From the NCBI GenBank assembly GCA_017302295.1, contig JAFLDS010000008.1, positions 107,604 to 171,603 of the forward strand: 64,000 nucleotides of DNA, given 5' to 3'. The notes under the pieces were generated by a model. It was not told the origin of the DNA. It searched no databases and saw only the letters and a program-made list of their open reading frames with translations. Shown piece after piece: positions 1 to 64,000 of the stretch. Source of the stretch: Thauera sp. GTDB taxonomy: Bacteria > Pseudomonadota > Gammaproteobacteria > Burkholderiales > Rhodocyclaceae. The translations under genes and the position numbers were made by a program. Position 1 is the stretch's first letter, and the number at the start of each line of letters is the position of its first letter.

Positions 1-271
1 CCAGGCCGTCGACACGTCCGAAGCGGGCCAGAACCGCTGCGGCGACCTGCTCGGGCACCCCTTCGACGCCGAGGTCGCCGCCGAAGGTGAAGGCCGATTC
101 CGCACGCAGGGCGTTCAGCTGACTTGCCAGCCGATCGGCCTCGGTGGCGCTGTGGCGGTAGTGCAGCGCGATTCGGGCGCCGCTTGCGTGCAGCTGGCGC
201 GCAATCTCGGCGCCGACACGGCGTGCGGCACCGGTGACAAGGATGACGGGGGCGGGGATGTTGGAGTGCAT
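1..271 (-). CDS. Pteridine reductase-type short-chain dehydrogenase (N-terminal part)
   Basis: Partial gene running off the left edge; about 90 N-terminal residues are visible. The start is a Rossmann fold: VTGAARRVGAEIARQL carries the glycine-rich NAD(P) motif, and ALHYRHSATEAD follows. This double-arginine version (GAARR) with the HYRxS strand is typical of FolM/PTR1-type pteridine reductases, which reduce dihydrobiopterin or dihydrofolate with NADPH, rather than of generic SDRs. The catalytic Tyr-Lys lies outside the window, so the class rests on the N-terminus. The gene is divergent from the COG1565 methyltransferase, with 86 bp between the starts. Confidence 0.75.
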   Translation of the reverse strand, partial: MHSNIPAPVILVTGAARRVGAEIARQLHASGARIALHYRHSATEADRLASQLNALRAESAFTFGGDLGVEGVPEQVAAAVLARFGRVDGL

Positions 272-357
272 GAGGCAATTGTCGCCGCTGACAGCGGGCG
301 TTGAAAGGGGCCGTGGCCGCTACAATGCGGCCTCGATCCATTCCCCCGCACGCCGAC

Positions 358-1533
358 ATGTCCTCGCTGCCTTCGCCCTCGCCCGACGCGGTTGAACAGA
401 GCGCCCGCCTGCTCGAACTCATCACGGCCGAGATTGCGGCGGCTGGCGGCTGGATTCCCTTCTCGCGCTACATGGAGCTGGCGCTGTATGCGCCCGGCCT
501 CGGCTATTACAGCGGTGGGGCGAGGAAGTTCGGCCCTGGCGGCGATTTCATCACGGCGCCCGAGTTGACGCCGCTCTTCGGCCAAGCGCTGGCGGCCCAG
601 GTCGAACAGATCATGCATGCGAGCGCGGCCGAGGTCATCGAGGTCGGTGCGGGCACTGGCCTGCTTGCGGCCGACCTGCTGCTGGAACTCGAGCGCCGCG
701 GCAGCGTGCCGGAGCGTTACGGCATTCTCGAGCTGTCGGGTGAGCTGCGCGAGCGCCAGTTCGACACGCTGGCGCAGAAGGCGCCCCAGCTGGCCTCGCG
801 GGTGCGCTGGCTCGACAGCCTGCCCGAAACGTTTTCCGGCGTGGTGGTTGCCAACGAGGTGCTGGACGTGATGCCGGTGCACCTGCTGGCGTCGCGCGCC
901 GAAGGCATGTTCGAGCGTGGAGTGGCCTTTGCGGCCGACAGCCAGGGCCTGAGCGCCCTGCGCTGGGCCGACACTCCGGTCAGCGGTGCCGTCGCCGATG
1001 CGGCGCGCGCGATGGCCTTGCCGCAGCCTCGTCAGGGCGAATACGTGACCGAAATCAATCTCGCCGCACGGGCCTGGGTCGCCGCATGGGCGGAGCGGCT
1101 GCGACAGGGTGCGATGCTGCTGATCGATTACGGCTATCCGCGCGCCGAGTACTACCTGCCCTCGCGCTCGAGCGGAACGCTGCTGTGCTACTACCGCCAC
1201 CAGGCGCACGGCGATCCTTTCCTGTGGCCCGGTTTGAACGACATCACGTCTTTCGTCGACTTCACCGCGGTTGCCGAAGGCGCCTTCGATGCGGGGCTGG
1301 ACGTGCTCGGCTACGCCACCCAGGCGCAGTTCCTGTTCAACTGCGGCGTGCTCGGCTGCCTGGATCGGCGCGGCCCGCGAGAGAGTGCCGACTACATCCG
1401 CGCCGCGCGCGCGGTGCAGCGGCTCACCGCGCCGCAGGAAATGGGCGAGCTGTTCAAGGTGCTCGCCGTCGGCCGGGGCGTGGGCGGGCCGCTTGTCGGC
1501 TTCATGCGCGGCGACCGCCTGCACACCTTGTAG
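358..1533 (+). CDS. COG1565 SAM-dependent methyltransferase (MidA/NDUFAF7 family)
   Basis: 391 residues. The family signature runs from about residue 38 (YMELALYAPGLGYYSGG) through FGPGGDFITAPE (58-69), followed by the SAM-binding motif I EVIEVGAGTGLL (about 92-102) and ELSGELRERQ. Eukaryotic NDUFAF7 methylates an arginine of complex I; the bacterial substrate is not established. The ATG at 358 is chosen because family similarity begins right after it; upstream in-frame codons add only low-quality residues. A TACAAT hexamer at about 321-326 could be a -10 element. It lies divergent from the pteridine reductase, an arrangement I associate with Rhodocyclales. Confidence 0.88.
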   Translation: MSSLPSPSPDAVEQSARLLELITAEIAAAGGWIPFSRYMELALYAPGLGYYSGGARKFGPGGDFITAPELTPLFGQALAAQVEQIMHASAAEVIEVGAGTGLLAADLLLELERRGSVPERYGILELSGELRERQFDTLAQKAPQLASRVRWLDSLPETFSGVVVANEVLDVMPVHLLASRAEGMFERGVAFAADSQGLSALRWADTPVSGAVADAARAMALPQPRQGEYVTEINLAARAWVAAWAERLRQGAMLLIDYGYPRAEYYLPSRSSGTLLCYYRHQAHGDPFLWPGLNDITSFVDFTAVAEGAFDAGLDVLGYATQAQFLFNCGVLGCLDRRGPRESADYIRAARAVQRLTAPQEMGELFKVLAVGRGVGGPLVGFMRGDRLHTL

Positions 1534-1542
1534 GGCGGCGGC

Positions 1543-1752
1543 TCATTCCTGGTTGCGGTAGATCGACTGCAGGAAGGCGTCGATGTCTTCCGGTGGCGGC
1601 ATCCGTGGGGGGGGCCGCGCATCGACGATTTCCTCCAGCTGCGGAACGAGGCCGGGCGGCAGCCAGCCGGCGTTGAGGACTTCGTCGTCGTAGCGTTCGT
1701 TCTCGTAAGTCTCGATTTCCCTGCCCGCACTCATGCTCATGACGATCACCAT
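1543..1752 (-). CDS. Small acidic hypothetical protein
   Basis: Not recognised. The frame is open from 1815, but the ATG at 1752 has a good Shine-Dalgarno (GGAGG, 6 nt upstream), so I take a 69-residue product starting MVIVMSMSAGREIETYE. It is acidic and proline-rich (RPPPRMPPPEDIDAF), with no membrane segment or cysteine motif. It is convergent with the methyltransferase (9 bp between stops). The downstream region to the hydrolase at 1985 holds only a hairpin-like GCGCTTT...AAAGCGC at about 1920-1940. Could be a non-coding shadow, but the SD and sensible composition favour a gene. Confidence 0.5.
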   Translation of the reverse strand: MVIVMSMSAGREIETYENERYDDEVLNAGWLPPGLVPQLEEIVDARPPPRMPPPEDIDAFLQSIYRNQE

Positions 1753-1984
1753 GATGGCCTCCGCGATCATCGCCGGCGAATCCGGCGCCCTTGATTCGTT
1801 CTCGGCATTCGGCATTTGCCATGCGAGGTTGAATCGTCAGGACGCGTCGCCGATCGGGTTTGCCGCGAGCGAGGCACCGCTTCGGTGCGTCCTTCAGTTC
1901 ATGATGGCGAAGTGACTCGGCGCTTTCCAGTGAAAAGCGCACGAATTCGGGTTTTCCCCGACTATCAGGTTCCGGTCCGCCGCC

Positions 1985-2788
1985 TTAGAGCTCGCGCTCG
2001 CCGAGCCACCCGGCGATGCGTTCGGCAACCGGCTCCCAGCCTTGCTCGAGCATCATGCCGTGGCCGAGACCGTCGAAGATTTCGGCCTCGAGGCCGTAGG
2101 TGCTGGCGGTCATGTGCACCTGGTCGGGTGGGATGAGGTGGTCGTGCTGCGCACCCAGAACAAGCATCGGCGGGCGATGCATGCGCGAGGGTTGCGGCAG
2201 GCTGAACAGGGTCATGTCCCACAGCGCGCGGTGAGATTCGGGCTGGCTCAGCCGGTAATAGCGGCGCAGGGTCGAGGGGTTGACCGGCTGGTGGAACAGC
2301 GCCTCGCGCAGGCTCTCGATGTCCACGTCGCTGCCGCTCATGATGTTGTTCAGGTCGGCAAGCAGGCCCGGTTTCCGGAACATGAGGCCCATCGCGGAGC
2401 CCATCAGGCCCTGAGGCGGCACCGATGCCAGCAGCACGGCGGCGGGCGCATCATGGTGCTCGAGGTATTTCTGCACCACCATGCCGCCCATCGAATGGCC
2501 GATCAGGATGGGGCGGGCCGGCAACTTCGCTGCCACTTCGGCGACGTCGCGCACGTAGTTGTCGAGCGAGTAGGCGTCGAGGTGGTCGCGGCGGCGGCTG
2601 CCGCCGTGGCCCGACAGCGAGACGGCATAGGACGCCCAGCCGCGCGCGGCGAACCAGGGCAGGAAGTGCTCCTTCCAGCACCAGGCCGACACGTAGGCGC
2701 CATGCACGAAGAGCAGCGGATGATCCTTCGCTGCGCCGCTCGGCGCATCGCACAGGACCTCGAGTTCGCCAAAGCGGTTGTTGATCAC
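1985..2788 (-). CDS. Alpha/beta hydrolase
   Basis: 267 residues with a GTG start. Canonical alpha/beta hydrolase elements in order: oxyanion region LLFVHGAYVSAWCW (25-38), GHGGS (60-64), nucleophile elbow GHSMGG with Ser99, an acid in LGAQHDHLIPP, and the catalytic His in DGLGHGMM near the C-terminus. There is no signal peptide, so it is cytoplasmic; substrate unknown. The start was chosen because GTGA overlaps the TGA stop of the upstream glutathione transferase gene, implying translational coupling; there is no in-frame ATG nearby. Confidence 0.85.
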   Translation of the reverse strand: MINNRFGELEVLCDAPSGAAKDHPLLFVHGAYVSAWCWKEHFLPWFAARGWASYAVSLSGHGGSRRRDHLDAYSLDNYVRDVAEVAAKLPARPILIGHSMGGMVVQKYLEHHDAPAAVLLASVPPQGLMGSAMGLMFRKPGLLADLNNIMSGSDVDIESLREALFHQPVNPSTLRRYYRLSQPESHRALWDMTLFSLPQPSRMHRPPMLVLGAQHDHLIPPDQVHMTASTYGLEAEIFDGLGHGMMLEQGWEPVAERIAGWLGEREL

Positions 2789-3405
2789 TGGGGGACCTCC
2801 AGGCCGCGCCGCACCGCGGGCCGCGCCGCGATGGCATCGAACCAGCGCTTCACCTCCGGGTAGCGGGCGAGGTCGATGCCTTGCCATTCGTGACGGGCGA
2901 TCCAGGGGAAGGTCGCGATGTCGGCGATCGAATAGGCGTCTCCGGCCAGCCAGTCGCGGGTCCGAAGATGCCCGTTCAATACGCCGTACAGGCGAATGGC
3001 CTCCTTCGAGTAGCGATCGATGGCATAGGGAATGACTTCCGGCGCGAAGCGCAGGAAATGGTGCGCCTGACCCAGCATCGGGCCGATGCTGCCCATCTGC
3101 AGCATCAGCCATTGCAGCGCCTCGTAGCGGGCGCGCGGCTCGGGCGGCAGCAGGCGACCGGTCTTCTCGGCCAAGTAGATCAGGATGGCACCCGACTCGA
3201 AGAGCGTGATCGGCTCGCCACCGGGGCCGTCCTCATCGACGATGACCGGGATCTTGTTGTTGGGATTGAGGGCAAGGAAGGCGGGGTCGAACTGCTCGTT
3301 GCGGGTGATATTGACCTTGCGCACCTCGTAGGGGAGACCGAGCTCCTCGAGCGCTATCGAGATCTTGTGACCGTTGGGAGTTCCCCAGGTGTGGAGGGTG
3401 ATCAT
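2785..3405 (-). CDS. Glutathione S-transferase, YghU/YfcG (nu)-like
   Basis: 206 residues. The N-terminal thioredoxin-fold domain carries TWGTPNGHKISIALEELGLPYE and NPNNKIPVIVDEDGPGG, then ESGAILIYLAEKTGRLLP. The all-helical C-terminal domain contains the conserved YSIADIATFPW. The TPNGxKxSIxLEE motif and the GP-rich loop are typical of the YghU/YfcG disulfide-bond reductase branch, which acts on glutathionyl disulfides rather than classical conjugation. First gene of a two-gene unit with the alpha/beta hydrolase (4-bp overlap). Confidence 0.88.
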   Translation of the reverse strand: MITLHTWGTPNGHKISIALEELGLPYEVRKVNITRNEQFDPAFLALNPNNKIPVIVDEDGPGGEPITLFESGAILIYLAEKTGRLLPPEPRARYEALQWLMLQMGSIGPMLGQAHHFLRFAPEVIPYAIDRYSKEAIRLYGVLNGHLRTRDWLAGDAYSIADIATFPWIARHEWQGIDLARYPEVKRWFDAIAARPAVRRGLEVPQ

Positions 3406-3494
3406 CGTTTTCGGGTTCCGTCGAGGGTGGAGGCTGCGCTTGTCGCGGCGGCGCAGCGCGGTTCTAATTCGTTTTTCCGTGGCCGGGACGCGTC

Positions 3495-3692
3495 ATGCTG
3501 AAGTGGTTGTTGGTGCTGGTGCTGATCGTGCTCGTGAGCGGACTGATCCAGCCGGGCGTGGCGCACCGGCTGCGCCTGGGCCGGCTGCCCGGCGATGTCG
3601 CATTCCGGTTTCGGGGTCGAGCATATCACTTTCCATTTGCAACCACCGTGCTGCTGTCCCTGATCGCCTGGTTGATTCTGCGGGCGATCTGA
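3495..3692 (+). CDS. DUF2905 membrane mini-protein
   Basis: 65 residues. An N-terminal transmembrane segment (LLVLVLIVLVSGL), the conserved centre RLGRLPGDVAFRFRGRAYHFPFAT and a second C-terminal hydrophobic segment (VLLSLIAWLIL) match the DUF2905 family, including its characteristic length. Inner-membrane protein of unknown function. Convergent with cca; an AGCGCGC/GCGCGCT hairpin sits directly after its stop. Confidence 0.85.
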   Translation: MLKWLLVLVLIVLVSGLIQPGVAHRLRLGRLPGDVAFRFRGRAYHFPFATTVLLSLIAWLILRAI

Positions 3693-3710
3693 AGCGCGCG
3701 GCTGCGCGCT
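3693..3710. terminator. Possible bidirectional terminator hairpin
   Basis: A 7-bp perfect stem (AGCGCGC / GCGCGCT) with a GGCT loop lies between the convergent stops of the DUF2905 gene and cca. No T-tract on either strand, so intrinsic termination would be weak. Confidence 0.35.
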
Positions 3711-3713
3711 GCG

Positions 3714-4985
3714 TCACGCTGACGGCTCATTTGCCGTTCCCTCGCTATCGCGCGGGAACGGCTGCGGACGGGCGAGCGCGCGTACCGCGGCGATGCGCGC
3801 GCCATGCACGGCGGTCGGGATCTGCGCCTTGTCGGCGCAGGAACGGGCGATTGCGCCGGCATCCACTGCCCGGATCGCGCCGACGGCGGCACGCCAGCGT
3901 CCGCCGGCATGCCATTCGCGCTCGCTGGCATCGGTGGTGGGGCCGCGGCCGTGGAAATCAGCTGCGGCTGCGTCGAGCATCAGCAGGAAGCGCTCGGGTC
4001 GGCGCAAGGCGTCGCAGCGTTCGAGGACCTTGACCATCGTTTCCGCGCGCAGGACGTCGGCTTGGCCGAGGATGCCGTGCTCGCGTGCCAGCATCACCGC
4101 GAGGTCGCGGCATTCGGTCGGCGCACGCAGGCGCTCCGATACCACACGCGCGCGCTCGGCGCTCTTCGCCTCGTGGCCGTAATGGTGCGGCAGGATGTCG
4201 GCCGGCGTGTCGGCCTTGCCGAGATCGTGCAGCAGGCAGGCCCAGCGTGCGGCCAGCGGCAGATGCTCCGCGGCGGCGCGATCGATGACCATCATCACGT
4301 GTTCGCCGGTGTCGATCTCGGGATGGTGCTGCGCGGGTTGCGGCACGCCGAAGAGGTTCTCCACCTCGGGCAGGATGTGCGCCAGCGCGCCGCACTCGCG
4401 CAGCACCCGGATCATGCGCGAAGGGTGCGACTCCATCAGGCCGCGGGCGAACTCCTGCCACACCCGTTCCGCGACGAGGTGGTCGACCTCGCCCAGTGCG
4501 ACCATTCGGCGCATCAGCGCCAGAGTCTCGGGGGCGATGCGGAAGTCGGTGAAGCGGGCGGCGAAACGCGCCACCCGGAGGATGCGCAGCGGATCTTCGG
4601 CGAAGGCGGGCGAGACGTGGCGAAAGACCTTGTCCCGCAGATCGGCGAGGCCGCCGTAAGGATCGATCAGCGCGCCGTCCTCGTCGCGGGCGATGGCATT
4701 GATCGTCAGGTCGCGGCGGGCGAGGTCCTCCTCCAGCGTGACTTCCGGTGCGGCGTAGCAGACGAAGCCGGTGTAGCCGTTGCCGCTCTTGCGTTCGGTA
4801 CGTGCGAGCGCGTATTCCTCGCTGGTCGCAGGGTGCAGGAACACCGGGAAGTCCTTGCCCACAGGGCGGAAACCCCGTGCCAGCATGTCTTCGGGGGAAC
4901 TGCCGACCACGACCCAGTCGCGGTCCTTGACCGGCAGTCCGAGCAGGGCGTCGCGCACCGCCCCGCCGACGATGTAGGCGCGCAT
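3714..4985 (-). CDS. cca: Multifunctional CCA tRNA nucleotidyltransferase
   Basis: 423 residues. Adds or repairs the 3' CCA of tRNA. The class II nucleotidyltransferase head shows GGAVRDALLG, the metal-binding D21-x-D23 (DRDWVVVG), the B motif RRDLTINAIA and the template region EDPLRILRVARFAARF. The C-terminal half carries an HD domain (LLHDLGKADTPAD) that in the E. coli enzyme gives 2',3'-cyclic phosphodiesterase and phosphatase activity, hence multifunctional. The ATG overlaps the stop of the upstream glutathione transferase gene by one base, so the two are probably cotranscribed. Confidence 0.95.
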   Translation of the reverse strand: MRAYIVGGAVRDALLGLPVKDRDWVVVGSSPEDMLARGFRPVGKDFPVFLHPATSEEYALARTERKSGNGYTGFVCYAAPEVTLEEDLARRDLTINAIARDEDGALIDPYGGLADLRDKVFRHVSPAFAEDPLRILRVARFAARFTDFRIAPETLALMRRMVALGEVDHLVAERVWQEFARGLMESHPSRMIRVLRECGALAHILPEVENLFGVPQPAQHHPEIDTGEHVMMVIDRAAAEHLPLAARWACLLHDLGKADTPADILPHHYGHEAKSAERARVVSERLRAPTECRDLAVMLAREHGILGQADVLRAETMVKVLERCDALRRPERFLLMLDAAAADFHGRGPTTDASEREWHAGGRWRAAVGAIRAVDAGAIARSCADKAQIPTAVHGARIAAVRALARPQPFPRDSEGTANEPSA

Positions 4986-5629
4986 CAGCCGTAGAGGTCT
5001 TCGGCCGGGATGGCTTCGGTCTCGGCCAGCGCGGCGGCTTCCCAGTCCTTCATGTGTGGATTGGCCAGCATCGTGGCGAGGTATTCGCCGGCGGCGCCGT
5101 CGGGCTTCACGCCATAGGTCTTGAAGCGGAAGCAGACCGGGGCGAAGGCTGCGTCAGCGAGGCTGAAGCTGCCGAACAGGTAGGGACCGCCGCTGCCGAA
5201 GCGGTGGCGGCAATCCTTCCAGATCGCGGCGATGCGCGCGATCTCGGCGTCCACTTCCGGCGTGCGGCCGTGGCCGGTGTAGTCCTTGCGGATGTTCATC
5301 GACATCTTGCTGCGCAGGTTGTGGAAGCCGGAGTGCATCTCCGCGGTTACGGCCCGCGCGACCGCACGCGCAGCGACGTCCTGCGGCAGCAGCTGCGGCG
5401 CCTTCTCGGCGAGGTATTCGCCGATCGCCAGCGAGTCCCAGACCGCGAGGCCATGGTCGATCAGGCAGGGCACCTTGCCGGACGGCGAGTGCGACAGGAT
5501 GCGTTCGCGGCTGCCCGGGATGAACAGCGGGATGCGGATCTCCTCGAAGGTGAAGCCGCCTGCGCGCGCGGCAATCCAGGCGCGCAGCGACCAGGACGAG
5601 TAGTTCTTGTTGCCGATGATCAGCTTCAT
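4985..5629 (-). CDS. Glutathione S-transferase (YfcF-like)
   Basis: 214 residues. The N-terminal thioredoxin fold has NKNYSSWSLRAWIAAR and the cis-proline region SPSGKVPCLID, followed by VWDSLAIGEYLAEKAPQLLP. The C-terminal helical domain has FSLADAAFAPVCFRF. The opening KNYSSWSLR with its catalytic serines is the pattern of a separate GST branch common in proteobacteria, distinct from the YghU-type enzyme nearby. Upstream of cca with a one-base stop/start overlap. Confidence 0.87.
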   Translation of the reverse strand: MKLIIGNKNYSSWSLRAWIAARAGGFTFEEIRIPLFIPGSRERILSHSPSGKVPCLIDHGLAVWDSLAIGEYLAEKAPQLLPQDVAARAVARAVTAEMHSGFHNLRSKMSMNIRKDYTGHGRTPEVDAEIARIAAIWKDCRHRFGSGGPYLFGSFSLADAAFAPVCFRFKTYGVKPDGAAGEYLATMLANPHMKDWEAAALAETEAIPAEDLYG

Positions 5630-5674
5630 CGCGGACTCCGTGACAGGTGGGACGGGAAGGGATGCGCCCGGCGC

Positions 5675-6643
5675 TCAGCGCCGCGCGTGGCGACGGAAGG
5701 GATAGTACCGTGCGCGGGACGATTTAGCGCCCAGCCAGGACGGCACCACCGCTTCCAGCGGCGTCGGGTGCAGGCCGAAAGGCAAGGGCGCGCCGCTGGC
5801 AATGTTGGGGGCGCGCATCGAGCGCACGTTGTCGCGGCTCATCAGTGGCTGTGGCGCCAGTTCCATCAGCCGCGCCTGGAGCATGCCCAGCGCTTCGCAC
5901 AGCGGGATGATCGGGCGCGGGCAACCGACCAGCGCCGAAACGTATTCGACGAGCTGGCGCAGCGTATAGACGGTGGGGCCGGCGAGCTCGAAGATCTGCC
6001 CGGCAGACCCCGGGTCTTGCAGGCAGCGGAACACGACTTCGGCCACGTCCTCCACATAGACGGGCTGGAACTGCGCGCGCGCGCCGGCCAGCGGCAGCAC
6101 CGGAAAGCTGCGGGCGAGGCCGGCGAAAAGGTTGAGGAAGCTGTCGCCGCGACCGAAGATCACCGAGGGGCGCAGGATGGTCCACGCCAGGTCGGCGCCG
6201 GTCGAGCGGATCGCCGCCTCGCCGGCCGCCTTCGAGCGCTGGTACTCGGACGGGCCGTCGACGTCGGCGCCGAGCGCGCTGATGTGCACCAGACGGCTGA
6301 CCCCGGCGGCGCGACAGGCGGCGACGATCTTCTTTGGTAGCTCGACATGGGCGCGAGCGAAATCGGGACCGTAGGGAGCGCCCGAGCGCGAGTGCAGCAC
6401 GCCGACCAGGCTGACGACCGCGTCCGCGCCGGCAAACAGGCGCTCGAGCGTGGCCGGATCATGCACGTCGGCCTCGACGACCTGGGCATTGGGCAGCAGC
6501 AGCATGTGGCCGGCACGGCTGCGGCGGCGGGTGGGGATCAGCACTTCGATCCCGGCTTCGCACAACCGGTTGGCGATGGCGCTGCCGACGAAGCCGGAGC
6601 CGCCGATGAGGACGATACGTTTCGGTTTCATGGAGGGTCTCAT
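5675..6643 (-). CDS. NDUFA9-like NAD(P)-binding epimerase-type protein
   Basis: 322 residues. An extended short-chain dehydrogenase fold begins with RIVLIGGSGFVGSAIANRL, then IPTRRRSRAGHML and VSLVGVLHS. In place of a complete YxxxK it has YQRSKAAGEAAIRSTGADLAWTILRPSVIFG, as in the complex I NDUFA9-like atypical SDR family, whose members bind NADPH structurally or act as quinone/isoflavone-reductase-like enzymes. The ATG at 6643 overlaps the slt stop (ATGA); a second ATG at 6631 is an alternative. Exact role unknown. Confidence 0.82.
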   Translation of the reverse strand: MRPSMKPKRIVLIGGSGFVGSAIANRLCEAGIEVLIPTRRRSRAGHMLLLPNAQVVEADVHDPATLERLFAGADAVVSLVGVLHSRSGAPYGPDFARAHVELPKKIVAACRAAGVSRLVHISALGADVDGPSEYQRSKAAGEAAIRSTGADLAWTILRPSVIFGRGDSFLNLFAGLARSFPVLPLAGARAQFQPVYVEDVAEVVFRCLQDPGSAGQIFELAGPTVYTLRQLVEYVSALVGCPRPIIPLCEALGMLQARLMELAPQPLMSRDNVRSMRAPNIASGAPLPFGLHPTPLEAVVPSWLGAKSSRARYYPFRRHARR

Positions 6644-8583
6644 TCGTTGGGAAAGACGGTGCTGTCGAACGAGCGCGGACCGATGGTGCCGAGCCGCGCC
6701 TTCAACGACTGCGGTCGCTTCTCCAGCATCGCGGCGTAGATCACCGTGTTGGCCATGACCTTGCGCACATAGTCACGCGTCTCGTCAAAGGGGATGGTCT
6801 CGGCGTAGATCGCGCCTTCCAGCGGCTTGTCGTCGCGCCAGCGGCGTGCCCGGCCCGGACCGGCGTTGTAGCCGGCGCTGGCGAGCACGGGGTGGTTGTC
6901 GAGGCCTTCAAGTATCAGGCGCATGTAGCTGGTGCCAAGCAGCACGTTGGTTTCCGGTTCGCCCAGGCGGCCGGGATGGTAGTCGCGCAGCCCGATCTTG
7001 TTGGCGACCCACTTGCCGGTGGCGGGCATCACCTGCATCAGGCCCTGCGCGCCGACACTGGAGCGTGCCGGGATCACGAAGCGGCTCTCCTGCCGCATCA
7101 GGCCATAGACCCAGCTCATGTCCAGCCCCTGGCTGTGCACCTGCGGCTCGATGATGTCGCGATAGGGCGTGAGGTAGCGCAGCTCGAAGTTGGCGTTGGG
7201 GCTCGAGCGTTCGGCAGTGTTGATCGCGCGATCGTAGATATCGTGCCGGAGCGCCAGCCGCGCCGCGGCGGCAGCGAAGCCGTCGTCCCGGCCGCGCAGG
7301 GCCCAGTTCCATTCGCGCACCCCTTCGGTGCGCATGTCGAGGCGGAACAGCGCCAGCGCGCGCACCAGGCCGGGATCGGTTTCGGCCTGGCGCAGGTGCT
7401 CGGCGGTCGCCGCATCACCCGCTGGGGGCGGCGCGAAGGGGCGGCCGAGCTCTTCGGCGGCGAGGATGCCGTAAAAGTGCGGTTCTCCGGCAATGCGCGC
7501 GTAAAGGGCTTCCGCCTCGTTGCGCTTGCGTTCGGCAGCCAAAGCCCGGCCCAGCCAGTAAGTCCATTCCGGCTGCTCGCGCTCGCTCCCCGGCATCGCC
7601 TCGATGGCCTCGCGCACCGCCGGCCAGTCCATGGCGCGCAATGCGCTGCGCACGCGCCAGGCGCGTTGCGCTGCGCTCATCGGCACCTTGCCGGCGGCGC
7701 GGAACCAGTCGTGGGCCTCCGGCATCTGGTCGAGTGCGCCCTGCCAGCCGAGCACGGCGTAGGCATAGGCGCGGTCGTTGCCGTCGAGCCGGTCCTGGAT
7801 GCGCAGCAGCCGCATGTGGGCGGCGCGTGCGTCATCGCGGGCGAGGCGTGCAAGCGCGGCGAGCGCCTGCTCGCGTCCGGCGCGCGTTACCGAGAAGTTG
7901 GCCGGCAGGCGGTCGAGGAACTGCGCCGGCGATCGCACCGCCTGATCGAAGTCGCCGATGGCAGGCATGCCGGAGGGCAGCCAGGTGAGCGTCGCGCGCG
8001 CGCTCGACGGGTTGCGGCCTTCGGTCTGGCGGCGGATGCGCCACCAGACCTCGTCTTCGCCGACGAGGCCGAGCTCCACCGCGGCGCGCAGGACGGGCTC
8101 GCAACTGGCCGGACTATCGACCAGCTCGGCCCATTGGGCGGCCACCTCGGCGAGGACGCTGCGATCGCCGCTCATCAGGCGCGCGGTGCGGGCGTGGCAG
8201 CGCAGTTCCGCATCGGGCGCCTGCAGATCGGCATAGAGCTGGTTGAAGCCCGCCCAGTCGCCGTCCTTGGCCAGACGGCGCAGCCAGTCTCCGCGCAGGC
8301 GCTCGGCGAGGTGGCTGCCGGCCTCGGTCACGAGGAACGCGGCGAGCTCGGCCGCGGGCGGCGCATCGGGCCGTGCGAGTTTGTTCGTCAGCAGCCAGTA
8401 ACGCACATAGGGGTCCAGCACATGACCGTCGGCATTGCCGGCGAGACGCTCCAGCGCGTTGCGGTCGCCGCCGCGCAGCGCGTCGCGGGCGGCCAGGATG
8501 CGGCCATCGCCGACCTGCCCCATGGCCCCGCCGGACAGCAGCAGCCCGGCTGCCATGAACGCTGCCCACAAGCTCTTCTTCAT
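6640..8583 (-). CDS. slt: Soluble lytic murein transglycosylase
   Basis: 647 residues, the length of Slt70-type enzymes. A signal peptide (about 1-22, LWAAFMAAGLLLSGGAMG) sends it to the periplasm, where it cleaves peptidoglycan to 1,6-anhydromuropeptides. The long alpha-superhelical U domain is followed by the catalytic lysozyme-like domain with GLMRQESRF (catalytic Glu499), GLMQVMPATG and SAGYNAGPGRARRW. The start has AAAGGAT upstream. Divergent from the 5-formyl-THF cyclo-ligase gene with only 39 bp between starts; upstream of the NDUFA9-like gene with an ATGA overlap. Confidence 0.94.
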   Translation of the reverse strand: MKKSLWAAFMAAGLLLSGGAMGQVGDGRILAARDALRGGDRNALERLAGNADGHVLDPYVRYWLLTNKLARPDAPPAAELAAFLVTEAGSHLAERLRGDWLRRLAKDGDWAGFNQLYADLQAPDAELRCHARTARLMSGDRSVLAEVAAQWAELVDSPASCEPVLRAAVELGLVGEDEVWWRIRRQTEGRNPSSARATLTWLPSGMPAIGDFDQAVRSPAQFLDRLPANFSVTRAGREQALAALARLARDDARAAHMRLLRIQDRLDGNDRAYAYAVLGWQGALDQMPEAHDWFRAAGKVPMSAAQRAWRVRSALRAMDWPAVREAIEAMPGSEREQPEWTYWLGRALAAERKRNEAEALYARIAGEPHFYGILAAEELGRPFAPPPAGDAATAEHLRQAETDPGLVRALALFRLDMRTEGVREWNWALRGRDDGFAAAAARLALRHDIYDRAINTAERSSPNANFELRYLTPYRDIIEPQVHSQGLDMSWVYGLMRQESRFVIPARSSVGAQGLMQVMPATGKWVANKIGLRDYHPGRLGEPETNVLLGTSYMRLILEGLDNHPVLASAGYNAGPGRARRWRDDKPLEGAIYAETIPFDETRDYVRKVMANTVIYAAMLEKRPQSLKARLGTIGPRSFDSTVFPNE

Positions 8584-8622
8584 GCCTTAACATCCTTTCG
8601 AACAGCAACCAAACATACCACA

Positions 8623-9228
8623 GTGATCAAGCATAATTCCGCTTCGGCACCGGCTTCCGAGATCGAATTGCTGCGCCGCACGATACGCAACCATGCGCTC
8701 GCCGCGAGACAGGCCCTGAGCGAGGGCGAGCGTGCGGATCTGACGGCGTGCCTGGCGTGCCATCTGGAGGGCTTGCTGGCGCAGCTGGCTCCGGGCGTGC
8801 TGGGTTTTTGCTGGCCGTATCGCGCCGAACCGGATCTGCGCGATTGCGTCGTGCGCTGGCTGGCGGGCGATGCCTCGCGGGTGGCGACGCTACCGGTGGT
8901 GATCGACAAGGGCGAGGCAATGGCGTTCCGCCAGTGGACGCCGGCCACGCCGATGCAACCGGACCGCCACGGCATTCCGCATCCTGTCGATGGTCCCTTC
9001 ATCGTCCCCGAGGTTGTGCTGGTGCCCTTGAACGCCTTCGATCGCTGCGGCTACCGGCTCGGCTACGGTGGCGGTTATTTCGATCGCACGCTGGCGCGCC
9101 TGCGTCCGCTCGCGGTCGGGGTGGGCTTCGAGGTGGGCCGGGTCGACAGCGTGCTGCCGCAGCCCCACGACATCCCGATGGACTGGGTGGTCACCGAGGG
9201 TGGCGCCGCGCGGGCCGCCGCGAGCTGA
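8623..9228 (+). CDS. 5-formyltetrahydrofolate cyclo-ligase
   Basis: 201 residues, typical for the family. Converts 5-formyl-THF to 5,10-methenyl-THF with ATP. Visible signatures: the basic N-terminal RRTIRNHALAARQAL, the substrate region FCWPYRAEPDLR, and the C-terminal ATP/folate motif DRCGYRLGYGGGYFDRTL. No ATG exists at the correct place; the GTG at 8623 is the only good start and lacks a clear Shine-Dalgarno. In many proteobacteria 6S RNA precedes this gene, but the 39-bp gap to slt leaves no room for it here. Confidence 0.9.
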   Translation: MIKHNSASAPASEIELLRRTIRNHALAARQALSEGERADLTACLACHLEGLLAQLAPGVLGFCWPYRAEPDLRDCVVRWLAGDASRVATLPVVIDKGEAMAFRQWTPATPMQPDRHGIPHPVDGPFIVPEVVLVPLNAFDRCGYRLGYGGGYFDRTLARLRPLAVGVGFEVGRVDSVLPQPHDIPMDWVVTEGGAARAAAS

Positions 9229-9243
9229 GCGGCCGCGCGGCGA

Positions 9244-10761
9244 TCAGCCCAGGAACATGCGGTACGCGGGGTTGTCCGTTTCAGCGACGTAGTCGTAGCC
9301 GAGCTGACGCAGGAAGTCCTCGAACGCCGCCTTGTCCCCGGGCGGGACCTGCATACCGACGAGCACGCGGCCGAAGTCCGAGCCATGGTTGCGGTAATGG
9401 AACAGCGAAATGTTCCAGTCCGAGCGCAGGCGGGTGAGAAAGTGCATCAGCGCGCCGGGACGCTCCGGGAACACGAAGCGGTAGACCTGTTCGTTGTCGA
9501 CCTGCGGTGAGTGGCCGCCGACCATGTAGCGCACGTGGGTCTTGGCCAGCTCATCGTCGGTGAGGTCGATTGCCGGCAGCTCGTGCCGGCCGAGCATGTC
9601 TACGAGCTTGCCGGCTTCGCTGCGGTTGTGCACGGTGACGCCGACGAAGATGTGGGCGCGTTGCGGATCGGCGTAGCGGTAGTTGAACTCGGTGATGTTG
9701 CGGTTGCCAAGCACGCCGATGAACTTGCGGAACGAGCCCGGCTTCTCGGGGATCGTCACCGCGAGCACGGCTTCGCGCTGCTCGCCCAGCTCCGCCCGCT
9801 CGGCGACGAAGCGCAGGCGATCGAAGTTCATGTTCGCGCCCGAGGCGATCGCCACCAGGTGCTTGTCGCGCAGCTTGTGGCGCTTGGCGTATTCCTTGGC
9901 GCCCGCCACGGCGAGCGCACCCGCCGGTTCGAGGATGGAGCGCGTGTCCTCGAACACGTCCTTGATCGCGGCGCAGATCGCGTCGTTGTCGACCACGATC
10001 ATCTCATCCACATATTGCTGGCACAGGCGGAAGGTCTCGGCGCCCACTTCCTTCACCGCCGCGCCGTCGGCGAAGATTCCGACCTGCTCGAGCGCGACGC
10101 GCCGGCCCTCGGCCAGCGAGCGCGTCATCGCATCGGCGTCGACCGCCTCGACGCCGATGATCTTCGTTTCCGGGCGCAGGCGCTTGATGTAGGCCGCGAC
10201 GCCGGCGATCAGCCCGCCGCCGCCGACGCAGCAGAACACCGCGTGGATGGGTTGCGGATGCGCGCGCAGGATCTCCATGCCGATGGTGCCCTGGCCAGCG
10301 ATCACGTCCGGGTCGTCGAAAGGATGGACGAAGGTCAGCTTCTCGACCTTCTCCAGCTCGAGCGCGTGCGCGTAGGCGTCGGAAAAGGACTCCCCGGCGA
10401 GCACGACTTCGCCGCCGCGCGACGCCACCGCGTCGACCTTGATCTGCGGCGTGGTGCTCGGCATCACGATCACCGCCCGCACGCCCAGCTTCTGCGCGGA
10501 CAGGGCCACGCCCTGGGCATGGTTGCCGGCCGAGGCGCAGATCACGCCGCGCTTGAGTGCCTGCGGCGACATCTTCACCATCTTGTTGTAAGCGCCGCGG
10601 ATCTTGAAGCTGAACACCGGCTGCATGTCCTCGCGCTTCAGGTACACGCGGTTGTGGATGCGGGCGGAGAGGTTGGTGGCGAGGTCGAGGGGAGTTTCCT
10701 CGGCCACGTCACACACCTGGGCGTTGAGGATGCGTTCCAGGTAGTCCGGTGTGGCGGTCAT
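9244..10761 (-). CDS. ilvA: Threonine ammonia-lyase, biosynthetic
   Basis: 505 residues. PLP enzyme deaminating threonine to 2-oxobutyrate, the first step of isoleucine synthesis. The catalytic domain has the PLP lysine in SFKIRGAYNK (Lys53), ASAGNHAQGVALSA, the glycine loop CVGGGGLIAGVA and EPAGALAVAG. Two C-terminal ACT-like domains (about 335-505; for example EKPGSFRKFIGVLGNRNITEFNYRY and ERPGALMHFLTRL) mark it as the allosteric, isoleucine-inhibited biosynthetic form. Convergent with the cyclo-ligase gene, 15 bp between stops. Confidence 0.95.
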   Translation of the reverse strand: MTATPDYLERILNAQVCDVAEETPLDLATNLSARIHNRVYLKREDMQPVFSFKIRGAYNKMVKMSPQALKRGVICASAGNHAQGVALSAQKLGVRAVIVMPSTTPQIKVDAVASRGGEVVLAGESFSDAYAHALELEKVEKLTFVHPFDDPDVIAGQGTIGMEILRAHPQPIHAVFCCVGGGGLIAGVAAYIKRLRPETKIIGVEAVDADAMTRSLAEGRRVALEQVGIFADGAAVKEVGAETFRLCQQYVDEMIVVDNDAICAAIKDVFEDTRSILEPAGALAVAGAKEYAKRHKLRDKHLVAIASGANMNFDRLRFVAERAELGEQREAVLAVTIPEKPGSFRKFIGVLGNRNITEFNYRYADPQRAHIFVGVTVHNRSEAGKLVDMLGRHELPAIDLTDDELAKTHVRYMVGGHSPQVDNEQVYRFVFPERPGALMHFLTRLRSDWNISLFHYRNHGSDFGRVLVGMQVPPGDKAAFEDFLRQLGYDYVAETDNPAYRMFLG

Positions 10762-10828
10762 GATCGCTGATGCTCGGCGGTAAAGATTCCGAGGGTATCA
10801 GCCGGTGCGGCACTGCGGCAAGGCGCGC

Positions 10829-11770
10829 TCAGGTCGTGCCGTCCGCGCCCTGAAGCAGCCGGCTCTGGCGTTCGATGAATTCCTGCGTCGAGTCGATGCC
10901 GCGCAACTGCAGGATGGTCGAGCGCACCGCCGTCTCCAGCAGCACGGCGAGGTTGCGTCCGGCGGCCACTGGCAGCACCACGCGATGAAAGGGGACCCCC
11001 AGCACCGCCTGGGTTTCCTGATGCATCGGCAGGCGCAGCGGATCGTTGGTGCCGGGCTGGCGGCGTTCGAGGTGAGCGATCAGGCGCAGGCGCATCTTGC
11101 GCCGGCAGGCCGTCTCGCCAAAGACGGTGCGGATGTTCACGATGCCCAGTCCGCGCACCTCGATGAAGTCCTGCAGCATCTCGGGGCAGCGGCCTTCGAG
11201 CACGGTGGGGGCGATACGGGCGAATTCGACGACGTCATCGGCCACCAGGCCGTGGCCGCGCGAGATCAGCTCCAGCGCGAGCTCGGACTTGCCGGCGCCC
11301 GAGTCGCCGGTGATCAGCACGCCGATGCCGAGCACGTCCATGAACACGCCGTGCAGCGAGATGCGCTCGGCCAGCTGGCGCGCCAGGTACAGGCGCAGCT
11401 GATCGATGATGCTCGCCGAGGGCTGGGGCGTCGTGAGCAGCGCGACGTCATGGGCCTGACAGCAGTCGAGCACGATGGCCGAGGGATCGCAGCCGTCGGC
11501 GACGATGATCGCCGGGGGGCGCGCGCCGAGGATCTCGTTGAGATGGTGGAGCAGCTTGTCGCTCGACTGGCGGCGTGCCCAAGCCAGCTCCGCGGCGCCG
11601 AGGATCTGCAGCCGTGCCGGATGGATGAGGTTGAGATGCCCGACAAGGTCGGCACCCCAGATGGCTTCGTCCGAAACCGAAAGCAGGGCGTCGAGGTGCC
11701 CGCTCAGATGGGAGAGCTGCAGCCGTTCACGCTGCGCGTCAAACAGCCGCGCGAGGCTGATCTGGCGCAT
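10829..11770 (-). CDS. hprK: HPr kinase/phosphorylase
   Basis: 313 residues. Phosphorylates and dephosphorylates a serine of HPr. The C-terminal kinase domain has Walker A ITGDSGAGKSELALELI (about 152-168), DDVVEF, the HprK signature VRGLGIVNIRTVFG, and a basic region RRKMRLRLIAHLE. Its start lies 32 bp inside ptsN, so translation is coupled. Proteobacteria with hprK next to ptsN usually have an incomplete PTS used for regulation rather than sugar uptake; no sugar permease is present in this window. Confidence 0.94.
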   Translation of the reverse strand: MRQISLARLFDAQRERLQLSHLSGHLDALLSVSDEAIWGADLVGHLNLIHPARLQILGAAELAWARRQSSDKLLHHLNEILGARPPAIIVADGCDPSAIVLDCCQAHDVALLTTPQPSASIIDQLRLYLARQLAERISLHGVFMDVLGIGVLITGDSGAGKSELALELISRGHGLVADDVVEFARIAPTVLEGRCPEMLQDFIEVRGLGIVNIRTVFGETACRRKMRLRLIAHLERRQPGTNDPLRLPMHQETQAVLGVPFHRVVLPVAAGRNLAVLLETAVRSTILQLRGIDSTQEFIERQSRLLQGADGTT

Positions 11771-12224
11771 CGGGCCCCCAGGTGGAGAACAGGGTGTGCA
11801 AACCGGAGGCGTCGGGCGCCGCCAGCAGCTCCTCGCGGAAGTTGCGATCGCTGAACATCTGTGCGAGTTCGGAGAGCAGCTGGAGGTGGGTCTCGTTGGC
11901 CTGTTCGGGCACCAGGAGCACGAAGACGAGATTCACCGGCCGGCCGTCGGGGGCATCGAACTGCACGGGCGTGCTCAGCCGCAGGAAGGCGCCTGCAGCT
12001 TCCTTGAGACCTTTGATGCGCCCGTGCGGAATGGCCACGCCCTGGCCGAGGCCGGTAGAGCCCAGGCGCTCGCGCGCGAACAGGCTGTCGAAGACGGTGC
12101 TGCGCGCGATGCCCTGGTTGTTCTCGAACAGAAGTCCCGCCTGCTCGAAAACGCGCTTCTTGCTGCTCGCATCGAGATCGGCGACCACGTTGGAGAGTGG
12201 CAGGAGTCTTGAGATGAGGCTCAT
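11739..12224 (-). CDS. ptsN: PTS IIA-like nitrogen regulatory protein
   Basis: 161 residues. EIIA-Ntr of the nitrogen phosphotransferase relay (PtsP-NPr-PtsN). The phosphorylatable histidine is His67 in GQGVAIPHGRIKG; other family marks are FEQAGLLFENNQGI and VFVLLVPEQANETHLQLLSELA. It sits in the conserved rpoN-hpf-ptsN-hprK order, linking it to nitrogen/potassium regulation. A TATAAT on the minus strand at 12320-12325, upstream of its start, could give it its own promoter in the 139-bp gap after hpf. Confidence 0.94.
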   Translation of the reverse strand: MSLISRLLPLSNVVADLDASSKKRVFEQAGLLFENNQGIARSTVFDSLFARERLGSTGLGQGVAIPHGRIKGLKEAAGAFLRLSTPVQFDAPDGRPVNLVFVLLVPEQANETHLQLLSELAQMFSDRNFREELLAAPDASGLHTLFSTWGPDAPDQPRAAV

Positions 12225-12319
12225 GTTCTGTGGGCTGTCGCACCGCCCGGGGCGCGTTCGCGGCCCAGGGTGCGCTGGCGGTTCGGGGTGAGGAGCAGGC
12301 GCATCGGGAAATCGCGCGC

Positions 12320-12325
12320 ATTATA
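12320..12325 (-). promoter_or_regulatory. Possible -10 box for ptsN-hprK
   Basis: Perfect TATAAT on the minus strand about 95 bp upstream of ptsN, in an otherwise very GC-rich gap between hpf and ptsN. No convincing -35 was found at the usual spacing. Confidence 0.4.
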
Positions 12326-12363
12326 GCCCCACCCCGTCGGGTAGGTCGGAGGAGCGCTGTGCG

Positions 12364-12687
12364 TCAGGCTTCAGGGCTCTGATGCTTCAGCGAGTCGTGG
12401 TGGTGATCGTTCTGCTTCTGCTTGTACTTCTGCACCTGACGGTCGAGCTTGTCTGCCATCGCATCGATCGCCGCATAGAGGTCATTGTCGTCACTCTCGA
12501 CGAAGATGTCCTTGCCGCGCACGTGCACGGTGACTTCGGCTTTCTGCTTCAGCTTCTCTACCGACAGGATGACGCTCACGCTGGTCACGTTGTCGAAGTG
12601 GCGCACGACGCGGTCCAGCTTGGCGGACACGTAATCGCGAATCGCGGGGGTGACATCGATGTGGCGTCCGGTGATGGTGAGATTCAT
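12364..12687 (-). CDS. hpf: Ribosome hibernation promoting factor, short form
   Basis: 107 residues, matching short HPF. Binds the 30S subunit and promotes 100S dimers in stationary phase. The family start MNLTITGRHIDVTPAIRDYVSAKL is followed by SVILSVEKLKQKAEVTVHVRGKDIFVESDDNDLYAAIDAMADKLDRQVQKYKQK. The ATG at 12687 has GAGGAG 7 nt upstream, so the longer open frame is ignored. Directly downstream of rpoN (19 bp), as in most beta- and gammaproteobacteria. Confidence 0.95.
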   Translation of the reverse strand: MNLTITGRHIDVTPAIRDYVSAKLDRVVRHFDNVTSVSVILSVEKLKQKAEVTVHVRGKDIFVESDDNDLYAAIDAMADKLDRQVQKYKQKQNDHHHDSLKHQSPEA

Positions 12688-12706
12688 GACAACTCCTCTT
12701 TCTTGA

Positions 12707-14170
12707 TCAAAGTGCTTTGCGCAGACTGACCGGCGGGATATTGAGCGATTCACGATACTTGGCGATGGTCCGCCTTGCGACGACGATACCCTGCTGGCCC
12801 AACAGCTCGGCAATCTTGGCGTCGGACAGAGGTTTCCGCCTGTCTTCCGCGTCGACCAGCTGGCGAATCAGCGCGCGAATCGCCGTGGAAGAAGCCGCTC
12901 CACCGGTATCGGTGGCGACGTGACTGCCGAAGAAATACTTGAGTTCGAACACACCGCGCGGCGTCGCCATGTACTTCTGCGTGGTCACGCGAGACACGGT
13001 GGATTCGTGCAGCTCGAGCTGGTCTGCGATCTCCCGGAGGGTAAGTGGCCGCATTGCCACGTCCCCATGATCGAAGAACTGCCGCTGCTGGTCAACGATG
13101 GCCTGCGAGACACGCAGGATGGTGTCGAAGCGTTGCTGCACGTTCTTGATCAGCCAGCGCGCTTCCTGCAGTTGGCCGGTGAGTCCGCCGCCTTGCCCGC
13201 GATGCTGCTGCAGGATGCTGGCGTAGAGCTGGTTGATGCGCAGGCGCGGCATCGCCTCCGGGTTCAGCGCCACCGTCCACCGGTTGCGCAGCTTGCGCAC
13301 CACGACGTCGGGCAGCACGTAGCGCGTCTCCTCGGTCGAATGTTGCGAGCCGGGGTGGGGGTCGAGGCTGCAGATCAGCGCCTGGGCGGCGCGCAGGGCG
13401 TCGTCGTCGCAACCGGTGAGCTTCCTGAGCTTGGCGAAGTTGCGCTCGGCAAGAAGTTCGAGATGGCGGTCGACGATCTGCAGCGCCAGATTGCGGCTGG
13501 CCGACGCCGGCAGCGCGCGCAACTGCAGGGACAGGCATTCCTGCGGCGTGCGGGCGCCGATGCCGGCCGGTTCGAGGTTCTGCACATGGCGCAGGGCGAT
13601 GGCGAGCTCGTCGAGCTCGACTTCCAGCTCGGCGGGCAGTAGTTCGAGCAGTTCCTCGAGGGTCTGGTGCAGGTAGCCGTCGTCGTCCAGGGCTTCGATG
13701 ATGAAGCGCACCAGCGCGCGATCGCGATCGCTCAGGGGCGACAGCGCGACCTGGAGGTCGAGGTGGTCGCGCAGCGAGATGCCGGCGGCCTGGAACTCCT
13801 GGTAATCGACGTCGTCGTCGTCATCGCGGGAGCCGCTGCCGCCGCTGCCCACGCTCGACCAGTCCATGCCTTCGTCGAGGCCGGTCGAGGATTCGCCTTC
13901 GCTGCGGGCCTCGCCTTCGGTGCGGGTTTCGCCGCTCTCGCTCGCGCCGGCACTCTCCGCGGCCGGCGCTGCGGGACCGGCCGCTGCAGCCGACGGGGCG
14001 AAGTCGCTGCCGTCGCCGTCCGCGCGCTCGAGCATCGGGTTCTCGAGCAGGAAACGCTCGATCTCCTGGTTCAGCTCAAGCGTCGACAACTGCAGCAGCT
14101 TGATCGACTGCTGCAGCTGCGGCGTGAGCGTGAGGTGCTGTGAGAGCTTGAGCTGAAGGCTGGGTTTCAT
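12707..14170 (-). CDS. rpoN: RNA polymerase sigma-54 factor
   Basis: 487 residues. Region I is the glutamine/leucine-rich start MKPSLQLKLSQHLTLTPQLQQSI. Residues about 55-130 are an acidic, low-complexity region II rich in Ala, Glu, Gly and Ser. Region III has the core-binding and helix-turn-helix segments (LREIADQLELHESTVSRVT) and ends with the RpoN box ARRTIAKYRESLNIP, which reads the -24 element. It directs nitrogen, motility and similar regulons with enhancer-binding proteins. Between lptB and hpf, the conserved location. Confidence 0.96.
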   Translation of the reverse strand: MKPSLQLKLSQHLTLTPQLQQSIKLLQLSTLELNQEIERFLLENPMLERADGDGSDFAPSAAAAGPAAPAAESAGASESGETRTEGEARSEGESSTGLDEGMDWSSVGSGGSGSRDDDDDVDYQEFQAAGISLRDHLDLQVALSPLSDRDRALVRFIIEALDDDGYLHQTLEELLELLPAELEVELDELAIALRHVQNLEPAGIGARTPQECLSLQLRALPASASRNLALQIVDRHLELLAERNFAKLRKLTGCDDDALRAAQALICSLDPHPGSQHSTEETRYVLPDVVVRKLRNRWTVALNPEAMPRLRINQLYASILQQHRGQGGGLTGQLQEARWLIKNVQQRFDTILRVSQAIVDQQRQFFDHGDVAMRPLTLREIADQLELHESTVSRVTTQKYMATPRGVFELKYFFGSHVATDTGGAASSTAIRALIRQLVDAEDRRKPLSDAKIAELLGQQGIVVARRTIAKYRESLNIPPVSLRKAL

Positions 14171-14183
14171 GGACGGGCAGGCT

Positions 14184-14892
<709 letters not shown>

Positions 14893-14906
<14 letters not shown>

Positions 14907-15342
14907 CGATGGGCTCTTTCAGCAGTTTGCGGATCACATCGACCGCAAATCCGCGGGTTTGCAGGAAACGGGCCTGGCGGGCCCATTCGCGGGCATCGGC
15001 CGGTGCCGCACCGAACTTTGCGTGCCACACCGTGCGCGCCCGATCGAGTTCCGATTCTACGCACTCGCCGGCGATCGCCTCGTCGACCAGTTCGCGCTCG
15101 AGCCCGCGTCGCGCGAGCTCGCTGCGCAGCCGCATCGCGCCGAAGCGGCCCGCCTTGCTGCGCACCCAGGCCGCAGCGAAGCGGCTGTCGGACTGCAGGC
15201 CGAGATCGCTCATGCGTGCAAGCACCGCCTCGATTTCCTCTGCGCTGCCGTAACTGCCGAGCTTGCGCGCAAGCTCGGCGCGGGAGTGGTCGCGTTGCGC
15301 GAGATAGCGCAGGGCGCGCTCGCGCAGGCTGGGCTCGCTCAT
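14893..15342 (-). CDS. recX: RecA regulatory protein
   Basis: 149 residues. Binds RecA filaments and inhibits their extension. Small three-helix repeats are visible: [20 protein letters not shown], then [25 protein letters not shown] and [21 protein letters not shown]. Lies 22 bp downstream of recA on the same strand, the classical pairing, and overlaps lptB by 14 bp. Confidence 0.93.
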
Positions 15343-15364
15343 GAGCGGCTTGTCGGGCCGGGAC

Positions 15365-16405
<1,041 letters not shown>

Positions 16406-16492
16406 GAGAGTCATTCCTGAGTGATATGCAGATTATGGCACAGAGATTGCAGGGATGTTGTGTGAGCAGCCCTGATGGTCGCAGTGTAAGAC

Positions 16493-16508
16493 GTGAATAT
16501 ATTTACAG
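16493..16508 (-). promoter_or_regulatory. recA: Probable LexA (SOS) box upstream of recA
   Basis: On the minus strand the site reads CTGTAAATATATTCAC, against the CTG-N10-CAG LexA pattern: one half perfect, the other with one mismatch (CAC), and an all A/T-rich centre in a GC-rich genome. Position about 90 bp before recA fits an SOS operator. Confidence 0.6.
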
Positions 16509-16562
16509 CAAATCCCCTGCAACAAGCGCTGTCCGCCGGGCGCTCTGCGAGGGGTCGATCTG

Positions 16563-17051
16563 TCAGCCTGCGATCGCGAGCAGCCCGCGCAGGGCGTGTT
16601 CGACGGCCTGCAGGCGCACCGCCTCGCGATCGCCCGCAAAGTGCAGCGTCGCGACCCGCGGCGCCTCGCCGGCGACGGCCCAGGCGATGCACACCATGCC
16701 CACCGGCTTGCCCGGGCTGCCGCCGCCCGGCCCGGCCACACCCGACACCGCGACCGCCACCTGGGCGCGGCTGTGCGTCAGGGCGCCTGCGGCCATCTCG
16801 CCTGCTGTGGCCTCGCTGACCGCGCCATGGGTGGCGAGGGTGAGCGGCGACACGCCCAGCATGTCGACCTTGGCTGCGTTGGAATAGGTGACGAAGCCGC
16901 GGTCGAACCAGACCGAACTGCCGGCGGTCGCGGTCACCGCCTCGGCGATCCAGCCGCCGGTGCACGATTCGGCGGTGGCAAGCATCCAGCCACGCGCGGC
17001 CAGCGCCTGGCCGACGGCCACGGAGAGCGAGGCAAGGGAGGTCGTCATCAT
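16563..17051 (-). CDS. pncC: Nicotinamide-nucleotide amidase (CinA C-terminal family)
   Basis: 162 residues. Deamidates NMN to NaMN in pyridine nucleotide recycling. Stand-alone CinA C-terminal domain: LATAESCTGGWIAEAVTATAGSS (SCTGG), FVTYSNAAKVDMLGV, HGAVSEATAGEMAAGAL and AVAVSGVAGPGGGSPGKPVGMVCIAW. The start codon ATG at 17051 overlaps the pgpA stop (ATGA). The order thiL-pgpA-pncC-recA is widely conserved in proteobacteria. Confidence 0.93.
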   Translation of the reverse strand: MMTTSLASLSVAVGQALAARGWMLATAESCTGGWIAEAVTATAGSSVWFDRGFVTYSNAAKVDMLGVSPLTLATHGAVSEATAGEMAAGALTHSRAQVAVAVSGVAGPGGGSPGKPVGMVCIAWAVAGEAPRVATLHFAGDREAVRLQAVEHALRGLLAIAG

Positions 17052-17530
17052 GCGCCGAACGTCGCCACGAGCACCGCGAGCGCGAGCAGGGTGTAGCCGG
17101 CCGCGATCAGGTCGTCGAACATCACGCCGAAGCCCCCCTTGAAACTGCGGTCGGCCCAGCGCACCGGCGGTGGCTTGACGATGTCGAAGAAGCGGAAAAG
17201 CCCGACGGCGATCGCCTGCCACATCAGCGTCTTGGGAGTGAACACCAGCACCAGCCAGGTCGCGACCATTTCGTCCCAGACGATGCCGCCATGGTCGGGC
17301 ACGCCCAGCGCCTGGCCGGTGCGCTGCGCTGCGAGGATGCCGGCGACGAACAAGCTGGCGAGCAGGGCGAGAAACACGAACTCGTTCAGCGGCGTGCGGA
17401 TCAGCGGGTAGACGGCCCAGGCCAGCAAAGTGCCCGCGGTGCCGGGCGCCCAGGGCGACAGGCCGGAGCCGAAGCCGAGCGAGATGAAGTGGGCGGGATG
17501 GCTCAGCAGCAGGCGGGCAGTGGGGCGCAT
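17048..17530 (-). CDS. pgpA: Phosphatidylglycerophosphatase A
   Basis: 160 residues. Dephosphorylates phosphatidylglycerol phosphate at the inner membrane. The family marks FISLGFGSGLSPWAPGTAGTLLAW and DHGGIVWDEMVATWLVLVF are present, with several hydrophobic helices (VFLALLASLFVAGIL, LLALAVLVATFGA). Lies between thiL (15 bp upstream) and pncC (4-bp overlap). Confidence 0.93.
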   Translation of the reverse strand: MRPTARLLLSHPAHFISLGFGSGLSPWAPGTAGTLLAWAVYPLIRTPLNEFVFLALLASLFVAGILAAQRTGQALGVPDHGGIVWDEMVATWLVLVFTPKTLMWQAIAVGLFRFFDIVKPPPVRWADRSFKGGFGVMFDDLIAAGYTLLALAVLVATFGA

Positions 17531-17545
17531 GGGGGCGGAAGGCGT

Positions 17546-18505
17546 TCAGGCGAAGTGATCGTAACCGGTGGCAGGCGCGGGGCGCAGGCGGCCATCGGCG
17601 TCGCGCAGCTGCAGTTCGCCGCTGCCTGCGTCAACACTGCCGATGCGGTGCAGCGCAACGCCGGCGCGCGCCCCGGCGGCGGCGACCGCCTGGCGCGCAG
17701 CAGGTGGCGCGCTGAAGAGCAGTTCGTAATCGTCGCCGCCCGACAACAGGCAGCGGCGGGCGAACTCGGGCGCCGCGCCGGTCTCGAGCAGCGTCGCCAG
17801 CGGCAGCGCGGCGAGGTCGACGGTGGCGCCGACGCGCGAGCGCTCGAGGATGTGCGCCAGATCGCCGAGCAGCCCGTCCGACACATCCAGCATCGCGCTG
17901 GCAATGCCGCGCAGCGCCAGCCCGAGCGCGACGCGTGGCTGCGGACGGTGGAGTGCGTCGAGACAGCGTGTGCGGCCGGCGTCGGTCAGGGCAGCTTCGC
18001 CGCGCAATGCGGCGAGCCCCAGCGCGGCCAGTCCCGGCTGGCCGGAGATCCACAGATCGTCGCCGGGGCGCGCGCCGCCGCGGGTGATCGCCGCGCCTGC
18101 CGGCACTTCGCCGATGATCGTCACCGTCATGTTCAGTGGCCCGCGCGTGGTGTCGCCGCCGACGAGATCGACGCCGTAGGCGTGCGCGCAATCGAATAGG
18201 CCGCGGGCGAAAGCGGCGATCCACGTTTCGTCGGCCGCCGGAAGGGCGATCGCGAGCAGCGCCCAGCGCGGCTCTGCGCCCATCGCAGCGATGTCCGAGA
18301 TATTGACCGCGAGCGTCTTCCAGCCGAGCAGGGTGGGGTCGGCGTCGGCAAAGAAATGCGTGCCCGCCACCAGCATGTCGGTCGACACAGCAAGCTGCAT
18401 GCCGGCGCGCGGCGCCATCAGCGCGGCGTCGTCGCCGACGGCGAGATCGCAGTGCGCCGCGGCACGGTCGAAGTGACGGCGGATGAGGTCGAATTCGGAA
18501 GGCAT
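17546..18505 (-). CDS. thiL: Thiamine-monophosphate kinase
   Basis: 319 residues. Phosphorylates thiamine monophosphate to the diphosphate cofactor. Start MPSEFDLIRRHF is the family N-terminus, so the ATG at 18505 is used. Metal/ATP-binding motifs: VGDDAALM (about 23-30), STDMLVAGTHF, NISDIAAMGAEP, VGGDTTRGP and DVSDGLLGDLAHIL; the C-terminus has SGGDDYELLF. First of the thiL-pgpA-pncC group. Confidence 0.95.
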   Translation of the reverse strand: MPSEFDLIRRHFDRAAAHCDLAVGDDAALMAPRAGMQLAVSTDMLVAGTHFFADADPTLLGWKTLAVNISDIAAMGAEPRWALLAIALPAADETWIAAFARGLFDCAHAYGVDLVGGDTTRGPLNMTVTIIGEVPAGAAITRGGARPGDDLWISGQPGLAALGLAALRGEAALTDAGRTRCLDALHRPQPRVALGLALRGIASAMLDVSDGLLGDLAHILERSRVGATVDLAALPLATLLETGAAPEFARRCLLSGGDDYELLFSAPPAARQAVAAAGARAGVALHRIGSVDAGSGELQLRDADGRLRPAPATGYDHFA

Positions 18506-18605
18506 GGCAACGCGCGTGCGCCACAAGTCGGGGCGTGCAAGCTTACCGCAGCGACGCGGCTGCGGCACGGTTGCCGGTGGGTTCTTCCTGACCGACCGGG
18601 TTTGG

Positions 18606-19142
18606 TCAGGGGCGGCGGCCGGTGAGCGTTTCCTTCAGCGCGTCCCAGTCGACCGCATCGAGGGTGTTCTTCACCAGCAGGCCGAGGTCGGTGTCCCCTT
18701 CCAAGCGCAGGCGGCGGCTGAAGAACAGCGTGTCGGGGTCTTCCTCGCGCAGCGCCAGCGCCAGGTAGTCGCGCAGCGTGGCCGAGATGATCAGGTCCGG
18801 TTTGGCGTCCGCGCCTGCGACGACGCGGCGGAAGCCCTGCTCGGCCAGCGTGAAGTCCAGCCGCAGCCCGGCGTCGAGCACCCGCATCTGCAGATGCCGG
18901 CCGCTCAGCGGTTCCAGCGTGTCGCGCGGCAGCACGCGCTCGAGGGCCAGGTTCAGCGCGACGGTCAGGGCCTTGACCGCCGGCCGCTGCGGCAGGCGCG
19001 TGATCAGCCGGGCGGCCGGTGCCGGCAGAGTGAAGTCCGGAATGCGCAGCGACTGCAGCCGGTCGACAAGACGTTGGCGCAGGCTGCCCGGGAGCAAGCG
19101 GGCCAGCACCGACGGCGCGACGGGGAAGGGAAAGGCACTCAT
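18606..19142 (-). CDS. ubiT: UbiT, O2-independent ubiquinone accessory factor (SCP2 domain)
   Basis: 178 residues. An SCP2 sterol-carrier-like lipid-binding domain occupies about residues 55-165 (LNLALERVLPRDTLEPLSGRHLQMRVLDAGLRLDF ... KPDLIISATLRDYLAL). In E. coli UbiT (YhbT) works with UbiU and UbiV to make ubiquinone without oxygen. Third gene of a ubiU-ubiV-ubiT run here, 42 bp after ubiV, which supports the assignment over a generic SCP2 protein. Confidence 0.88.
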   Translation of the reverse strand: MSAFPFPVAPSVLARLLPGSLRQRLVDRLQSLRIPDFTLPAPAARLITRLPQRPAVKALTVALNLALERVLPRDTLEPLSGRHLQMRVLDAGLRLDFTLAEQGFRRVVAGADAKPDLIISATLRDYLALALREEDPDTLFFSRRLRLEGDTDLGLLVKNTLDAVDWDALKETLTGRRP

Positions 19143-19184
19143 GTGGGGTCTCCGTACCGGGCGGGGGAACTGGCGGGGCGCTCT

Positions 19185-20096
19185 TCAGGCGGCGACGTAT
19201 TGCTCTGCGCCTGCGCGGCCATGCCAGAAGCCGTTGCAAGGTTCCTCGACCATCAGCGCACGGCTGTCGGCCAGAGCCTCGGCGGGGCTGCGCACGCCAT
19301 CCAGCGCGGCGCGGAACAGTTCGGCGATCTGGCGCGTGTGCGCCCCTTGCGGACTGATGCGCAGCACTTCGGCCTGACCACGCACCGCAGCGAGGTCATC
19401 GAGCAGGTTGTGCACCCGCGCCGACTGCGTCTGCACGCCGTTGAGGGTCAGGAAGGGCTCGCCCTCGCGCGTCTTCAACGGGATGCCGTCCATGAGCGAC
19501 AGGCAGCGGAACTCGCAGGTGTCCTTCTGCAGGTTGAAATGGCGTGCGGTGAAGCAGCGCGCCGAGTGCGCCAGCGGCAGGCGGCCATAGGCAAACACCT
19601 CGGTTTCGACCCGCGTCGGCAGGGCGGCGCGCAGTTCGGCCAGCGCCGCGCCGGACATCTCCGGCGCCACTGCCCAGCGCGTCGCGCCCGACTCCATCAT
19701 CATCGCCAGCGTCGGCGGATTGAAGATGTTCAAGGTCGGGCCGGCCACCCAGTTGCGCACCCCGGCATCGGCGAGCAGCCGCACCGCGCCCATGTCGTTG
19801 GCTTCGACGCGGAAGTCACCCTGCGCGACGATGCGGCGCAGCACCTTGAGGTCCGATTCGGATTCGATCAGCCCTTGCGTGCTCAGCACCACCTCCTTGC
19901 CCGCGGCGGCGAGCACGTCGCCGACCTCGATCCAGTCGTCCAGCCGCAGCTCGTGCCGGCGCGAACACACCGTCTCGCCCAGATAGACGCTGTCGATCGT
20001 GCTTTCGGCGATGTCGGCGTAGAAGTCGAGCACGCTCTGGCGCGGCCAGTAATACAGCAATGGGCCCAGCGCCAGCTTCATCGGGGTTTCGCTCAT
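19185..20096 (-). CDS. ubiV: UbiV, O2-independent ubiquinone hydroxylation protein (U32 family)
   Basis: 303 residues, U32 peptidase-like. Four cysteines in the spacing of the UbiV 4Fe-4S site are visible: Cys44 (GETVCSRRHE), then Cys181, Cys194 and Cys198 in SARCFTARHFNLQKDTCEFRC. The intervals 13 and 4 match those described for E. coli UbiV. Forms a heterodimer with UbiU that hydroxylates the quinone ring anaerobically. Seven bases separate it from ubiU. Confidence 0.92.
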   Translation of the reverse strand: MSETPMKLALGPLLYYWPRQSVLDFYADIAESTIDSVYLGETVCSRRHELRLDDWIEVGDVLAAAGKEVVLSTQGLIESESDLKVLRRIVAQGDFRVEANDMGAVRLLADAGVRNWVAGPTLNIFNPPTLAMMMESGATRWAVAPEMSGAALAELRAALPTRVETEVFAYGRLPLAHSARCFTARHFNLQKDTCEFRCLSLMDGIPLKTREGEPFLTLNGVQTQSARVHNLLDDLAAVRGQAEVLRISPQGAHTRQIAELFRAALDGVRSPAEALADSRALMVEEPCNGFWHGRAGAEQYVAA

Positions 20097-20103
20097 GCGG
20101 GTC

Positions 20104-21117
20104 TCACTTCCACGGACGGTAGTAGGCGCCCAGGGTATGGCTCTGGCCTTCGGACACCTTGTTGAGTTCGGCCATCCAGGCCGGCGTCACCGCGAAGGCG
20201 GCAGGCGCGGCCTGCAATTTGTCGAGTGCGGCACGCCACACCTTGGTCACCTGAGCCACGTAGGCGGGGCTGCGCTGGCGGCCTTCGATCTTGATCGCGC
20301 GGATGCCGATGCGCGCGAGCTCGGGCAGCAGTTCCAGCGTGTTGAGGCTGGTCGGCTCCTCAAGCGCGTAGTAGGTCTCGTCATTGACCTCGAAGCGGCC
20401 CTTGCACAGCGTCGGATAACCGGCGCGCTCGCCGTCGGCGAAGCGGTCGATGAGGATGCCGTTGAGCCGTGTCTCCATGCCGCGCGGCGTGTCTTCCCAG
20501 CGCACATGCTTGCCGGGCGAGCATGCGCCGTTGCAGTTGGGCGATTCGCCAGTGGCGTAGGCCGACAGCGCGCAGCGGCCCTCGACCATCACGCACAGCC
20601 CGCCAAAGCCGAACACCTCGATCTCCACCGGCGTATTGGCGATGACGCTCTCGACCTGCGCCATCGACAGCACCCGCGGCAGCACCGCGCGCTGGATGCC
20701 GAAGCGCTCGTGGTAGAAGTTGATGGCCTCGTAGCTGGTGGCCGAGCCCTGCACCGACAGGTGCAACCTGAGCTGCGGATGCGTCTTCGCCGCATAGGCC
20801 ATCAGTCCCGGGTCGGCGAGGATGACGGCATCGACGCCGTATTCCGCCGCGCGATCGAGCGCGGCCGTCCACGCGCTCCAGTTGGACGCCTGCGGATAGG
20901 TGTTGAGTGCGAGCAGCACCTTGCGGCGGCGCGCGTGCGCATAGGCGATGCCTTCGCGCACCTGGGCCGGATCGAAGTTCAGGCCGCTGAAATTGCGCGC
21001 GTTGGTCGCGTCCTTGAAGCCGAGATAGACGCAGTCGGCGCCGTGGTCGATCGCGGTCTTGAGCGCGGGCAGGCTGCCGGCGGGGCAGACGAGCTCGATG
21101 GAGGGTGTGACGGTCAT
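20104..21117 (-). CDS. ubiU: UbiU, O2-independent ubiquinone hydroxylation protein (U32 family)
   Basis: 337 residues. U32 barrel starting ELVCPAGSLPALKTAIDHGADCVYLG, with SVQGSATSYEAINFYHERFG. The iron-sulfur cysteines are in FGGLCVMVEGRCALS and ESPNCNGACSPG, with intervals 7 and 17 as in E. coli UbiU, plus a later cysteine (PTLCKGRFE). First of ubiU-ubiV-ubiT; together these imply ubiquinone synthesis under denitrifying or anoxic conditions. Confidence 0.92.
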   Translation of the reverse strand: MTVTPSIELVCPAGSLPALKTAIDHGADCVYLGFKDATNARNFSGLNFDPAQVREGIAYAHARRRKVLLALNTYPQASNWSAWTAALDRAAEYGVDAVILADPGLMAYAAKTHPQLRLHLSVQGSATSYEAINFYHERFGIQRAVLPRVLSMAQVESVIANTPVEIEVFGFGGLCVMVEGRCALSAYATGESPNCNGACSPGKHVRWEDTPRGMETRLNGILIDRFADGERAGYPTLCKGRFEVNDETYYALEEPTSLNTLELLPELARIGIRAIKIEGRQRSPAYVAQVTKVWRAALDKLQAAPAAFAVTPAWMAELNKVSEGQSHTLGAYYRPWK

Positions 21118-21212
21118 GAGGATGCGGAGCCCGGTTCTTGAAGCCCCGCAACCCTAAGCGTGCGGACGCGTCGCTGCTTTGACCCGTGTCAAAGGCAGGC
21201 GACGCGGACCCC

Positions 21213-22673
21213 TCAGCGCGAGGTGTGGTGGGTCGTCGCCGCGGCGTGGTGGTGGCCGGCGTGCGGACGGTGGTGCGGCGCCGGTCCGAACAGACCGCCC
21301 ACCAGCATGCCGGTCGCGCTGGCGATCAGGCCAAAGAGCTGCGGCTCGATGTCGCCCGCCGGAACGAAGAGCTCGAACAGCAGCCAGGTCGACAGACCGA
21401 GCACGATCGAAAGCAGCGCCCCCAGGTTGTTCGCACGCTTCCAGAACAGCCCCGCGGCGAGCGGCACGAAGGCGCCGGCCAGGGTGATGCGGTAGGCGTT
21501 CTCGACCATCTTGTGGATGCTGGATTCGGTGCTGGTCGCATACCAGGTGACGAGTGCGGTGAAGGCCACCACGGTGATGCGCGTCGCCCACAGGAACTGG
21601 CTGTCGCGCATTTCGGGGAAGAAGCCGCGCAGCACGTTCTCGGAGAAGGTCACCGAGGGCGCCAGCAGCGTGCCCGAGGCGGTGCTCATGATCACCGACA
21701 GCAGCGCGCCGAAGAAGATCACCTGCGCGGTGAAGGGCATGTATTGCAGGATCAGCGTCGGCAGGATGAGCTGCGAGTCTTCCTGCATCAGCCGCTCGAC
21801 CATCGCCGGGTCGATGATGCTGGCGGTGTAGGCGAGGAACAGCGGCACTGCGGCGAAGAAGAAATAGCTGATGCCGCCGAGCGCGGTGCCCCACACCGCG
21901 ACGGTCTCGTTCTTCGACGAATTCACGCGCTGGAACACGTCCTGCTGCGGGATCGAACCCAGCGCCATGGTGGCGAAGGCGGCGAACCACGCGATCATGT
22001 CGGTGAGATCGAGCGTGGGCAGGAACGCCAGCTTGCCCTCGGCGGCCGCCTTGCCGACCACCGCGCCGAAGCCGCCCGCCATGTCGCCGGCGAGGAAGGT
22101 GACGTAGAGCAGGCCGAGCACGATCACGATCATCTGCACGAAGGTGGTCATCGCCACCGACCACATGCCGCCGAACAGTGTGTACAGCAGCACCACGCCG
22201 GCGCCGATCAGCATCCCCTGGTTCATCGACACCGCCTCGGCCGACAGCACGTTGAACACCAGCCCGAGCGCGGTGATCTGCGCAGCCACCCAGCCCAGGT
22301 AGGACAGCACGATGCAGATCGACAGGATCAGCTCGGTGCTGCGGTTGTAGCGCACGCGGAAGAAGTCGCCCAGCGTCAGCAGGTTCATGCGGTACAGCGG
22401 GCGGGCGAAGATCAGACCGAACAGCACCAGGCACACCGACGCGCCGAGCGGGTCGGAGATCAGGCCGCGAAAGCCATGTTCCAGAAACGTGGCGGAGATG
22501 CCGAGCACGGTTTCGGCACCGAACCAGGTGGCGAACACCATCGCCAGCACGACGATCATCGGCAGGTTGCGGCCGGCGGTGATGTAGTCACGCGCGTTGT
22601 GCACCTGGGTGGCGGCAAACAGGCCGATGCCGATGGAAACGACCAGATAAGCGGCGACGAGCCACAGCAACAT
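21213..22673 (-). CDS. Sodium:solute symporter (SSS family) with His-rich tail
   Basis: 486 residues, about 13 hydrophobic segments beginning with LWLVAAYLVVSIGIGLFAA. Family marks: ITAGRNLPMIVVLAMVFATWFGAETVLG, FARPLYRMNLLTLGDFFRVRY and SSKNETVAVWGTALGG. The C-terminal 24 or so residues are histidine-rich (PAPHHRPHAGHHHAAATTHHTSR), nine histidines in all, an unusual end for this family. Substrate not predictable; the preceding fused arginase/ornithine aminotransferase gene hints at an amino-acid-related solute, but this is only context. Confidence 0.85.
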   Translation of the reverse strand: MLLWLVAAYLVVSIGIGLFAATQVHNARDYITAGRNLPMIVVLAMVFATWFGAETVLGISATFLEHGFRGLISDPLGASVCLVLFGLIFARPLYRMNLLTLGDFFRVRYNRSTELILSICIVLSYLGWVAAQITALGLVFNVLSAEAVSMNQGMLIGAGVVLLYTLFGGMWSVAMTTFVQMIVIVLGLLYVTFLAGDMAGGFGAVVGKAAAEGKLAFLPTLDLTDMIAWFAAFATMALGSIPQQDVFQRVNSSKNETVAVWGTALGGISYFFFAAVPLFLAYTASIIDPAMVERLMQEDSQLILPTLILQYMPFTAQVIFFGALLSVIMSTASGTLLAPSVTFSENVLRGFFPEMRDSQFLWATRITVVAFTALVTWYATSTESSIHKMVENAYRITLAGAFVPLAAGLFWKRANNLGALLSIVLGLSTWLLFELFVPAGDIEPQLFGLIASATGMLVGGLFGPAPHHRPHAGHHHAAATTHHTSR

Positions 22674-22869
22674 GGTGGATTGAGCCCTTTCGTATTGGCG
22701 CGCTGGCGCAGTGGGGTAAAAACGGCGCCCGAGTTTAGCAATGAATGCGTCGCCCGGGCACGCTCATGTGCTTCCCAAGCGTTTGATCACGCGAGAAATA
22801 TTGCGATTGTGCAACGCAGCGGCCGATCTGCCGGGGACGCACTCCGCCAACGCACTCCCGTGCCCCGGT

Positions 22870-25005
22870 TCAGTGCATCGCGACCGGGCTTCGGACGGGC
22901 TCCGAAAGGACCTCGCGCAATATTCGCAAGGCGTGATCCAGCTCGGCCTCACCGATCACCAGCGGTGGCGCCAGGCGGATCACATTGCCGTTGGTGTCGC
23001 GGGTGGCGATGCCGCGGGCGAGCAGGTGCTCGGCGACACGGGCCGCGCTCGCCGCCGCGTCGAGTTCGACCCCGATCAGCAGCCCGCGGCCGCGGATGTC
23101 GCGCACCGCAGGCAGGTGCGCGGCGCGCAGTTGGGCGCGGAACTGATCGCCCAGGCGATCGACCCGCTCCCAGATCCGCGTCTCGGCCAGCATGCTCAGC
23201 ACCTCGATCGCCACCGCTGCGCCGAGCGGATTGCCGCCGAAGGTCGAGCCGTGGTCGCCCGGCTGGAACACGTCCATCACCTTGCGGTCGGCGAGGAACG
23301 CGGACACCGGCAGCAGCCCGCCGCCCAGCGCCTTGCCCAAGATGACGCCGTCGGGGCGCACACCCTCGTGATCGCAGGCGAGCAGCCGGCCGGTGCGGCC
23401 CAGTCCGGTCTGGACTTCGTCGGTGATCAGCAGCACCTCGTGGCGGCGGCAGATCTCGGCGCAGTGTCGCAGGTAGCCGGGCGGCGGCACGATGATGCCG
23501 CCCTCGCCCTGTATCGGTTCGACGAGGAAGGCGGCCGTTTCGGGCGTGATCGACGCCTCCAGCGCGTCCGCATCGCCATAGGGGATGCGGCGCAGGCCGG
23601 GCGGGTAGGGGCCGAAGCCGTCGCGGTAGTGCGTGTTCGACGACAGGCCGATGATGGCGATCGAGCGGCCGTGGAAGTTGTTGTCGCAGGCGATGATCTC
23701 GACCCGCTCGGGCGCGACGCCCTTGACCTTGTAGCCCCACTTGCGCGCCGCCTTCAGCGCCGTCTCGACCGCTTCGAGCCCGGTATTCACTGGCAATGCC
23801 CGCTCGTAGCCGAAGGTGGCAGACAGACGTTCGAGCAGCACCGGCAGGCGGTCGCTCGAGAACGCACGTGAGGTCAGTGCCAGGCGCTGCGCCTGGTCGG
23901 TCAGCGCGCGCACCAGGCGCGGGTGGGCGTGGCCGAAACTGACCGCAGAGTAGGCGCTCATCATGTCCAGGTAGCGCCGTCCCTCCACGTCCCACAGCCA
24001 TACGCCCTCGCCGCGATGGAACACCGCCGGCAGCGGGGCGTAGTTGGCGGCGCCGTAGTGGCGTTCCTTCTCCCGCAGCCAATAGGAGCCTGGGCCGAGC
24101 GCGGCGCCCGCCAGTTCTGCCACCCAGCGCGCGCAGTGGCCCTGCGGGTCGAGGTCGGGGCGGTATTCGACGATCTCGAGCCCGATGAAATCTCCGCAGC
24201 CGCGCAGCGTGAGCAGCAGGTCTGCCAGTTCGCGCGGGTCAAGGCCATAGGGTTCGGGGCAGGTCACCGCCGCCATCGCGGCCGGGTCGAGTGCGTCGAG
24301 GTCGATGCTGACGCCGAAGCCGCCTTCGCGGCCGCTACCGGCGCGCGCGATCGCCAGCGCATCGCAGAACACGGCCGGCAGGCCGCGGTCACGGATTTCG
24401 TCCATGTCGAAGATGCGCACGCCGAGGCGGTCGAGCCGCGCACGCTCCTCGGCCTCCCAGGCGCGCGCGCCGACGATGCAGATCCGCGCCGGGTCGAGGC
24501 GCGGCCCGGGAACGCCCGTCAACGCCTCGTCACCCTCGCCGAGCAGGGCGGCGAGCGGCATGCCGTGGATGTTGCCGGAATAGGTCGTGTCCGCCGTGTG
24601 GCCATCGAGATGGGCGTCGATCCAGATCAGCCCCGGCGCACCGCCGGCGCGCCGCGCCAGCCCGCGCCAGGTGCCCACCGCGATCGCATGGTCGCCGCCG
24701 ATCACGAGTGGAAAAGCCGCCTTGTCGAGCGCAGCGAGGTGGTCGGCGAGCCGACGCGCGAACTCGCCATTGGCAGCGAGACGCGTCGCCATGTCGGCGT
24801 CGTCGGCCGGAACCTCCTGCGGTTGCAGTGTTCCCAGCCATTCGGCGGCGATGCCCAGTCCGGCGAGGCGCTCGACCAAGCTGGCCGCTTTCAGCGCGTC
24901 TGGCGCGGCGGCAGACCCCGAATGTGGCGCGCCGAGCGCGGATGCGGCGCCGATGATCTTGAGCAGGCTGTGGGGCCCAGAGGGCATGTGGGCTGCGAGC
25001 GTCAT
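22870..25005 (-). CDS. Fused arginase-family hydrolase and ornithine aminotransferase
   Basis: 711 residues in one uninterrupted frame. Residues about 15-300 are a ureohydrolase: GGDHAIAVGTW (His106), WIDAHLDGHT (Asp130, His132, Asp134) and SIDLDALDP (Asp235, Asp237), the manganese ligands of arginase. Residues about 315-705 are a class III PLP aminotransferase of the RocD type: NTGLEAVETALKAARKWGY, FHGRSIAIIG, VEPIQGEGGI, ITDEVQTGLGRTG (Asp529), LGKALGGGLLPVSA (Lys558) and GSTFGGNPLG. Arginine would give urea and ornithine, then glutamate semialdehyde. The start at 25005 has GGGAGG upstream. Downstream of ubiB and a palindromic element. Confidence 0.9.
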   Translation of the reverse strand: MTLAAHMPSGPHSLLKIIGAASALGAPHSGSAAAPDALKAASLVERLAGLGIAAEWLGTLQPQEVPADDADMATRLAANGEFARRLADHLAALDKAAFPLVIGGDHAIAVGTWRGLARRAGGAPGLIWIDAHLDGHTADTTYSGNIHGMPLAALLGEGDEALTGVPGPRLDPARICIVGARAWEAEERARLDRLGVRIFDMDEIRDRGLPAVFCDALAIARAGSGREGGFGVSIDLDALDPAAMAAVTCPEPYGLDPRELADLLLTLRGCGDFIGLEIVEYRPDLDPQGHCARWVAELAGAALGPGSYWLREKERHYGAANYAPLPAVFHRGEGVWLWDVEGRRYLDMMSAYSAVSFGHAHPRLVRALTDQAQRLALTSRAFSSDRLPVLLERLSATFGYERALPVNTGLEAVETALKAARKWGYKVKGVAPERVEIIACDNNFHGRSIAIIGLSSNTHYRDGFGPYPPGLRRIPYGDADALEASITPETAAFLVEPIQGEGGIIVPPPGYLRHCAEICRRHEVLLITDEVQTGLGRTGRLLACDHEGVRPDGVILGKALGGGLLPVSAFLADRKVMDVFQPGDHGSTFGGNPLGAAVAIEVLSMLAETRIWERVDRLGDQFRAQLRAAHLPAVRDIRGRGLLIGVELDAAASAARVAEHLLARGIATRDTNGNVIRLAPPLVIGEAELDHALRILREVLSEPVRSPVAMH

Positions 25006-25130
25006 GACACACCTCCCGTTCCGCCGACGAGGCGGCTGCGTGCGTGCGATCTTTGCGAGTTGGAGGGGCGAGGGGCTGAATCGTTCAGCGTCTGCCGCCG
25101 CGCCAGCGGGTTCGAATGCAGCGCGGTGCA

Positions 25131-25237
25131 GGTTGGCGGGTGGGGTGTTCGTGGAGGGGCGCGAGGACTGTCCGAGCACCGAGCGAAGCGAGGGCGAGTT
25201 CCGCAGCGATCCGGAACGAACACCCCACCCGCCAACC
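25131..25237. repeat. Palindromic intergenic element, copy A
   Basis: Two 22-bp arms (25131-25152 and 25216-25237) are perfect inverted repeats enclosing 63 nt. The left arm begins GGTTGGCGGGTGGGG. The centre contains CCGAGCGAAGCGAG (25179-25192) and CGAGTTCCGCAGC. The centre is about 85% identical over 41 nt to that of a second element at 53520-53619, while the arms differ between copies but are perfectly paired in each. It lies between ubiB and the arginase fusion gene. Confidence 0.85.
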
Positions 25238-25248
25238 GGTGGGCAGAC

Positions 25249-26778
25249 TCAGCCCAAGTAGCGCTGCACTTCAAGCGCCAGCAGTCCGGCTGCCAGCAGC
25301 CCCACCACCACCAGCATCCACCCCTGCCTGCGCTGCGCCGCCGCCAGCTCGGCCAGGCGGTCCTTCTGTTCCGCGCGGTGATGCGTCGTCTCGACCAGCG
25401 CCTGATGCATCAGGCGCGGCAACTGCGGCATGGTGCCGGCCCAGTTCGGCGCCTCCTCCTTCAGCCCGCGCACCAGCGCGCGCCAGCCCATGCGCTCGTC
25501 CATCCAGCGCTCGAGGAAAGGCTTCGCCGTCTTCCACAGATCGAGATCCGGATCGAGCTGGCGGCCCAGGCCCTCGATATTCAGCAGCGTCTTCTGCAGC
25601 AGCACCAGCTGCGGCTGCACTTCCATTTCGAAGCGGCGCGCGGTCTGGAACAGGCGCAGCAGCGTCTTGCCGAACGAGATTTCCTTCAGCGGCCGGTCGA
25701 AGATCGGCTCGCACACCGTGCGGATCGCCGCCTCGAACTCGTCCACCCGCGTGTGCGCCGGCACCCAGCCGGCTTCGATGTGCGCCATCGCCACACGGTT
25801 GTAGTCGCGCTTGAAGAAGGCCAGGAAGTTCTGCGCCAGGTAGTTCTTGTCCACCTCGTTGAGCGTGCCCATGATGCCGAAGTCGAGCGCGATGTAGCGC
25901 CCGTCGCCATGCACGAAGATGTTGCCCGGGTGCATGTCGGCATGGAAGAAGCCGTCGCGGAACACCTGGGTGAAGAAGATCTCGACGCCGGCGCGCGACA
26001 GTGCCGCGAGATCGGTGCCCTGCGCGCGCAGCACGGCGGTCTGCGAGATCGGCACGCCGTACATGCGCTCCATTACCATGACCTTGCTGCCGCACCAGTC
26101 CCAATACACCTCGGGCACGATCAGCAGCTTCGAGTCGGTGAAGTTGCGCCGCAACTGGGAGCAGTTGGACGCCTCGCGCATCAGGTCGAGCTCGTCGTGC
26201 AGGTATTTGCTGAATTCGGCCACCACCTCGCGTGGCTTGAGCCGCCGGCCCTCGGGCCAGATCTTCTCCAGCAGGATGGCGGCGACCTCGAGCAGCGCCA
26301 GGTCGTGCTCGATGACGCGCTCGATGCCCGGGCGCAGCACCTTCACCGCGACTTCGGTGCCATCGGGCAGCTCGGCGAAATGCACCTGCGCCACCGAGGC
26401 CGAGGCGACCGGGGTGCGCTCGAAGTTGTTGAACACCGCATCGACCGGTTTGCCGTAGAAGTCTTCCAGCAGCGCCAGCGCCTGCGCGGTGGGGAAGGGC
26501 GGTACGCGGTCCTGCAGCAGCGCCAGTTCGTCGGCGAGGTCGGGCGGCAGCAGGTCGCGCCGGGTGGACAGCATCTGGCCGAACTTGACGAAGATCGGGC
26601 CGAGTGACTCGAGCGCGCGCCGCAGCCGCACGCCGCGCGGTTCGGAGAAGGTGCGCCAGAAGAAGACGATGTTCCAGACCCGTGCCAGCCGGCCGCTGGT
26701 GTCGGCGTCGAGAATCATGCGGTCGAGGCCGAAGCGCAGGCCGACGGAGGCGATCTTGGCGAGGCGGAGGAGACGCAC
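25249..26778 (-). CDS. ubiB: Ubiquinone biosynthesis regulatory kinase-like protein
   Basis: 509 residues. Atypical ABC1/ADCK kinase-like ATPase needed for ubiquinone synthesis at the membrane. Family marks: the KxGQ motif [28 protein letters not shown] (about 66-93), [27 protein letters not shown] (the Ala-rich nucleotide loop), [38 protein letters not shown], and a C-terminal membrane segment ([14 protein letters not shown]). The palindromic element begins 11 bp after its stop. Confidence 0.94.
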
Positions 26779-26902
26779 GGAGCAGGACTTTTCGGCAGCG
26801 GGAAAGCGCGGACTTTAGCCGGAAAGGCGGGAGGCGGGCAAAGATTGGCCGTGGCCGGGGAGCTTGCCGGGGGGAATGCGGGCGGGGCCATCGCCTGCAC
26901 AG

Positions 26903-26947
26903 GGCCGTCTCGCGTGCCCGCCCGCCGGGCTGGCAAGCGAGACGGCC
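26903..26947 (-). terminator. Possible terminator hairpin after the zinc TonB receptor
   Basis: An 11-bp perfect inverted repeat (GGCCGTCTCGC / GCGAGACGGCC) with a 23-nt loop, 20 bp beyond the receptor stop. No T-tract, so it may be a weak or factor-assisted terminator or an RNA-stabilising hairpin. Confidence 0.4.
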
Positions 26948-26966
26948 AGGAACGCCCTGAGCTAAC

Positions 26967-29036
26967 TCAGAAACTGACCCGGATGCCGGTTGTCAGGTTG
27001 CGGCCGGTCAGCGGCGCGGCGTTCTTGATGAAGGAGGTGTGGCTGTAGGCCAGTTCGTCGCCCAGGTTGCTCGCCTTCACGTAGAACAGATAGGGCGTCT
27101 GCTGGTAGCGGCCGCTGTAACTCACGCCCAGGTTCAGCATGTTGTGGCCGGCCGTTTCGGATTCGAAGGCGGCCACGTCGTGCTGGCGGTTGACGCGATA
27201 CCACTCCACCTCACCACGCCAGCCCTGCCACTTGCCGTCGAGCCGCAGGCCCAGGCGTTGCGCGGGGATGCGCGGCAGGTCGCGATCGCCATCGCCTGCC
27301 GACAGCCGTGCGCGGACGTAGTCGCCGAACAGCGTGAGACCGAACATCGGGTTGAGCTGCTGCCGCACCTGACCCTCGATGCCGGTGAAGGTGGCGTCGC
27401 GCTGCGTGTATTCGATCAGCTGCGCGTCTTCCGCTGCGTCCAGCGTGCGTGCGTAGATGTAGTCCGAGACCTTGTTGTGGAAGGCCGCGACCGAAAAGGT
27501 CGTCTCGCCCGCCAGCTTCTTCAGGCTGAGGTCGAGGTTGTGCGAGGCCTCGGGTTTCAGGTCGGGGTTGCCGCGTTCTATGGTGCCGGTTGCGGCATGA
27601 GGGCCGTCGGCGTAGAGCTCTTCCGCCGTCGGCAGGCGTTGCGCGCGCGACAGCGATACGCCGAGCGCGTATTGCGGCGCGAAGTTCCACACCGCGCCGA
27701 CCGAAGCCGAAGTGCCGCGATGGCTGCGGTCGGGGAGCGCCGCCGCATCGACATCGATGTGCTGCCATTCATGGCGCAATCCCGCTTCCAGGCGCCAGGC
27801 GCCGGTGCGGAACTCCTCGACCAGGTAGAGGGCGTGCTTGTTCGTCAGCGTCGGCTGTACATAGGCCTCGTCGCCCACGGCGCTGAAATCGCGCGCCGAG
27901 CTCTGCACGCCGAACACGCCCCGGAAGCCGCCGAGCGGCGAATGTTCCAGCTCGACCCGCGCGTCGTGCGCCTGGCTGCGGAAGCGCGTGCCCACCACGC
28001 CGTCTTCGATTTCGTCGTGGCCGTAGTCGGTGTGGCTGGCCCGCACGCGCAGGCTGGCGAAGCCGGCGAAGGGTTCGAGGTACTCGCCACGCAGGTCCCA
28101 GCGCTTGCTGTCGAGCTTGACGAAGGGCCTCGCTTCGCCAGCGTGCTCTGCGTCATCGTGGTCGTCCTCGCCTTCATGGGTGCCGCAATGCAGCCGGTCG
28201 CCGTGTGCGTGGCAGTCCTCGAGTGCGTGTCCATGGCCGGGCAGGCCGTAGTCGCTACGCTGCTGGGTGTAGGCGAGGCCGAGGTAGCCACGGTCGCCGA
28301 TCCACGACAGGCCGAGGCTGCCGGTTTCGGTTTCGTTGAAGCTGCCCTCCACCCGGCGGCCTTCGGCCCAGCCGTCGCCGACGCGGTAGTCGCGGGCGTC
28401 GCGCTTCAGCCCCTCGACATGGACGGCGACATTGCCGCTGCCCGCGGTCAGTTCCACCGCGCCGGCCATCTCGTTGGCCGCGGTGTTGCCGCGCAGTTCG
28501 ACGCTGCCTTCCAGGCCGTTGCGGGGTAGAACGGTCGGGATCTTGTTGTCGAGCACGTTCACTACGCCACCGATCGCGCCGCCGCCATAGGCCAGCGCCG
28601 ACGGGCCGCGCACCACCTCGACTTGGCGCGCCAGCATGGGCTCGAGCGCCACCGCGTGGTCGGGGCTGACGGTGGAGGCGTCCATGACCTCGGCACCATC
28701 GGAGAGCAGTTTTACGCGTGCGCTGTCCATGCCGCGGATGACCGGCCGGCTGGCGCCGGCGCCGAAATGGGTGGCGGTGATGCCCGGTTCGCGTTCCAGC
28801 GTGGCGCCGAGCGTCGCCTCGCGGCGGCGGACGAGATCCTCGCCTTCAACAACATTCACCGGTGAGGCCATGTCGCCGCTGCCGAGCGCCAGCGCGCTCG
28901 CGGAAACGGTGATGGCGGAGAGCTCGGCTTCGGCGCCGACCGGTGCTTGCGGGGGCTCGGCAGCAAGGGCGAGGCCGGCCTGTGTGGCGAGGGCGAGCAT
29001 GACGGCGAGCGAAAGCGGGTGAATCGAATGAGGCAT
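26967..29036 (-). CDS. znuD: TonB-dependent zinc-type receptor (ZnuD-like)
   Basis: 689 residues. Signal peptide about 1-26 (LSLAVMLALATQAGLALA), plug domain with GAGASRPVIRGMDSARVKLLSDG and GGGAIGGVVNVLDNKIP, then a beta-barrel ending in the outer-membrane aromatic signature (TGIRVSF). Residues 268-298 form a His/Asp/Glu-rich loop with Cys275 and Cys284 (GHGHALEDCHAHGD, then HCGTHEGEDDHDD), the feature of the zinc receptor ZnuD. The substrate is inferred from this loop. The upstream gene is a DUF2946-like protein on the same strand, 117 bp away. Confidence 0.85.
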   Translation of the reverse strand: MPHSIHPLSLAVMLALATQAGLALAAEPPQAPVGAEAELSAITVSASALALGSGDMASPVNVVEGEDLVRRREATLGATLEREPGITATHFGAGASRPVIRGMDSARVKLLSDGAEVMDASTVSPDHAVALEPMLARQVEVVRGPSALAYGGGAIGGVVNVLDNKIPTVLPRNGLEGSVELRGNTAANEMAGAVELTAGSGNVAVHVEGLKRDARDYRVGDGWAEGRRVEGSFNETETGSLGLSWIGDRGYLGLAYTQQRSDYGLPGHGHALEDCHAHGDRLHCGTHEGEDDHDDAEHAGEARPFVKLDSKRWDLRGEYLEPFAGFASLRVRASHTDYGHDEIEDGVVGTRFRSQAHDARVELEHSPLGGFRGVFGVQSSARDFSAVGDEAYVQPTLTNKHALYLVEEFRTGAWRLEAGLRHEWQHIDVDAAALPDRSHRGTSASVGAVWNFAPQYALGVSLSRAQRLPTAEELYADGPHAATGTIERGNPDLKPEASHNLDLSLKKLAGETTFSVAAFHNKVSDYIYARTLDAAEDAQLIEYTQRDATFTGIEGQVRQQLNPMFGLTLFGDYVRARLSAGDGDRDLPRIPAQRLGLRLDGKWQGWRGEVEWYRVNRQHDVAAFESETAGHNMLNLGVSYSGRYQQTPYLFYVKASNLGDELAYSHTSFIKNAAPLTGRNLTTGIRVSF

Positions 29037-29153
29037 GGCGGGTCCTGAATTCGGGAACGGTGTTCGGGAGTTTTCGGCGCTCGATGCGCACGCGCGCCCG
29101 CACGGCGGGACGACGCCCCCGGCGGTGGCTGAAACGGGCGGAACGGTTCGGAG

Positions 29154-29621
29154 TCAGGCCCGGGTGGGCGGAGCGCGGCTGCGCGGACGCAGCGGCGCGA
29201 GCATGATCGCCGCGACTTGCACCGCAGCGGGCCCGCCGGCGTCTTGGAAGACGGCCGTGCGCGCGAATTCGGCGCTCCCGAGCGGGAGGTCGAGGCCGCA
29301 GAGGGCGAGGCATTCGGGGCAGTAGGCGGGTGTCTCACTGCTCCCGCTGTCGTCATCGGCCTGGGTCGTCGGGATCGATTGCGCCGGCTGTGCCGCAGCG
29401 GCGTGTCCGATCAGGTGAATCTGCATCGCCGCCTGGCCGAGCACCAGCACGAGGGCAAGGGCGAGCATGGGCAGCACGCGGACGCGCAGCAAGGCCGGGA
29501 GGGCGAGCAGCATCGCGAACAACTGGGTGCGCAGCGGGAGGGCCAGCGCCCCCTGTGCGGACGCCGGACGCCTCCGCGCCCGCTCTGCAGGCGGGAGGGG
29601 ACGGGCGTACATGGGCGGCAT
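29154..29621 (-). CDS. DUF2946-like small membrane/secreted protein
   Basis: 155 residues from the ATG at 29621 (29612 also possible; neither has a strong SD). A basic N-terminus and a hydrophobic segment (VLPMLALALVLVLGQAAMQIHLIGHA) precede a Cys-containing motif AYCPECLALCGLDLPL, resembling the CPxC motif of DUF2946 proteins. These commonly sit beside metal-related TonB receptors, as here upstream of the ZnuD-like gene. Function unknown. It is divergent from argS, and longer in-frame starts would overlap the argS promoter, so they were rejected. Confidence 0.6.
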   Translation of the reverse strand: MPPMYARPLPPAERARRRPASAQGALALPLRTQLFAMLLALPALLRVRVLPMLALALVLVLGQAAMQIHLIGHAAAAQPAQSIPTTQADDDSGSSETPAYCPECLALCGLDLPLGSAEFARTAVFQDAGGPAAVQVAAIMLAPLRPRSRAPPTRA

Positions 29622-29735
29622 TCTAGGGAAGCGGGTCGTGAAGATGCAACAGTGTTGCGCTAATCCTGAGTCGAGGGCGCTCGACCGGCAACGCCTGCTC
29701 ACATGCTGCACGCGGGAGCGGCCTGAGCGATCCGC

Positions 29736-29741
29736 TATAAT
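29736..29741 (+). promoter_or_regulatory. argS: Probable -10 box of argS
   Basis: Perfect TATAAT 28 bp before the argS start codon, in a GC-rich context. A matching -35 is not obvious. Confidence 0.45.
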
Positions 29742-29769
29742 CGCGCGTTTAGATTCTGCCCCGAGTGCC

Positions 29770-31533
29770 ATGAGCGCCGACCCGAAAGTCCTGTTGACCG
29801 ATCTGCTGAAAGCCGCGCTGAAGAGCGTGGCGCCGGATCACGCCGATACCGTCATCCTGCTGGAGCGCCCGAAACAGGCGAACCACGGCGATTTCGCCAC
29901 CAACCTGGCGCTGCAACTGGCCAAGCCGCTGAAGCGCAATCCGCGCGAACTCGCCGCGCTGCTGCTGGCGGAGCTGCCAGCGTCGAAGCTGATTGCGAAG
30001 ACCGAAGTCGCCGGTGCCGGCTTCATCAACTTCACTCTCGCCGCGGACGCCAAGACCGCTGTCGTGCGCGACGTGCTCTCCCGCGGCGCCGACTTCGGCC
30101 GCGGCGCGACCAAGGGGGTGAAGGTGCAGGTGGAGTTCGTTTCGGCGAATCCGACCGGTCCGCTGCACGTCGGCCATGGCCGCGGCGCAGCCTACGGCGC
30201 CTCGCTGTCGGACGTCCTGGCCTTCGCCGGCTATGACGTCACCCGCGAGTACTACGTGAATGACGCCGGCCGCCAGATGGACATTCTGGCGCTGTCGACC
30301 TGGCTGCGCTACCTGGCTTTCTTCGGCATCGAGATCCCGTTCCCGCCCAACGCCTACCAGGGCGACTACGTGATCGACATGGGCCGCGACATGCGCGACG
30401 CCCACCAGGACCGTTTCGCCAGGGTCACCATCGAGCAGATCCTCGCCGGCACGCCCGGCCTGCCGCCTGCCGATCGCAAGGACGACGAGGCCAAGCAGCA
30501 GCGCGAGGAGCACCTTGACGCGCTGATCGCCAACGCCAAGAAGCTGCTTGGCGACGATTACGGCTGGGTGCATGGTTTCGCCCTCAACGAACAGCTCGGC
30601 GACGGCCGCGACGACCTTGGCGAGTTCGGCGTGCGCTTCGACAAATGGTTCTCCGAGCAGAGCCTGTTCGACACCGGCCTGGTCGAGCGTGCGGTGACCC
30701 AGCTCGAGAGGCAGGGCCATATCTACCTGCAGGACGGCGCCAGGTGGTTCCGCTCCACCGCCTTCGGCGACGAGAAGGACCGCGTCGTGCAGCGCGAGAA
30801 CGGGCTCTATACCTACTTCGCCTCCGACATCGCCTACCACCTCAACAAGTACGAGCGCGGCTTCGACCGCATCATCGACATCTGGGGCGCCGACCACCAC
30901 GGCTACATCCCGCGGGTGAAGGGCGCCATCGCCGCCCTCGGCCTGCCGCCGGAGAAGCTCGAAGTGGCGCTGGTGCAGTTCGCGGTGCTGTACCGCGACG
31001 GCCAGAAGACCTCGATGTCCACCCGCTCGGGCGAATTCGTCACCCTGCGCGAACTGCGCAAGGAAGTCGGCAACGACGCCTGCCGTTTCTTCTACGTGCT
31101 GCGCAAGTCCGACCAGCACCTGGATTTCGACCTTGACCTCGCCAAGAGCCAGAGCAACGAGAACCCGGTGTATTACGTGCAGTACGCGCATGCGCGGGTG
31201 TGCTCGGTGCTCAACCAGTGGGGCGGCGAGGCGGCCGAGCTGGAGGGCGCTGACCTCGGCCTGCTGCAGAACGAGCGCGAACTTGCCTTGTGCGCGCGCC
31301 TGTCGGCCTATCCCGAGTTGGTGCAGAACGCAGCAGCGGATTACGCACCGCACCAGATCGCTTTCTACCTGAAGGATCTCGCCGCCGACTTCCACAGCTG
31401 GTACAACGCCGAGCGCATGCTGGTCGAGGACGAGGCGGTCAAGCTCGCCCGCCTGGCGCTGGCTGCGTCGGTGCGCCAGGTGCTGGCCGGCGGCCTCGCG
31501 CTGCTGGGCGTGTCCGCGCCGGAATCGATGTAA
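29770..31533 (+). CDS. argS: Arginyl-tRNA synthetase
   Basis: 587 residues, standard length. Class I synthetase: N-terminal additional domain (LLTDLLKAALKSVAPDHAD), the HIGH-type motif NPTGPLHVGHGRGAAYG (about 131-147), the KMSK-equivalent DGQKTSMSTRSGEFVTL and a C-terminal anticodon-binding helical domain (YAHARVCSVLNQWG, HQIAFYLKDLAADFHSWYN). The ATG at 29770 matches the family N-terminus; longer frames are ignored. First gene of argS-SPOR-dsbA, with a TATAAT 28 bp upstream. Confidence 0.96.
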   Translation: MSADPKVLLTDLLKAALKSVAPDHADTVILLERPKQANHGDFATNLALQLAKPLKRNPRELAALLLAELPASKLIAKTEVAGAGFINFTLAADAKTAVVRDVLSRGADFGRGATKGVKVQVEFVSANPTGPLHVGHGRGAAYGASLSDVLAFAGYDVTREYYVNDAGRQMDILALSTWLRYLAFFGIEIPFPPNAYQGDYVIDMGRDMRDAHQDRFARVTIEQILAGTPGLPPADRKDDEAKQQREEHLDALIANAKKLLGDDYGWVHGFALNEQLGDGRDDLGEFGVRFDKWFSEQSLFDTGLVERAVTQLERQGHIYLQDGARWFRSTAFGDEKDRVVQRENGLYTYFASDIAYHLNKYERGFDRIIDIWGADHHGYIPRVKGAIAALGLPPEKLEVALVQFAVLYRDGQKTSMSTRSGEFVTLRELRKEVGNDACRFFYVLRKSDQHLDFDLDLAKSQSNENPVYYVQYAHARVCSVLNQWGGEAAELEGADLGLLQNERELALCARLSAYPELVQNAAADYAPHQIAFYLKDLAADFHSWYNAERMLVEDEAVKLARLALAASVRQVLAGGLALLGVSAPESM

Positions 31534-31548
31534 GAAGCGGAGAGTTTC

Positions 31549-32178
31549 GTGAGTCGTGATCGCAAGCCCGTGCGCAAACCGTCCCGCCCGCCTGCCCGCA
31601 GTGGCGGGGGGACACTGATCGGCATCTTCATCGGCCTGATCTTTGGTGCCCTGATCGCTGCCGGTGCGGCGTGGTACTTCACCCGGGCCAATCCCTTCCA
31701 GTCGGTGCCGGCGGCCACGCCGCGCGCGCCTGCCGGCGACCAGGCGCCGATCGCGCTGCCGGGCAAGCCTGGCGACCGCCCGGTGGTGAAGCAGGACTTC
31801 GAGTTCTACAAGATCCTGCCGCAGGGTAACGGTGCTCCGACCGGCGAACCTGCACCGGCGGTGGCAAAACCCAAGGAGCCCGCGAAGGAGATGGCCAAGG
31901 AGCCCGTGCCCGTCAAGGAGGCAGTGCCCAAGCAGGTCGAGCGCCTATATCTGCAGGTCGGCTCGTTCGAGAATCCCGCCGAGGCCGACAATCTGAAAGC
32001 CCGCCTGGCGCTGGCTGGCATCGAGGCAAGCGGGCAGCGGGTGCAGCTCGCCGACGGCCGCACGGTCCATCGCGTGCGCATCGGTCCGTTCTCCAGCCCC
32101 GAGGAGATGAATCCCGCACGCGCGCGCCTGGCCGAGGCTGGCTTCAACGCCACCGTGAGCCGGGCCGGCAATCCTTAA
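31549..32178 (+). CDS. SPOR-domain membrane protein
   Basis: 209 residues, GTG start with GGAGAG upstream, 15 bp after argS. A basic cytoplasmic N-terminus (residues 1-20), one transmembrane helix (LIGIFIGLIFGALIAAGAAW), a Pro/Ala/Lys-rich linker, then a C-terminal SPOR domain (RLYLQVGSFENPAEADNLKARLALAGIEAS ... HRVRIGPFSSPEEMNPARARLAEAGF). SPOR domains bind denuded peptidoglycan, often at the septum; this layout resembles FtsN-like proteins, but the name is not justified. The argS-SPOR-dsbA order is common in betaproteobacteria. Confidence 0.9.
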   Translation: MSRDRKPVRKPSRPPARSGGGTLIGIFIGLIFGALIAAGAAWYFTRANPFQSVPAATPRAPAGDQAPIALPGKPGDRPVVKQDFEFYKILPQGNGAPTGEPAPAVAKPKEPAKEMAKEPVPVKEAVPKQVERLYLQVGSFENPAEADNLKARLALAGIEASGQRVQLADGRTVHRVRIGPFSSPEEMNPARARLAEAGFNATVSRAGNP

Positions 32179-32256
32179 AACGCTTACCACCGGGACGGGA
32201 ACGTCGCGCCGCTGCGAGGCGTCTGACGAGCGTTTCGGTCAATCAAGGAGTAGTGC

Positions 32257-32892
32257 ATGAATCGTCGTGAGGTCCTGAAGCAAATCGCCGTGCTTGCCGC
32301 ACTGGCCTCGCCGGCTGCCGGCGTGTGGGCGAAGGAAGAGCCTTTCCAGGTTCTGAATCCCGCTCAAGCCACCGACAATCCGGCGAAGATCGAGGTGGTC
32401 GAGTTTTTCCACTATGGCTGCCCGCATTGCCGCAATTTCGATCCGCTGCTCGAGGCCTGGGTGAAGAAGCTGCCGCAGGACGTGGTCTTCCAGCGTGTTC
32501 CGGCGATCTGGAACAATCCGCAGCTCGCCGGCCTGGCGCAGCTCTATTTCGCCGCAGAGGCCACCGGGGAACTGCATGCACTGCATTCCAAGGTGTTCGC
32601 AGCGGTACAGGACGAGCGGCGTCCGCTTGACACCGAGGCCGCCGTCGGCGACTGGATCAAGGGCAAGGTGGCCGATCCGAAGAAGTTCATGGAAGCCTAC
32701 AAGTCCTTCGGTGTGCGCTCCATGGTGCAGCGCGCCGATCAGCGCGGACGCGCGATGAAGATCCAGGGTGTGCCCACGCTGGCGATCGACGGCAAGTTCC
32801 TGACCTCTGCGTCGATGGCCGGCAGCCACGAGGCCGCGCTGAAGACGGCTGATGAACTGCTTGCGCGCGTGCGCAAGGAGCGCGGCAAATAA
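32257..32892 (+). CDS. dsbA: Thiol:disulfide interchange protein DsbA
   Basis: 211 residues. Signal peptide about 1-25 (IAVLAALASPAAGVWA), then a thioredoxin fold with the redox site CPHC (Cys55, Cys58) in VEFFHYGCPHCRNFDP, and the cis-proline in KIQGVPTLAIDGKFLT. It introduces disulfide bonds into periplasmic proteins, reoxidised by DsbB. Downstream of the SPOR gene; TCAATCAAGGAGTAGTGC provides a clear Shine-Dalgarno. Confidence 0.95.
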   Translation: MNRREVLKQIAVLAALASPAAGVWAKEEPFQVLNPAQATDNPAKIEVVEFFHYGCPHCRNFDPLLEAWVKKLPQDVVFQRVPAIWNNPQLAGLAQLYFAAEATGELHALHSKVFAAVQDERRPLDTEAAVGDWIKGKVADPKKFMEAYKSFGVRSMVQRADQRGRAMKIQGVPTLAIDGKFLTSASMAGSHEAALKTADELLARVRKERGK

Positions 32893-32952
32893 TGGTGTCG
32901 CACGCCGCGCGGGACTCTGCCGCGCGGCGACGCGATCGCGGACGGAGAGAGC

Positions 32953-33393
32953 ATGAAGGATGACAACAGAGCGGGGCCTGGCGCCGAGGGCAGCGGCGCC
33001 GTGGACAACGCCGACCGCCGGGGCCGCCAGCGCTTTGTCGCGCAACGCTATGGCATGCCGTGCTTCTGGGTCGAGACCGGCGGCGCGCGGTTTGCACTCA
33101 ATGATCTGTCGCTCGACGGGTTTTCCGTGGCTTTTCCGCAGCCGCCTGTCGGCGAGTTCGACTTCGTTCTGCAGCGTGAAGGTGTGCCGGACCGGATTCA
33201 CGGACACGCGAGGGCGGTCAACCGGATTCCCGGGCCGCTCGGGCCCGTCTTCGGCTGCCGCTTCAGCGTCATCTCGCCCGACAATGCCGCGCGCCTCGAA
33301 GATTGGCTGATCGCCCACGTGATCATGAGCGCGAGCGTACGCATCACGGAGAAGGATGCTGCGGCGATCGTGCGTGGCCGCTCGCTGGTGTAA
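32953..33393 (+). CDS. PilZ-domain protein
   Basis: 146 residues. PilZ c-di-GMP-binding features: an arginine-containing N-terminal motif RRGRQRF and the NDLSLDGFSVAF strand (the D/NxSxxG motif), then GPVFGCRFSVIS. Cytoplasmic; likely reports c-di-GMP levels to an unknown partner. The TAA stop overlaps the ATG of the next gene (TAATG), so the two are translationally coupled although their functions look unrelated. Confidence 0.85.
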   Translation: MKDDNRAGPGAEGSGAVDNADRRGRQRFVAQRYGMPCFWVETGGARFALNDLSLDGFSVAFPQPPVGEFDFVLQREGVPDRIHGHARAVNRIPGPLGPVFGCRFSVISPDNAARLEDWLIAHVIMSASVRITEKDAAAIVRGRSLV

Positions 33394-34235
33394 TGAGCAA
33401 CGATAAAGGCGGCGCCGAACGGTTCCTGCCCGACGCCGTCGGCACGCTTCATGGCAGAGCGAGTGGCGAGGCGCGCATCGTGTCGCTGGTGCCTTCGCTG
33501 ACCGAGTTGCTGTTCGATCTCGGTGTCGGCGACCAAGTCGTCGGCCGCACCGGCTTCTGCGTGCATCCGCGCGCCGCGCTGCGCAGGGTGCCCAAGGTCG
33601 GCGGCACCAAGGACGTGCAGCTCGATGCGGTCCGGGCGCTGGCGCCGACTCACCTCATCGTCAATATGGACGAGAACCGGCGCGAGACGGTCGAGGCGCT
33701 GGCCGACGCAGTGCCCAACGTGATCGTCACCCATCCCTGCGTGCCGCGCGACAACATCGCCCTCTACCGGCTGTTCGGCGAGGTGTTCGGTTGCAAGTCG
33801 CGTGCGGGTGAGCTCGAGGCCGCATTGCGCCAGGCGCTGAGCGAGGCCGCAGCGGTCGCCGCGGACCTGCCCGTCGAGCAGGTGCTGTACCTGATCTGGC
33901 GCGAGCCGTGGATGACGGTGGCGCGTGACACCTACATTTCCGCGATGCTCGCCGAGGTCGGCTGGCGCACCTTGCCGGATCGCGCCGGTGGTGCGACCGG
34001 CGCCGCGCGCTACCCGGCCTTCGACTGGAGCGAAGCTTGGCTCGCCGGGGTGGAGCGGGTGCTGCTGTCGTCGGAGCCCTATCGCTTCCGCGAGCGGCAT
34101 GTCGTGGAGGTTCGTGCGCTGGCGGCCAGGCCGGCGATGCTGATCGATGGCGAGATGGCGTCGTGGTACGGAAGCCGCGTCATTGCCGGGCTGCGCTATC
34201 TGGCTGCATTGCGTCGAGAAACCGCTCGGGGGTAA
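33393..34235 (+). CDS. BtuF/FecB-like binding protein without signal peptide
   Basis: 280 residues. Helical-backbone metal receptor fold (COG0614): RIVSLVPSLTELLFDLGVGDQVVGRTGFCVHP, KVGGTKDVQLDAVRALAPTHLIVNMDENR, and the C-terminal MLIDGEMASWYGSRVIAGLRYL. Such proteins bind cobalamin or siderophores in the periplasm, but this one starts MSNDKGGAERF with no hydrophobic leader, and the upstream frame adds none. It may be cytoplasmic. No ABC permease or ATPase is adjacent. Coupled to the PilZ gene; its 3' end overlaps the convergent PIN gene by 56 bp. Confidence 0.8.
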   Translation: MSNDKGGAERFLPDAVGTLHGRASGEARIVSLVPSLTELLFDLGVGDQVVGRTGFCVHPRAALRRVPKVGGTKDVQLDAVRALAPTHLIVNMDENRRETVEALADAVPNVIVTHPCVPRDNIALYRLFGEVFGCKSRAGELEAALRQALSEAAAVAADLPVEQVLYLIWREPWMTVARDTYISAMLAEVGWRTLPDRAGGATGAARYPAFDWSEAWLAGVERVLLSSEPYRFRERHVVEVRALAARPAMLIDGEMASWYGSRVIAGLRYLAALRRETARG

Positions 34236-34632
34236 GGATCGCAAAGTGGTCGCGCACCAGGCGGTGGCGGGCCAGCTTGAGCAGGATCTTGTCGCGCGTC
34301 AGCAGGTGGGTGGCGGCCGCGTCGCGGGCGATCTCGAGGAATTTCTGGTCGTCGCGGTCGCGGCATTCGGGAAGCGTCATTGCGGTTTCCAGCGGCCCGG
34401 GGACGATGCAGACCCGGCTCCGGTACGCGGCGAGAATCGCAGCCTGTGTCTCCGGCGTGGCGGCGAACTGCGAGTAGGCCAGCACTCGACGCAACTCCTC
34501 CAGCGCATCGTCGCGGCAATGCAGCGTTGCTGCGCCGGCTTCGACCCAGCTTTTCAGCGCCGCCAGGCGCGGGTCGTGGAACAGCCACAACGCAAGTACC
34601 GAGTTGGTGTCGAGGACGAGTCGCAAGGGCAT
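34180..34632 (-). CDS. PIN-domain putative toxin (COG1569 type)
   Basis: 150 residues. PIN nuclease fold with acidic residues in LVLDTNSVLALWLFHDPR, the helix region RDDALEELRRVL and PECRDRDDQKFLEIARDAAATHLLTRD. Family members are Mg-dependent RNases, often toxins. No antitoxin-like small gene is adjacent, so either it is an orphan or it acts alone. ATG at 34632 fits the family start. The 3' end overlaps the BtuF-like gene tail-to-tail. The phaC terminator lies immediately upstream. Confidence 0.78.
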   Translation of the reverse strand: MPLRLVLDTNSVLALWLFHDPRLAALKSWVEAGAATLHCRDDALEELRRVLAYSQFAATPETQAAILAAYRSRVCIVPGPLETAMTLPECRDRDDQKFLEIARDAAATHLLTRDKILLKLARHRLVRDHFAILTPERFLDAMQPDSAARQ

Positions 34633-34647
34633 GTCGATCGGGCGAGG

Positions 34648-34681
34648 AAAAGAAAAAAGGGAAGGGTCGCCCCTTCCCTTC
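34648..34681 (-). terminator. Rho-independent terminator of phaC
   Basis: On the minus strand GGGAAGGG-GCGA-CCCTTCCC (34659-34678, extendable by two A-T pairs) is followed by a T-rich run (TTTTTTCTTTT), 22 bp after the phaC stop. A textbook intrinsic terminator, located in front of the PIN gene. Confidence 0.9.
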
Positions 34682-34702
34682 GTCATGACGCCGGAAGCCT
34701 GA

Positions 34703-36529
34703 TCAGGCTGCCTGTTTGGCGTCGATGCGGATCTTGACATAAGAGCCCGGCGCTTCTTCCAGCACCTTCAGCTTGCCCTTGGCGGGGTCGCGCGGCTCGG
34801 TCTGCTCGCTGTCGCGGGCGGTCACCCAGGCCTGCCAGTCGGTCCACCACGAACCGGCGCTCTGCTGCGCACCTTCGAACCACGCGTCCGACGTGGCCGG
34901 CAGCTTGGCGGCCGGGTTGACCCAGTAGCCGTACTTGTTGGCCGCCGGCGGATTGACGATGCCGGCGATGTGACCGGAGCCGCCCAGCACGAAGCGGACC
35001 GGACCGCCGAAGTTGCGCGCGCCGATGTAGGTGCTCTTCCACGGTGCGATGTGGTCTTCGATCGTCGAGATGAAGTAGCAGGGCACCTTGATCTTGCCCA
35101 GATCGATCTTGACGCCGCCGATCTCGATGCCGCCCGGCTCGGCCAGCTTGTTCTCCATGTACAGCTTGCGCAGGTAGAAGCTGTGCATCTTGGCCGGCAT
35201 GCGGGTGGAGTCGGAGTTCCAGTACAGCAGGTCGAACGGGAACGGATCCTTGCCCATCAGGTAGTTATTCACTACGAAGGACCAGATCAGGTCGTTCGAG
35301 CGCAGCATGTTGAACGTGCCGGACATCTCGGAGCCTTCGAGGTAGCCGCGCTCGAACATCTTCTTCTCGAGGCTGGAGACCTGGGTTTCGTCGATGAAGA
35401 CGCCCAACTCGCCCGGCTCGGAGAAGTCGGTCATGGTGGTGAAGAAGGTCGCCGAACCGATGAGGTCGGCCTGCTTCTTGCCGGCGAGGTAGGCCAGCGT
35501 GGTCGCCAGCAGCGTACCGCCGAGGCAGTAGCCCGCGGCGTTGACGGTCTTCTCGCCGGTCTGCGTCTCGATCGCGTCGAGCGCCGCGACGATGCCTTCC
35601 TGCACATAGGATTCGAAGGTCTTGTCGGAATGGCGCTCATCCGGGTTCACCCACGAAATCACGAACACCGAATGGCCCTGGTCCACGCACCACTTGATGT
35701 AGGAGTTCTTCTCGCGCAGATCGAGGATGTAGAACTTGTTGATCCACGGTGGCACGATCAGCATCGGGCGCTTGTAGGCCTTGTCGGTGCTCGGCGTGTA
35801 TTGCACCAGCTGCATCATGTCGGTCTGGAACACGACCTTGCCCGGCGTGGTGCCGACGTTCTTGCCCAGCTCGAAGGCCGTGGTGTCGGTCATCTTCACG
35901 CGCAGCTGCCCACCGCCGTCTTCGACGTCGCGCAGCAGGTTGTTCAGACCCTTGATCAGGTTCTGGCCGTGGCTCTTGACCGTCTCGCGGAACACTTCCG
36001 GGTTGGTCAGCGCGAAGTTCGACGGCGACAGCGCGTCGATGTACTGGCGGGTGTAGAAGTTGACCTTCTTCTGCGCCTGCTCGTCCATGCCTTCCACACA
36101 GCACACGGTGTCGTGGATGTGGCGCGCGGCGATCAGGTAGGACTGCTTGATGAAGTCGAACAGGAAGTGCTCTTCCCACTGCTCGTCCTTGAAGCGCTTG
36201 TCGGACTTCTCGGGCGAGGCCACGGGCGCCGCACTCATGCCGGCGAAGCGCATCATCGAGTGCTGCCACAGCGAGAAGTAGTCCCACACCAGGTTCATCT
36301 GGGTCTGGGCGAGCTTGTACGGATTGGCCAGCAGCTTGGCCATCATGTCCATGAAGGCCTGGGCGATGCCGAGCTCGTCGGCCGGCGTGGCGACGCCCTT
36401 CTTGAGCTGGCGCTGGACGTGGTCGCTGATCAGGTGCGAAGCGCGGCGGGCGACTTCGGCGTAGGTCTTGGCGACTTCCTGCGGGTCCGGCAGTTCGGCG
36501 TATTGGGTTTCGGGGGTGGGTGCAGCCAT
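34703..36529 (-). CDS. phaC: Class I poly(3-hydroxyalkanoate) synthase
   Basis: 608 residues. Polymerises 3-hydroxyacyl-CoA into storage granules. The lipase-like box AAGYCLGGTL puts the catalytic cysteine at Cys335; the partner Asp is in STIEDHIAPW and the His in LGGSGHIAGIVNPP. The N-terminal domain (1-200) and length are those of class I enzymes (Cupriavidus PhaC type). It stands alone here; phaA/phaB are not adjacent, although a thiolase lies 2 kb away. It has its own terminator. Confidence 0.95.
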   Translation of the reverse strand: MAAPTPETQYAELPDPQEVAKTYAEVARRASHLISDHVQRQLKKGVATPADELGIAQAFMDMMAKLLANPYKLAQTQMNLVWDYFSLWQHSMMRFAGMSAAPVASPEKSDKRFKDEQWEEHFLFDFIKQSYLIAARHIHDTVCCVEGMDEQAQKKVNFYTRQYIDALSPSNFALTNPEVFRETVKSHGQNLIKGLNNLLRDVEDGGGQLRVKMTDTTAFELGKNVGTTPGKVVFQTDMMQLVQYTPSTDKAYKRPMLIVPPWINKFYILDLREKNSYIKWCVDQGHSVFVISWVNPDERHSDKTFESYVQEGIVAALDAIETQTGEKTVNAAGYCLGGTLLATTLAYLAGKKQADLIGSATFFTTMTDFSEPGELGVFIDETQVSSLEKKMFERGYLEGSEMSGTFNMLRSNDLIWSFVVNNYLMGKDPFPFDLLYWNSDSTRMPAKMHSFYLRKLYMENKLAEPGGIEIGGVKIDLGKIKVPCYFISTIEDHIAPWKSTYIGARNFGGPVRFVLGGSGHIAGIVNPPAANKYGYWVNPAAKLPATSDAWFEGAQQSAGSWWTDWQAWVTARDSEQTEPRDPAKGKLKVLEEAPGSYVKIRIDAKQAA

Positions 36530-36568
36530 GTTGTCAGGAACTCCTGTTTTTGCGATCGTTCTGGGCGT

Positions 36569-37606
36569 TCAGCTTGTTCGGACGTACCGGATCAGATCAT
36601 CGCTGCCGACCACCCGACGAAGCGCGCCCTGCTTCTCGAGGTAGTTGAGGTGGGCAATGGCCTCCCCCATGGCGAACATGCTCTGATGGGTATCGAGTTC
36701 GCGCGGAAACAAGGTGCCGAGCAGCTCACCCGCGCAACGTGGATCGCTGCATTCGGAGAGCAGTTCGGCACAGCGTTCACGGTGATGTGCTACGAGTTGT
36801 TCCACCCGCGCCCGAATACCCTTGAAAGGTTTACCGTGCGATGGTAGCACGAGCGTCTCGTCCGGCAAGTCGAGGAATTCCCGGATCGAATCGAGAAAGC
36901 GGCCGAGCGGATCGTCGTGCGGCGTGGCCGCATACACGCTGATGTTCGTCGAGATGCGCGGCAGCAGCATGTCGCCGGAGATCAGCACGCCAAGCTTTTC
37001 GCAGTAAAGGCTCGCATGCTCGGGCGCATGGCCGTAGCCGGTGATGATGCGCCAGTCGTTGCCGCCGATCCGGATGTGCTCGCCGTCGAGCAGGCGGTGG
37101 AAACGCGACGGCATTTCCGGGATGCCGCTGCGGTAGGCGTTGCCCCGGCTCGACAGCGCCACCGCGCGCTCCTCGGCGAGACCGTGGTTGCGGAACTGCG
37201 CCACCATGTCGGTGACCGAATACCCCGGCAATTGATGCCAGATGGCATGCCCGCCGAGGTATTCGCCCAGCGTCATGTGGATCTCGCCGCCATCGCGCGC
37301 CGCGAGCCAGCTGGCGAGGCCGATGTGGTCCGGGTGGTGATGCGTGACGATGACGCGCGCCAGCCGGCGGGGCTCGTTTGCCAGCACCCGCGTCCACGCT
37401 TCGCGCGTGCGCTCCAGCCCGTAGCCGCTATCGATGGCAACCAGGGTGTCGCCGTCGTCCAGCAGCCACAGGTTGATGTGGTCGAGCGCAAAGGGCAGCG
37501 CCATCCGAACCCAGCGCACGCCAGGAGCGACCTGCATGCTGCTGCCTTCGGCGGGTTGCGCATCGAACGGGTAGGTCAGGATGCTGTCGGATGCGGCGGC
37601 GGTCAT
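36569..37606 (-). CDS. MBL-fold metallo-hydrolase
   Basis: 345 residues from the ATG at 37606. Metallo-beta-lactamase fold with the zinc motif VTHHHPDHIGLASWL (HxHxDH), GYGHAPEHASLY and ISGDMLLPRIST, then LPSHGKPFKGI. A C-terminal winged-helix-like tail (MGEAIAHLNYLEKQGALRRV) is usual in this LACTB2-like branch. Divergent from liuR with a 122-bp gap, hinting at a role in acyl-CoA/thioester turnover; substrate unknown. Confidence 0.85.
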   Translation of the reverse strand: MTAAASDSILTYPFDAQPAEGSSMQVAPGVRWVRMALPFALDHINLWLLDDGDTLVAIDSGYGLERTREAWTRVLANEPRRLARVIVTHHHPDHIGLASWLAARDGGEIHMTLGEYLGGHAIWHQLPGYSVTDMVAQFRNHGLAEERAVALSSRGNAYRSGIPEMPSRFHRLLDGEHIRIGGNDWRIITGYGHAPEHASLYCEKLGVLISGDMLLPRISTNISVYAATPHDDPLGRFLDSIREFLDLPDETLVLPSHGKPFKGIRARVEQLVAHHRERCAELLSECSDPRCAGELLGTLFPRELDTHQSMFAMGEAIAHLNYLEKQGALRRVVGSDDLIRYVRTS

Positions 37607-37728
37607 CGGCTGGCGTCTTGGGCGAGGATGCCCGAATTGGGCAGGACTCAACCGCTTTTTGTAGATGAAACAGCAGTTTGCCAGAGTTTGAGGCTAAAAT
37701 CTCAAGATTCTGGCCGCAACTGGAAACC

Positions 37729-38172
37729 ATGAGCGACGAACGTAGCTTCACCATCACCGAGTTGGCGCGGGAATTCGACATCACGGCGAGGGCGATCCGC
37801 TTCTACGAGGACGAAGGTCTGCTCAATCCGTCAAGAGCGGGACGCACACGTGTATACAGTCGTGCAGACCGCACGCGCCTGAAGCTCACCTTGCGCGGCA
37901 AGCGCCTGGGCCTGTCGCTGGCCGAGATCCGCGAGCTGATCGATATGTACGACGGTGTGCGTGATTCCGCCCCCCAACTGGAGCGCTTCCTGTCGGTGCT
38001 GGCGGTTCGCCGCGCAGCGCTGGAGCAGCAGCGTATCGATATCGAAGCCGTGCTGCGTGAGATCGAGATGCTCGAACAGCAGTGTGAAGCGCTGCTCGGC
38101 CATAACGTCGAAGGTGCCGAGGCTGCGCGCGAGGAGTTGCAGAAGCACATGGACGAGACGAGCAACGCTTGA
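37729..38172 (+). CDS. liuR: MerR-family regulator LiuR
   Basis: 147 residues. MerR-type N-terminal helix-turn-helix (FTITELAREFDITARAIRFYEDEGLLNPSRAGRTRVYS) and RLKLTLRGKRLGLSLAEIRELIDMYD, then a long coiled-coil dimerisation helix. There are no C-terminal metal-binding cysteines beyond a single one, which fits the acyl-CoA-linked LiuR branch rather than metal sensors. The assignment is strengthened by a perfect LiuR-type palindrome 18 bp after its stop and by acyl-CoA genes next to it. Confidence 0.85.
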   Translation: MSDERSFTITELAREFDITARAIRFYEDEGLLNPSRAGRTRVYSRADRTRLKLTLRGKRLGLSLAEIRELIDMYDGVRDSAPQLERFLSVLAVRRAALEQQRIDIEAVLREIEMLEQQCEALLGHNVEGAEAAREELQKHMDETSNA

Positions 38173-38189
38173 TTTTTTTGTCGTTTAGT

Positions 38190-38209
38190 TTACGTTTACG
38201 TAAACGTAA
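38190..38209. promoter_or_regulatory. LiuR operator palindrome
   Basis: TTACGTTTACGTAAACGTAA is a perfect 20-bp palindrome between liuR and the thioesterase gene, A/T-rich in a GC-rich genome. It matches the TTTACGTTTACGTAAAC-like motif described for proteobacterial LiuR from comparative genomics. A TAATAAT at about 38207-38213 might be part of the promoter. Confidence 0.85.
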
Positions 38210-38240
38210 TAATAACCTCAGTCTTGCGAGGAGATGATCC

Positions 38241-38708
38241 GTGCGACCCGAATTGCCCCAGTTCCAGCCTCGTGATCCGGACTACGCAGCGCGTGTCCGC
38301 GCGAGCTTCAACCTGCAGCAGGCGATGGGCCTGATCGGCGCCGAGCTTGCCGTGGTCGAGCCCGGCTACGTCGAAATCCATCTTCCGCATCGGCCGGAAA
38401 TCACCCAGCAGCATGGTTTCATCCACGGCGGCGTGGTGGGCATGATCGCCGATTCGGCGGCGGGCTACGCAGCCAACACGCTCACGCCCGCCGATGCCAG
38501 CGTGCTGACGGTGGAGTACAAGATGAATCTCGTCGCGCCGGCCGACGGCCAGCGCCTGGTAGCGCGCGGGGAGGTGGTGCGCCCGGGCCGCACGCTGATC
38601 GTCACCCGCGCCGATGTGTATGCGGTGCGCGATGAACAATGGACGCTGTGCGCGATCATGCAGCAAACCATCATGGCCATGCACGGCAAGAAGGAACGCG
38701 AAGGTTGA
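38241..38708 (+). CDS. PaaI-family hotdog thioesterase
   Basis: 155 residues, GTG start preceded by GAGGAG. Hotdog fold with the active-site region QQHGFIHGGVVGMIADSAAGYAANT and VLTVEYKMNLVAPADGQRLVARGEVVRPGR. It hydrolyses small acyl-CoAs, perhaps protecting CoA pools during branched-chain catabolism. First gene after the LiuR palindrome, followed by thiolase and acyl-CoA dehydrogenase on the same strand. Confidence 0.87.
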   Translation: MRPELPQFQPRDPDYAARVRASFNLQQAMGLIGAELAVVEPGYVEIHLPHRPEITQQHGFIHGGVVGMIADSAAGYAANTLTPADASVLTVEYKMNLVAPADGQRLVARGEVVRPGRTLIVTRADVYAVRDEQWTLCAIMQQTIMAMHGKKEREG

Positions 38709-38801
38709 TGCGCTTTCCGCGCGACCTCGCAGCGCAGATCACACTCATGCATTACGCCGATTGAGCGCAAACGGCAATCACGGATTCAACAGGAGAATCG
38801 C

Positions 38802-40013
38802 ATGTCCGATCCCGTCGTCATCGTTTCGGTCGCCCGCACGCCGCTGGGCGGCTTCCAGGGCGATTTGTCCAGCCTCACCACGCCGCAGCTCGGCGCCGTC
38901 GCCATCAAGTCGGCGGTGGAGCGCGCGCGCCTCACGCCTGAGCAGGTGCAGGAAGTGATCATGGGCTGCGTGCTGCCCGCCGGCCTCGGCCAGGCGCCGG
39001 CGCGCCAGGCGGCGCTGGCTGCCGGTCTGCCGCTCTCGGCCGGCTGCACCACGATCAACAAGGTGTGCGGTTCGGGGATGAAGGCGACGATGCTGGCGCA
39101 CGACCTGATCCTCGCCGGCAGCAACGACATCATGGTCGCCGGCGGCATGGAGTCGATGTCGAACGCGCCCTACCTGCTGCCGAAGGCGCGCGCGGGCTAC
39201 CGCCTCGGTCACGGCCAGACGATGGACCACATGTTCCTCGACGGTCTGGAAGACAGCTATTCCAAGGAGAACAGGGGCCGCCTGATGGGCACTTTCGCCG
39301 AGGATTGCGCCAGCCATTTCGGCTTCAGCCGCGAGGCGCAGGATGAGTTCGCGATCGCGTCGACAACGCGCGCGCAGACGGCGATCGAGGGCGGCGCCTT
39401 CACCTGGGAAGTGGTGCCGGTCACCGTGTCCGGGCGCAAGGGCGACGTGCTGGTGATGAAGGACGAGCAACCGCTGAAGGCGCAGATCGACAAGATCCCG
39501 TCGCTCAAGCCGGCGTTCCGGAAGGATGGCACGGTGACGCCGGCCAACTCCAGTTCGATTTCGGACGGTGCCGCGGCGCTGGTGCTGATGCGCAGGTCGA
39601 CCGCCGACAGGCTGGGCCTGAAGCCGGTGGCGACCATCGTCGGCCACGCCACTCATGCGCAGGAGCCGGCGCTGTTCACCACCGCGCCGGTGGGGGCGAT
39701 GCAGAAGGTGCTGGCGAAGGCGGGCTGGAGCGCCGGCGACGTCGATCTGTGGGAGATCAACGAGGCGTTCGCGGTGGTGACGATGGCGGCGATGCACGAG
39801 ATGAGCTTGCCGCACGAGAAGGTGAATGTGAATGGTGGCGCGTGCGCGCTGGGGCATCCGATCGGGGCGTCGGGCGCGCGCATCCTGGTGACGCTGATCG
39901 GGGCGTTGCGGAAGCGCGGGCTCAAGCGCGGCGTGGCCAGCCTGTGCATCGGCGGCGGCGAGGCGACGGCGATGGCGATCGAGGTGGATGCCGCGGTGGG
40001 CTGCGGCGGCTGA
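38802..40013 (+). CDS. Acetyl-CoA acetyltransferase-type thiolase
   Basis: 403 residues. Nucleophile Cys89 in GCTTINKVCGSGMKA, NEAFAV near 327, and the C-terminal motif GGACALGHPIGASGARI, then a last catalytic Cys in SLCIGGGEATAMAIE. All thiolase catalytic residues are present. It could cleave acetoacetyl-CoA made after leucine breakdown or feed PHA synthesis. Twelve bases before the acyl-CoA dehydrogenase gene; in the putative LiuR operon. Confidence 0.93.
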   Translation: MSDPVVIVSVARTPLGGFQGDLSSLTTPQLGAVAIKSAVERARLTPEQVQEVIMGCVLPAGLGQAPARQAALAAGLPLSAGCTTINKVCGSGMKATMLAHDLILAGSNDIMVAGGMESMSNAPYLLPKARAGYRLGHGQTMDHMFLDGLEDSYSKENRGRLMGTFAEDCASHFGFSREAQDEFAIASTTRAQTAIEGGAFTWEVVPVTVSGRKGDVLVMKDEQPLKAQIDKIPSLKPAFRKDGTVTPANSSSISDGAAALVLMRRSTADRLGLKPVATIVGHATHAQEPALFTTAPVGAMQKVLAKAGWSAGDVDLWEINEAFAVVTMAAMHEMSLPHEKVNVNGGACALGHPIGASGARILVTLIGALRKRGLKRGVASLCIGGGEATAMAIEVDAAVGCGG

Positions 40014-40025
40014 GGAGGGAAAGAC

Positions 40026-41159
40026 ATGATTCTGACTGCTGAACAGGAACTCATCCGCGATTCCATCCGCACCTTTGCGCAGGAGCGTCTGGCGCCCTTC
40101 GCTGCCGAATGGGACCGCAATCACACCTTCCCGCGCGAGGCGCTCAACGAGCTGGCCGAGCTCGGCGCGCTGGGCATGGTGGTGCCGGAGGAATGGGGCG
40201 GCGCCGGCATGGACTACATGAGCCTGGTGCTGGCGCTGGAGGAGATCGCCGCCGGGGATGGCGCCACGTCGACCATCGTCAGCGTGCAGAACTCGCTGCC
40301 CTGCGGCATCCTCAATCGCTTCGGCACCGATGCGCAGAAGGAAGCATGGCTGAAGCCGCTGGCGCGCGGCGCGAAGCTGGGCTGCTTCTGCCTCACCGAG
40401 CCGCATGTGGGGTCGGACGCGTCCGCCATCCGCACTTCCGCTGTGCGCGACGGTAACGAATGGGTGCTGAACGGCGTCAAGCAGTTCATCACCACCGGCA
40501 AGCATGCAGATGTCGCCATCGTCTTCGCCGTCACCGACAAGGCCGCGGGCAAGAAGGGCATCACCTGCTTCCTGGTGTCGGCGAACGCGCCCGGCTACGA
40601 GGTCGGCCGCATCGAGGAGAAGATGGGGCAGAAGGCGTCCGATACCACCCAGATCCTGTTCGAGAACTGCCGCATCCCGGCGGATTCGGTGATCGGTGCG
40701 GAAGGCGAGGGCTACCGCATCGCGCTGTCCAATCTGGAAGCGGGCCGCATCGGCATCGCTGCGCAGTGCCTGGGCATGGCGCGTGCTGCGCTGGAGGCGG
40801 CGGTGAAGTACGCGCAGGAGCGCGAGAGCTTCGGCAAGCCGATCTTCGAGCACCAGGCGGTCAATTTCCGCCTTGCCGACATGGCGACCCAGCTCGAAGC
40901 CGCGCGCCAGCTCGTGTGGCACGCCGCCAGCCTGAAGGACGCCGGCCGGCCATGTCTGAAGGAGGCGTCGATGGCCAAGCTGTTCGCCTCCGAGATGGCC
41001 GAGCGCGTGTGCTCGGACGCCATCCAGGTGCATGGCGGCTACGGCTACGTCACCGACTTCCCGGTCGAGCGCATCTACCGCGATGTGCGGGTGTGCCAGA
41101 TCTACGAAGGTGCCAGCGACATCCAGCGGTTGGTGATCGGGCGCGCGTTGGCGGGCTGA
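40026..41159 (+). CDS. Acyl-CoA dehydrogenase, short/branched-chain type
   Basis: 377 residues. FAD enzyme with [32 protein letters not shown], and the C-terminal [18 protein letters not shown], whose Glu361 is the catalytic base at the usual short-chain position. The opening [29 protein letters not shown] is typical of butyryl- or 2-methylbutyryl-type enzymes. It differs from the isovaleryl-CoA dehydrogenase at 49818, whose base lies elsewhere. Likely acts on a straight or isoleucine/valine-derived acyl-CoA. Confidence 0.92.
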
Positions 41160-41235
41160 GCGGTTCCGCCGGTCGCAGGGTCAGGGGCGAAGTGCGGCCG
41201 GACGTGAAGCTTTGCGTAGACGTGCGGGGGTTGGA

Positions 41236-41251
41236 GTGCGAAAATTCGCAC
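41236..41251. repeat. Short perfect inverted repeat (possible operator)
   Basis: GTGCGAA-AA-TTCGCAC, a 7-bp perfect dyad about 110 bp upstream of the hypothetical gene at 41348 and just before a TTGACA-like hexamer (about 41260). Could be an operator or simply a hairpin; no T-tract follows. Confidence 0.35.
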
Positions 41252-41347
41252 CAAGAGCGTTGACAAGCCTTGACGAATCCTGTGCGGTTGATGGGTTCAG
41301 TTGGGCTGGCGCGAATGAACTCAGGCATTTTCAACGGGGTGACTGCC

Positions 41348-41803
41348 ATGGTTGCAATCTCTCAAGGATCGAGTCCCATCTCCCGCGAGCTCATGCGCGC
41401 GTCCGATGCGCGTCAGACGCCGGAAGCCCAGCAGCAGGCGCAGACCCAGCGCTCGAAGGAAGCGGCTCGCGCCGACGGCGTGCCAAGCCAGTCGCAACCG
41501 CCGAGTGCCGTCGTCACGCTGAGTTCTGCGGCGCGTGACGAGATGGCCGCTCAGGGCGCTCAGGCCGCACAGCCGACCCAAGCGCCGCAGGGCACCGGCA
41601 ACGGCACGCAGGAAGCGCGTGCGGTGCAGCAGGGGCGGGCCGCCGCGGCGAACGAAGATGTCCGCGATAACTACGCCGCTCAGCGTGCGCTGGCCTCCTA
41701 CGAGGCCATGGCGCAGGTCGGTGCCAATGCCGCGCTTCGCGCCGAGCAGCCGTCGTCGTCAACGGCACCGGGGCAGCAGGCAGCGGGCGTGCTACGCGCG
41801 TGA
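41348..41803 (+). CDS. Low-complexity Ala/Gln-rich protein of unknown function
   Basis: 151 residues. Not recognised. Start ATG at 41348 has GGGGTGA 5 nt upstream; the open frame extends back to 41270 without better signals. The protein is rich in Ala, Gln, Ser and Pro, with no membrane segment. A short VVTLSSAARDEM motif resembles the VxLS-type tag seen in some flagella-related proteins, a weak hint only; the C-terminal part has NYAAQRALASYEAMAQ. Followed 41 bp later by another unknown coiled-coil gene. Confidence 0.6.
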   Translation: MVAISQGSSPISRELMRASDARQTPEAQQQAQTQRSKEAARADGVPSQSQPPSAVVTLSSAARDEMAAQGAQAAQPTQAPQGTGNGTQEARAVQQGRAAAANEDVRDNYAAQRALASYEAMAQVGANAALRAEQPSSSTAPGQQAAGVLRA

Positions 41804-41844
41804 TTGCCGCCATGGGTGTTCGGCACACCTGAGGACAGCCCATC

Positions 41845-42243
41845 ATGGCGATCCAGGGCATGGGGTCTTCCGTTTCGGTGGCGTCGTACGCAGGCGGTCA
41901 GCTTGCGCGCCAGCAGGCCGAGCGCAGCGCCCAGCAACTCGAGGCAAAGGCGGCCGCGCTCGCGGCCGAGGCTTCGGACGCCCGCAAGCAGGCCGATTCG
42001 GCCCAGCGCCGTGCCGACGAGATTCAAACCGATGCGGGCCAGGCCAGACGGCGCGCAGACCTCGGTAAACAATCCCTCGCTTCGATGGAAGGCATGGACC
42101 GCGCAGCGGATTCCGTGTCGGTGACCGTCGATCGCGTCGCTCGCGCCGTCGAGACGCAGGGCGTGGACCTCTACACCCCCGCCGCGGAAACCAAGGCGGC
42201 AGCGCCGGCGTCGCCCGGCCAGATCATCGATGTGACGGTGTGA
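41845..42243 (+). CDS. Alanine-rich coiled-coil protein of unknown function
   Basis: 132 residues. Not recognised. After MAIQGMGSSVSVASYAGGQ, residues about 20-75 form a heptad-like, Ala/Arg/Gln/Glu-rich helix (QQLEAKAAALAAEASDARKQADSAQRRADEIQ), i.e. a probable coiled coil. The C-terminus is short and hydrophobic (GQIIDVTV). Start has GAGGA upstream. Probably in one transcript with the preceding unknown gene; both lack signal peptides. Confidence 0.62.
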   Translation: MAIQGMGSSVSVASYAGGQLARQQAERSAQQLEAKAAALAAEASDARKQADSAQRRADEIQTDAGQARRRADLGKQSLASMEGMDRAADSVSVTVDRVARAVETQGVDLYTPAAETKAAAPASPGQIIDVTV

Positions 42244-42441
42244 GCGCGGACGTGGTGCAGCCGCCCGGGAAGCGGTGGCTGCATCGGTCGGCGCATGCTT
42301 TTCGGTTACATTCGAGCCATGCACGCAGGCGCCGCGTCGGCGGCCTCGTAGCCTTCGCCGCTGGCCAGCCTGTGCTCACGGGCACCCAGCGCCTCGGCGA
42401 GAAAGCCTGCGCTCGTTCGAGCCGCGTTCAATCGTCGACGC

Positions 42442-42924
42442 TCACTCGCCGCCGTGCACTTCGGCGAACTTGCGCTCCATCTCGCGCCGCATCGCGCGGC
42501 GCACTTCCGCTTCGGCGAAGCGGCGGCGCTCGTCCGGCGTGTGCGGCGCCAGCGGCGGCACCTTGGTCGGCCGGCCCGCTTCATCGACCGCGATCATGGT
42601 GAAGAAGCAGCTATTCACATGGCGCACGACCTTGGCGCGGATGTCCTCGGCGATGACCTTGATGCCGACTTCCATCGACGAGTTGCCGGTGTGGTTGACC
42701 GAGGCGAGGAAGCTGACCAGTTCGCCGACCTGGATCGGCTGGCGGAACATCACCTGGTCGACGCTGAGCGTGACCACGTAGTGGCCGGCGTAGCGGCTGG
42801 CGCAGGCGTAGGCCACCTGGTCGAGCAGCTTGAGGATGGCGCCGCCGTGGACCTTGCCCGAGAAGTTCGCGGTGTCGGGCGTCATCAGGACGGTCATGGT
42901 GAGCTGGTGGGCGGGCAGATCCAT
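42442..42924 (-). CDS. Acyl-CoA thioesterase (YciA-like hotdog)
   Basis: 160 residues from the ATG at 42924. Hotdog domain with the YciA/BFIT-type signature MTPDTANFSGKVHGGAILKLLDQVAYACASRYAG and VVTLSVDQVMFRQPIQVGELVSFLASVNHTGNSSMEVGIKV. Hydrolyses acyl-CoA thioesters in the cytoplasm. The last 25 residues are charged (DERRRFAEAEVRRAMRREMERKF). Flanked by about 200 bp without a gene on the left and about 308 bp on the right. Confidence 0.88.
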   Translation of the reverse strand: MDLPAHQLTMTVLMTPDTANFSGKVHGGAILKLLDQVAYACASRYAGHYVVTLSVDQVMFRQPIQVGELVSFLASVNHTGNSSMEVGIKVIAEDIRAKVVRHVNSCFFTMIAVDEAGRPTKVPPLAPHTPDERRRFAEAEVRRAMRREMERKFAEVHGGE

Positions 42925-43232
42925 TGCGGTGTCTCGTGGTGATGAAGGGGCGCGCGTTGAGGCGCGGGGGAGGGGCCAAGTTTCCACTATTCCCGCCCCC
43001 TTCCGCCATCACTGCCCGAACCGCGTGGGCGCGCGAAACTTCAGGGACCGTCGCCATTCCTCTCCATGCCAGATGGATTGCCGCAGAGGCCGCCCCCATC
43101 CGCTGCCGCTGGAGGATGCTCAGACCGTCGAGGAGGGTCAGTGGGACCTGTGCCCGCAGGTGACAGCCCGACGACGGGTCGATGCCGGCGGGCATGTCCG
43201 TGCTGTTCATCGCGCAGGGCAGGGCGTCTTCG
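42925..43232. other. Gene-free stretch between thioesterase and copper receptor
   Basis: 308 bp. A minus-strand frame opens here but has no family similarity or good start. I see no convincing riboswitch, tRNA or terminator. A cobalamin riboswitch would be misplaced, being downstream of the receptor. It should hold the thioesterase promoter. Confidence 0.4.
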
Positions 43233-45455
43233 TCAGAACTTCACGTTGGCGCCCACGTAGATCGACCGACCCATGCCCGGAACGGTGTAACCATACGGCG
43301 CGCCGGCGCCGTTCAGCGCCATCGTCGCGCCCTGGCCGATGTAGGCCCCGCCCAGGGGAAGCGCGTAGTGTTTGTCGAACAGGTTTTCGATGCCGAAATC
43401 CAGGCGGACCGACTTCAGGTTGTAGCTGCTGCGCAGGTGGGTGAGGCCGTAGCCGCCGGTTTCCTGTTCGTTACGCACGCCCGAGACCTTGTTCTTGGCA
43501 GAAACCAGCTCTTGCTCGAGCGTGTTGGTCCAGTTGCCGCTGCGGTGCTCGAGGCTCAGGCGGGCGTTGAGGGGCATCACGTTGTAGAGCGGTTCGCCGG
43601 TGTCGGCGTTGCGCCCATGCACGTAGCCGACCAGGCCGCGCAAGCTGAAACTGCCCACGCCGTCGACCGTGCCCAGCGCGGCGAAGCCCGACAGATCGAT
43701 GCCGTACAGCCGTGCATCCTGGTTTGCCAGCCCGAGGTAGTTGAACTGGCCGGGCGCCCAGCCGGCGCGCCTGACGGCGTCGATGTAGTTATCGACGAAG
43801 CTGAAGTACGGGGTCAGCTTGATCGCCCACCGCGTGCGCGGCGCGTCGTGCCAGTCGGCGCTGACGCTGAAGGTGTGCGCCACTTCGGGCGCGAGGTCGA
43901 TGGCGCCGACGTAACCGTTGCCGTCATTGACCCAGTTGTTCATCGTCATCGCCATGCCGTTGGTCGACCAGGTGTAGCGCTCGTAGAGGCTGGGCGAGCG
44001 CGTCTTGCGCGTGTACCCGCCCTCGTAGATCTGGCCGGCGTCGGGCGTGTAGCGGGCGATCAGGCTCAGGTCCCAGTTGCGGTCGGTGCGGCTGCGGTCG
44101 GCGTTGTTGAAGGCGGTGGCGTCGGCGCCATACATCGGGTTGTAGCCCTGCACGGTGCCGGCGTCGGTCTTCACCGTGCCGCTGCGCACGCCGGCCAGCG
44201 TCAGCCATTGCGGCGACCAGTTCGCTTCCCATTCGGCATAGACGTCGTAGCGGTCGCGGCGGCCGTCGTTGATGTTGAGGAAGGTGTTCGGGCTCATCAT
44301 CATCGAGTTCGCGACCGGGTCCCAGCGGTCGTCGAGTCGATAGCGCTGGTATTCCGCGCCGACGCGCAGCAGGTCGCTTTCGGACAGGTTGAATTCGGCG
44401 CCCAGGTTGAAGCCGGTCGTCCGCCCGCGAGTCCTCATCGGCATGCCGGCGACGTTGTGCGCCATGCCGTACCAGTAGAGCTTGTCCGGCCCGAAGTCCA
44501 TGTCGTGCCGGGTGTCCTCGTGGTAAGCGCGTGCGCTCAGGCGCCCCCAGTCGAACTCGCCCTGGTAGCCGAGATTGACCCGGGTGCTCTCGTTGCCGGT
44601 CATGTCCATGTGCTGGTTGGGGTAGCCCTGCTCGGCGATGTTCTGGTAGGCCACCTTCAGGTCGATCAGGTGCCGGTCGTGCCGGTGCGCGATGCTGAGC
44701 TGGTGGTTCTGCGTCTCGTAGGCGCTGGAGCCGACCTCGTCGCCGTCGATCTTGTGCGTGCCGCTGCGGGTGAAGGTGGCGATCGCGTCCGGCTTGAAGT
44801 CCCGCGCTGCGCGATAGTTGCCCGCCTGCGCGGTGGAGCCGGCGTAGCGCACGCTGAGCGTTTCGGTGGCGAGTTCGGCGACGACGTTGGCGCTCGTCGC
44901 GTTGCCGTTGGAGCGGTAGACCGCGCCGATTTCTCCGCTCGTGCGGACACCTTCGCCGGCCTCGGCGAATCGCGGCGCCTGCGAGTCGATCAGGATGACG
45001 CTGCCGAGGCTGTCGCCGCCGGCACTGACCGGGCTGAGGCCGGCATACACCTGCACGCGCTCGACATCGGTGGGGTCGATGTAGGACAGCGGCGGGTTCA
45101 TGTGGTTTGCGCAGGACGAGATCAGGTCGGCACCGTCGACGCGGATGCGCAAGCGGTCGTCACCCAGGCCGCGGATCGTGGGCAGGCTGGAAACGCCGCC
45201 GGCGCCCTGGACGTAGGCGCCCGGCACGCCGCTCAGCAGGCGCGCGCTGTCGCTGGTCGAGGCCTGCAGGGACTGCAGGGCCGCGCCGGAAACGGTGGTC
45301 GCGCCGGCCGACGCGGCCGGCAGTGGCGCGCGCACGAGGACGGGGTCGAGCAGGGTTTCGGCGGCGGTTGCGATGCCCGGCAGCGCCAGGGCGACGATGA
45401 GCGGCAGGCGCCGGCGCGCCGGCGCGGGGAGAGTCTTCTTGTTCATGGTTGGCAT
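43233..45455 (-). CDS. TonB-dependent copper receptor (OprC-like)
   Basis: 740 residues. Signal peptide up to about residue 32, plug domain with GVSSLPTIRGLGDDRLRIRVDGADL and the metal motif SSCANHMNPPLSYI (Cys115, His118, Met119), as in OprC-type copper receptors. The barrel has many methionine/histidine patches (NQHMDMTG, HDMDFGPDKLYWYGMAHN, SMMMSPNTF, NGMAMTMNNW) and ends in an aromatic C-terminus. Copper import is inferred from these motifs. The start at 45455 (or 45446) follows a perfect 7-bp hairpin. A DUF2946 gene lies upstream on the same strand. Confidence 0.87.
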   Translation of the reverse strand: MPTMNKKTLPAPARRRLPLIVALALPGIATAAETLLDPVLVRAPLPAASAGATTVSGAALQSLQASTSDSARLLSGVPGAYVQGAGGVSSLPTIRGLGDDRLRIRVDGADLISSCANHMNPPLSYIDPTDVERVQVYAGLSPVSAGGDSLGSVILIDSQAPRFAEAGEGVRTSGEIGAVYRSNGNATSANVVAELATETLSVRYAGSTAQAGNYRAARDFKPDAIATFTRSGTHKIDGDEVGSSAYETQNHQLSIAHRHDRHLIDLKVAYQNIAEQGYPNQHMDMTGNESTRVNLGYQGEFDWGRLSARAYHEDTRHDMDFGPDKLYWYGMAHNVAGMPMRTRGRTTGFNLGAEFNLSESDLLRVGAEYQRYRLDDRWDPVANSMMMSPNTFLNINDGRRDRYDVYAEWEANWSPQWLTLAGVRSGTVKTDAGTVQGYNPMYGADATAFNNADRSRTDRNWDLSLIARYTPDAGQIYEGGYTRKTRSPSLYERYTWSTNGMAMTMNNWVNDGNGYVGAIDLAPEVAHTFSVSADWHDAPRTRWAIKLTPYFSFVDNYIDAVRRAGWAPGQFNYLGLANQDARLYGIDLSGFAALGTVDGVGSFSLRGLVGYVHGRNADTGEPLYNVMPLNARLSLEHRSGNWTNTLEQELVSAKNKVSGVRNEQETGGYGLTHLRSSYNLKSVRLDFGIENLFDKHYALPLGGAYIGQGATMALNGAGAPYGYTVPGMGRSIYVGANVKF

Positions 45456-45462
45456 GTCTCGT

Positions 45463-45481
45463 GACCTGGAAAGACCAGGTC
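45463..45481 (-). promoter_or_regulatory. Hairpin just upstream of the copper receptor start
   Basis: Perfect 7-bp stem GACCTGG / CCAGGTC with a 5-nt loop, ending 8 nt before the first ATG. In the mRNA it would lie across or next to the ribosome-binding region, so it might limit translation; an operator dyad is an alternative. Confidence 0.4.
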
Positions 45482-45632
45482 GTGTTCATGGGCGCGCGGC
45501 AAAGGACCGTGCGCAAGCAGGCCGGTGGACGAAGCCAAGAGGCTGTTCGTCAGGGCGAGTAGGGGGCGAAGCTGACGAGGGCGTGCAGCACGGGGCGTCG
45601 GAGCGCCGGGTCTGCAAACGGCTCAGGCGTGC

Positions 45633-46028
45633 TCAGGCGTACTCGGGCGGGGCGCGCGGGTGCGATGACGGCCAGGCGGACGGCGGGCGCGGCACAGCTT
45701 GGAAAGAGATCGGCAGCGGCCGGCCGGCTGCCAGGGTGAAGCGGAACACGCTGGCAGCCGGCGGCGGCGCCTGGTCCGAGGCATGCAGGGTGCAGTAGGG
45801 GCAGTCGCCGATCAGCCTCGGCAGCGAGCGTCCGTCGTCATTGACGGCGTCGCTGACGCCTGAGTTCGGGGGCTTGGCGGCGCGGCTGCCCGGTGCGAAG
45901 CAGATATCGCCCGCCAGCAGGGCAGCGCCCCGGCTCGCCAGCGCGCGGCTCACCGTCGGGGCGAATGCCGCGATCAGCATCGACAAGGCGGCAATGCAGG
46001 CGTAGAGGCGCTGGCGGTTATGAAGCAC
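45633..46028 (-). CDS. DUF2946 protein
   Basis: 131 residues from a GTG at 46028; the start is uncertain because no ATG fits and the frame remains open to 46166. The N-terminus has a hydrophobic helix (LYACIAALSMLIAAFAPTVS), then ALASRGAALLAGDICFAP and the family motif LIGDCPYCTLHASDQAPPP (CPYC). DUF2946 genes are typically beside copper-related TonB receptors, as here. Probably membrane-anchored or periplasmic; a metal-handling role for the CPxC motif is plausible but unproven. Confidence 0.75.
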   Translation of the reverse strand: MLHNRQRLYACIAALSMLIAAFAPTVSRALASRGAALLAGDICFAPGSRAAKPPNSGVSDAVNDDGRSLPRLIGDCPYCTLHASDQAPPPAASVFRFTLAAGRPLPISFQAVPRPPSAWPSSHPRAPPEYA

Positions 46029-46349
46029 GGGCAAACAGTGGCGGGCGAGGGACCCGAAGTCTACAACGCGAGTTTTGCGCACGAGACGCCCGAGCGCCGT
46101 GCTGCGACGCAATGCCGCGGGGGAGAGGGGGCATGGAGCCCTGGTGATCAAGGCTGCGCGTTGCATGCGCGAGGTCGGTTCGTCGAGGGTGGACGCTGAC
46201 CGATCCGGCTCCTATGTTTTGTTGACAGGTGTCGTTTCGATCTCGTCCCCGCAGGCGTGTCCGCGCCAACGAAGCTTGCCGCCCTGACGGCTTGATCGTG
46301 GTGAGACGCCTGCTTGTCCCCTTCCATTCAGCCCACGCGGAGACAGACC
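46029..46349. other. Divergent intergenic region
   Basis: 321 bp between the DUF2946 gene (minus) and the secreted-protein gene (plus). A TTGACA lies at about 46224, but with no good -10. No RNA gene or recognisable metal-regulator operator was seen. Confidence 0.4.
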
Positions 46350-46739
46350 ATGAAATCGATCAGGATAGTCGCTGGCGGCGCCTCGCTCCTGCTGAGTGCG
46401 CTGCTCTTTGCTCAGGCACCCAACCCCTACAACGGCAACTGGACGATCAGCCTCGACGCGCCGGGGGCCAAGGGCCTGGATGGAAAGCTCGTGATCGACG
46501 GCGAAGGCGGCACCTGGGACGTGCGTTACATGTCGAAGCGCAATCCCTGCGCGGGTAAGGAGGCGCCGGTCGTGGTGCGCAAGGCGACCGCCGAGGAACT
46601 GACCTTCGACATCGACTTCGGCAAGGTGCTGAGCGGCTGCGGTGTCGTCAGCTACGCCGTCCGACCCGCAGCAGACGGTTCGCTGCAGGGACAATCCCTC
46701 GATGGGCAACGACAGCTGATGCTGAAGCGGGAGCAGTAG
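46350..46739 (+). CDS. Small secreted protein of unknown function
   Basis: 129 residues. Clear signal peptide (MKSIRIVAGGASLLLSALLFAQA), then a compact beta-rich body: YNGNWTISLDAPGAKGLDGKLVIDGEGGTWDVRYMS, with two cysteines (NPCAGKE and LSGCGVVSY) likely to be disulfide-linked in the periplasm. The layout looks like a lipocalin/avidin-like small barrel, but no family is claimed. The ATG at 46350 has GGAGAC upstream. Confidence 0.65.
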   Translation: MKSIRIVAGGASLLLSALLFAQAPNPYNGNWTISLDAPGAKGLDGKLVIDGEGGTWDVRYMSKRNPCAGKEAPVVVRKATAEELTFDIDFGKVLSGCGVVSYAVRPAADGSLQGQSLDGQRQLMLKREQ

Positions 46740-46796
46740 CGGGGCAGGTGGCAGACCCCTGTTTCCCCTGCCGCAGGGTGCCATGAATGTCACGTG

Positions 46797-46901
46797 ATGA
46801 TCTGTTGGCGCAGGTCGCGCGACCACTTGTTCAAACGGCTTGCCAACCCGTACCCGGACTTGATCGATGAACTGCGCGACATGATGCCCGACGTGGTCTG
46901 A
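46797..46901 (+). pseudogene. Short ORF, possible gene remnant
   Basis: 34 codons reading MICWRRSRDHLFKRLANP and ending DELRDMMPDVV. The helical, well-formed sequence looks like the C-terminal end of a larger protein rather than random coding, but I do not recognise the parent. It sits in the same reading frame as the secreted-protein gene, 58 bp after its stop, and 81 bp before the antitoxin gene. Confidence 0.3.
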
Positions 46902-46982
46902 ACGATGTTCCCGTTCCCAATGCCCCGTCGTTTTCTGTGGATGCGGAAATGGGCTAAATTTTCCTCAGAGAGGAGATGGCCC

Positions 46983-47363
46983 ATGACTTCCATCCAAGCC
47001 GAAACTGCCACCGCGCCCGATCCGCGCGCGGTGTTGAGCAAGGCAGTGACGCGGTCGGCCGAGCGCCTGGATATTTCCAAAGCCCTGCTCGTCAGGGTGC
47101 TGGGCGTCAGCGCGTCGACCGTGACCCGGCTCTTCGCCGGCAACTACCGGCTCGAGCCCAGCCGCAAGGAATGGGAGTTTGCGCTTCTGTTCGTGCGCAT
47201 GTTTCGCTTGCTGGATTCCATCGTCGGCAGCGAGGGCACCGCGCGACAGTGGCTCGCCAGTGACAACCTCGGGCTCAACGCCCGCCCGGTCGACCTGATC
47301 GGCAATCCCGAGGGACTGGTCCGTGTCGTCCTCTACCTGGACGCCGCCCGCGGTCAGGTCTGA
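46983..47363 (+). CDS. Xre/MbcA/ParS-type antitoxin (DUF2384)
   Basis: 126 residues. An N-terminal helix-turn-helix (ISKALLVRVLGVSASTVTRLFAGNYRLEPSRKEWEFA) is followed by the C-terminal MbcA/ParS-like domain (RMFRLLDSIVGSEGTARQWLASDNLGLNARPVDLIGNPEGLVRVVLYLDAARG), the region that neutralises RES toxins. The ATG at 46983 has GAGGAGATGG upstream. It probably binds its own promoter. The toxin gene starts inside its last 41 bp. Confidence 0.88.
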   Translation: MTSIQAETATAPDPRAVLSKAVTRSAERLDISKALLVRVLGVSASTVTRLFAGNYRLEPSRKEWEFALLFVRMFRLLDSIVGSEGTARQWLASDNLGLNARPVDLIGNPEGLVRVVLYLDAARGQV

Positions 47364-48033
47364 AGCCCGCGACTGGGCGGCCAGCCTGTGGCGCATGGTG
47401 GAGGCGCAGCATGTCGCATCCACCATGAAGATCGTGGACGACGCTGCCGAGCAGGACGTGCTCGAGATGCTGCTCGAAGGCAGCAAGCCGCCGCAGGCGC
47501 GTGACGCACAGGGGCTCGACTATCTGCTGGCGACGCCGTTCCGCTATCCGCCGAGGCAGGGCGGCTCGCGCTTTCGCGGCGAGGTCGATCCCGGCGTGTA
47601 CTATGGCGCCGAAACGGTGCGCACGGCCGCCGCGGAACTGGGCTACTGGCGCTGGAGGTTCCTGCGCGACGCCGTCGATCTGCGCGGCCTGGAGCCGGTC
47701 GCCCACACGGCCTTCTGTGCCGAGGTGCGCGCGCTGGCAGTCGACCTGCGCCAGCCTCCGTTCGCCGCGGATGGGGCAGTCTGGGCGCATCCCCGCGACG
47801 ACCTGCCGACCCAGGGGTTCGCGCGTGCGGTGCGCGCGGCCGGCCTGGGTGCCATCGTCTATGCCTCGGTACGTGATGCCGAGCCGGGCTGGTGCGCCGC
47901 GGTGCTGACGCCCGCCGCCTTTGCCGGCCCGAAGCCACTGCCGGGCATGCAGACCTGGTGGCTGGCGGTGCATCGCGGTCAGGTCGTGTGGCGGCGCGAA
48001 GGTCAGTCCTGGATCTTCGCGGCGGGCGCCTGA
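47323..48033 (+). CDS. RES-domain toxin
   Basis: 236 residues. RES family: RMVEAQHVASTMKIVDDAAEQDVLEMLLEGSKPP, LDYLLATPFRYPPRQGGSRFRGEVDPGVYYGAETVRTAAAELGYWRWRF (with the Arg, Tyr and Glu typical of the NAD-binding site), and GAIVYASVRDAEPGWCAAVLTPAAF. RES toxins such as MbcT deplete NAD+. The best start is GTG at 47323 with GAGGGA upstream, overlapping the antitoxin and implying coupled translation. A full-length pair, apparently intact. Confidence 0.87.
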   Translation: MSSSTWTPPAVRSEARDWAASLWRMVEAQHVASTMKIVDDAAEQDVLEMLLEGSKPPQARDAQGLDYLLATPFRYPPRQGGSRFRGEVDPGVYYGAETVRTAAAELGYWRWRFLRDAVDLRGLEPVAHTAFCAEVRALAVDLRQPPFAADGAVWAHPRDDLPTQGFARAVRAAGLGAIVYASVRDAEPGWCAAVLTPAAFAGPKPLPGMQTWWLAVHRGQVVWRREGQSWIFAAGA

Positions 48034-48051
48034 GGTGATGCTTCCGGGATC

Positions 48052-48606
48052 TCACTGCGGCAGGACGCGCTGGATCAGCATGGTCGTTCCCACCGTGAGC
48101 AGGTAGCCGACGGCGGCGAGGAGCACGGTGAACTTGAGGCCCGCGCACCAGGCCGCCAGCTTTGCCAGTGTGTCGCTGGCGCCGTGATCGACCATCCGCA
48201 ACATGGCCAGATTCTCCGTCGCATCGAGCGGGATCGCGGCGAGCACGGCCCACGCGACGAAGGCGCCGATCATCGGCACCGGATTTCGCGCCCCGTCGGC
48301 AAGCATGGCGCAGGCGAGCGAGAGGGCCAGCGGATAGCACAGCAGAAACAGATAGTCCCACCGGGTCTGTAGGCGCACCACCGCCTCCAGCCCCTCCCAT
48401 GCGGCGAGGATGCGCGCAGCGCGCTCGCCCGACCAGGCGAACTCCAGCGCCAGGATGCCGCCCGGTTCGCGCGCCTTGAGGACTTCGTCCAGCGGCCCGA
48501 GGCGCCCGAACATCACGGCAGCGGCCAGCGCCAGCAGCACGCCCAGCAGCAACCAGCGCTGCGGCCAGCTCAGCAGGAGGGTGAAGGGCGGCGTCAGCAT
48601 CGTCAT
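48052..48606 (-). CDS. Four-helix inner-membrane protein of unknown function
   Basis: 184 residues with about four hydrophobic helices (WLLLGVLLALAAAVMF, LFLLCYPLALSLACAML, MIGAFVAWAVLAAIPL, FTVLLAAVGYLLTVG). Charged soluble stretch EVLKAREPGGILALEFAWSGERAARIL lies between helices 1 and 2. Not assigned to a family. The start overlaps the AraC gene stop (ATGA), so it is cotranscribed with that regulator. Confidence 0.7.
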   Translation of the reverse strand: MTMLTPPFTLLLSWPQRWLLLGVLLALAAAVMFGRLGPLDEVLKAREPGGILALEFAWSGERAARILAAWEGLEAVVRLQTRWDYLFLLCYPLALSLACAMLADGARNPVPMIGAFVAWAVLAAIPLDATENLAMLRMVDHGASDTLAKLAAWCAGLKFTVLLAAVGYLLTVGTTMLIQRVLPQ

Positions 48607-49658
48607 CGGATCGTTTCCCCTGATCTATATGCGCTCGGCGGCGCCCCGGTCCACTCGCGAAACGCCCGCGCGAAGCTCTTCTCGCTGTCGAAGCCCACCG
48701 CCGCGGCGATCTGCTTGACCGGCTTCGTCGTCTGCAGCAACAGCTTGATCGCGCGTTCGCGCCGGGCGTCGTTCTTCAGGCGCTGCAGCGACACGCCTTC
48801 TTCCTTGAGTTGCCGGTGCAGCGTGCGCACCGACAGGTTGAGCCGCGCGGCGACCTCCTCGGCGGTGTGGGCCGCGCCCGGGTCGGCGTTCAGGACCTGG
48901 CCGACACTGTGCACCAGCAGGCGGTCGCGGCGGTACTGCAGCACGGTGAGCGGCAGGGCGTGCTGCAGCATCGTCTGCAGGGCTTTCTCGTCGCGGCGCA
49001 CCGGCAGTTCCAGGTAGCGCGCATCGAAGCTGATGCTGGCGGCGTCGGCGGAAAAGCGCGCGGGGCCGGCGAACAGGTAGGCGTAGGCGTCGGCATGCGG
49101 TGGTGCGGGGAAGGGGAAGGCGGCCTCGGTCAGCGCGATGCGCGAATCGACCAGCCAGCAGGCGTAGCCGAGCAGGTAGCGCAGGGTGCTGACGAGGCAG
49201 AACTCGCGCAGCTCGCCGAGCGCGACGTTCTCCGCGACGCAGATCGTGGCGTTGCCGCGCTGGCCGGCGCGGGGCGGGACGAGCTCGAGCACGACATCCT
49301 CGGTCAGTAGCCGGTGGTGGCGGCACCAGCGCTTGACTGCCACTTCCAGCGTCGGCGAGGTGAGCGAGGCGCGGCACAGCATGCCGTAGCTGCCCCAGGG
49401 GAGTCGCCGCGAGAACCAGCCCAGCGCCTCGTCGTCGAGCTCCTGCATCGCGAGGCCCGACATCGCTTCCATCTGCGCCGCGGTGACGCGCGCGGCCGGG
49501 TCGTCGAGCAGCGCCGGCGGGATCTGCGCCTGCGCGAGCGCGCTGGCCGGATCCATCCCGCGGCGGCGGTACGCCAACACGATCGCGCGGATGAAGGCGA
49601 TCGGCGTGGCGGCGCGGCCACGGGTGAGTTCGGCGGGCGAGGGGGCGAGGATCTGCAT
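48603..49658 (-). CDS. AraC-family regulator, OruR/ArgR-like
   Basis: 351 residues from the ATG at 49658. The N-terminal ligand-binding domain of the Arabinose_bd type covers about residues 15-205 (AFIRAIVLAYRRRGMDPASALAQAQIPPALLDDP ...). The C-terminal AraC double helix-turn-helix has TAEEVAARLNLSVRTLHRQLKEEGVSLQRLKNDARRERAI and KQIAAAVGFDSEKSFARAFREWTGAPPSAYR. Divergent from liuA with a 159-bp gap, so it is the obvious candidate regulator of liuABCDE, perhaps instead of LiuR. Effector unknown. Confidence 0.88.
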   Translation of the reverse strand: MQILAPSPAELTRGRAATPIAFIRAIVLAYRRRGMDPASALAQAQIPPALLDDPAARVTAAQMEAMSGLAMQELDDEALGWFSRRLPWGSYGMLCRASLTSPTLEVAVKRWCRHHRLLTEDVVLELVPPRAGQRGNATICVAENVALGELREFCLVSTLRYLLGYACWLVDSRIALTEAAFPFPAPPHADAYAYLFAGPARFSADAASISFDARYLELPVRRDEKALQTMLQHALPLTVLQYRRDRLLVHSVGQVLNADPGAAHTAEEVAARLNLSVRTLHRQLKEEGVSLQRLKNDARRERAIKLLLQTTKPVKQIAAAVGFDSEKSFARAFREWTGAPPSAYRSGETIR

Positions 49659-49817
49659 GTGCCCGAATGCTAGTTCGCGTGGCACGAATTGCAACCTCGA
49701 TGGCACTCGCCGCGCCTCGCGTGCCGCTAATCTGCCCCCATCGCTCGGCATGCGCCGTCCATAATGGATTTGCGCACGGCCCGACGCGCCAGAACAACCT
49801 TGAGGAGGAGACACCCC

Positions 49818-50999
49818 ATGAACGTGCCCAGCCTGAACTTCAACCTCGGCGAAACCATCGACGCGCTGCGCGACACGCTGCAGGCCTTCTGCGCCGCGGA
49901 GATCGCACCGCGCGCCGCGGAGATCGACCGCGTCAACGAGTTTCCCGCCGACCTGTGGAAGAAGCTGGGCGACCTCGGCGTGCACGGCATGACGGTGAGC
50001 GAGGAATACGGCGGCACCGACATGGGCTACCTCGCCCACATCGTGGCGATGGAGGAGATTTCGCGCGCGTCGGCCTCGGTCGGCCTGTCGTACGGCGCGC
50101 ACTCCAACCTGTGCATCAACCAGATCCGCCGCAACGGCAGCGAGGCGCAGAAGCAGAAATACCTGCCCAAGCTGATTTCGGGCGATCACGTCGGTGCGCT
50201 GGCGATGTCCGAGCCCAACGCCGGCTCCGACGTGGTGAGCATGAAGCTGCGCGCCGACCGCAAGGGTGACCGCTTCATCCTCAACGGCAGCAAGATGTGG
50301 ATCACCAACGGCGGCGACGCCGACACGCTGGTGGTGTATGCCAAGACCGATGTCGCTGCCGGGCCGAAGGGAATTACCGCCTTCATCATCGAGAAGGGCA
50401 TGAAAGGCTTCAGCCATGGCACCCACCTCGACAAGCTCGGCATGCGCGGCTCCAACACCTTCCCGCTGTTCTTCGACGACGTCGAGGTGCCGCTGGAGAA
50501 CGTGCTCGGCGGCGAGGCCAACATCGGCCGCGGCGTGCAGGTGCTGATGTCCGGCCTCGACTACGAGCGTGCGGTGCTGTCGGGCGGGCCGCTGGGCATC
50601 ATGGCGGCGTGCATGGACGTGGTCGTGCCCTACCTGCACGAGCGCAAGCAGTTCGACACTCCGATCGGCGAGTTCCAGCTCATGCAGGGCAAGGTTGCCG
50701 ATATGTACTCCACCTGGAGCGCCTGCCGCGCCTATGCCTACGCGGTGGGCCAGGCCTGCGACCGCATCGACCACGCGCGCACGCTGCGCAAGGACGCCGC
50801 CGGCGTGATCCTCTACACCGCCGAGAAGGCGACCTGGATGGCGGGCGAAGCGATCCAGACCCTGGGCGGCGTGGGCTACACCAATGAGTACGCGACCGGC
50901 CGCCTGTGGCGCGACGCCAAGCTGTACGAGATCGGCGCCGGCACCAGCGAGATCCGCCGCATGCTGATCGGGCGAGAGCTGTTCAGCGAAACCAAGTGA
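49818..50999 (+). CDS. liuA: Isovaleryl-CoA dehydrogenase
   Basis: 393 residues. Oxidises isovaleryl-CoA to 3-methylcrotonyl-CoA. Besides general acyl-CoA dehydrogenase motifs ([35 protein letters not shown]), it carries the isovaleryl-specific catalytic base Glu250 in [16 protein letters not shown]. At the usual base position it has Gly-Ala ([19 protein letters not shown]), the known distinguishing feature of IVD. The ATG at 49818 has GAGGAGGAGA upstream. First gene of liuABCDE. Confidence 0.96.
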
Positions 51000-51012
51000 G
51001 CGGAGCGCCACG

Positions 51013-52620
<1,608 letters not shown>

Positions 52621-52636
52621 CGGGAGTGGCGCACAC

Positions 52637-53428
52637 ATGAGCTACGAAACCCTGGAAATCCTGCGCGACGGCGGCGTGGCGACGATCTGGATGAACCGTC
52701 CGGACGTGCATAACGCCTTCAATGCGCAACTGATCGCCGATCTCACCGCCGCCTGCCGCGCACTCGATGCGGACGACGCGGTGCGCGCGGTGGTGCTGGC
52801 CGGGCGCGGCAAGAGCTTTTCCGCCGGCGCCGACCTCAACTGGATGAAGGCCGCCGGCCAGGCCAGCGAGGCGGAGAACTTCGCCGACGCGATGAAGCTC
52901 GCCGGCATGCTGCGCACCCTGGCCGAGATGCGAAAGCCCACGATCGCCCGGGTGCATGGCGCGGCGCTCGGCGGCGGCATGGGCCTGGCCTGCGCCTGCG
53001 ACATCTGCGTGGCCGGCGACAAGGCGGTGTTCGCGACCTCGGAAGTCAAGTTCGGCATCATCCCGTCGGCGATCAGCCCCTACGTGATCCGCGCCATCGG
53101 CGAGCGCCAGGCCTACCGCTACTTCCAGACCGCCGAGCGCATCGGCGCCGCGCGCGCAGGGCAGATCGGTCTCGCACACGAGGTGGTGGCGACCGAGGAG
53201 ATCGATGCCAAGGTGAAGGAAGTGGTCGACGCCCTGCTGCAGGGCGGGCCGAAGGCGCAGGCCGCGGCCAAGGACCTGATCCGCGCGGTGGCGAACCGGC
53301 CGGTGGGCGACGCGGTGGTGGAAGACACCGCGCGCCGCATCGCCGGGCTGCGCGCCACGCCGGAAGCGAAGGAGGGGCTGGACGCCTTCCTGTCGAAGCG
53401 GTCGGCGGCCTGGGTGCCGCAGGGGTGA
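52637..53428 (+). CDS. liuC: Methylglutaconyl-CoA hydratase
   Basis: 263 residues. Enoyl-CoA hydratase family; hydrates 3-methylglutaconyl-CoA to HMG-CoA. The LiuC hallmark GKSFSAGADLNWMKAAGQ is present, with GAALGGGMGLACACDICVA (oxyanion hole) and SEVKFGIIPSAISPYVIRAIGERQAYRYFQTAERI. 16 bp after liuB. A palindromic element and a DUF4126 gene separate it from liuD. Confidence 0.94.
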   Translation: MSYETLEILRDGGVATIWMNRPDVHNAFNAQLIADLTAACRALDADDAVRAVVLAGRGKSFSAGADLNWMKAAGQASEAENFADAMKLAGMLRTLAEMRKPTIARVHGAALGGGMGLACACDICVAGDKAVFATSEVKFGIIPSAISPYVIRAIGERQAYRYFQTAERIGAARAGQIGLAHEVVATEEIDAKVKEVVDALLQGGPKAQAAAKDLIRAVANRPVGDAVVEDTARRIAGLRATPEAKEGLDAFLSKRSAAWVPQG

Positions 53429-53519
53429 TGCGGTGCAGACTGAGGGTATGGTTAGTCGAAGCAGAGCCATTGCATGAGGTGTTGCCGGGACGGGCTTGGG
53501 AAGTGGCAACAGGGTAGGT

Positions 53520-53619
53520 CTGGCGGCGGGGGATGTGTGGAGCGGGCGAGCACTGTTCGAGTCCCGAGCGCAGCGAGGTCGAGTTGCGCAGCCCGACGGA
53601 GCACATCCCCCGCCGCCAG
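53520..53619. repeat. Palindromic intergenic element, copy B
   Basis: 18-bp perfect inverted arms (53520-53537 and 53602-53619; CTGGCGGCGGGGGATGTG) enclose 64 nt. The centre contains CCGAGCGCAGCGAGG and CGAGTTGCGCAGC, homologous to copy A at 25131-25237 (35 of 41 core positions). It ends 36 bp before the DUF4126 start, inside the liu gene cluster. Confidence 0.85.
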
Positions 53620-53655
53620 CCCGGATTCGAGGCGCTAGCTCACGGGGAGCACGGC

Positions 53656-54321
53656 ATGGACTTCATCTACGCATTGAGCAGCAAGCTCGATTCGCTGAGC
53701 CCGCTGCTCGACTGGCGCGACCTGCCGCTCAACATGGCCTCGCTCGCCGCGCTGGCGGCGGGGCTGGGATGGGCGAGCGGCTTGCGGCTGTATGCGCTGG
53801 TGTTCGTGATCGGCGCGCTGGGTCGATGGGGTGGCGTGCATCTACCGGGCGACCTGCACCTGCTCACGCATCCGCTGGTGCTGGGCCTGTCGGGGCTGAT
53901 GCTGTTCGTCGAATTCTTCGCCGACAAGCTGCCCTGGCTGGATTCGCTGTGGGACGCGGTGCACACCTTCATCCGCATCCCCGCCGGGGCGGCGCTCGCC
54001 GCGGCGGTGATGGGCGACCACGGCAGTGCGGCGCAGGTGGCGGCGGCGCTGGCCGGCGGCACGCTGGCGGCGGGCACGCACTTCGCCAAGGCGGGCGCGC
54101 GCGTGGCGATCAATACCTCGCCCGAGCCGGTGACCAACGTCGGCACCTCGCTCGGCGAGGACGCCCTGTTCGCCGGCGGGCTGTGGATGCTGCTGCATCA
54201 GCCGCTGTGGTTTCTGGTGGCGCTGGGGGTGTTCCTGCTGCTGGCGCTGGTGCTGATCGTGATGCTGTGGCGCTTCATCGGGCGACTGTTCCGGCCGCAG
54301 GTGCGGCCGGAAACGACATGA
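53656..54321 (+). CDS. DUF4126 membrane protein
   Basis: 221 residues with five or six hydrophobic helices. The DUF4126 core is LAAGLGWASGLRLYALVFVIGALGRWGGVHLPGDLHLLTHPLVL and LMLFVEFFADKLPWLDSLWDAVHTFIRIPAGAALAA, with a long Gly/Ala-rich middle and C-terminal helices (WFLVALGVFLLLALVLIVMLW). Inner-membrane protein of unknown role. It interrupts the liu cluster between liuC and liuD. The ATG at 53656 has GGGGAGCACGGC upstream; the longer frame runs into the palindromic element and was rejected. Confidence 0.85.
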   Translation: MDFIYALSSKLDSLSPLLDWRDLPLNMASLAALAAGLGWASGLRLYALVFVIGALGRWGGVHLPGDLHLLTHPLVLGLSGLMLFVEFFADKLPWLDSLWDAVHTFIRIPAGAALAAAVMGDHGSAAQVAAALAGGTLAAGTHFAKAGARVAINTSPEPVTNVGTSLGEDALFAGGLWMLLHQPLWFLVALGVFLLLALVLIVMLWRFIGRLFRPQVRPETT

Positions 54322-54345
54322 ACTGAAAGAGAGGCTGGAGACGAC

Positions 54346-54463
54346 ATGTTCGACAAGATTTTGATCGACAACCGAGGTGACCAGGCGCGCAGCGCCGCAG
54401 CGACGAAGTCACATTGCCTTGCATGCGCCGCATGCTCAGGAGATTTCACCGCGGAGAGCACCC

Positions 54464-54471
<8 letters not shown>
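54346..54471 (+). CDS. Short ORF made from a duplicated liuD start
   Basis: 41 codons. The first 35 nt (MFDKILIDNRG) match the first 35 nt of liuD (MFDKILIANRG) at 29 positions; the remainder is unrelated and ends with a Cys-containing stretch (CLACAACSG). It has its own GGAG Shine-Dalgarno, and its TGA overlaps the first codons of liuD (ATGTTTGA), so it could work as a leader ORF. Most likely a partial duplication remnant; a pseudogene is equally fair. Confidence 0.5.
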
Positions 54472-56467
<1,996 letters not shown>

Positions 56468-56490
56468 TTTCGGGCGCGCGCGCGAACGGC

Positions 56491-56612
56491 GCGTGGTATC
56501 GCGGTCAAGCCCGCGCCTGCGAGACCCTCCCACCCGGGCTGCTTCATGTAGGCGCGCGCTTGAGCGCGACCGGCATCGTTGAAAGGCAGGCGCGGTCAAG
56601 CCCGCTCCGACC
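56491..56612. repeat. REP-like repeat cluster (three units, alternating orientation)
   Basis: CGCGGTCAAGCCCGC occurs exactly at 56500-56514 and 56591-56605; between them, in opposite orientation, lies a related unit GTAGGCGCGCGCTTGAGCGCG (from about 56548). The three units fit a GTAGGnGCGnGCTTGAnCGCG pattern known from REP palindromes of other proteobacteria. The cluster fills most of the 169-bp gap between liuD and liuE. Confidence 0.75.
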
Positions 56613-56636
56613 AAAACACGACTTGGAACGACATTC

Positions 56637-57575
56637 ATGACGACTTCAAACCGGCCTGGCGCCGTGCGCATCGTCGAGGTCGGCCCGCGCGACGGCCTGC
56701 AGAACGAGAAGCAGGTGGTGACGACTGACGTCAAGGTCGAGCTGATCCGCCGCCTCGAGCATTCCGGGCTGAAGACGATAGAGGCCACTTCCTTCGTGTC
56801 ACCCAAGTGGGTGCCGCAGATGGGCGACAACACTGAAGTGCTGACCCGCGTGCTGGCGCAGCCGGCGCCCGGTGTCGACTACCCGGTTCTGACCCCCAAC
56901 CTGAAAGGCTTCGAGGGCGCGCTCGCGGCCGGCGCGAAGGAGGTGGCGGTGTTCGGTGCGGCCTCCGAGTCCTTCAGCCAGAAGAACATCAACTGCTCGA
57001 TTGCCGAATCGCTCGAGCGTTTCCGCCCCGTCACCGAGGCGGCGCGGGCGGCCGGCGTGAAGGTGCGCGGCTACATCTCCTGCGTCGTCGGCTGCCCCTA
57101 TGAGGGCGCGGTGGCACCGCGCAAGGTGGCCGATGTCGCTGCCACGCTGCTGGAGATGGGCTGCTACGAGATCTCGCTGGGCGACACCATCGGCACCGGC
57201 AACCCGGCAAGCATCCGGCGCATGCTGGAGGCGGTTGCGGCGGTCGTGCCGGTCGCTCGGCTTGCCGGCCACTACCACGATACCTACGGCATGGCCGCGG
57301 CCAACGTCGCCGCCTCGCTCGACATGGGCGTGGCGGTCTTCGATGCCTCGGTGGGCGGCCTGGGCGGCTGTCCGTATGCGGCCGGCGCCTCGGGCAACGT
57401 GGCCACCGAGGACTTGGTGTGGCTGCTGCACGGCATGGGCATCACCACCGGCATCGACCTCGAGCGCCTGGTCGATACGGCCGCCTGGATCAGCGCGCGG
57501 CTCGGGCGCGAACCGGCCTCGCGCGTTGCGCGCGCGATGTTGGCAAAACGAGCGCAGGCGCCCCGTGCGAGCTGA
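56637..57575 (+). CDS. liuE: Hydroxymethylglutaryl-CoA lyase
   Basis: 312 residues. Cleaves HMG-CoA to acetyl-CoA and acetoacetate. TIM-barrel HMGL family: [14 protein letters not shown] (catalytic Arg-Asp), [52 protein letters not shown] (metal-binding HxH) and the glycine-rich active-site loop [19 protein letters not shown] with its cysteine. Last gene of the leucine set. The REP-like cluster upstream may lower its expression relative to liuD. Confidence 0.96.
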
Positions 57576-57626
57576 GCGTCCGCCTCACGCCAGGAGGGCC
57601 TGCAACATTCGGAGACGTATGGAGAC

Positions 57627-57875
57627 ATGAGCTTCGCCTACAATCGGGCCATCCCCGATTCCTGCCTGAGTACGAGCATGAGCGTCGCCTCACCCTGCAT
57701 CAACGTTTGCCGCATGAGCGCGGTCACTGGCCTGTGCGAGGGTTGCCAGCGCACGATGGACGAGATCGCGCGCTGGAGCCGCAGCACCGACGCGGAACGC
57801 ACTGAGATCATGGCAACGGTCAAACGGCGGCGGCAGCTGCATGGCATCACCGCCAAGGAGGCGGTCGAGTCGTGA
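57627..57875 (+). CDS. DUF1289 cysteine-rich mini-protein
   Basis: 82 residues from the ATG at 57627, which has ATGGAGAC upstream; the ATG at 57678 (65 residues) is an alternative closer to the usual family start. The domain is SPCINVCRMSAVTGLCEGCQRTMDEIARWS, four cysteines (CxxxC, then CxxC), probably a metal-binding knuckle. Family function unknown. The stop overlaps the GTG of a second DUF1289-like gene. Confidence 0.85.
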   Translation: MSFAYNRAIPDSCLSTSMSVASPCINVCRMSAVTGLCEGCQRTMDEIARWSRSTDAERTEIMATVKRRRQLHGITAKEAVES

Positions 57876-58069
57876 GTGGCGATGCGCTGTGCGTGGGCGT
57901 GTGCATGATGGACTGGGAGGCCGGCGTGTGCCTGGGCTGTGGACGCACCGCCGACGAGATCCATGGCCCGGCAGACGCCCTGCCGTCCGATGACGACGCG
58001 GCGACTGCCGCCCCGGCCGAGGCGCCTGTGCCCGCGGGCAGCGCGCAAGCGGGCGAGGACGGCGATTGA
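57872..58069 (+). CDS. Second DUF1289-like mini-protein
   Basis: 65 residues, GTG start overlapping the previous stop (GTGA). Cysteine pattern CVGVCMMDWEAGVCLGCGRTADEIHGP repeats that of the preceding protein (CxxxC and CxxC). The tail of about 30 residues is acidic and Ala/Pro-rich. Likely a diverged tandem duplicate. The stop overlaps the TTG of the MBL gene (TTGA), making a chain of three coupled genes. Confidence 0.75.
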   Translation: MSGDALCVGVCMMDWEAGVCLGCGRTADEIHGPADALPSDDDAATAAPAEAPVPAGSAQAGEDGD

Positions 58070-58986
58070 GCGCTGCGTTACGTTTTCCCGCGACGCTGCA
58101 GGTTTTCGAGCGCGGCTGGCTGTCGGCGAACAACATCCTGCTGTTCGATGGTGGCGAGGCGACGCTGATCGACAGCGGCTATGTCAGCCATGCGCCGCAG
58201 ACAGTGGCGCTGCTGCGTGAGGCACTCGAGGGCCGGCGACTGTCGCGCCTCATCAACACGCATTCCCATTCCGATCACATCGGCGGCAACGCTGCGGTCC
58301 AGCGCGCGTTCGGCTGCGCGATCAGCGTGCCCGCCGGCATCGCCGGGGCGGTCGCCCGCTGGGACGAGGCCGCCCTGCTGCTGTCGACCGCGGCGCAGGC
58401 CGGCGAGCGCTTCACCGCCGATGCGACGCTGTCGGCAGGCGACGCCTTCATCGCCGGCGGCCTGCAGTGGCAGGCACTGGCGGTGCCGGGCCACGACATG
58501 GACGCGCTCGCCTACTACAGCCCCGAGCGCCGCATCCTGATTTCGGGCGACGCGTTGTGGCATGACGGTTTCGGCATCCTGTTTGCCGATGTGCTGGGCA
58601 CCGGCGACGGGCTGGGCGCGGCGCGCCGAACGCTGGAAGCGATCGGCCGTCTGGCGGTGGATGCGGTGATCCCCGGCCACGGTGCGCCCTTCTCGGACTT
58701 CGACGATGCGCTGGAGCGCGCCTTCGCCCGGCTGCGCGCCTTCGAGGACGATGGCGCGCGGATGGCGCGCAACGCCATCCGCGGCTGCATCACCTTTCAC
58801 CTGTTCGATGTGCGGCGTATCTCGCTCGAAGCGCTGCCGCGGCACCTGGCGGAGACGCCGCTCTACCGCGAGGCGAGCGCGCGCTTTCTCGGCCTTGCGC
58901 CCGATGCCTTGGCGAGCTGGCTGGTGGGCGAACTCGAGCGCGCCGGCGTGGCGCACCGCGAAGGCGGGGAACTGGTCGCCAGCTGA
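58066..58986 (+). CDS. MBL-fold metallo-hydrolase
   Basis: 306 residues, TTG start that overlaps the preceding stop; the family N-terminus (LQVFERGWLSANNILLFDGGEATLIDSGY) begins close to it. Zinc motif INTHSHSDHIGGNAAVQ (HxHxDH), VPGHDMDALAYYSPERRILISGDALW and VIPGHGAPFSDF. Substrate unknown; differs clearly from the LACTB2-like enzyme at 36569. Coupled to two DUF1289 proteins, whose relevance is unclear. Confidence 0.87.
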   Translation: MSAALRFPATLQVFERGWLSANNILLFDGGEATLIDSGYVSHAPQTVALLREALEGRRLSRLINTHSHSDHIGGNAAVQRAFGCAISVPAGIAGAVARWDEAALLLSTAAQAGERFTADATLSAGDAFIAGGLQWQALAVPGHDMDALAYYSPERRILISGDALWHDGFGILFADVLGTGDGLGAARRTLEAIGRLAVDAVIPGHGAPFSDFDDALERAFARLRAFEDDGARMARNAIRGCITFHLFDVRRISLEALPRHLAETPLYREASARFLGLAPDALASWLVGELERAGVAHREGGELVAS

Positions 58987-59044
58987 GCCTGTCAGCCCTT
59001 GCTCTGGGCTATAGTGGTGGCGGACTTCTCCCCGCCTGGCAACC

Positions 59045-59920
59045 ATGCAGATCGTACTCATCAGTGGCCTCTCCGGCTCGGGCAAGAGCATCGCCCTCAA
59101 CGTGCTGGAAGACGCCAGTTATTACGTCGTCGACAACCTGCCGGCGACGCTGCTGCCGCAACTGGTCACCCACCTGCGCGGCGTCGGCTACACGCGTGTC
59201 GCGGTCGCGGTGGATGTGCGCTCGGGCGTCAGCATCGCGGCGCTGCCAGTGCAGGTCGAGGCCCTGCGCGCTATCGTCGATGACCTGCGCTTCATCTTTC
59301 TCGAGGCGCGCGACGACACGCTGATCGCGCGATTTTCCGAAACGCGCCGCCGCCATCCACTGGCCGAGGACGGCGTGTCGCTGGAGGAGGCGATCCGGCG
59401 CGAGCGCGAGGCGCTCGCCGACATTGCCGAACTCGGTCACCGCATCGACACCAGCGACCTGCATGCCAACACGCTGCGCGCCTGGGTGAAGGAATTCATC
59501 CACGTCGAGGCGAGCGAGGGGCTGACGCTGATGTTCCAGTCCTTTGGGTTCAAGTACGGCATTCCGCTCGACGCCGACCTCGTGTTCGATGTGCGCTGCC
59601 TGCCCAACCCGCATTACGACCCCAGGCTGCGCCCGCTCACCGGTCGCGACCAGCCGGTGATCGACTTCCTCAAGCGCATCCCGGAAGTGGGCCGCATGGC
59701 CGAGGACATCCGCAGCTTCGTCGCCAACTGGCTGCCGGCCTATGTGCGAGACAACCGCAGCTATCTCACCGTGGCCATCGGCTGTACCGGCGGCCAGCAC
59801 CGCTCGGTGTACCTGGCCGAGTGGCTGGCGAAGAAGTTCGAGGACAAGGCGCGAGTGATCGTGCGTCACCGTTCCGCCGCGCGCCGCGCGGTGGATCAGG
59901 CGCCTTCCTTGGCGCGGTGA
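59045..59920 (+). CDS. rapZ: RNase adapter protein RapZ
   Basis: 291 residues. N-terminal P-loop [20 protein letters not shown] (Walker A 8-15), then [25 protein letters not shown] (Walker B region FIFLEA) and the C-terminal RNA/UDP-GlcNAc-binding domain [25 protein letters not shown] and [18 protein letters not shown]. In E. coli RapZ guides RNase E to GlmZ and so controls glmS. Here it is separate from the rpoN-ptsN locus, where it lies in E. coli. A TATAGT near 59009 could be its -10. Confidence 0.95.
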
Positions 59921-59944
59921 GCGCCACGCGCCGGGATCCTCACG

Positions 59945-60334
59945 GTGGGTTTCGATCTTGCCGGCTGGGGTCGATTGCTGCGCCCGGGCGACGTGGCGGT
60001 CGTGGTGGCGGGGTTGGCCCTGTGCGTGTATTCGGCCATGACGCTATGGCAGGGCGGGACGCCGGACGGCGCGGTGGTGCGCGCCGGCGGCAAGGTGGTG
60101 GCCGAACTGGATCTCACGCGGGCGCAGGTGCTCGACGTGCCGGGGCCGCTGGGCACTACCCGCGTCGAGGTCGAGCCGGGCCGCGCCCGCATCGCCGCCG
60201 ACCCCGGTCCGCGGCAGTACTGCGTGCGCCAGGGCTGGCTCAGCCGCGCTGGCGCGGTTGCGATCTGCGCCCCCAACCAGGTCAGCCTGACCCTGACGGG
60301 CCGCGGCGAGGACTATGACTCGCTCAATTATTGA
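59945..60334 (+). CDS. NusG domain II-type membrane-anchored protein
   Basis: 129 residues, GTG start. One N-terminal transmembrane helix (GDVAVVVAGLALCVYSAMTLW) and a small beta domain: GGKVVAELDLTRAQVLDVPGPLGTTRVEVEPGRARIAADPGPRQYCVRQGWLSRAGAVAICAPNQVSLTLTG, the NusG-II fold (COG5341) with two conserved cysteines. Often paired with Gx-transporter genes and ApbE-type flavin transferases. Overlaps the next gene by 20 bp. Confidence 0.82.
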   Translation: MGFDLAGWGRLLRPGDVAVVVAGLALCVYSAMTLWQGGTPDGAVVRAGGKVVAELDLTRAQVLDVPGPLGTTRVEVEPGRARIAADPGPRQYCVRQGWLSRAGAVAICAPNQVSLTLTGRGEDYDSLNY

Positions 60335-60863
60335 GCTTACGCCCACGGCCGAAGACCATCGCATCGCGCGCCATGCCGCGGCGGCGATCGTGCTCACGGT
60401 GGCCGAGGCGGCGATCCCGCTGCCGCTCCCCGGAGTCAAGCCCGGGTTGGCCAACATCGTCACGCTCATCGTGCTGGCGCGCTGGGGCTGGCGCGAGGCC
60501 GCGTGGGTGGCGCTGCTGCGGGTGTTCGCAGGCAGCCTGCTGCTGGGGCAGTTCCTCGCGCCCGGCTTCTTCCTCAGCCTTTCGGGCGCGGTGGCGAGCC
60601 TGTTCGTGCTGGGAATTGCGATGCACCTGCCGCCGCGCTGGTTCGGACCGGTCAGCCAGAGCATCCTGGCGGCCTTTGCGCACATTGGCGCCCAACTCGT
60701 GATCGCGCGCGTGTGGCTGGTGCCGCATGACGGGGTGTTCTACCTCACGCCGGTGTTCGCCGCGGCGGCGCTGATCTTCGGCGTGGTCAACGGGCTGGTG
60801 GCGGCGCGGCTGCTGGCCGAGTTGCGCACCAGAGCGGCGCCGGCCGGTCCGGTGGGAGGTTGA
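60315..60863 (+). CDS. Gx-transporter / heptaprenyl diphosphate synthase component I family protein
   Basis: 182 residues, five or six transmembrane helices. Family marks: AEAAIPLPLPGVKPGLANIVTLIVLARWGWREAAWVALLRVFAGSLLLG and SLSGAVASLFVLGIAMHLPPRWFGPVSQSILAAFAHIGAQLV. The heptaprenyl name is a legacy label; sequence and membrane layout suggest an ECF S-component-like transporter. Pairs with the preceding NusG-II protein (20-bp overlap), as in many genomes. Substrate unknown. Confidence 0.83.
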   Translation: MTRSIIELTPTAEDHRIARHAAAAIVLTVAEAAIPLPLPGVKPGLANIVTLIVLARWGWREAAWVALLRVFAGSLLLGQFLAPGFFLSLSGAVASLFVLGIAMHLPPRWFGPVSQSILAAFAHIGAQLVIARVWLVPHDGVFYLTPVFAAAALIFGVVNGLVAARLLAELRTRAAPAGPVGG

Positions 60864-60888
60864 GCCGGCGCCGGGCCGAGCGCCGGCT
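60863..60888. terminator. Possible bidirectional terminator
   Basis: 9-bp perfect stem AGCCGGCGC / GCGCCGGCT with an 8-nt loop, exactly between the convergent stops of the Gx-transporter and dienelactone hydrolase genes. There is no T-tract. Confidence 0.45.
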
Positions 60889-61769
60889 TAGCCGAGTTTC
60901 GCCGGAATCCAGGCGAGCAGCTTGAGCCACGCGTCTTCCGCCTCGGCCGGGCGATAGCTGGGCCGGTAATCGGCATGGAAGGCGTGCGGTGCGTCGGGAT
61001 ACACCACGATTTCGCTCGGCTTGCCGGCTTCGCGCAGTTTCTCGCGCATCTTCTCGACGTCGGTGAGCGGGATGCCCTGGTCCTGCCCGCCGTAGAGTCC
61101 GAGCACGGGCGCGTACAGGCGTGCGGCGATATCGACCGGGTGGCGCGGGGTCATGTTGGTCGGCGCGCCGTCCAGGCGGCCATACCACGCGACGCCGGCC
61201 TTCAGCCTGGGATTGTGGGCTGCATAGAGCCAGGTGATGCGGCCGCCCCAGCAGAAACCGGTGATGGCCAGGCGCTGCGGATCTCCGCCCCTCTCGGGCG
61301 CCCAGGCGGCGCAGGCGTCGAGGTCGGCCATGACCTGCGCGTCGGGCACGCGCGCGACGATGGTCTCAAGGATGGCGGGGATGCTGTCGAGCTTCGAGGG
61401 GTCGCCCACGCGGAAGTAGAGCTCCGGCGCGATCGCCAGGTAACCGGCCTTGGCCAGGCGGCGGCAGACGTCGCGGATGTGCTCGTGCACACCGAAGATT
61501 TCCTGCACCACCAGGATGGTCGGGAAACGGCCCCCAACCGGAGAGGCTGCAGGCCGCGCGAAATACACCGGCAGGCTGCCGCCGGCGACGGCGACCGTGG
61601 CATCGCCGACCTCGAGTCCCTCGGTGTCGGTCGCGATCAGGCTTTGCGCGCGCACCGGCTGCACTGCCAGCGCGAAGCCGGCGGCGGCGACGGTGGTGAC
61701 GAAGGCGCGACGGTTCATGGGGCTGGCGGGGAGCAGGCTGTCGAGTTCCGGGCGCGTGGTGGTGGTCAT
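60888..61769 (-). CDS. Dienelactone hydrolase-family protein with Tat-like signal
   Basis: 293 residues. The N-terminus has a cytoplasmic tail then [24 protein letters not shown], a twin-arginine-like signal, so the mature enzyme may be periplasmic. The DLH fold has [39 protein letters not shown], nucleophile Cys in [16 protein letters not shown], the acid in [11 protein letters not shown] and His in [13 protein letters not shown]. The substrate need not be dienelactone; many such proteins are general esterases. Convergent with the Gx gene. Confidence 0.87.
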
Positions 61770-61957
61770 GCGGTTCTCCAGAGAGCGGGGGATGGCGTGA
61801 GCGACTGTCGTGCGGCGCCTGCCTTCAGACGCTCCGCGAAGCCCTTATGTTCCGCCCTCACGCGTGGCGATTGCAATGATGGCGGCAACATGGTGTATTC
61901 GGCCATCGGGACTCTCCCCAAGGAGGGCCCGCCCATGAAAAGGACGAGGAGACGCCC

Positions 61958-62539
61958 ATGAACATGCGTGCCATCAGCCGTTTTCCGCTGCCCGACCTCG
62001 AATCACTGCCTGAGGACATGCGCGCGCGCATCCTCGCGGTGCAGGAGAAGGCCGGCTTCGTGCCCAACATTTTCCTCGCGCTGGCGCACCGCCCGGCCGA
62101 ATTCCGCGCCTTCTTCGATTACCACGATGCGCTGATGGAGAAGGACGTTGGACTGAGCAAGGCCGAGCGCGAGATGATCGTCGTCGCCACTTCGGGCGCG
62201 AACGCATGCCTTTATTGCGTTGTGGCCCATGGCGCGATCCTGCGCATCCGGGCGAAGAATCCGCGCCTCGCCGACCAGCTCGCCACCAACCACCGCAAGG
62301 CCGAGATCACACCGCGCCAGCGTGCGATGCTCGAGTTCGCGATGAAGGTGGCGCTGCGCGCGCAGGAGATCGACGACGAGGACCACGCCGCACTGCGCGC
62401 GCACGGTTTCGACGACGACGCGATCTGGGACATCGGAGCCATCGCCGCCTTCTTCGGCATGAGCAACCGCATCGTCAATTTCGCCAGCATCGCGCCCAAC
62501 GACGAGTTCTACCTGATGGGGCGGCTGCCCAAGGCTTGA
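61958..62539 (+). CDS. Peroxidase-related enzyme (AhpD/carboxymuconolactone decarboxylase superfamily)
   Basis: 193 residues. Helical AhpD-like fold with the redox motif ANACLYCVVAHGAILR (CxxC plus His) and VATSGANAC; also GFVPNIFLALAHRPAEFRAFFDYHDALM at the N-terminus and FFGMSNRIVNF at the C-terminus. Assigned to the uncharacterised peroxidase-related branch rather than true carboxymuconolactone decarboxylase. 14 bp before the ACP-acyl ligase gene, so probably cotranscribed with it. Confidence 0.87.
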   Translation: MNMRAISRFPLPDLESLPEDMRARILAVQEKAGFVPNIFLALAHRPAEFRAFFDYHDALMEKDVGLSKAEREMIVVATSGANACLYCVVAHGAILRIRAKNPRLADQLATNHRKAEITPRQRAMLEFAMKVALRAQEIDDEDHAALRAHGFDDDAIWDIGAIAAFFGMSNRIVNFASIAPNDEFYLMGRLPKA

Positions 62540-62553
62540 ACAAGGAGCGCGCC

Positions 62554-64000
<1,447 letters not shown>

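Follow-up and report, generated by a model that had tools for sequence, protein, structure and literature searches.

Can a single polypeptide carry out two successive steps of arginine breakdown, and how did such a polypeptide come about? The questions are raised by a gene in the window, a 64,000-nucleotide stretch of Thauera sp. DNA, in which an arginase-family domain and an ornithine aminotransferase (OAT) domain share one reading frame. The features considered are as follows.

22870..25005, minus strand, fused arginase-family and OAT gene (711 codons plus stop; one frame in relatives too)
25012..25017, minus strand, GGGAGG, Shine-Dalgarno-like, 6 nt 5' of the ATG at 25005, as read from the sequence
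24103..24957, minus strand, arginase-family domain (residues 17 to 301; PF00491, Mn ligands by alignment)
24073..24102, minus strand, junction (residues 302 to 311; AlphaFold2 model; no ATG for a separate OAT)
22906..24072, minus strand, OAT domain (residues 312 to 700; D529, K558, Y322, Y352, R447, E501, and R677; TIGR01885 and alignment with human OAT)
25249..26778, minus strand, ABC1/UbiB-like kinase gene, upstream neighbor (PF03109, 262.5 bits; synteny)
21213..22673, minus strand, sodium:solute symporter family gene, downstream neighbor (PF00474, 128.7 bits)

One frame for two domains

The frame runs on the minus strand from an ATG at 25005 to a TGA at 22870 and is free of stops over its 711 codons, which bears out the single two-domain frame of the preliminary description (where no strand was given); translated from the plus strand, the span 22870-25005 has an internal stop. 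An earlier GTG at 25179 lies in the same open frame (769 aa), but it is the ATG that has the GGGAGG sequence close in front of it.

The fused gene is real and conserved. The same fusion recurs at about 54 to 85% identity in many independent assemblies, and chance is thereby excluded. An assembly or sequencing error that deleted the stop between two genes could give a frame of this kind, and some relatives differ from it by just one in-frame stop. However, the uninterrupted frame recurs in many independent assemblies, isolates among them, which refutes an artifact for the betaproteobacterial fusion, although the refutation does not extend to the single Paracaedibacteraceae MAG (L088) described below; we give the artifact reading practically no credence. 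The frame is open near codon 310, where a stop or frameshift on resequencing was said to speak against a fusion.

In an AlphaFold2 model of the window protein (22 rows; mean pLDDT, 82.0; pTM, 0.82), a helix at residues 290 to 303 closes the arginase half and a helix at residues 307 to 317 opens the OAT half, leaving a gap of three residues. With pLDDT values below 50 at residues 323 to 359 and in a few other stretches, the model is unfit for reading domain packing or oligomers. Codons 286 to 345 contain no ATG or TTG; the start-like codons there are GTG 295, 328, and 340 alone, and no well-placed Shine-Dalgarno sequence is seen by eye. Judged by eye, the junction has an identical length in 19 of the 22 aligned rows and is longer in the other three (L059, L063, and L088). 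The best 50 of 1775 matches in a fold search of the model against the PDB are OATs and acetylornithine aminotransferases, and are uninformative for the arginase half.

The two halves

By sequence, the C-terminal half is an OAT with intact catalytic residues, in agreement with the preliminary description. It matches PF00202 (class III aminotransferase) over residues 318 to 700 (E value, 5e-118) and passes the OAT equivalog TIGR01885 (508.4 bits; cut-off, 378.4), while falling under the cut-off of a second OAT model, NF003145 (PRK04073; 508 bits against 656). Lys558 and Asp529 align with the PLP lysine and its aspartate of human OAT, which we take to be Lys292 and Asp263. Y322, Y352, R447, E501, and R677 likewise align with the substrate-binding residues of human OAT (Tyr55, Tyr85, Arg180, Glu235, and Arg413). 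The OAT catalytic residues are invariant across the 22 aligned fusion rows, and the solved-structure matches of this half include 3ruy (OAT) and human OAT.

The N-terminal half matches PF00491 over residues 17 to 301 (E value, 2.9e-53; 181.6 bits against a cut-off of 22), the one PF00491 match in its genome. Its set of six Mn ligands is complete (H106, D130, H132, D134, D235, and D237), and the equivalents of the arginase catalytic His and Glu are there as well (H147 and E280, which we take to be His141 and Glu277 of human arginase). Thus, the catalytic residues are intact in both halves, as had been claimed. The description of the N-terminal half as a complete ureohydrolase stands for the ligands only. 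The pocket is noncanonical, with His136 where arginases have Asn130 and Glu184 where they have Asp183 (human numbering), and the score of 170.9 bits for the NCBIfam rocF equivalog TIGR01229 lies under the cut-off of 227.6. L141, L142, and L077 also score under it (168.6, 173.5, and 174.9 bits).

The ligands were surveyed in 83 fused rows, obtained from 93 fused loci by removing ten duplicates or fragments, with the window's own three loci excluded. All six are found in 76 of the 83; of the remaining seven, five show ligand losses and two are truncated at contig ends. The motif DAHxDxH, with His at the Asn130 position, occurs in all 76 ligand-intact rows, and the Asp183 position holds Glu in 75 and Asp in one (L033). 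Gene-pair rows (n = 15) have mostly His at the Asn130 position when of the gamma type (His in 8 of 9, Asn in 1) and mostly Asn when of the alpha type (Asn in 5 of 6, His in 1). The unusual pocket is thus a property of the subfamily and not a sign of decay in the window, and the arginase half is, to judge from its sequence, a divergent subtype.

Distribution of the fusion

In searches that scored the two or three top-ranking candidates of each genome, a full-length, stop-free fused match was found in 12 of 399 genomes of the order (own genome included), in 1 of 398 genomes of the phylum sample (the own genome), and, among 369 genomes of the class, in the own genome plus a questionable one, G907/L171. 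Within the genus (29 genomes), 16 have the fusion in one match, one has it in pieces over two contigs (G010), two have an arginase-only gene, and in the other ten, of which three are less than 90% complete, nothing matches better than ArgD-like aminotransferases do. The fused gene is therefore dispensable. A scan of genome contigs with peptide patterns taken from the window protein, which is not a census, returned named strains of Thauera, Azoarcus, Aromatoleum, Zoogloea, and Dechloromonas among the best 80 of 462 loci. Full-length fusions also exist in other Betaproteobacteria, and the fusion is common to many soil and wastewater bacteria. One fusion (L059) comes from a MAG labelled Bordetella parapertussis, yet it groups with unnamed Betaproteobacteria; the label looks doubtful.

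Some candidates were rejected. In L171, the codon at the junction is unreadable (X), as are others elsewhere, and the frame is broken near the N terminus; it was not counted as a third fusion. Constraining it together with the betaproteobacterial fusions was not rejected (AU P = 0.058), in a tree that includes L174 on a branch of 10, which we take to be a wrong extraction; we prefer the both-halves tree described below. Among 32 plasmid records, two match over 80% or more of the query length (41.6% and 45.1% identity), and these, from Azospirillum and Shinella, each proved to be two separate frames.

Origin of the fusion

When the two halves are analyzed together in a tree, all 23 betaproteobacterial fusions included fall into a single clade (98/98), and the L088 fusion stands outside it, among gene pairs (91/84). 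A topology in which all fusions are constrained together is rejected (AU P = 0.00016). L088 is the one genome with an unbroken frame among 42 of its order; in the next two listed, G808 and G810, a single in-frame stop separates the halves. A second, independent origin, represented by one assembly, is therefore likely. How widely the fusion is spread, left as a question by the preliminary description, is thus largely answered: there is one old betaproteobacterial fusion and probably a second in one Paracaedibacteraceae MAG.

The two genes are neighbors in many relatives. In the class sample, 17 of 19 relatives' loci, the best scoring of 53 matched genomes (own genome not counted), have the arginase gene immediately before OAT, and so do all 12 loci fetched from the order of G805 (29 matched genomes); L171 among the 17 and L156 (the same gene as L088) among the 12 read as one frame. 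In the gamma- and alphaproteobacterial outgroups sampled, arginase and OAT are mostly separate neighbors in the same order. An ancestral adjacent arginase-OAT pair most likely lost its stop codon, once in the betaproteobacterial group, without gaining a long linker. Read-through of the stop codon in gene pairs was considered and rejected: of the 17 arginase-upstream loci of the class sample, 8 are in frame (L171 included) and 9 are out of frame. Eight of the nine gene pairs among the first related loci are in frame, with stops between, in a search that ranks long single-frame matches first; the 17-locus list is also ordered by best score and overlaps these earlier loci.

The history is not that of one simple fusion, because five OAT-only genes are placed among the betaproteobacterial fusions in the OAT tree. 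On that tree, four changes of the fused label are required, and starred branches force three or more of them. A lost arginase half or a transferred OAT would account for these genes. Eight OAT-only loci of the window's order (L106 to L113) have no arginase within about 1.5 kb upstream, and the three OAT-only genomes tested (G057, G188, and G353) have no PF00491 match.

Relatives with one half lost or altered

Two genomes of the same genus (G002 and G012) carry an arginase-only gene that ends shortly past the expected start of the OAT half, next to the neighbors of the fused locus (the UbiB-like kinase, the symporter, and two U32-peptidase-family genes). In the arginase tree they are nested within fused rows, and neither genome has an OAT above the TIGR01885 cut-off. 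Another arginase-only member of the family (L145, from G034), whose genome likewise has no OAT above the cut-off, sits elsewhere among the fused rows. Given these separate positions, there seem to have been at least two losses of the OAT half.

The converse is seen in five Rhodocyclaceae MAGs (L074, L075, L080, L083, and L085), all of which show ligand losses in the fused gene (His106 to Gln, His132 to Arg, and Asp237 to Ser or Ala). Some 30 aligned codons of the arginase half are missing, the frames are still open, and the OAT half scores well. The branch leading to four of the five measures 1.76 in the arginase tree versus 0.29 in the OAT tree, from whose output one of the four names is missing. 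By a simple counting method, pairwise dN/dS of the arginase half is 0.165 to 0.346 in these MAGs (8 of 10 possible pairs) and 0.174 to 0.584 in controls (10 pairs of intact fusions). The nonsynonymous ratio of arginase half to OAT half is 2.3 to 3.3 versus 1.4 to 3.0 in controls, and constraint on the ligand-less half may therefore be slightly relaxed. A single-sequence model of L085 has a mean pLDDT of 37, too low for reading.

All five MAG genomes have a second PF00491 gene elsewhere (246 to 265 bits). Of these, L152 was scored; it exceeds the arginase cut-off (292.4 bits) and has, by eye, the classical Asn and Asp motifs. The simplest reading of these sequences is that the other arginase would have taken over catalysis, with the old half still constrained, perhaps by a role in assembling or regulating the OAT. 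It is possible, too, that the low dN/dS reflects constraint shared from recent descent or the avoidance of frame-breaking changes upstream of OAT. Relatives in which one half is lost or apparently disabled suggest that the halves are able to work apart, and, to judge from those minus one half or its metal ligands, coupling need not be obligate in every lineage.

Proposed function and alternatives

In our view, the gene quite probably encodes a bifunctional arginine-catabolic enzyme that would have arisen by stop loss in a gene pair, and both halves are most likely active. The N-terminal, Mn-dependent half would split arginine into ornithine and urea, and the C-terminal, PLP-dependent half would transfer the delta-amino group of ornithine to 2-oxoglutarate, yielding glutamate and glutamate-5-semialdehyde. 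PutA could oxidize the semialdehyde to glutamate, and urease could recover the urea nitrogen. The own genome has a urease alpha gene (941.5 bits) on the same contig as the fused gene and a PutA-like 1327-codon open frame with a proline dehydrogenase domain, as would be expected of a bifunctional PutA; with these two genes, conversion of arginine to glutamate and ammonia would be feasible. The main effect of the fusion is most likely a fixed 1:1 co-production of the halves, and ornithine channeling between them, which the preliminary description expected of a fusion, is no more than a possibility.

We somewhat favor the form of this explanation in which the halves are active yet independent, with the fusion fixing stoichiometry and expression, and ornithine exchanging freely, without channeling. 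It agrees with (i) the unfused adjacent pairs common in the outgroups, (ii) the arginase-only genes at the same locus in G002 and G012, and (iii) the five MAGs that combine ligand loss with a well-scoring OAT and a second arginase-family gene, whereas the short junction of near-constant length speaks for a fixed geometry that might favor transfer. More tentatively, the arginase domain may have come to serve the OAT structurally or as a regulator, beyond its catalysis: one Rhodocyclaceae lineage would then have a metal-less pseudo-arginase for OAT assembly or for sensing arginine/ornithine, its reaction having passed to a separate arginase, and the window protein would both catalyze and gate or feed the OAT.

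The substrate of the arginase half could differ from arginine, given its score under the TIGR01229 cut-off and its pocket substitutions, and the half might then be a ureohydrolase for another guanidino substrate, with the aminotransferase acting on a product other than ornithine. The near-uniform His/Glu pocket of the ligand-intact fused rows, in place of what we take to be the classical Asn/Asp, fits this as well. However, competing models score far lower than the arginase model (formimidoylglutamase, 69.0 bits; agmatinase, 51.3 bits), the best solved-structure matches of the half are arginases, and the partner half passes one OAT equivalog cut-off; we consider another substrate improbable.

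Relation to known systems

In the bifunctional enzyme that we propose, arginine would be taken to ornithine and further within one chain. The same is described for cyanobacterial AgrE/ArgZ, a single polypeptide with PutA as the next step (PMC8262935). AgrE/ArgZ differs in having unrelated arginine dihydrolase and ornithine cyclodeaminase domains and in yielding CO2, ammonium, and proline instead of urea and glutamate semialdehyde. An NCBIfam model exists for it (NF052231), and the window protein, with PF00491 and PF00202 alone at an E value of 0.001, lacks its domain set. By analogy, the window protein would be AgrE-like in its working, outside the AgrE family. The arginase pathway of Bacillus (RocF and RocD; PMC4569260) comprises the two reactions predicted here, and its enzymes represent the families nearest to the two halves; they are separate proteins, however, and the window arginase half is under the RocF cut-off. 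The gamma- and alphaproteobacterial arginase-OAT pairs, to which the Azospirillum and Shinella plasmid records also belong, share the gene order and related sequences in both halves, but have two reading frames instead of one.

No arginase-OAT fusion model is among the best 25 of 74 NCBIfam families for the window protein. Searches by title, abstract, or exact phrase, whose coverage leaves out most subscription papers, found no literature on such a fusion, nor is it among the listed entries on channeling; the architecture may already be present in domain databases. Should both halves be active, the protein achieves with a different set of domains what AgrE does, the one-chain breakdown of arginine via ornithine. 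The relatives, which comprise gene pairs, fusions, lone arginase halves, and fusions with a ligand-less arginase half, are natural controls that allow a direct test of what fusing pathway enzymes does with respect to dosage, geometry, channeling, and allostery.

A different fusion, apparently convergent, was observed in one genome of another family of the same order (G330; L149, 5412-7673, plus strand). It likewise joins OAT to an enzyme of the arginine-to-ornithine kind, but the partner is Arg_dihydro-like (209.9 bits; cut-off, 450) and lies on the C-terminal side of the OAT.

Gene neighborhood

Between the UbiB-like and fused genes lies a perfect 22-bp inverted repeat (25131-25152 and 25216-25237, 63 bases apart). 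An 18-base core of its arms has no other copy in the genome at up to two mismatches. In 20 relatives checked, the longest perfect repeat is 11 bases, and a conserved operator was thus rejected; a terminator, an operator, or a recent insertion are candidate explanations. The symporter adjoins the fused gene in many Thauera, Azoarcus, and Aromatoleum loci and was not found in the Zoogloea loci examined for synteny. Together with two U32-peptidase-family genes, presumably UbiU/UbiV-like, it follows the fused gene in the same direction (19185-22673), an arrangement kept in many Thauera and Azoarcus loci.
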